IMG/VR virus record: IMGVR_UViG_3300048028_000075 | Span: 1 to 21,176 of that record | Source: a virus | Direction: 5' to 3' (one strand) | Length of the DNA stretch: 21,176 bases | Part shown: positions 1 through 21,176 of the stretch, piece after piece | Layout of the letters: the number at the start of each line of letters is the position of its first letter | How positions within the stretch are numbered: position 1 is the stretch's first letter | Notes under the pieces: generated by a model | The model's database searches: none | The model's input: only the letters and a program-made list of their open reading frames with translations | Told to the model about the DNA's origin: nothing | Translations under genes and position numbers: made by a program

Positions 1-26
1 ATAGAGTTATTAAGGAATTGGAAAAC

Positions 27-254
27 ATGACAGTAAAAATATGGGATATATCAGTAGGGCCAATATCAGTAGACGAAGCGCCTGATGATGAAGACTTCCC
101 AGAAGGTTGTAATTATTTTGTCGTCTGTAAAACAGAGATAGATGGTGAGATGGAAGAAGTAAACTTTTGGTTTGAAGACCTTGCGCAGATACAAGAATGG
201 CAGAAACATTTTAGAACCAGTATCGAACCGCTTGAAATAGACGAAGAACACTAG
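27..254 (+). CDS. Small acidic phage protein of unknown function (75 aa)
   Basis: I do not recognise this protein. It is short and strongly acidic, with Asp/Glu runs near residues 16-24 and at the C-terminus (EIDEEH). It has no signal peptide, membrane segment or motif I can name. The start is taken as the ATG at 27 because AAGGA at 12-16 lies ten bases upstream of it. A TTG at 18 is in frame but would sit only one base after that site. The stop codon overlaps the AGGAG ribosome-binding site of the next gene (253-257), so the two are probably co-transcribed. It is the first of ten closely packed plus-strand genes, and the transcription unit probably begins before the window. Confidence 0.7.
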   Translation: MTVKIWDISVGPISVDEAPDDEDFPEGCNYFVVCKTEIDGEMEEVNFWFEDLAQIQEWQKHFRTSIEPLEIDEEH

Positions 255-264
255 GAGAATAAAC

Positions 265-729
265 ATGGCCGTTAGAAAGCCTTTTGAACCACACTTATAT
301 GATCGCTTTGACAACCCTGCTAAAGTAAAATTGATCGAGATACTACAGCATCAGGGTCATGAGATCTCTTCTGTAAAGGAGAACTACTATGCTGATGTAG
401 AGTCAACCCGAAAGGGTATCACCTACTACAGTGAAGCAGAGGTTAAGCGAGGTTGGAAGGAAGACTGGCCTGAGGATTGGACTGAGATTAGAATCCCAGA
501 GCGTAAGACACGACTACTTAATAAGTACGAGCATAACGTAAACTTCTTTGTGTTCAATAATGACTTGACTGCTTGCTGGAAGATACGAGGATCTCAGATG
601 ACTGATGACACTATTCGTGAAGCTAAGGGTAGATACATCATGAAGGGTGAAAAGTTCTTTCACATACCCTACAAAGAAGCTGAACTAGTGACATTAAATA
701 GCTTGACCGACAGTCAAGAATCTGTATAA
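265..729 (+). CDS. Putative PD-(D/E)XK-like nuclease (154 aa)
   Basis: The N-terminal half looks like a compact PD-(D/E)XK nuclease core. A helix (residues 20-31) is followed by YYADVES, where an acidic residue could bind metal, and then by TYYSEAEVKRGW, where E-V-K fits the (D/E)XK half of the motif. The rest is rich in aromatic and charged residues and contains strand-like stretches such as NVNFFVFNNDL. This fold is common in phage resolvases and recombination or repair nucleases, but it is divergent and I am matching by eye only. No partner domain is visible. AGGAG at 253-257 sets the ATG start. The neighbouring genes are nucleotide-metabolism genes, which fits a role in phage DNA processing. 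It could equally be a non-catalytic protein of the same shape. Confidence 0.6.
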   Translation: MAVRKPFEPHLYDRFDNPAKVKLIEILQHQGHEISSVKENYYADVESTRKGITYYSEAEVKRGWKEDWPEDWTEIRIPERKTRLLNKYEHNVNFFVFNNDLTACWKIRGSQMTDDTIREAKGRYIMKGEKFFHIPYKEAELVTLNSLTDSQESV

Positions 730-743
730 CTAGGGGTTTCCAA

Positions 744-905
744 ATGAACTACGAAGTCCACCTAGCAATACTCGTAGATAAAGATGCTAATTTCCTGGAG
801 ATTTCTGGGGATAACTCTGGGGTACTCAAAGAGCTAATTGAGTATGCCCTGTATGATATAGATGATATAACTATAACTGAATGTGAGGTAATCAGACATG
901 ACTAA
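744..905 (+). CDS. Small phage protein of unknown function (53 aa)
   Basis: This short open frame fills what would otherwise be a gap between two genes. The ATG at 744 is preceded by AGGGG at 732-736 with a seven-base spacer, and the TAA stop at 903-905 overlaps the next gene's start (898) by eight bases. The protein begins MNYEVHLAILV, continues through a probable helix (VLKELIEYALYDIDD), and ends in a strand-like ITECEVIRHD. That gives an apparent beta-alpha-beta order and a small cytoplasmic protein. I cannot assign a function. The ribosome-binding site, the fit into the gap and the overlap are the reasons to call it real. Confidence 0.65.
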   Translation: MNYEVHLAILVDKDANFLEISGDNSGVLKELIEYALYDIDDITITECEVIRHD

Positions 906-1104
906 ACTAACACTAGATGAAAAAGAATATGAGATTGAAGACCTAACCGATACTCAAAAAGAGATGGTTAATATTCTTAACCTTGGGTCTAACTCTTCAA
1001 CCCTGTTGAATCACATGCTGCAATGTGTTACAGCAATCCAACAGATGAAAACAGATGAGCTACGTCAATCATTAGAAGGTGATAAGGATGATCAATCGAA
1101 GTGA
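898..1104 (+). CDS. Small phage protein, possibly DUF6447-like (68 aa)
   Basis: The N-terminus MTKLTLDEKEYEIEDLT looks like a beta-hairpin leading into a long helix (roughly residues 18-60). This arrangement is seen in small phage proteins of the DUF6447 type. That assignment is a guess from shape and spacing, and no function is known to me for the family. GAGG at 885-888 lies nine bases before the ATG. The start overlaps the upstream gene by eight bases. The end overlaps the MazG-like gene by 17 bases, so the ribosome-binding site of that gene (GAAGG at 1075-1079) is inside this coding region. The three reading frames are probably translationally coupled. Confidence 0.65.
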   Translation: MTKLTLDEKEYEIEDLTDTQKEMVNILNLGSNSSTLLNHMLQCVTAIQQMKTDELRQSLEGDKDDQSK

Positions 1105-1474
1105 TCTAGAAGCGTTTGGATATTTTGATATGTTTCAGAACAGCCCAGACTATGAGAAAGATCCAGTCCGTTTCTACAGTCAGTTTGTAGAAGACAAGGT
1201 ACTAACTAAGGGACGTGAACGTCTAGTAGAAAATACCCTTGGTCTTTCTGGGGAAGCAGGTGAGGTATCTGAAAAAGTAAAGAAGCTCTTTCGTGATAAG
1301 GATAAATTCAAAGATGAAGATATACTGAAAGAGTTAGGTGATGTGTTGTTCTATACGGTAGCCTTGGCAAACATATTCGGCGGTAACCTACGTAAGGTTA
1401 TGGAGATGAACATGGCAAAGCTAGATGATAGAGAGCAACGTGGTGTACTAAAGGGAAGCGGAGATAATAGATGA
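1088..1474 (+). CDS. MazG-like nucleoside triphosphate pyrophosphohydrolase (128 aa)
   Basis: An all-alpha MazG-type enzyme is expected to hydrolyse (d)NTPs to the monophosphate and pyrophosphate. Counting from the ATG at 1088, the metal-binding set is visible: E56 and E59 in LSGEAGEVSEKVKK, then E82 and D85 in KELGDVLFYTVALA. These are the EXXE and EXXD motifs of the family. A C-terminal tail NMAKLDDREQRG is also typical of single-domain phage MazG proteins. ATG 1088 is chosen over GTG 1079 because GAAGG (1075-1079) has an eight-base spacer to it. The stop overlaps the RNR start as ATGA, which couples nucleotide clean-up to deoxynucleotide synthesis. In phages these enzymes have been suggested to adjust nucleotide pools or alarmone signals. 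The substrate cannot be read from sequence. Confidence 0.9.
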   Translation: MINRSDLEAFGYFDMFQNSPDYEKDPVRFYSQFVEDKVLTKGRERLVENTLGLSGEAGEVSEKVKKLFRDKDKFKDEDILKELGDVLFYTVALANIFGGNLRKVMEMNMAKLDDREQRGVLKGSGDNR

Positions 1475-3390
1475 GCAACTACCTACCAACAGACTATCAA
1501 TCCTTCATTCATACCTCACGATATGCACGGTGGCTTGATGACGAAGGGCGACGAGAGTCATGGGATGAAACAGTAGGGCGTTACATGAATAATGTAGTTG
1601 AGCCTGTAGTTGATAGTGGCGCTAGTGAAGACAACATGGAGATAGCACAACAAATAGAACAAGCCATTTTAGGTTTAGAGGTTATGCCTTCTATGCGAGC
1701 CATGATGACCGCAGGTCCAGCTGCTAACCGTGACAACACTTGTATGTACAACTGCAGCTACCTACCCGTAGATGACCCTAAGTCCTTCGATGAGGCTATG
1801 TTTATTCTCTTGTGCGGTACTGGTGTCGGATTCAGTGTCGAGCGTCAGTTCGTCAGTAAGTTGCCTGAGATCCCTGAGTTGTTCTACAGTGAGACTACTA
1901 TTGTCGTCAAAGACAGTAAGGAAGGTTGGGCTAAAGCTCTTCGTCAAGTTCTTGCTCTCCTCTGGGCTGGTGAAATCCCTCAATGGGATATTGGTTTGGT
2001 ACGTCCTGCAGGTGCAAAGCTTAAGACCTTTGGTGGTCGAGCCTCTGGTCCAGCACCTCTTGTTGAGTTGTTCAACTTTGTTATCACTACCTTTAAGAAT
2101 GCACAAGGACGTAAGCTATCTAGCATTGAGTGTCACGACATCATGTGTAAGATTGGTGAGGTAGTTGTCGTAGGTGGTGTACGTAGGTCAGCCATGATTA
2201 GTTTATCTAACTTGTCAGATGATCGTATGCGTCATGCTAAGTCAGGTGCATGGTGGGAGAATGATCCACAACGTGCCTTAGCTAATAACAGTGTTAGTTA
2301 CACAGAAAAACCAGATGCTGTTTCATTCATGAGAGAGTGGATGGCACTGGTAGAGTCAGGAAGTGGAGAGCGTGGTGTATTCAATCGTCAAGCAAGTAAG
2401 AAGCAAGCTGAAAAGAATGGTCGGCGTGATCCTAACTATGAGTTCGGGACTAACCCGTGTAGTGAGATCATACTTAGACCAAATCAGTTTTGCAATCTCA
2501 CTGAAGTTGTGGTACGTGCGACAGACAGCATGGAAGATCTTGAACGTAAGGTTAGACTGGCTACGATTCTGGGAACCATACAATCCACCTACACCAAGTT
2601 TCCATACTTGCGTAAGGTGTGGAACAAGAACACAGAAGAAGAGCGTCTGTTGGGTGTGTCACTTACAGGGATAATGGATAACTCCTTGATGACTATTAAG
2701 AACAAAGGCTTGGAGAAGACTCTTGAACATCTTCGTGGGATTGCTGTATCTACTAATGCTGAATGGGCTAACCGTCTTAATATACCTGTGGCTGCTGCAA
2801 TTACATGCGTCAAACCATCGGGCACGGTCTCACAACTGGTGGATAGTGCCAGTGGCATACATGCTCGCCACAGTCCCTATTATATCCGTACTGTGCGTGG
2901 TGATAATAAAGATCCGCTAACACAGTTCATGACAGATCAAGGTATCCCTAGTGAGCCTTGTGTTATGAAGCCAGATCAAACTACAGTATTTAGTTTCCCT
3001 GTAAAGTCTCCGACTAAGGCAGTGGTTACTGAAGATATGACAGCCATTGAGCAACTAGAGACTTGGTTGATGTATCAGAGATCGTGGTGTGAACATAAGC
3101 CTAGCGTTACGATAAATGTACGAAAAGATGAGTGGTTTGAAGTGGGTGCCTTTGTGTACAAGTACTTTGATGAGATGTCAGGTGTATCCTTCTTGCCTTA
3201 CAACGAACACACTTATCAACAAGCACCTTATCAAGAAATAAATAAGGATCACTACAAAGACTTGCTTTCTTCAATGCCCTCTGCTATTGCTTGGAGTGAG
3301 TTGGCTAACTACGAGAAGGAAGATAACACAGTCTCAATGCAGACAATGGCCTGTACAGGTGATGTCTGTGAGATGGTAGACATAACCTAA
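1471..3390 (+). CDS. nrdJ: Class II adenosylcobalamin-dependent ribonucleoside-triphosphate reductase
   Basis: This enzyme makes deoxynucleotides from ribonucleotides using a radical generated from adenosylcobalamin, so it needs no oxygen and no small iron subunit. The pattern follows the monomeric class II type (Lactobacillus leichmannii reductase as reference). NPCSEI gives C330 and E332, and C341 in QFCNL lies 11 residues later, the same spacing as reference C408/E410/C419. One of C91 or C95 in NTCMYNCSY should be the redox partner. C628 and C633 near the C-terminus match the CXXXXC shuttle pair. Other hallmarks are CGTGVGFSVER, CVKPSGTVSQL and VGGVRRSAMISL. At 639 aa it is about 100 residues shorter than the reference. 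No intein or frameshift is seen. No nrdB-like gene lies nearby. The start overlaps the MazG-like stop. Confidence 0.95.
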   Translation: MSNYLPTDYQSFIHTSRYARWLDDEGRRESWDETVGRYMNNVVEPVVDSGASEDNMEIAQQIEQAILGLEVMPSMRAMMTAGPAANRDNTCMYNCSYLPVDDPKSFDEAMFILLCGTGVGFSVERQFVSKLPEIPELFYSETTIVVKDSKEGWAKALRQVLALLWAGEIPQWDIGLVRPAGAKLKTFGGRASGPAPLVELFNFVITTFKNAQGRKLSSIECHDIMCKIGEVVVVGGVRRSAMISLSNLSDDRMRHAKSGAWWENDPQRALANNSVSYTEKPDAVSFMREWMALVESGSGERGVFNRQASKKQAEKNGRRDPNYEFGTNPCSEIILRPNQFCNLTEVVVRATDSMEDLERKVRLATILGTIQSTYTKFPYLRKVWNKNTEEERLLGVSLTGIMDNSLMTIKNKGLEKTLEHLRGIAVSTNAEWANRLNIPVAAAITCVKPSGTVSQLVDSASGIHARHSPYYIRTVRGDNKDPLTQFMTDQGIPSEPCVMKPDQTTVFSFPVKSPTKAVVTEDMTAIEQLETWLMYQRSWCEHKPSVTINVRKDEWFEVGAFVYKYFDEMSGVSFLPYNEHTYQQAPYQEINKDHYKDLLSSMPSAIAWSELANYEKEDNTVSMQTMACTGDVCEMVDIT

Positions 3391-3401
3391 GGAGATGTAA
3401 G

Positions 3402-3590
3402 ATGTATGTTCTAGTGCTCATAATGTTTTTTGAAGATAGGTATAAGATCCAAGGTCACGATACGTTCTTTCCAAGTCAGCTTGCTTGTCATCAGTTTGCA
3501 GCCCCACTTAAAAAAAGACTTATGGACACTAGACCTTCACCCAATTCTGATGTAAAATACTACTGTTTTGAAGTTCCAAAAGAGGTTTAA
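3402..3590 (+). CDS. Small phage protein of unknown function (62 aa)
   Basis: I do not recognise this gene. The product begins with a short hydrophobic stretch (MYVLVLIMFFEDRY), too short and too quickly charged for a clear signal peptide and more like a buried beta-strand. A basic region (PLKKRLMDTR) follows, and the end is CFEVPKEV. The start is well supported: AAGGAG at 3389-3394, overlapping the RNR stop codon, with a seven-base spacer. The TAA stop is directly followed by the ATG of the DUF3310 gene with no spacer. Its place inside the nucleotide-metabolism block says only that it is expressed with those genes. Confidence 0.65.
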   Translation: MYVLVLIMFFEDRYKIQGHDTFFPSQLACHQFAAPLKKRLMDTRPSPNSDVKYYCFEVPKEV

Positions 3591-3824
3591 ATGAAATACG
3601 ATCCAGTAAATAGCCCAGCGCATTACAAGTTAAGTGGTGGGATAGAGTGCATTGATTATATTAAACAGGTACTAACTCTTGATCAGTTCATAGGTTACTG
3701 TCACGGTAATATGATTAAGTATCAGCACAGGTACATGTACAAGGGTAACCCTGTGCAGGATATGGAGAAAGCAGAGTGGTATTTAAACAAGATGCTAGAG
3801 GCAATGGAGGAGAAACATAAATGA
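3591..3824 (+). CDS. DUF3310 family phage protein (77 aa)
   Basis: The sequence matches the phage DUF3310 family as I remember it. It opens with VNSPAHYK at residues 6-13, then GGIECIDYI, then a block containing QFIGYCHGNMIKYQHRY, and ends with KGNPVQDMEKAEWYLNKML. Members occur widely in phages and are often labelled as a nucleotide-kinase-like protein, but I know of no secure biochemical basis for that label. The histidine and tyrosine pattern is strongly conserved within the family. AGAGG at 3581-3585 precedes the ATG with a five-base spacer. The stop TGA overlaps the next ATG as ATGA. Length is usual for the single-domain form. The family call is firm, the function open. Confidence 0.85.
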   Translation: MKYDPVNSPAHYKLSGGIECIDYIKQVLTLDQFIGYCHGNMIKYQHRYMYKGNPVQDMEKAEWYLNKMLEAMEEKHK

Positions 3825-3988
3825 GGCCATACGAAGAAGGTATAAAAGACTTTAGGGAGGGTAGCTTAGGCAACCCTTACAAGGTCAATACAAAACCTAA
3901 CAGGGAGTGGGAGATGGGCTTCAACAAAGCTTACTTCCGTAATCTTGAGAGAGTAAAGCTGAATGAACAAAAACAAAAAGAGTCTTGA
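3821..3988 (+). CDS. Small RMF-like phage protein (55 aa)
   Basis: This short gene begins at the ATGA overlap with the DUF3310 gene. The protein has the layout of the ribosome modulation factor family: YEEGIKDFREGSLGNPY, then a gap, then NREWEMGFNKAYF. That is the pattern G-x-x-x-F-x-x-G...NPY...W-x-x-G. RMF-type proteins dimerise or hibernate ribosomes in bacteria. Many phages carry short proteins with this signature, whose role is not established to my knowledge. The match is motif-level and by eye, and the basic charge seen in true RMF is weaker here. A zinc-free, helical small protein of other function is possible. The 3' end overlaps the following gene by 26 bases. Confidence 0.6.
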   Translation: MRPYEEGIKDFREGSLGNPYKVNTKPNREWEMGFNKAYFRNLERVKLNEQKQKES

Positions 3989-4184
3989 AGAAGAGGCCAA
4001 AAGTTACAGGCAGAAAAAAATAAAGCCACCGCTTAAGAACAAAGCACTTACATCCCGTAGGTACTTAGCTGGTCAAGCGATGGCTGCACTATTATCAAGG
4101 TCTCCAGGTCATGTTCACAAAGGAGATATAAAACGTGAGTCATATGATTGGGCGGACTTCATGTTAGAGGATGATGATGAATAA
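3963..4184 (+). CDS. Small basic/acidic phage protein of unknown function (73 aa)
   Basis: The first 30 residues are strongly basic (MNKNKKSLEEEAKSYRQKKIKPPLKNK). The middle is a helix with SRRYLAGQAMAALLS, and the end is YDWADFMLEDDDE. The pattern of an AGQAMxALL helix followed later by YxxADxML is one I have seen in small phage proteins of unknown role near replication genes. No function can be given. The start lies 26 bases inside the previous gene. GAGAGAG at 3947-3953 is a plausible ribosome-binding site with a nine-base spacer. This is the last plus-strand gene: its TAA (4182-4184) is followed within four bases by the terminator hairpin at the convergence point. Confidence 0.65.
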   Translation: MNKNKKSLEEEAKSYRQKKIKPPLKNKALTSRRYLAGQAMAALLSRSPGHVHKGDIKRESYDWADFMLEDDDE

Positions 4185-4187
4185 CAA

Positions 4188-4211
4188 AAGGGGGCTTCAA
4201 GTGGCCCCCTT
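4188..4211. terminator. Bidirectional terminator hairpin between converging operons
   Basis: An eight-base-pair perfect stem, AAGGGGGC against GCCCCCTT, closes an eight-base loop (4196-4203). It lies between the stop of the last plus-strand gene (4184) and the stop of the last minus-strand gene (4216). Read on the minus strand, the stem is followed by TTTTGTTATT, a good U-tract. Read on the plus strand the following AAGTTTATT is weaker. Both transcription units end here, so one hairpin can serve both. Confidence 0.85.
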
Positions 4212-4215
4212 AAGT

Positions 4216-7200
4216 TTATTCTGTTTGCTTTTTAAAGATACGTAAACTACGTAAAGATTTTTCAGTCTCTAGATACCGTTGGAGTATAAAGAGTTCGTTA
4301 GGTTCTAAGTCTTCGAGGTCTCCTAGATTTAATTCTTTGAGGCCTTTTTGAACACCTGACTTAGGAAACTTGCTAGTTATGTCGTACTGTAGCGCAGTTA
4401 CATCTTCAGGTCCAGAGTATTGCATACGCAAGAAAGTCTTAGCTAAATCTTTTGCTCTGGGTATAACGTCACCCTTCCAATGCTGTAACTTCTCTGCTTG
4501 ATTTAATTTATCAAACCAATTAGACTCTAGTAATAAACTTGACTCTGCTTCTATTATATCAAAGAAGATTCCACTCAAAGTATTTCCGGCTTGAGGTGCT
4601 TGGTCTTTAACTTTCTTACTGTTTCCAATCAGGGTGTCAAGTTTATAGTCTGGTATACCTACCCTATTCATAACACGTTGAGTATCAGTAAGCCTGATGT
4701 TTCTAATACCTAACATCTTAGTGGATTGTATATCAGCTGTACCACCTGCAGCAGTCTGTCTAGCTTCGGCTAAAGGCTCTCCCATAAACAAAGGTATGAT
4801 ATTATCTATGTAACGAAAGGCATTATTTACTAGCTTGTTGTTTTGTTTTCTATCTATAGGTGCAGCATCTTCACCTCTAGCAAGACCAGCGACAATGTTC
4901 AAAGGTTCTGCAGCCCTGAATACAGGATTTACAAACTGACTAGCTAAGGTGTTGCCAGCTATATTTAAAGCACCAGCAACATCACGTCTTTCAGGGTCAA
5001 CCATAAGCGTAATAGACTCTAGTGTATCTCTTTGAGTTTTATCTAAGTTCCTTAATAAACCACTTAAACCAAAGTCTGCACTAAATTGTTTAAAAGCTTC
5101 CATAGCTTGTTGCTTTTCACCCATCCGCATCAACGCCCAGATTCTACCCCCAGCCCTGTATGCAGATATAGGAAAGTCAAACTGCTGATTTATAATTTCC
5201 CCACCAGCAGTAGCTGTTGCATACATAGGTAACCCTTTTTTAACGTTGTCAATTTCTTCATTAGATACTACCCAAAGAGCACCAGCAGATACCGTAGTTC
5301 TAGCAAATGCTTCTTTCATAGTCATGTCTTTATAGAAACCCATACCCTTTGCAATCATGTTTACCCCAGGGGCATTCTTTCCTGTAAAGGCTACTGTGGC
5401 ATTAAAGAATCTACCAAAGGGAACTGCCATACCTATAACAGGAAGTTTTCTGACGTCCTCTATATAACCTGCAACTGTACCCACTAAGCCTTCACCCTTA
5501 TAAGATTTAGAAAAAATTGCCTCTAAGGTATCTTCAACAGCATTAGCTTCTATAGTACGGTATTCCTTACTCCCCATATATTTTTGAAGGGACATATCGC
5601 CTATCTTTTCAGATCTATAAAAGTCATTCCAACCTTTACCTGTAGCAGCTCTAAGCTTCTTATCCATCTGAAATAAAAACTCTTGCGACTTAGTAAATCC
5701 ATCCTGTGCTTGTACTAAGGTAAGCTTCTGCACCATATCAATATAGTTATCTGTTCTTAACCCAACTAATTTCATACGTGGGCTAAACTTACCGCCTGTT
5801 AGTAATGTATTGGTACCCTCTACACCACCAGGGAGTACACTGTTTAGTTTTTGAAGTGCTTCAGAGTTTCTTTGTAGTGCAGATTCAAAAGCTGTATAAG
5901 TCATGTCAGGATCAAGTAAGAACTTGACCCTTTGCATATTAGATTCCATAAGAATCTTAGCTAACCTCTGAGTTTCAGCACCTTTTTCTACTTGACCAGC
6001 CAACTTTTGTAGTGTGCCATATCCAGCATTTACTAGTGCCATAGACATATCAGTAGCACTTTGCAAAGCAGTGTTAGTACCCCAACCAACTACATTAAGT
6101 GCACTTGTAGAAGGATGGGCAACAAGCAGCCTAATTAAACGATCTTGGTTTTTCTGGAAAGCTTCTAACGTCATCCCAGTTATAGTTGGATCAACATCTT
6201 TAGCAGCCTTAGGTTCGGTACCCTTTAAAGTAGACAGCCTTAAGTTTTTGGTGGTAACTTTACCTTTTCTATTGCGATAAACTACTGTTGCCAGATCACC
6301 ATCTATTTCTTTAACTTCACCAATTCTTTTTGTACCTACTGAAGATACTCTATCGCCAACTTCTATTGTCTTAACAGATATATCACCACGAATAAATCCA
6401 GCATCTAAGGCAGACTGATACAGATCCTTCAATTCCATATCAGTAATAGAAAGACCTAGCTGTTTAGCTGACTGACCCATGAGACCAAGAGTTGAACCAG
6501 CCTCAGACATCTTGTATGACAGTATGTCACCTATATCTCTACCAGTAACTTGAGATCTTGGGATGATGTTGCCATCATTGTCACGTACTTTAATCTTATT
6601 ACCAGTAGCTTTTTCAATAGATTTTATAAACCCTTGAGCTTCCTTGTCACTAACATCGGCAATAATATCAGCCATCCAGTTGGTAAACTTATCATCTTCA
6701 AAACGTTTAGCCCAGACAAAACCTTTTTCAAAGGCAGTCTGAGTCATACCCTTAAAGATAACTTCATCGCCTTCGTTATGCCCTAGTATAAGAACTTTAA
6801 AAAAGTCGTGGCTAAAGTCTTTGCTACCTTTAGATAACTCTGCGCCACCCTCTAGTTTTGTCTTCCAATCTCTACCAACATCTACTTTCTTTTGCTTCAC
6901 ATATTTATCTATAGATTGAGAAGCCTCTGACAAAAATCCCGTAGCATCTGGTGTAGATAGTTCCATCGTAGGTACTGCTGTATCTGACACACCACGTCTT
7001 GCAATTAAGCCAGCTTGAACACCACCCATAATAATACCACCAGCAGCAGCTATGCCCACAGCTAGGTAGTTAATATCTTCTTGTGCATCTACATCTACCA
7101 AACCATCTTGATACAAGTACTCCATACCCGTACCTATTGCAGCATCTATACCAGTGGTAATACCTATCTCTGTAATAGCTTTCTTAGTAGCTAGACGTTG

Positions 7201-7908
7201 AGCAGCAGTCTTACCTAAAGTCTGCTGTACATAAGAACCTATCTTAGCTTTAGTAGCTGTACGTGAAGCTTGTACTCCATCCGCAAACATCTTGGTACCA
7301 ACTTTTTCAGCTGTCTTTTTTGTACCTTCTTTTTGCATAGACTGCAGAGCAGCCTTTTTTGCAACTGATGTACCTACACGAATAGAACCATTAGCTGCAG
7401 CTTTACCTATAAACCCCCCAAGAAGGTTTGCTGGATCAAGAAGTACACTTCTAGTGAAGTCCATAATACCTTCAAATTTTTCACCCACTGTCGTTTCTTT
7501 ACTAAAGATGCCAGCCATGTTTTCGTACAGTTTATATGCAGCAGCAGCTCTAGTCTTCTTAGCTTCATCATCTTGTATGTCGTTGATGTAATCTATTTCA
7601 GCTAGACCACGTACAGTATTACCCGACACAACACCACGACGATTGTTTAAGAAGCTGTCGATAACATCTTCTCTAGATTTACCATCTACTTCTTCATCAC
7701 CAAACCTATCACGCATATAGCCTTCAGCTATAGAGTAGGTATAGTCATTCTCTGCTAAATCATTTTGAGTGTATGTACCAGCCTCAGGTAACGCAGGTTC
7801 AACCTTCTTAGGTTCAACTAAAACATTTGGATCAGTTAGAATAAAACCTTCTGGTACATCGACATTTGTAGGTTTATCTAAAATAAACCCCTCAGGTATG
7901 TTAGTCAT
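4216..7908 (-). CDS. Large virion protein, probable internal/DNA-ejection protein (1230 aa)
   Basis: This is a very large, mostly helical protein of the kind phages carry inside the capsid or tail for DNA delivery. It begins with two copies of a PEGFIL motif (residues 5-10 and 19-24), a start I associate with internal virion proteins. Residues 160-260 are rich in Ala, Lys and Gly with repeated basic helices. A strongly hydrophobic glycine/alanine segment at 280-302 could cross or enter a membrane. Residues 516-562 look like a small KOW/SH3-type beta-barrel (VGDRV, GEVKEIDGDLATVVY). The rest gives no catalytic motif I can name. Its start is set by AAGGGG seven bases upstream. It is the last gene of the operon, next to the lysozyme-bearing gene cluster, which supports the inferred role. 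No homology search was possible. Confidence 0.7.
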   Translation of the reverse strand: MTNIPEGFILDKPTNVDVPEGFILTDPNVLVEPKKVEPALPEAGTYTQNDLAENDYTYSIAEGYMRDRFGDEEVDGKSREDVIDSFLNNRRGVVSGNTVRGLAEIDYINDIQDDEAKKTRAAAAYKLYENMAGIFSKETTVGEKFEGIMDFTRSVLLDPANLLGGFIGKAAANGSIRVGTSVAKKAALQSMQKEGTKKTAEKVGTKMFADGVQASRTATKAKIGSYVQQTLGKTAAQRLATKKAITEIGITTGIDAAIGTGMEYLYQDGLVDVDAQEDINYLAVGIAAAGGIIMGGVQAGLIARRGVSDTAVPTMELSTPDATGFLSEASQSIDKYVKQKKVDVGRDWKTKLEGGAELSKGSKDFSHDFFKVLILGHNEGDEVIFKGMTQTAFEKGFVWAKRFEDDKFTNWMADIIADVSDKEAQGFIKSIEKATGNKIKVRDNDGNIIPRSQVTGRDIGDILSYKMSEAGSTLGLMGQSAKQLGLSITDMELKDLYQSALDAGFIRGDISVKTIEVGDRVSSVGTKRIGEVKEIDGDLATVVYRNRKGKVTTKNLRLSTLKGTEPKAAKDVDPTITGMTLEAFQKNQDRLIRLLVAHPSTSALNVVGWGTNTALQSATDMSMALVNAGYGTLQKLAGQVEKGAETQRLAKILMESNMQRVKFLLDPDMTYTAFESALQRNSEALQKLNSVLPGGVEGTNTLLTGGKFSPRMKLVGLRTDNYIDMVQKLTLVQAQDGFTKSQEFLFQMDKKLRAATGKGWNDFYRSEKIGDMSLQKYMGSKEYRTIEANAVEDTLEAIFSKSYKGEGLVGTVAGYIEDVRKLPVIGMAVPFGRFFNATVAFTGKNAPGVNMIAKGMGFYKDMTMKEAFARTTVSAGALWVVSNEEIDNVKKGLPMYATATAGGEIINQQFDFPISAYRAGGRIWALMRMGEKQQAMEAFKQFSADFGLSGLLRNLDKTQRDTLESITLMVDPERRDVAGALNIAGNTLASQFVNPVFRAAEPLNIVAGLARGEDAAPIDRKQNNKLVNNAFRYIDNIIPLFMGEPLAEARQTAAGGTADIQSTKMLGIRNIRLTDTQRVMNRVGIPDYKLDTLIGNSKKVKDQAPQAGNTLSGIFFDIIEAESSLLLESNWFDKLNQAEKLQHWKGDVIPRAKDLAKTFLRMQYSGPEDVTALQYDITSKFPKSGVQKGLKELNLGDLEDLEPNELFILQRYLETEKSLRSLRIFKKQTE

Positions 7909-7917
7909 CTTTACCCC

Positions 7918-8877
7918 TTATAGGTTTACAATATTTCCCTGTGGATCTTTCCAATTAGTACCATTCCAAGTTATTACTGCACCAGTATCAGGATTAGTAG
8001 CTGTAGCACCCACTGAAATACTACTAGGCTCAGGCTTAGGCTCAGTATTTAAAGCCCTTAATTGTGGTGGTAGGTACGGGTTGTTTTGGTAGTTTTCAAA
8101 CTTACTAGGAAACATCTCAACAAGGTTTTCTTGGAACACCGCAGGTGTCATAAACTCATCCATAAGAAGTTGTGCAGCTCGATCCGCTTGATCACCACCA
8201 CTCTGTATTTGATCTAAAAGATTTTGTATTTGACTTGCCTCTGGGGCTTGATCAGAGTCAATAAATTCATTAACTTTAGCCTTAGCTAAAGGTATTGTAT
8301 GATAAAGAACAATTTCTGACATAGCTTTTTGACGTTTTTCTTCTGACGTAAAGTCAGTTAAGACTCCAGGTTTTGCGCTAGGAACAAAGGTACGGCTAGG
8401 CGTAGTGGGAATTTTAGTTATGTCCTGAGCTAACTTATAGTAGTTTTCTTCGGTCATATCCTCGCCAGTGATCGTAGTAATATAATCTATCTTATCTTCA
8501 ACAGGAGCTTCAGATTTAACAATGTACATCATAGAAGGTATTTGCGATAAGGGTACATTTCGTCCTGCGGCATCTAATTTTTCTTGAAAATCTAGTACTT
8601 CTTTAGCTGCAAAAGGATCAGCTACAGCATTATTAAAAAAAGCTAAGGTGTCCTCATCCTCTATACCCGCAGCTGAAACTTGTTTTTCTAACTGTAAAGA
8701 AGCTTGAGCAGCTGTACGATATTTATCACCAGTTCTAAAAGAAGCTTGACCCTCTAATTTTTTTAGGTACAACCCAAGAAGACTTGTCTTACGACTTTCC
8801 TCTAACTCTTCTCTTGCTGCCGCCTCTTCGTCCAGTTTAGTTTGAGCACTCAATGCCCCTGACCAAGTAAATCCCAT
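7918..8877 (-). CDS. Virion-associated protein of unknown function (319 aa)
   Basis: I do not recognise the whole protein. The first 45 residues are charged and helical (LDEEAAAREELEESRKTS), and a long helical body with acidic character follows. The last 35 residues differ: SVGATATNPDTGAVITWNG followed by TNWKDPQGN forms a strand-rich, tryptophan-containing tail like a small peptidoglycan- or surface-binding appendix. I have seen similar GATATNP...W tails on phage structural proteins. No enzyme motif or membrane segment is evident. AAGGAG in the end of the upstream gene, overlapping its stop, precedes the ATG. Its place between the lysozyme cluster and the large internal protein argues for a virion or ejection-apparatus component. 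Confidence 0.65.
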   Translation of the reverse strand: MGFTWSGALSAQTKLDEEAAAREELEESRKTSLLGLYLKKLEGQASFRTGDKYRTAAQASLQLEKQVSAAGIEDEDTLAFFNNAVADPFAAKEVLDFQEKLDAAGRNVPLSQIPSMMYIVKSEAPVEDKIDYITTITGEDMTEENYYKLAQDITKIPTTPSRTFVPSAKPGVLTDFTSEEKRQKAMSEIVLYHTIPLAKAKVNEFIDSDQAPEASQIQNLLDQIQSGGDQADRAAQLLMDEFMTPAVFQENLVEMFPSKFENYQNNPYLPPQLRALNTEPKPEPSSISVGATATNPDTGAVITWNGTNWKDPQGNIVNL

Positions 8878-8880
8878 ATC

Positions 8881-9402
8881 TTATCTCCTTGCCATTAGGC
8901 CTTGAGGTGCAGGGGTAACTTCTTCAGGCTCCTGCTCTTCTTGTTGCGGTTCTTCTACAGTGGGAGTTTCTTTAACAGACTCTCCAGACTCTTTACGTAG
9001 TTTTCTTAGTGCATCCTTGGCACGTCCAGTATCCCTAGCATACTCAAGGGCTTTATCTCTTTCTGGATTATCGAAGCCTTCGTTAAAGTCTACGTCAGCT
9101 TCTATAGCTAACCCTTTAATATACTCGTGCAACAAAGGTGCAATAATAAGACTAACGTCAATACTATGTATACCTTCCATAACCGCACTACGAAGTATCC
9201 CTTCTACTAAAGACACAAGATCTAAACCCTGTTCCAAAAAATACATAGCATCCTCTATTGCTTCAGGGTTTGTCATATTTTCTACATGCAAATCTAAAGC
9301 TTCTACTGGATCTACTATTTCTGAGGGTCTTTCAAAAGGTAGACCCTTTGGTTCTGTTGTTAAGGATTGACCTGGGATAGGTGCTGCAAATATAATACTC
9401 AT
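8881..9402 (-). CDS. Phage structural-operon protein with PIPGQSLT start (173 aa)
   Basis: The protein opens FAAPIPGQSLTTEPKGLPFERP, a signature I have met at the start of small virion-associated proteins in marine phages, often close to structural genes. The body (residues 30-105) is helical, with a hydrophobic helix DVSLIIAPLLHEYIKGLA that is too polar overall to be a membrane segment. The C-terminal 40 residues are low in complexity and acidic (PTVEEPQQEEQEPEE), probably disordered. The start overlaps the upstream lysozyme-domain gene as ATGA, and GGAGG lies six bases before it, so the two are likely translationally coupled. A structural or assembly role is inferred from context only. Confidence 0.65.
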   Translation of the reverse strand: MSIIFAAPIPGQSLTTEPKGLPFERPSEIVDPVEALDLHVENMTNPEAIEDAMYFLEQGLDLVSLVEGILRSAVMEGIHSIDVSLIIAPLLHEYIKGLAIEADVDFNEGFDNPERDKALEYARDTGRAKDALRKLRKESGESVKETPTVEEPQQEEQEPEEVTPAPQGLMARR

Positions 9403-10136
9403 TCTTGTCCTCCAATATAGGAGTTAGCTCTGGATATCCTACTATCCATCATAGGCTTTCCAGGTCTTAGGTACCCTTTAGAAAATATACGAGCCGCTTC
9501 CTCTGCAGTTGTAGCCTCTTGTAGCTTATCCATGAATCTTCCTTCAGAAGTATTTTGAACTTCATGTATAAAGAAACCAAAAGATGCCTCATAGGAATCA
9601 GGATCTAAACTATTCTGAGCTGACCAAGCCTCAAAAGCTTTTCTTCTAGGGCCAGTCCACATTGCAAAACCCCTACCACCTTTTGATCCGGGCACTACAG
9701 GTTTAAGTTCTTGTAAAAATTTAAAGTCTCCAGTCTCATGTGCAAAGTTACCTACAATACCTGCAGCTTGCTCATCAGTTAAACCTAAAGCCTCTGCAAC
9801 ATCTCCCATAAGTCTTTCACCTGTGTCTTTAGTGTTAGAAGATACTGGAGTCTCAATTGACTTAGGGCTTTCACCACTCTGCTCTTTGTTTATCCTATTT
9901 ATTAATTCAGACCTAGCTTGTTTAGCATTATCAGTTAGCTCTACAAAATTTTTCATGCGACTAACTAGTTTAGGTACTAACTCTGAGCCTGGCTTTTCTA
10001 TATCTAATGACATATCTGCATTAGCAGTTCTAGTTCTGCCAGCCAACCCCATTCTTTCTATCTTATCCTTTGTACCTTGATAGCTTCTAGCTGCAGTTTC
10101 AAGTGATGATAAGTTGTTTTTATTGTAAAGCGCCAT
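9399..10136 (-). CDS. Virion-associated protein with a phage tail lysozyme domain (245 aa)
   Basis: Residues about 105-240 match the phage tail lysozyme domain (Phage_lysozyme2 type): LTDEQAAGIVGNFAHETGDF carries the probable catalytic glutamate E134. GGRGFAMWTGPRRKAFEAW follows and shapes the substrate cleft, and a third helical block is FGFFIHEVQNT. Such domains cut peptidoglycan locally so that the tail or ejected DNA can pass. The N-terminal 100 residues are polar, helical and unlike a signal peptide, and probably anchor the enzyme in the particle. With no signal sequence or holin-linked context, this is more likely a virion-borne lysin than the late lysis endolysin. It follows the stop of the 1487-residue repeat protein by two bases and overlaps the next gene by four. 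Confidence 0.85.
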   Translation of the reverse strand: MALYNKNNLSSLETAARSYQGTKDKIERMGLAGRTRTANADMSLDIEKPGSELVPKLVSRMKNFVELTDNAKQARSELINRINKEQSGESPKSIETPVSSNTKDTGERLMGDVAEALGLTDEQAAGIVGNFAHETGDFKFLQELKPVVPGSKGGRGFAMWTGPRRKAFEAWSAQNSLDPDSYEASFGFFIHEVQNTSEGRFMDKLQEATTAEEAARIFSKGYLRPGKPMMDSRISRANSYIGGQE

Positions 10137-10138
10137 GA

Positions 10139-13100
10139 TTATATTATCCCACCCAGTATACCTTTATCTCCAAATAAGAATCTATAAGCAAACTCTGTTT
10201 TAGATGAGTCTTCTTGGAAACTTATTTTTTCTCTTAATGCCTCTAAGGTTTGATCACCTAGAACAATCTGCAATGCACGGTCCTTAGCAGACTCAGCAGA
10301 GGTGTAGTTGTAACTCATTAAGTCACGTTCACGTTGCCACACTGCGTCTATATTCTTGGATGTCATAGCATTAATAGTTGCTGCAAAGGTTGCGTTGCTT
10401 TCATTCTGTGCAGCAGTATTAAGTGTTGCTAAGTTCTGTCTCCACTGAGCATTAGCCTGTGCTACAACTAAACTGTTAGTTGCATTAAACTGATCTCGCT
10501 GTTGTTGAATACCAGCATTAAACTCACGAATAGAATTGATTTCATCAATGTTAAACTGGTTAAGTGCATTGGTTTGTGCAGCATTAAACTGACCAGTTTG
10601 ATTAGCTAACGAAGAAAAGAACTGTCTGGTCTGGTTTTCATTAGCAGCATTAAACTGTGCAGAAGCATTATCAGCAGCTTGATCTGTAAACAACGACTGA
10701 ATATTTTGTTGTGATTTAAATATAGCAGTTTGTTGAGTGTTAGTCAAGTTCGCCATGTTCATGCTAAGGAAGTTTTGTGCTTGTTGCACAGCAGCTTGTT
10801 GCCTGTTGTTTAGGTTCTGCATATCCATACCAGCAAGCTGGGCTGCATTCTGCAATGTAGTTGCTTGATTAGCATTAAGGTTAGCTAGTCCAACAGATTG
10901 CATCAATTGTGAGTTTGCAAGTTGTGTTTGCTGATTAGTGGTATAGGTTATATTATTAGCTTCAGCAAATTTTTCTGCATTTAGTACAGCAGATTGTTGC
11001 TCGTTACTAAGCTCTTGACCACGGAGAGTAGCTTCAATTTGTGCATTAGCTAGTGCTGTCTGTTGACGGTTAGACAGTTCAGCTACATCTCTTTGTAGAT
11101 TGTTAGTCGTATTAAACAGACGTGTTTGCTGCTCATTTGTAAGGTCTATCTTACGTTCTTCTAATACTGCAGAGGTATTGAATATAGAAGCCTGTTGTGT
11201 ATTGTCTAAGACTTTACCTTGAAGTGTAGAATTAGTAACAAAACTTTGTACTAATGCAGCTTGTTTATTGCTTACAGTAATGTTATTTGCTTCTGCGTAT
11301 CTAGCAGCATTAATAATTTCTGTTTGTTGTTCGTTATCTAAAACCTTACCTTGAAGGGCTGCTCTTACTTGTGCATTTGCTAACTCAGTTTGCTGACGAT
11401 TAGAAAGGTTTTGAGTTTCTATTTGTAGAACTTGAGCAGACTCTTGAAGCAGAGCTTGTTGCTTATTGGTAAGGTTAATATCATTTAATTCCGCTACACG
11501 ACTTGCATTAAACAAAGCAGTCTGCTGTCTAACATCTAAGGCTCTGCCTTCTAGTGCTGCCTTAGCTTGAGCATCCTGCAATAGGGCAGTCTGTTGTGCG
11601 TTAGCATTGAACCCTGCACGTTCAAAGGTCTGAGTAGACTGAAGCATAGCAGTCTGTTGCTCATTGCTAAGTTCTTGACCAATAAGAGATGCACGTACTT
11701 GCAAGTTACTCAAAGCAGTTTGCTGTGAGTTAGAAAGGTTAGCCATATCTACTTGTAAATTTTCAGCAGATGCTTGCAACAAAGACTGTTGTTCATTACT
11801 AACATTAACTCTATTCATCTCAGTATACTTTGCAGCGTTAGTCAAAGCAGTTTGAGTTTTAATATCTAAAGTTTTATTTTGTAATGCTGCTTTCATCTGA
11901 GCATTAGAAAGTACAACAGCTTGTTGATTAGTCAAGTTTTGTGATTGAAGTGCAAAAGAGTTAGTGGAGTTTTGCAAAGCAGCTTGTTGAGAGTTACTTA
12001 AGTTTTGTAACGTAATATTCTGTTGTGCTGCAGCATTAGCTAAAGAAACTTGTTGTCTATTACTTAGGTTTTGCATTCCTACTTGTTGATAGAATTGTGC
12101 ATCCTGTGCAGCAATAGGTATAGCAGCTTCCATAGTAGCTTGTACAATAGCTGCACCTGCCATAGAGCTACCAGCTAGTCCTCTTGAAGCCATAGCAGAG
12201 TTAGCTGCTCGCATAGCCCCTGCTGCCCATACAGGAGTGCCATTCTTAAACTGTTCCATTAGTTGGTTCATTTGACCTTGAACAGTCTGAGCAGGATCTA
12301 CTGTACCTTGTGCTGCAGTAGCAAGAGCAGCTTGAGAAAAACTACCTTGAGAAGCTTGCATAATAGATTGGTTATTTAAAGCATCTACTGTTGCAGCTAT
12401 AGAAGTTACAGCTTGAGTAGCACCAATAATATTATTAGCATTAGCAAGTTCTTGTGCACCAACTGTACCTTGAGCACCTTGCAAAGTAGATTGCCACATA
12501 GATTGGGCAGATTGCGCATCAGGTATTTGAGAAGCTTTAGCAGCATTTTGTACGACAGTAGAAGCTTGTTGGGCAAACTGTGTAGGTGAAATGTTATATG
12601 CATCTTGAGCGGTAGCTATTTCTCCTACTGCTAACTGCCTAGTTGCAGCTTCAATAGTAGGACTAAAAGAACTTACAGCTAAAGCTGCTTGCTCTGCAGT
12701 AAGACCTAAACCTTTTGCCTTTACAAGCTCTTGATTTGTAACTTGTGCCTGAGCACCTTGTAATGTACCTAAATCATACTCAGTGGCAGGTTTAGCTTCT
12801 GGAGTTGTAGTTATAAATTTAGCAGATTCAGCTTCTTCATAAGGAGATTCAAAGCCTTTATCTCCAGCTTGAGGTATAATACCTACTTTAGCAAACTCAG
12901 TCATCTCTTGTGGAGATACTTCTCTAGCTCTTTCCTCTGCTTGTTTTAAATAGTCAGTGTCGAACTGTGGTGCAGTTGGGATAGCTTCTGGAGATAGTTG
13001 ACCTTGTTGAGCTTGTATTTGTTGCTCTTGAGGTATAGTTCCTTGAGCGGCTTGTAGCCCTGCTGTTTGTTGCATTACGTAAGGGCTTACTGTAGCAGCA

Positions 13101-14602
13101 CTGTACGTTGATGCAGGTGTGTATGCAGGTAGATTAGCAGTCTCTACTGTAGGTACAGTAGCAGCAGTAGTTGTAGGTGCTGCAGCCCCAACCTGACCTG
13201 CAAGAGTACTAATATCTTGTGTAGCTAGGGGTTGCATGTAGTCTACACCCGATTGAATAGGCTGCATAGTCTGTTGTACAGCTTGTCCAAATGCAGGTGT
13301 TACAGAACCTTCGTAAGTAAACTCTTCGTCAGAAGCTACAGGTGGTGAATACTGAGGACCACGAGTAGGAGTAGGGTTAGGGTTAGGAAATATAGGAAGG
13401 TATTTAAACTCATCTTGAGATACCACACCACCTTCAGCCATACCCATCATAGCTTGTTGGTACTTACCCATACGAGCAGCAGCACCGGGGCTGGCCTTCA
13501 TAAAGTCATTAAGTGCAGGTCTAGACTTTGGTCCTTTATAACCAAGAAACTTTGTAGCTAGTTGGTATTCAGAATTTAAAGTACTATCACTATCACCACC
13601 TTCAGCGTATCCTACGACACCACCTTGGTTCATTCCCATTTTTCTATATCCTTCTGGTACATAGCTTATTGGTTTACCATCTACCTCTGTTACAGGAATA
13701 ATACTACCTTGATCATTAGAATAGTTTACAACTGCAGTTCCACCAGATGTAGGCATAGCCATTTGTTGAGCCATCATTGGAGATGTAGCCAGTGCTTGAC
13801 TGCTTGTACCTGTACCCTCTACTGTAGGTGCAACCTCACCCTCAACATAACCGGGAGGGTTATATACTTCAGCAGTCTTAGCTTCGTAAGGAGTTGCTGG
13901 TAACTTAGGTTGCACAGGCTCACCAGTAACAGGTGGCATAGTAGTTTCTGTTGGGGCAGGATCTATTACTGCTGCATCTTTAAGGGCTTTTTGTTCTTCT
14001 CGTTTAGCTTTAGCTGCAGCGGCTGCTTCCTGTTGAGCTTGTATTTTAGCTGCTGCTGCTTTAGCCATAGCTTCATCTTCTGAACGAACTCTTTTAGCTT
14101 CTGCTTCTGCAGCAGCTTCTGCCTCTGCTATACGTTGAGCTTCAGCTAGTGCATCTGCTTTGGCTTTAGCCTCTGCTGCTTCACGTTCTGCTTTAGCTTT
14201 TTCAGCAGCCTTAGCCTTACGAGCTTCTTCAGCTTTACGGGCAGCTTCTGCTTTAGCTGCCGCAGCAGCCTTACGAGCTTCTTCAGCCTTACGTGCAGCT
14301 TCAGCCTTAGCAGCAGCTTCTGCTTTAACCCTAGCAGCTTCTGCAGCTATACGATCCTGTTCTTTCTTCCAAGCAGTATAACCATTATCTTCATTAAGTT
14401 TAGCACGAAAGGCATTACCTTCTTCATGGAGTAGGCTTTTTTGGATCTGACCTTTATCATTACGAATGTCACGATAAGCAGTCATTTTCTTATCGCCCGT
14501 AACAGAGTTTTGCATAACTCCACGTTGCATGTAAGGTCTATCATTTAAGTATAAATTATATACCCACCGCCATTCACCAGGATTTTCCTTTGGTATTGCC
14601 AT
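10139..14602 (-). CDS. Giant repeat-containing structural protein (1487 aa)
   Basis: Four regions can be seen. Residues 1-78 form a compact head rich in Trp, Tyr and Arg. Residues 79-211 are an Ala/Lys/Glu coiled coil like the TolA stalk. Residues 212-843 are Pro/Thr/Gln-rich, carrying QGGVVGYAEGG at 326-336, MAEGGVV at 388-394 and a WAAGAMRAAN block at about 791. Residues 844-1305 are 21 consecutive 22-residue repeats. The C-terminal 180 residues are Asn/Gln-rich and end in a charged helix. The NLSNxQQ repeats and the WAAGAMRAAN block recall structural proteins of uncultured marine phages. Function is not known to me. An elongated fibre, spike, or tape-measure-like rod are all possible. Its gene lies between small membrane proteins and the lysozyme-domain gene. 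The ribosome-binding site is weak (GGATAG). Confidence 0.75.
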   Translation of the reverse strand: MAIPKENPGEWRWVYNLYLNDRPYMQRGVMQNSVTGDKKMTAYRDIRNDKGQIQKSLLHEEGNAFRAKLNEDNGYTAWKKEQDRIAAEAARVKAEAAAKAEAARKAEEARKAAAAAKAEAARKAEEARKAKAAEKAKAEREAAEAKAKADALAEAQRIAEAEAAAEAEAKRVRSEDEAMAKAAAAKIQAQQEAAAAAKAKREEQKALKDAAVIDPAPTETTMPPVTGEPVQPKLPATPYEAKTAEVYNPPGYVEGEVAPTVEGTGTSSQALATSPMMAQQMAMPTSGGTAVVNYSNDQGSIIPVTEVDGKPISYVPEGYRKMGMNQGGVVGYAEGGDSDSTLNSEYQLATKFLGYKGPKSRPALNDFMKASPGAAARMGKYQQAMMGMAEGGVVSQDEFKYLPIFPNPNPTPTRGPQYSPPVASDEEFTYEGSVTPAFGQAVQQTMQPIQSGVDYMQPLATQDISTLAGQVGAAAPTTTAATVPTVETANLPAYTPASTYSAATVSPYVMQQTAGLQAAQGTIPQEQQIQAQQGQLSPEAIPTAPQFDTDYLKQAEERAREVSPQEMTEFAKVGIIPQAGDKGFESPYEEAESAKFITTTPEAKPATEYDLGTLQGAQAQVTNQELVKAKGLGLTAEQAALAVSSFSPTIEAATRQLAVGEIATAQDAYNISPTQFAQQASTVVQNAAKASQIPDAQSAQSMWQSTLQGAQGTVGAQELANANNIIGATQAVTSIAATVDALNNQSIMQASQGSFSQAALATAAQGTVDPAQTVQGQMNQLMEQFKNGTPVWAAGAMRAANSAMASRGLAGSSMAGAAIVQATMEAAIPIAAQDAQFYQQVGMQNLSNRQQVSLANAAAQQNITLQNLSNSQQAALQNSTNSFALQSQNLTNQQAVVLSNAQMKAALQNKTLDIKTQTALTNAAKYTEMNRVNVSNEQQSLLQASAENLQVDMANLSNSQQTALSNLQVRASLIGQELSNEQQTAMLQSTQTFERAGFNANAQQTALLQDAQAKAALEGRALDVRQQTALFNASRVAELNDINLTNKQQALLQESAQVLQIETQNLSNRQQTELANAQVRAALQGKVLDNEQQTEIINAARYAEANNITVSNKQAALVQSFVTNSTLQGKVLDNTQQASIFNTSAVLEERKIDLTNEQQTRLFNTTNNLQRDVAELSNRQQTALANAQIEATLRGQELSNEQQSAVLNAEKFAEANNITYTTNQQTQLANSQLMQSVGLANLNANQATTLQNAAQLAGMDMQNLNNRQQAAVQQAQNFLSMNMANLTNTQQTAIFKSQQNIQSLFTDQAADNASAQFNAANENQTRQFFSSLANQTGQFNAAQTNALNQFNIDEINSIREFNAGIQQQRDQFNATNSLVVAQANAQWRQNLATLNTAAQNESNATFAATINAMTSKNIDAVWQRERDLMSYNYTSAESAKDRALQIVLGDQTLEALREKISFQEDSSKTEFAYRFLFGDKGILGGII
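10688..12073 (-). repeat. 21 tandem 22-residue (66-bp) coding repeats
   Basis: Residues 844-1305 of the giant protein divide without any insertion or deletion into 21 units of 22 residues. Positions 2-11 follow NLSNxQQTAL, and position 4 is Ser, Thr, Asp or Asn in all 21 units. Gly often occupies position 22. There is no Pro, Cys or Trp in the block. The pattern fits either a hendecad coiled coil (22 = 2 x 11) or helices of about 18 residues each starting at an N-cap at position 4. Confidence 0.95.
10952..11941 (-). repeat. Three 110-residue (330-bp) super-repeats within the 22-mer array
   Basis: Units 3-7, 8-12 and 13-17 of the 22-residue array align with each other in register: residues 888-997, 998-1107 and 1108-1217. 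Unit 4 matches unit 9 (LD[IV]..QTAL.NA). Units 5, 10 and 15 share an LQ[VIR][DE] end, although the residues around it vary. Units 6, 11 and 16 share LSN.QQT.L.N.Q. Units 7, 12 and 17 share .NEQQ followed by a long polar end. The five-unit block therefore seems to have been duplicated twice. Confidence 0.8.
13970..14368 (-). repeat. Ala/Lys/Glu-rich stalk-coding region with internal repeats
   Basis: Residues 79-211 of the giant protein are almost all Ala, Lys, Glu and Arg. The segment AEAARKAEEARKA occurs twice, 19 residues apart in start position (residues 99 and 118). This composition predicts a long single helix or coiled coil. The opposite-strand open frame here is only its shadow. Confidence 0.85.
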
Positions 14603-14607
14603 ATTAA

Positions 14608-15075
14608 CTATCCATTCACTACTTCGTTAAGACCCCAGATCATTCCTGCTACACCACCTACGAAGATTACTACTCCGACTACCAATGATATACCCCAGAA
14701 CAATCTGTCTCTTTGCTTTGCTTGTAATTCTAACGCTTCTTTGTGTCTTTGTCTAGCTGCTGCTTGTTCTTTTACAACTAAATCCCACATGCCGGGAGGT
14801 CCATATAACTGACAAGCTGACCTTAACTCATCCATGCATTCTTTGTGTTTCATCTTAGCTTGTGCAATTGCAAAGCCTTCTTCTTCAGATGAACTCAGTC
14901 TACCTAGTGGGCCTTTATGTGCACCCTTTTCAGCTAACTGTATCTCACTATCTAACTTTGCTAACTTACCAAAGTGAGGCAGTAAGTCTGCTACATCACT
15001 ACCAGCTTTAACTGCAGAACTAACTGCACCAGCTATCTTAGTAACTGCACCTGCTAAAGCTAATACTTCTATCAT
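14608..15075 (-). CDS. Small phage membrane protein (155 aa)
   Basis: A C-terminal membrane segment at residues 126-148 (LFWGISLVVGVVIFVGGVAGMIW) follows a charged helix rich in Lys, Arg, Glu and Gln (residues 100-124), which should be cytoplasmic. The first 22 residues are small and hydrophobic (MIEVLALAGAVTKIAGAVSSAV), too weak for a standard signal peptide but able to lie on or in a membrane. The middle holds KHKECMDELRSACQLYGPPGMW. I cannot name a family. A holin-like or membrane-docking role can be imagined because it follows another small membrane protein, but nothing proves it. AGGA nine bases upstream supports the ATG. Its TAG stop is followed five bases later by the giant repeat protein. 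Confidence 0.65.
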   Translation of the reverse strand: MIEVLALAGAVTKIAGAVSSAVKAGSDVADLLPHFGKLAKLDSEIQLAEKGAHKGPLGRLSSSEEEGFAIAQAKMKHKECMDELRSACQLYGPPGMWDLVVKEQAAARQRHKEALELQAKQRDRLFWGISLVVGVVIFVGGVAGMIWGLNEVVNG

Positions 15076-15089
15076 CGTGGCAAATCCTA

Positions 15090-15353
15090 TTAATCATTGT
15101 TCGCCATCTTTTCTACTGATGATCTTATTGCTTTTATGTTTTCGTCAATACGGGCAAGTGATACTGCTTGATTGTGTACAGATGTTTCTAACCTGCCCAT
15201 ACGTTCTTCTAGTGCTATAATCTCTTCTGAGTTATCTTCAATGTCGGACATCATCATAGAGACTGTCCATACGATAGCTGCACCCTGAACAATTAGTCCA
15301 AAGATCAGTGTAATTGGTACAGACTTGTTTAAGTGCCAGCTATCGTTTTCCAT
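15090..15353 (-). CDS. Small membrane-anchored coiled-coil protein (87 aa)
   Basis: One membrane segment lies at residues 12-35 (VPITLIFGLIVQGAAIVW and following). It is followed by a heptad-rich coiled coil with an Asp/Glu-rich start, from residue 38 to the end. The short N-terminus (MENDSWHLNK) would be cytoplasmic and the coiled coil outside, or the reverse. This shape is shared by several phage lysis-related proteins (inner-membrane spanin, some holins) and by unrelated small proteins, so no function is assigned. The ATG at 15353 shares one base with the upstream stop (TGATG), which favours it over the in-frame GTG three bases earlier. Coupled translation with the 100-aa gene is likely. 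Confidence 0.65.
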   Translation of the reverse strand: MENDSWHLNKSVPITLIFGLIVQGAAIVWTVSMMMSDIEDNSEEIIALEERMGRLETSVHNQAVSLARIDENIKAIRSSVEKMANND

Positions 15354-15655
15354 CACCAGCGATCATACCATGTAGATACTTCTGCAGTAACTTCATCAGT
15401 AGTCATATTAATTAAGCTACCATCATCGCCTTCTTTCTGCATAGGGTAACGCCCATGTATATTAAGGATGCGAGTAGTAAGAGCAGCTTTATCTAGTACT
15501 GTTACTGTCTCTGGTACTTTAAACTCACGAGGTGCATCATTAGTCCAGCCTACCATAGTAAAGTTATCAGGGTCTTGATAGTATCCACCATCTTTAACCC
15601 AGTTAGGTACAGTCATGCCCTGTGGCCCTGCATCTAGTTTGTATTCAATAATCAT
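15353..15655 (-). CDS. Phage protein of unknown function in the fibre region (100 aa)
   Basis: I do not recognise this protein with confidence. It is strand-rich and has several aromatic and proline residues early on (PNWVKDGGYYQDPDNFTMVGW). A helix containing VLDKAALTTRILNIHGRYP follows, and then an acidic C-terminal half ending in STWYDRW. There is no membrane segment or signal peptide. GGAGG lies inside the last codons of the upstream gene, four bases before this ATG, and the two overlap as ATGA, so they are surely translated together. Small proteins just downstream of phage fibre genes are often fibre chaperones or connectors; here that is a positional guess only. Confidence 0.65.
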   Translation of the reverse strand: MIIEYKLDAGPQGMTVPNWVKDGGYYQDPDNFTMVGWTNDAPREFKVPETVTVLDKAALTTRILNIHGRYPMQKEGDDGSLINMTTDEVTAEVSTWYDRW

Positions 15656-16461
15656 TTTGCCTCCAGCTTTAGCATATAGTCTGTGTTCACAAAGTCACTC
15701 TTGCCAAATAAACGTTCTGCTGTCTTGTCTACATTGGCACAGTACTTGTCTGCCATTTGATCTAAAAACTCTTCTAAGTCATTAGAGTGCAACAATACAC
15801 CATTCTTAATTTGTTCTGCTGAGTGCTGAACATAACCTGATGTTTCTGTAAGTGCCACTTGTGGGTGTACACCGTGTTGCTGTAAGTATTCTATAGTAGC
15901 TGTCTGTGCTCTACCACCATCAAGTAGATTACGATACATAAGCTCAAAGCCTCTACGTACATGATGACGTTTCTCTTCAGCTTCAAAGGCTTCCTCATCC
16001 CACTCATCAATATCGTGTGCAGCTTTGATGTTATTATACTGATCAATTAATGTAGCTATGTCTTTAAAGGAACCATTGATTTTGTTTTCCATTGTAGACA
16101 GTGACACAACCTTTTGACGATACTCAGCTTCTTCTACTGGATCAATGCTACCCTCTAGGTCTTGCATCTCTTTGATAGTCTTAGCGTGGCTTACCTGTGC
16201 CTCTGCTAAAGCCATCTTACGTTTCTCAATCTCAGCCATGATCTGACGCATCATACGCATAGGTGACTGACCGTTCAGCATAGTGAGTGTCATTAAACCT
16301 AGTGTAGTCTGGCTGTTGTTACGATCAAAAGCCCTAGTCTTTTCTTCTATCTCTGGAAGAAACTCATTTACCTTTGCTACAGCAGCTACGTTTATTTTAC
16401 CTGCTGCTACTGCTGGAAGACTAAATGCTATGTTATCTTTTTTTATTATTTCTTGTTTCAT
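15652..16461 (-). CDS. Helical virion-operon protein of unknown function (269 aa)
   Basis: This is a soluble, mostly helical protein. After a strand-like start (IAFSLPAVAAGKINVAAVAKVNEF), residues 80-130 form a long charged coiled-coil-like helix (AEIEKRKMALAEAQVSHAKTIKEM). The C-terminal third carries HGVHPQVALTETSGY and ends in helices. Similar proteins sit near fibre genes in phages as far as I remember, without a known role. The start is the ATG at 16461, giving MKQEIIKKD. An in-frame upstream start would only translate the repeated junction sequence, and AGGAA sits at the right distance before 16461. It lies directly after the three Kelch-like fibre genes and shares their TAATATG junction. 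Confidence 0.7.
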   Translation of the reverse strand: MKQEIIKKDNIAFSLPAVAAGKINVAAVAKVNEFLPEIEEKTRAFDRNNSQTTLGLMTLTMLNGQSPMRMMRQIMAEIEKRKMALAEAQVSHAKTIKEMQDLEGSIDPVEEAEYRQKVVSLSTMENKINGSFKDIATLIDQYNNIKAAHDIDEWDEEAFEAEEKRHHVRRGFELMYRNLLDGGRAQTATIEYLQQHGVHPQVALTETSGYVQHSAEQIKNGVLLHSNDLEEFLDQMADKYCANVDKTAERLFGKSDFVNTDYMLKLEAK

Positions 16462-16480
16462 ATTATGTTCCTGAACATGA
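16459..16480. repeat. 22-bp junction direct repeat, copy 1, with a palindrome
   Basis: This 22-bp sequence is identical to 17411-17432. It holds the next gene's start codon (CAT on the plus strand), the upstream stop, the AGGAA ribosome-binding site, and the palindrome ATGTTCCTGAACAT (16465-16478). The two copies are 952 bp apart, which equals one fibre gene plus its junction. Confidence 0.85.
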
Positions 16481-17413
16481 CCCCGGCCCCCACGCAACCT
16501 GTATTAAATCTCCGAAATCTGTAGCATTACCTGTAGTATCTATTGTTATATAGTCTATAACGTCTAAATTAGCATCGCTACGGCCTCCACCAAATATAGC
16601 CCTTGATGCATCAGAACACCCTGCCGTATAATATCTAGCAACAGTTAAGTCACCAAAATCTGTAGCGTTTCCTGTGGTCTGAATGGTAATATAATCTATT
16701 ATATTTTGATTACCACTAAGCACTCCACCAGTACCTGAACCTCCAGCAAACACTCCTCTAGTAGTACTAGAAGCAGCACCCATACTACGTCTACCACCTG
16801 TCAAATCGCCAAATAAAGCTGCGTTTCCTGTAGTCTGTATAGTGACATAATGCATATCATCACGGTTAAGATGACCTGCAAATACACCTCTTGTACTATC
16901 AGAGCAAGCAGATGGCCCTGACCCTGAAGTAACTAAGTCTCCAAAATCAGTAGCATCTCCTGTACTAGCAATAGTAATGTAATCAATAACGTTTGTGTTT
17001 GCGCTGCTACCACCGCCAAAAAGCCCTCGTATACTGTCCGAACAAGAACCTAGTGATCCCCGTGCGGCTGTAAGATTACCGAAATCAGTGGCATTACCAG
17101 TCGTGGATACTGTTACATAATCAATTGTGTTGTTGTCACCTGTTTGTACACCGCCACCAAAGACACCCCTACTCCCGTCAGAGCAACCCGCAAGAAAATA
17201 TCTAGCTACTGTTAAGTTACCAAAGTCTTGGGCATTACCAGTGGTTTGAATAGTAACATAGTTAATAGTATCAATAGTTACACCACCACCCCATAAGCCA
17301 CGACTACCATACCATTTAGGAGTATTATCACCACCTACAGCTACACCATTAAAAGTCGTAGCCCCTGTTAGGTTGCTTATATCGTCTGTCTGATGATTAA
17401 TTGTTAGTGACAT
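16463..17413 (-). CDS. Kelch-like repeat fibre protein, third of three paralogues (316 aa)
   Basis: A short N-terminal domain, MSLTINHQTDDISN to GVAVGGDN (residues 1-30), is followed by six repeats of about 42-50 residues. Each repeat runs RG[VL]FGGG, then a variable stretch, then IDY[IV]TI.TTGNATDFGDLT.AR, then a variable patch, and ends near GCS. This is a Kelch-like beta-propeller pattern, and six repeats predict one closed propeller. In phages such proteins are good candidates for receptor binding. The MSLT start follows the AGGAA in the repeated junction; a longer in-frame start merely reads that junction. Repeat 4 is degenerate (AGHLNRDDMHYVTI, short). The end SCSGT is shared with the middle paralogue. 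Function is inferred from fold type and context. Confidence 0.8.
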   Translation of the reverse strand: MSLTINHQTDDISNLTGATTFNGVAVGGDNTPKWYGSRGLWGGGVTIDTINYVTIQTTGNAQDFGNLTVARYFLAGCSDGSRGVFGGGVQTGDNNTIDYVTVSTTGNATDFGNLTAARGSLGSCSDSIRGLFGGGSSANTNVIDYITIASTGDATDFGDLVTSGSGPSACSDSTRGVFAGHLNRDDMHYVTIQTTGNAALFGDLTGGRRSMGAASSTTRGVFAGGSGTGGVLSGNQNIIDYITIQTTGNATDFGDLTVARYYTAGCSDASRAIFGGGRSDANLDVIDYITIDTTGNATDFGDLIQVAWGPGSCSGT

Positions 17414-17417
17414 ATTA
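17391..17417. repeat. 27-bp direct repeat at the 5' end of a Kelch-like gene, copy 1
   Basis: These 27 bp, covering the first eight codons (MSLTINHQ) and the upstream stop, are identical to 18382-18408. The first paralogue has a diverged version at 19340-19362. Confidence 0.85.
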
Positions 17418-17432
17418 TGTTCCTGAACATGA
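17411..17432. repeat. 22-bp junction direct repeat, copy 2, with a palindrome
   Basis: This is identical to 16459-16480, with the same palindrome at 17417-17430. It forms the junction between the middle and last Kelch-like genes, while copy 1 forms the junction to the helical 269-aa gene. Confidence 0.85.
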
Positions 17433-18404
17433 AGCAGTTCCAAAAGCCGCCGCTGTTAGATCCCCAAAGTCCGTAGTATTGCCAGCGGTAGCTATGGTTA
17501 TATATTGTATAGTATTAAGGTATGAACTAGCACTACCCCCGGAAAAAACACCACGGCTAATATTAGAAGTTCCACTAATTTGATTTGTATTTTCAGTCAA
17601 ATCTCCAAAGTCAGTTGCGTTACCTGTCGTAGCCATAGTTATATAATCTATATTATTATAAGCGGCTCCATAACCTCGTCCACCAGCAAAAACACCACGA
17701 GTAAGACTTCCACAAGAAGCAAAATTGTATCTACTCTGAGTAAGATCGCCAAAGTCTTGAGCATTACCTGTAGTGTCAATAGTTACATACTCAATAGTAT
17801 TATGATCTGCACTTGTAGAGTTGCTAGTTCCATCTGTACCTCCTGCAAATATACCCCTAGTGCCATTTGATACACCTACTACACCAACTCTACCTGCAGT
17901 TAAATTACCAAAATCCGTAGCATTGCCCGTAGTAGCGATAGTTACATAGTCAATAATATCACTTTTAATCCACCCAGAAGACCAATACTGCCCCCCTGCA
18001 ATTAAACCCCTAGCATTACTAGAGCATCCTGCTAAACCTTCGTTTCTAGCTACAGTTAAATCACCAAAGTCCGTAGTATTGCTAGGATTTGCTATGGTAA
18101 AATACTCAATGACATCATAATTAGTTCCAGCACCTGCAAAAATACCTCTAGAACCGTTAGAAAAAGATGCAGAATTTAATGTCTGAGAAGATGTAGTCCT
18201 GTCTCCAAAGTCAGTTGCGTTACCTGTCGTAGCTATAGTTATATAATCTATCCTATTACTATACCCACCTACATAACCTAAAGCAATTACACCTCTACTA
18301 CCGTACCATTTAGGACTATTATCACCACCAACAGCTACACCACCAACAGTTATAACACCGTCATTGCTAATCTCATTTGTTTGATGATTAATTGTTAGTG
18401 ACAT
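17415..18404 (-). CDS. Kelch-like repeat fibre protein, second of three paralogues (329 aa)
   Basis: It has the same layout as its neighbours: residues 1-33 are MSLTINHQTNEISN to AVGGDNSPKWYG, then six Kelch-like repeats. Variable stretches differ in length and sequence from the other two copies. Repeat 1 departs from the consensus (RGVIALGYVGGYSNRIDY), and repeat 2 has IANPSNTTDFGDLT. The variable patches after DFGDLT are Asn-, Ser- and Tyr-rich, as in exposed binding loops. AGGAG at 18411-18415 (reverse strand) is placed six bases before the ATG at 18404, so the MSLT start is chosen rather than the eight-residue extension. Its stop codon is followed by a single base and the next ATG (TAATATG). 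Receptor binding is a family-level inference. Confidence 0.8.
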   Translation of the reverse strand: MSLTINHQTNEISNDGVITVGGVAVGGDNSPKWYGSRGVIALGYVGGYSNRIDYITIATTGNATDFGDRTTSSQTLNSASFSNGSRGIFAGAGTNYDVIEYFTIANPSNTTDFGDLTVARNEGLAGCSSNARGLIAGGQYWSSGWIKSDIIDYVTIATTGNATDFGNLTAGRVGVVGVSNGTRGIFAGGTDGTSNSTSADHNTIEYVTIDTTGNAQDFGDLTQSRYNFASCGSLTRGVFAGGRGYGAAYNNIDYITMATTGNATDFGDLTENTNQISGTSNISRGVFSGGSASSYLNTIQYITIATAGNTTDFGDLTAAAFGTASCSGT

Positions 18405-18408
18405 ATTA
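18382..18408. repeat. 27-bp direct repeat at the 5' end of a Kelch-like gene, copy 2
   Basis: This is identical to 17391-17417 and lies 991 bp away, the length of the middle paralogue plus its one-base spacer. Beyond the 27 bp, the downstream junction here is diverged (TCTCCTGAACA in place of TGTTCCTGAACA). Confidence 0.85.
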
Positions 18409-19362
18409 ATCTCCTGAACAACCAGCAAGCTGTACTCTAGCTGCAGTTAAATCACCAAAATCAGTAGCATTACCTGTGTTTGCAATAGTAATGTATTCAA
18501 TAGTATTTTCACCACTACCGCTTGTATTATCTCCACCACCAAACACAGCCCTTGTTCCATTTGTAGAAGCTGCAACACCGTACCGTATAGAAGAAAGATT
18601 ACCAAAGTCTGTAGCATTACCTGTGGTAGCTACAGTTATGTAATCTATAACGTCAAGATTAGATCCTCCTGACCTACCACCGCCAAACACCCCACGAGTT
18701 TTATTAGATGCTCCTGCTGAGTTATGTCTTGCAACAGTAAGATCACCAAAATCAGTAGCATTACCTGTGGTTTGTATTGTTACAAAATCTATAACATTAG
18801 AAGGATCACCGGGTCTACCACCAGCAAATACACCCTTAGTTCCATCAGAAAGTGCAAAAGGTTGATACCTACCTGTAGTTAAATCACCAAAGTCTGTAGC
18901 ATTTCCTGTACTTGCTATAGTTACATATTGAATAACAGTAGAACCAGCATCTGCAGCACCACCACCAAATAGTCCTCTAGTAGGGTCTGAGCAACCTGCT
19001 AAGTCGTATTCGGTAGCTAATAAGTTACCAAAGTCTGCAGCGTTGCCTGTAGTAGCTATAGTCACATAGTCTATTGTATCTGTTGAAGAAAAACCACCAC
19101 CTGCAAAAAGCCCACGTCCTGAACCTGCACATGATGCAAGTCTATAACGAGCTACAGATAAATCTCCAAAGTCAGTTGCATTGCCCGTTGAGGATATAGT
19201 TACATAATCTATTGTAGATCTATCAGAGCCATAACCCCCACCAAATAAACCACGATCACCAAAGTAAGGACTATTATCACCACCAACAGCTACGCCATTA
19301 ACAAGGATAGTACCAGTAGCATTGCTAATGTCGTTAGTCTGATGGTTAATGGTAAGAGACAT
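18406..19362 (-). CDS. Kelch-like repeat fibre protein, first of three paralogues (318 aa)
   Basis: Residues 1-33 form the shared N-terminal domain (MSLTINHQTNDISN to GDNSPYFG). Six Kelch-like repeats then run to the end, again of the type R[GA][LV]FGGG...IDYVTI.STGNATDFGDL. This copy is the most regular of the three: every repeat keeps a TGNA.DFG core. It ends GCSGD rather than the SCSGT ending of the other two copies. The ATG at 19362 is preceded by AAGGT nine bases upstream, and a 10-bp gap separates it from the 101-aa gene. One six-bladed propeller per protein is the simplest reading. Expression of all three together suggests either hetero-oligomeric fibres or several receptor specificities on one particle; both are inference. 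Confidence 0.8.
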   Translation of the reverse strand: MSLTINHQTNDISNATGTILVNGVAVGGDNSPYFGDRGLFGGGYGSDRSTIDYVTISSTGNATDFGDLSVARYRLASCAGSGRGLFAGGGFSSTDTIDYVTIATTGNAADFGNLLATEYDLAGCSDPTRGLFGGGAADAGSTVIQYVTIASTGNATDFGDLTTGRYQPFALSDGTKGVFAGGRPGDPSNVIDFVTIQTTGNATDFGDLTVARHNSAGASNKTRGVFGGGRSGGSNLDVIDYITVATTGNATDFGNLSSIRYGVAASTNGTRAVFGGGDNTSGSGENTIEYITIANTGNATDFGDLTAARVQLAGCSGD

Positions 19363-19372
19363 ACGTTATACC

Positions 19373-19678
19373 TTATACTGCAGTAGAGCCATCCATGTCA
19401 TCTTGATCCATAACCCAAGCATAACATTTATCCATAAACGTAGAGCCAGACTTAGCTTCTACATCTGTCAGATTTGCGCTGTAGCGTTTAAAGTCTACCT
19501 CACGAGTATCATCTGTAGGCGAGCTTGTTGCATAAGCAGACAAGTCAATCATGACGGAGAACTTTGGATCAGTTCCACGTTGGCGTGACACAGCCGCTGT
19601 CACGATGCGGTAATAGGCGTTGTTAAATGCAATGCCGTACTGGCTTGCACCTTCTGCGATATTATTTTGAATAGCCAT
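19373..19678 (-). CDS. Small fibre-region protein of unknown function (101 aa)
   Basis: This soluble, strand-rich protein begins MAIQNNIAEGASQYGIAFNN and contains AYYRIVTAAVSRQRG, FSVMIDLSAYATS, VDFKRYSANL and CYAWVMDQDDMDG. It has no membrane segment or enzyme motif. Its size and position, between a YadA-type fibre gene and the Kelch-like fibre genes, resemble small connector or capping proteins that marine phages carry beside tail fibres, but I cannot name the family. The start is clear: AGGAG with a seven-base spacer. The stop lies 10 bases before the first Kelch-like gene. It could also be a virion decoration protein. Confidence 0.65.
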   Translation of the reverse strand: MAIQNNIAEGASQYGIAFNNAYYRIVTAAVSRQRGTDPKFSVMIDLSAYATSSPTDDTREVDFKRYSANLTDVEAKSGSTFMDKCYAWVMDQDDMDGSTAV

Positions 19679-19691
19679 TTGGTATCTCCTT

Positions 19692-19905
19692 TTAGGCGTA
19701 AGTTACTTCAGTGGTTCTAATATTAGCCACCCAGCGTATGTTATGGCTCGCTTCACCAGTACAGGTGATAGCCAATGCGTTGTTCGTATTATCGGCTGAA
19801 AGAGCCATGCCCCAGCTTGATAAGTTCTGGATCACTGTAGTTGCACTGTTGGCGAGTGTGGTTGTACCACCGTCATTTACTAGCAAACCCTCAATGCGGA
19901 ATGAG
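19692..19905 (-). repeat. C-terminal fibre-domain repeat shared with 20964-21176
   Basis: This stretch encodes the last about 65 residues of the complete YadA-type fibre. It aligns without gaps over most of its length with the end of the truncated upstream fibre gene, about 1.27 kb away in direct orientation. Synonymous differences are scattered through the block of identical residues, so the two copies are not a recent duplication. Confidence 0.75.
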
Positions 19906-20951
19906 GCATAGGCTTGTGCGCCGTTTTGCATAGCAGTGATAGTACCGTCAAAGGTAATGCAGGTATCACTTGCTGCTACGATTTGATTTGTAGCTGCTGC
20001 CGTGCTGTTGTTTGTTGTAAGTACAGTAGCTGTTGCATCTGTAGTGTCTGCACGAAGGATAAACTGACCACCTTGAGCATCACCTGCAGCAGCAAACTTA
20101 CCAGAAGCATGTGCATTCTTTCCGTGTTGTGATATTTTTGCTTCATAACCCATTGCTAGGCTATAATCTCCATTACTTTCTATCGTGCTATTTCTACCAA
20201 GGGCTGTACAATAGTCGCCAGAAATAGTGTGTGATCTTCCAATACCTGCGGAACTTGTACCACTAGAAGTAATTCCATAACCAATTGCTAGGGACTGATC
20301 GCCACTAGCGGTAGAATACCCAGACTGCCCCAGACAAATTGCATTAGTTCCTGTGGCCCTAGCTCTATAGCCAAGAGCAACAGAACCGCTTGCACCTGTT
20401 GCGTAACCTTGATAGCCAATGTTTATATTACCAATGCCTGTAGCCTTAGATAAGTAGCCCATCGCAATACTATTAGTACCACTAGTACCGTAGCTTGAAG
20501 TGTTATTATATATAACGGCGGCAAAACTACTTTGTTGACTAGCTCTTGATTTACCGATAGCTACACAGTATTGGCTAACAGCTTGTGCGTCTTGTCCTAT
20601 TGCTAAAGAACCAGTTGTTCCAGAGTATGTACTTGTTCCCTCTCCGATAGCAACAGAATAGGCACCATTTGCCCCGCTATTTGGCCCGATTGCAACAGCG
20701 CCTGTCCATGAATTAAAAACATCTGCACCATTACCAATTGCAATACTGTTATTACCTGTAGCTATAGCACTTGAACCAATAGCTATTGACAGTGTACCAC
20801 TAGCCGTTGGATCAGTTGAGCCTGTTGTTTCAGCAGCATAAAGATCAGCACCACCACCTACAGCACTGCCACCTAATAATAAACTTGTACCATCTGAGCT
20901 AAGGGTTATAGCACCGCCAGAGCCTGTGTTATCAATATTAATAGAACCCAT
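19692..20951 (-). CDS. YadA-head-type trimeric tail fibre protein (419 aa)
   Basis: Residues 1-35 (NIDNTGSGGAITLSSDG to GGSAVGGG) form a short N-terminal region typical of marine phage fibres. Residues about 54-285 are a run of YadA/Hia head repeats, SIAIGSSAIATGNNSIAIG and relatives, which form a left-handed trimeric beta-roll in trimeric adhesins. Residues 294-419 form a separate C-terminal domain starting GGQFILRADTTDATATVLT and ending NIRTTEVTYA. Together this is a fibre shaft and tip, probably a host-binding fibre. GGAG sits nine bases upstream of ATG 20951, and the previous gene stops 12 bases before it. The C-terminal 65 residues are close to those of the upstream truncated gene. No chaperone autoprocessing motif was seen. 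Confidence 0.85.
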   Translation of the reverse strand: MGSINIDNTGSGGAITLSSDGTSLLLGGSAVGGGADLYAAETTGSTDPTASGTLSIAIGSSAIATGNNSIAIGNGADVFNSWTGAVAIGPNSGANGAYSVAIGEGTSTYSGTTGSLAIGQDAQAVSQYCVAIGKSRASQQSSFAAVIYNNTSSYGTSGTNSIAMGYLSKATGIGNINIGYQGYATGASGSVALGYRARATGTNAICLGQSGYSTASGDQSLAIGYGITSSGTSSAGIGRSHTISGDYCTALGRNSTIESNGDYSLAMGYEAKISQHGKNAHASGKFAAAGDAQGGQFILRADTTDATATVLTTNNSTAAATNQIVAASDTCITFDGTITAMQNGAQAYASFRIEGLLVNDGGTTTLANSATTVIQNLSSWGMALSADNTNNALAITCTGEASHNIRWVANIRTTEVTYA

Positions 20952-20963
20952 TATTTATTACTC

Positions 20964-21176
20964 CTATGCATACGTCACCTCACTGGTCTGAATATTAGCA
21001 ACCCAACGGATGTTATGAGAGGCTTCTCCTGTACAGGTAATTGCTAAGGCGTTGTTTGTGTTGTCAGCAGTTAAGGCTACTACCCAGCCATTACCGTCAT
21101 CAAATGTTTGTATGTTGCTGCTTACTAAGGTAGTTGTACCACCGTCATTTTTCAGTAAGCCTTTAATTTCCCAGCC
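20964..21176 (-). CDS. Partial tail fibre protein, C-terminal 70 residues only
   Basis: Only the last 70 residues of this gene are inside the window; the rest continues beyond 21176. They match the C-terminus of the next fibre gene: 26 residues in a row (ADNTNNALAIT... to WVANI) are identical, and the endings are QTSEVTYA here and RTTEVTYA there. Between GGTTTL and the identical block the two differ. The TAG stop at 20966-20964 overlaps the GGAG ribosome-binding site of the next gene. It is therefore most likely a second fibre of the same class, ahead of the complete one in the operon. Confidence 0.85.
   Translation of the reverse strand, partial: GWEIKGLLKNDGGTTTLVSSNIQTFDDGNGWVVALTADNTNNALAITCTGEASHNIRWVANIQTSEVTYA

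Follow-up and report, generated by a model that had tools for sequence, protein, structure and literature searches.

A repeat array that changes length in steps of 11 residues in a late protein of short-tailed phages

What does selection keep in a protein whose repeats drift freely in sequence but hold their length? The question is raised by a 21,176-nucleotide stretch of viral DNA, positions 1 to 21,176 of IMG/VR record IMGVR_UViG_3300048028_000075, which is referred to in full as the window. A sequence-only reading had picked out 21 gapless units of 22 residues in a 1487-residue protein, and had proposed that spacing is under selection, that the number of units may act as a ruler and that the units form either one long helix or a stacked solenoid. 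The count is exact: 10688-12073 on the minus strand encodes residues 844-1305, which is 21 x 22 with no indel. The comparison with homologues indicates that the step by which the array changes is 11 residues, that the number of steps is free, and that a ruler is not supported.

A gp25-type protein built on a doubled 11-mer

The repeat protein (10139..14602, minus strand) has no Pfam or PHROG match, and tblastn together with synteny identifies it as an orthologue of phage1322_25 (gp25) of Puniceispirillum phage HMO-2011. Further relatives found by tblastn come from CRP roseophages, HTVC103P/104P/115P/033P, Vibrio phage CHOED, Aeromonas phage MQM1, Pseudoalteromonas phage Slicky01, Sinorhizobium phage phiM6 and Rhizobium phages. 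When the family's most divergent members served as tblastn queries, no phage outside the HMO-2011/CHOED/phiM6 group was reached. Annotation calls all of them hypothetical proteins, with the exception of one metagenome record (MW202701.1), in which an orthologue is misannotated as 'huntingtin'. The isolate relatives are short-tailed (PMC9038755, PMC6918029), and HMO-2011-type phages reportedly rank with the most abundant viruses of the sea (PMC9038755).

The window protein carries, in a single ORF, the three conserved blocks 'pre', 'mid' and 'post', which it shares, along with gene order, with its orthologues in the gp25 family (phage1322_25, CRP-2 gp49, HTVC104P gp61, CHOED_013, SmphiM6_25 and MQM1_018). 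All parts lie on the minus strand. An Ala/Lys/Glu-rich N-terminal stretch (residues 80-205; 13988..14365) has a period of about six residues, or 18 bp, visible in the sequence and with Tandem Repeats Finder (TRF), which reports period 18 at 14204-14320 of the window DNA; the N-terminal parts of gp25-type proteins are of very unequal length among relatives. The block 'pre' (residues 788-840; 12083..12241; ..WAAGAMR..RGLAGSSMAGAAIVQA..IPIAAQDA), defined from alignments and as an HMM, is followed by the array proper, 20 gapless 22-mers or 440 residues (845-1284; 10751..12070), equal to 4 x 110, where HMO-2011 has five units and CHOED and MQM1 have one each. The final 22-mer unit and the block 'mid' occupy residues 1285-1345 (10568..10750; NLTNTQQTAIFKSQQNIQSLFTDQAADNA..QFNA). 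An FNA-type tail of single 11-mers then carries on the register of the array from residue 1307 to about residue 1427 (10322..10684; ..QFNAAQTNALNQFN..), with N at position 1 and frequently F at position 11. The block 'post', again from alignment and HMM, spans residues 1362-1450 (10253..10519; FNAGIQQQRDQFNA..QANAQWRQN..WQRERD), and the variable C-terminus covers residues 1451-1487 (10142..10252), in place of which a Peptidase_S74 chaperone domain or another module stands in some relatives. In HMO-2011 gp25 the C-terminus (L039:13200-13410) is a different, Trp-rich module, CWVAREVYGEGDPRWYAFRIWLKYKAPKWL..., common to many close relatives.

The periodicity is strong in the protein. Self-identity reaches 0.27 at a lag of 22 residues, 0.32 at 66, 0.39 at 110 and 0.33 at both 176 and 220, against a shuffle baseline of 0.10 +/- 0.015. 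The 110-residue super-repeat proposed earlier is real, with five-unit blocks counted from unit 3 sharing 48%, 39% and 46% identity pairwise, but it is not confined to units 3-17, since the block series also takes in units on either side. The DNA does not show the periods of 22 and 110 residues: TRF reported no tandem repeat in the array region. Identical residues 110 apart use the same codon at a frequency of 0.46, the value also obtained for random pairs (0.46), which indicates that the duplication is old and its synonymous sites saturated; the protein pattern has thus been kept while the codons were randomised. A recent tandem duplication of the DNA is ruled out by these codons and the TRF result. 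Gln and Asn make up 31% of the array. Position 4 of the unit, as first numbered, is Ser, Thr, Asp or Asn in 21 of 21 units and so always of N-cap type; it corresponds to position 3 in the register of the end block. Gly, said to stand often at position 22, does so in about 6 of 21 units, near position 21 in the end-block register.

When set against the end block, the 22-mer resolves into two hendecads with slightly different cores, NLSNxQQAALA and NAQxx(A/Q)QMDLA. The suggested relation to 11-residue right-handed coiled coils is supported, and the unit is a doubled 11-mer in one hendecad register. Asn occupies hendecad position 1 in 73% of the first halves of the array units, 63% of the second halves and 70% of the tail, and in 33 of 53 consecutive hendecads of the window protein. 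The 11-residue period, the mark of a hendecad coiled coil, extends over the whole rod. The agreement with a hydrophobic core of 4-4-3 spacing is mixed: L2, L10, A13, A17 and L/M21 fit, but Gln occupies the core position Q6 in 84% of units, and at 3.67 residues per turn the hydrophobic moment has a weak peak, a modest 2.3. In the homologue with the longest array (L291; IMG/VR 3300005611_000049; 43 units), an N-L/A-x motif recurs every 11 residues, and identity at lag 11 is 0.19 against 0.10 expected.

Array length across homologues

To measure array length across the family, the blocks 'pre', 'mid' and 'post' were made into HMMs and placed on each relative, including 240 further IMG/VR loci. 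The resulting 251 distinct proteins have 17 different array lengths, namely 22, 44, 66, 88, 99, 110, 165, 176, 220, 286, 330, 396, 440, 550, 616, 660 and 946 residues, and 11 divides the array length exactly in all 251. It is a multiple of 22 in 229 of them and half-integral (99 or 165 residues) in the other 22, and these half-unit arrays rule out a quantum of 22. The stretch behind the array follows the same rule, with lengths of 55, 66, 77, 99, 110, 121 or 209 residues, all multiples of 11. When moduli from 2 to 44 were tried on a first, smaller homologue set, only 11 fitted every length. On a tree of 143 sequences the array has changed length at least 44 times, the exact number being uncertain given long branches and weak forks.

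The regions on either side of the array behave differently. Among pairwise alignment gaps, 26 of 1968 in the 250 N-terminal residues before the array and 24 of 709 in the C-terminus are multiples of 11; this amounts to 1-3%, and most gaps in these control regions are of 1-10 residues. Within the array about half of the pairwise gaps are multiples of 11, and the rest are read as single in-phase changes that the aligner broke in two, since no distance from block to block is out of phase. Pair identity is 0.51 before the array, 0.42 in the C-terminus and 0.77 in the array, and slower evolution of the array explains part of the contrast in gaps; the total absence of net changes out of phase does not follow from it. 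The length quantum is 11, not 22, the number of steps is free, and in the set examined the phase is kept without exception. As such, the 251 homologues in phase uphold the proposal that spacing, rather than sequence, is what selection keeps.

How freely the number varies is clearest between close relatives. Two loci whose blocks are 97% identical, L291 and L292, have arrays of 946 and 616 residues; L168 and L174, at 92%, have 660 and 330; and L006 differs from the window protein, at 94%, by 330 against 440 residues. In this last pair units 9-13 of the window protein are, by best match, the ones missing from L006, which accounts for the 110-residue difference. The array of L291 has an internal period of 220 residues, with an identity of 0.51 at lag 220 and 0.08 at lags 219 and 221.

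Probable fold of the array and its possible role

The array probably folds as a continuous hendecad helix rather than as a solenoid, a judgement that concerns the fold alone and draws on helical couplings, on the arrays with half-integral unit counts, on the lack of single-residue indels in the linker and on the 11-residue repeats seen in L291. In a direct-coupling analysis of 1622 unit triples (Neff 284, a small set in which subfamily structure can inflate local couplings), i+3/i+4 couplings across positions 17-1, the supposed linker, match those elsewhere in strength. Pairs separated by over eight positions all stay below z 2.5, and no convincing coupling between units was seen. As one helix, the rod of the window protein, at 580 residues x 0.15 nm, would be about 87 nm long and the array of L291 about 142 nm (946 residues). 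The capsid of a phage with a genome of about 55 kb is smaller than a rod of about 142 nm. Inside the head such a rod would therefore not lie straight and would have to be folded.

An alpha-solenoid, in which each 22-mer would contribute a helix of about 16 residues and a six-residue turn to an elongated superhelix, with a continuous helix only in the C-terminal hendecad stretch, is unlikely, even though structure prediction draws it. AlphaFold2, run on residues 760-1487 with 29 sequences, gives 16-residue helices and six-residue linkers in every 22 residues and a single 125-residue helix behind the array; within the array pLDDT is 80-89 over the first half and about 50-78 later, with a model mean of 66.6 and a pTM of 0.42. 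The invariant N-cap position, preceded by Gly in some units, and the 229 of 251 arrays that are multiples of 22 are also what stacked helices would give. Against such a fold stand the 22 half-integral arrays, the 11-residue repeat of L291, the helical couplings that span the linker without coupling between units (with the small Neff in mind), and a net count of zero single-residue linker indels in about 2300 units, which would be unusual for a solenoid. AlphaFold, moreover, reportedly introduces spurious bends into long coiled coils and fails on hendecads (PMC11676326), and this weakness may explain the broken helix of the window model. For the short relative L026, AlphaFold2 itself drew one 203-residue helix, which would speak against stacking, though at a pLDDT of 40, and the model was discarded. 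Searches for a fold match were of little use: no solved structure was found by sequence at E 0.1, Foldseek with the window model gave at best E 0.013 to designed proteins at a TM of about 0.2, and a VIA fold search reached a best Z of 5.8, both unusable. For a helical repeat, a missing match says little either way.

The setting of the gene bears on what a continuous helical rod might do. The repeat gene heads a module at the end of the late operon, followed by a lysozyme gene and by genes for proteins of about 170, about 320-500 and about 1100-1230 residues. In the window these are, on the minus strand, a 245-residue protein with a phage tail lysozyme domain (9399..10136; Phage_lysozyme2, PF18013, E 5e-22) and three proteins of 173, 319 and 1230 residues (4216..9402), whose order and similar size range are kept behind the repeat protein in relatives. 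A search for family matches of known function gave none for these three, and a family search with the following genes of HMO-2011, phiM6, CHOED and MQM1 gave no real match. HMO-2011 and the window agree in the order repeat protein, small or lysozyme gene, protein of about 170 residues, mid-size protein and protein of about 1100 residues, and beyond the late genes both have a strand switch followed by MazG and RNR. The synteny extends over HMO-2011, CRP, HTVC, CHOED, MQM1, phiM6 and Rhizobium phages, with the repeat protein ahead of the last late genes, which include the proteins of about 170 residues, of mid size and of large size. By position, the genes in 4216..9402 form a putative internal or ejection-type module. 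Elsewhere in the window, a 77-residue ORF on the plus strand (3591-3824), presumably a DUF3310-type small phage protein, has RNR on one side and the converging late operon on the other. Three tandem paralogous proteins of 326, 337 and 318 residues (16463-19362, minus strand), likely fibre or receptor-binding proteins, share the start MSLTINHQTN..ISN and Kelch-like repeats RG(L/V)FGGG...IDY(V/I)TI.(T/S)TGNATDFGDLT, and a 419-residue protein (19692-20951, minus strand) has SIAIG/AIGxxA repeats comparable to the head of trimeric autotransporter adhesins.

The best explanation as a whole, which is offered tentatively, is that the array is the hendecad helical rod of an ejected internal virion protein. 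Its status as a virion protein is suggested by synteny, and ejection and a role as rod or conduit by the place of the gene, its lysozyme neighbour and a helical composition rich in Gln and Asn. The array and the FNA-type hendecads would form a long alpha-helical rod with 3.67 residues per turn, its 11-residue register unbroken over about 580 residues in the window phage, along which copies of the protein would pair side by side as a coiled coil or helical tube. Because such pairing would need the phase to be kept, the only indels to survive would be those in steps of 11 residues, or three helical turns. The rod could be lengthened or shortened with little penalty by recombination between blocks (110 residues, or 30 turns, in this lineage), and after ejection from the short-tailed particle into the envelope the Gln/Asn-rich helices might serve as a rod or DNA conduit. 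The more specific version, a tape-like protein of digital length in which phase is the function and is selected to the residue over hundreds of residues and through dozens of separate length changes, with length drifting more than fortyfold because it is neutral or tuned to the host, is rather doubtful. For the gp25-type protein, searches of literature and structures turned up neither a solved structure nor any proteomic or genetic data, and no known ejection family in Pfam or PHROG matches its body. PHROG labels of 'DNA ejection' and 'virion structural' for CRP-212, CRP-3 and CRP-738 were set aside, as these matches depend on the S74 end, vanish when it is removed and so carry no weight.

That the hendecads instead form the shaft of a trimeric fibre or tail appendage outside the particle, free in length and in some members folded by a C-terminal S74 chaperone, is likewise unlikely. 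Four isolate members do have a Peptidase_S74-like C-terminus, CRP-738 (L056), CRP-235 (L058), CRP-3 (L059) and CRP-212 (L060); C-terminal modules are swapped among relatives, large changes in length are tolerated, one N-terminus has a LysM-type match, and fibre genes lie upstream. By Pfam, however, the S74 domain is absent from the window protein, as it is from most relatives, and it does not separate an appendage from an ejection protein, since phrog_4287, annotated as a DNA ejection protein, bears an S74 end as well. Downstream of the fibre genes, furthermore, the repeat gene stands in one group with those for the lysozyme and the large proteins. In CRP-235 the N-terminal match is of endolysin/LysM type, so that modular ends surround a conserved core.

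Finally, it is highly improbable that selection fits the unit number to a dimension of the particle or the envelope: the strict unit length and the tape measure proteins (TMPs) of long-tailed phages, whose 11-residue units act as rulers (PMC3271669), would favour it, but a short-tailed phage lacks the long tail that a ruler would gauge, isolate genomes span 52-69 kb while arrays range widely, and near-identical phages, with flanks 92-97% identical, differ by 110 to 330 residues (330/440, 330/660 and 616/946), so that the unit number is not a conserved ruler.

Comparison with known systems

Hendecad helical repeats in late proteins of phages are of a kind already known; what is new is that, in short-tailed phages, an 11-residue quantum holds without exception while lengths span more than fortyfold. 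A literature search found nothing on how HMO-2011-type phages cross the envelope, and the natural variants, from 22 to 946 residues, constitute a ready series to test whether the length of the rod affects how DNA is delivered. If the digital-length version were true, abundant short-tailed marine phages would assemble a hendecad tube or rod in the envelope. The gp25 family could also serve as a benchmark for structure prediction, because AlphaFold2 and the evolutionary record disagree on its fold.

A close parallel is offered by the TMPs (Belcaid 2011, PMC3271669), which share with gp25 the 11-residue quantum, the variation of unit number by duplication and loss, and the setting in a phage structural protein. 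They belong to long-tailed phages, are marked by Trp/Phe and have lengths proportional to the tail, whereas gp25 comes from short-tailed phages, shows no conservation of length, and is marked in its array by Asn, with no Trp/Phe every 11 residues and Phe only in the hendecad tail; no sequence match between the two was found. Hendecad coiled coils of the tetrabrachion type (Martinez-Goikoetxea and Lupas 2023), as reported in PMC11676326, have a similarly long and strict 11-residue period; relative to that account, the gp25 array differs in its Q/N-rich composition and a Gln core layer every 22 residues, and its right-handed oligomer is putative.

Two ejection systems resemble gp25 in setting or in the proposed function. 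The T7 proteins gp14, gp15 and gp16 (PMC8954989) are likewise helical and encoded near large late proteins and a peptidoglycan hydrolase, but they have no detectable sequence relation to gp25 and no hendecad array is described for them. The tube of the phiX174 DNA pilot protein H has Gln-rich hendecad helices (QKELTKMQLDN) and an amide-lined lumen, and is proposed, as is the gp25-type protein here, to act as a conduit across the envelope (PMC7354561). It has only three hendecads, followed by heptads, in a total of 121 residues; by analogy rather than kinship, phiX174 H illustrates that helices of this kind can form a DNA conduit.
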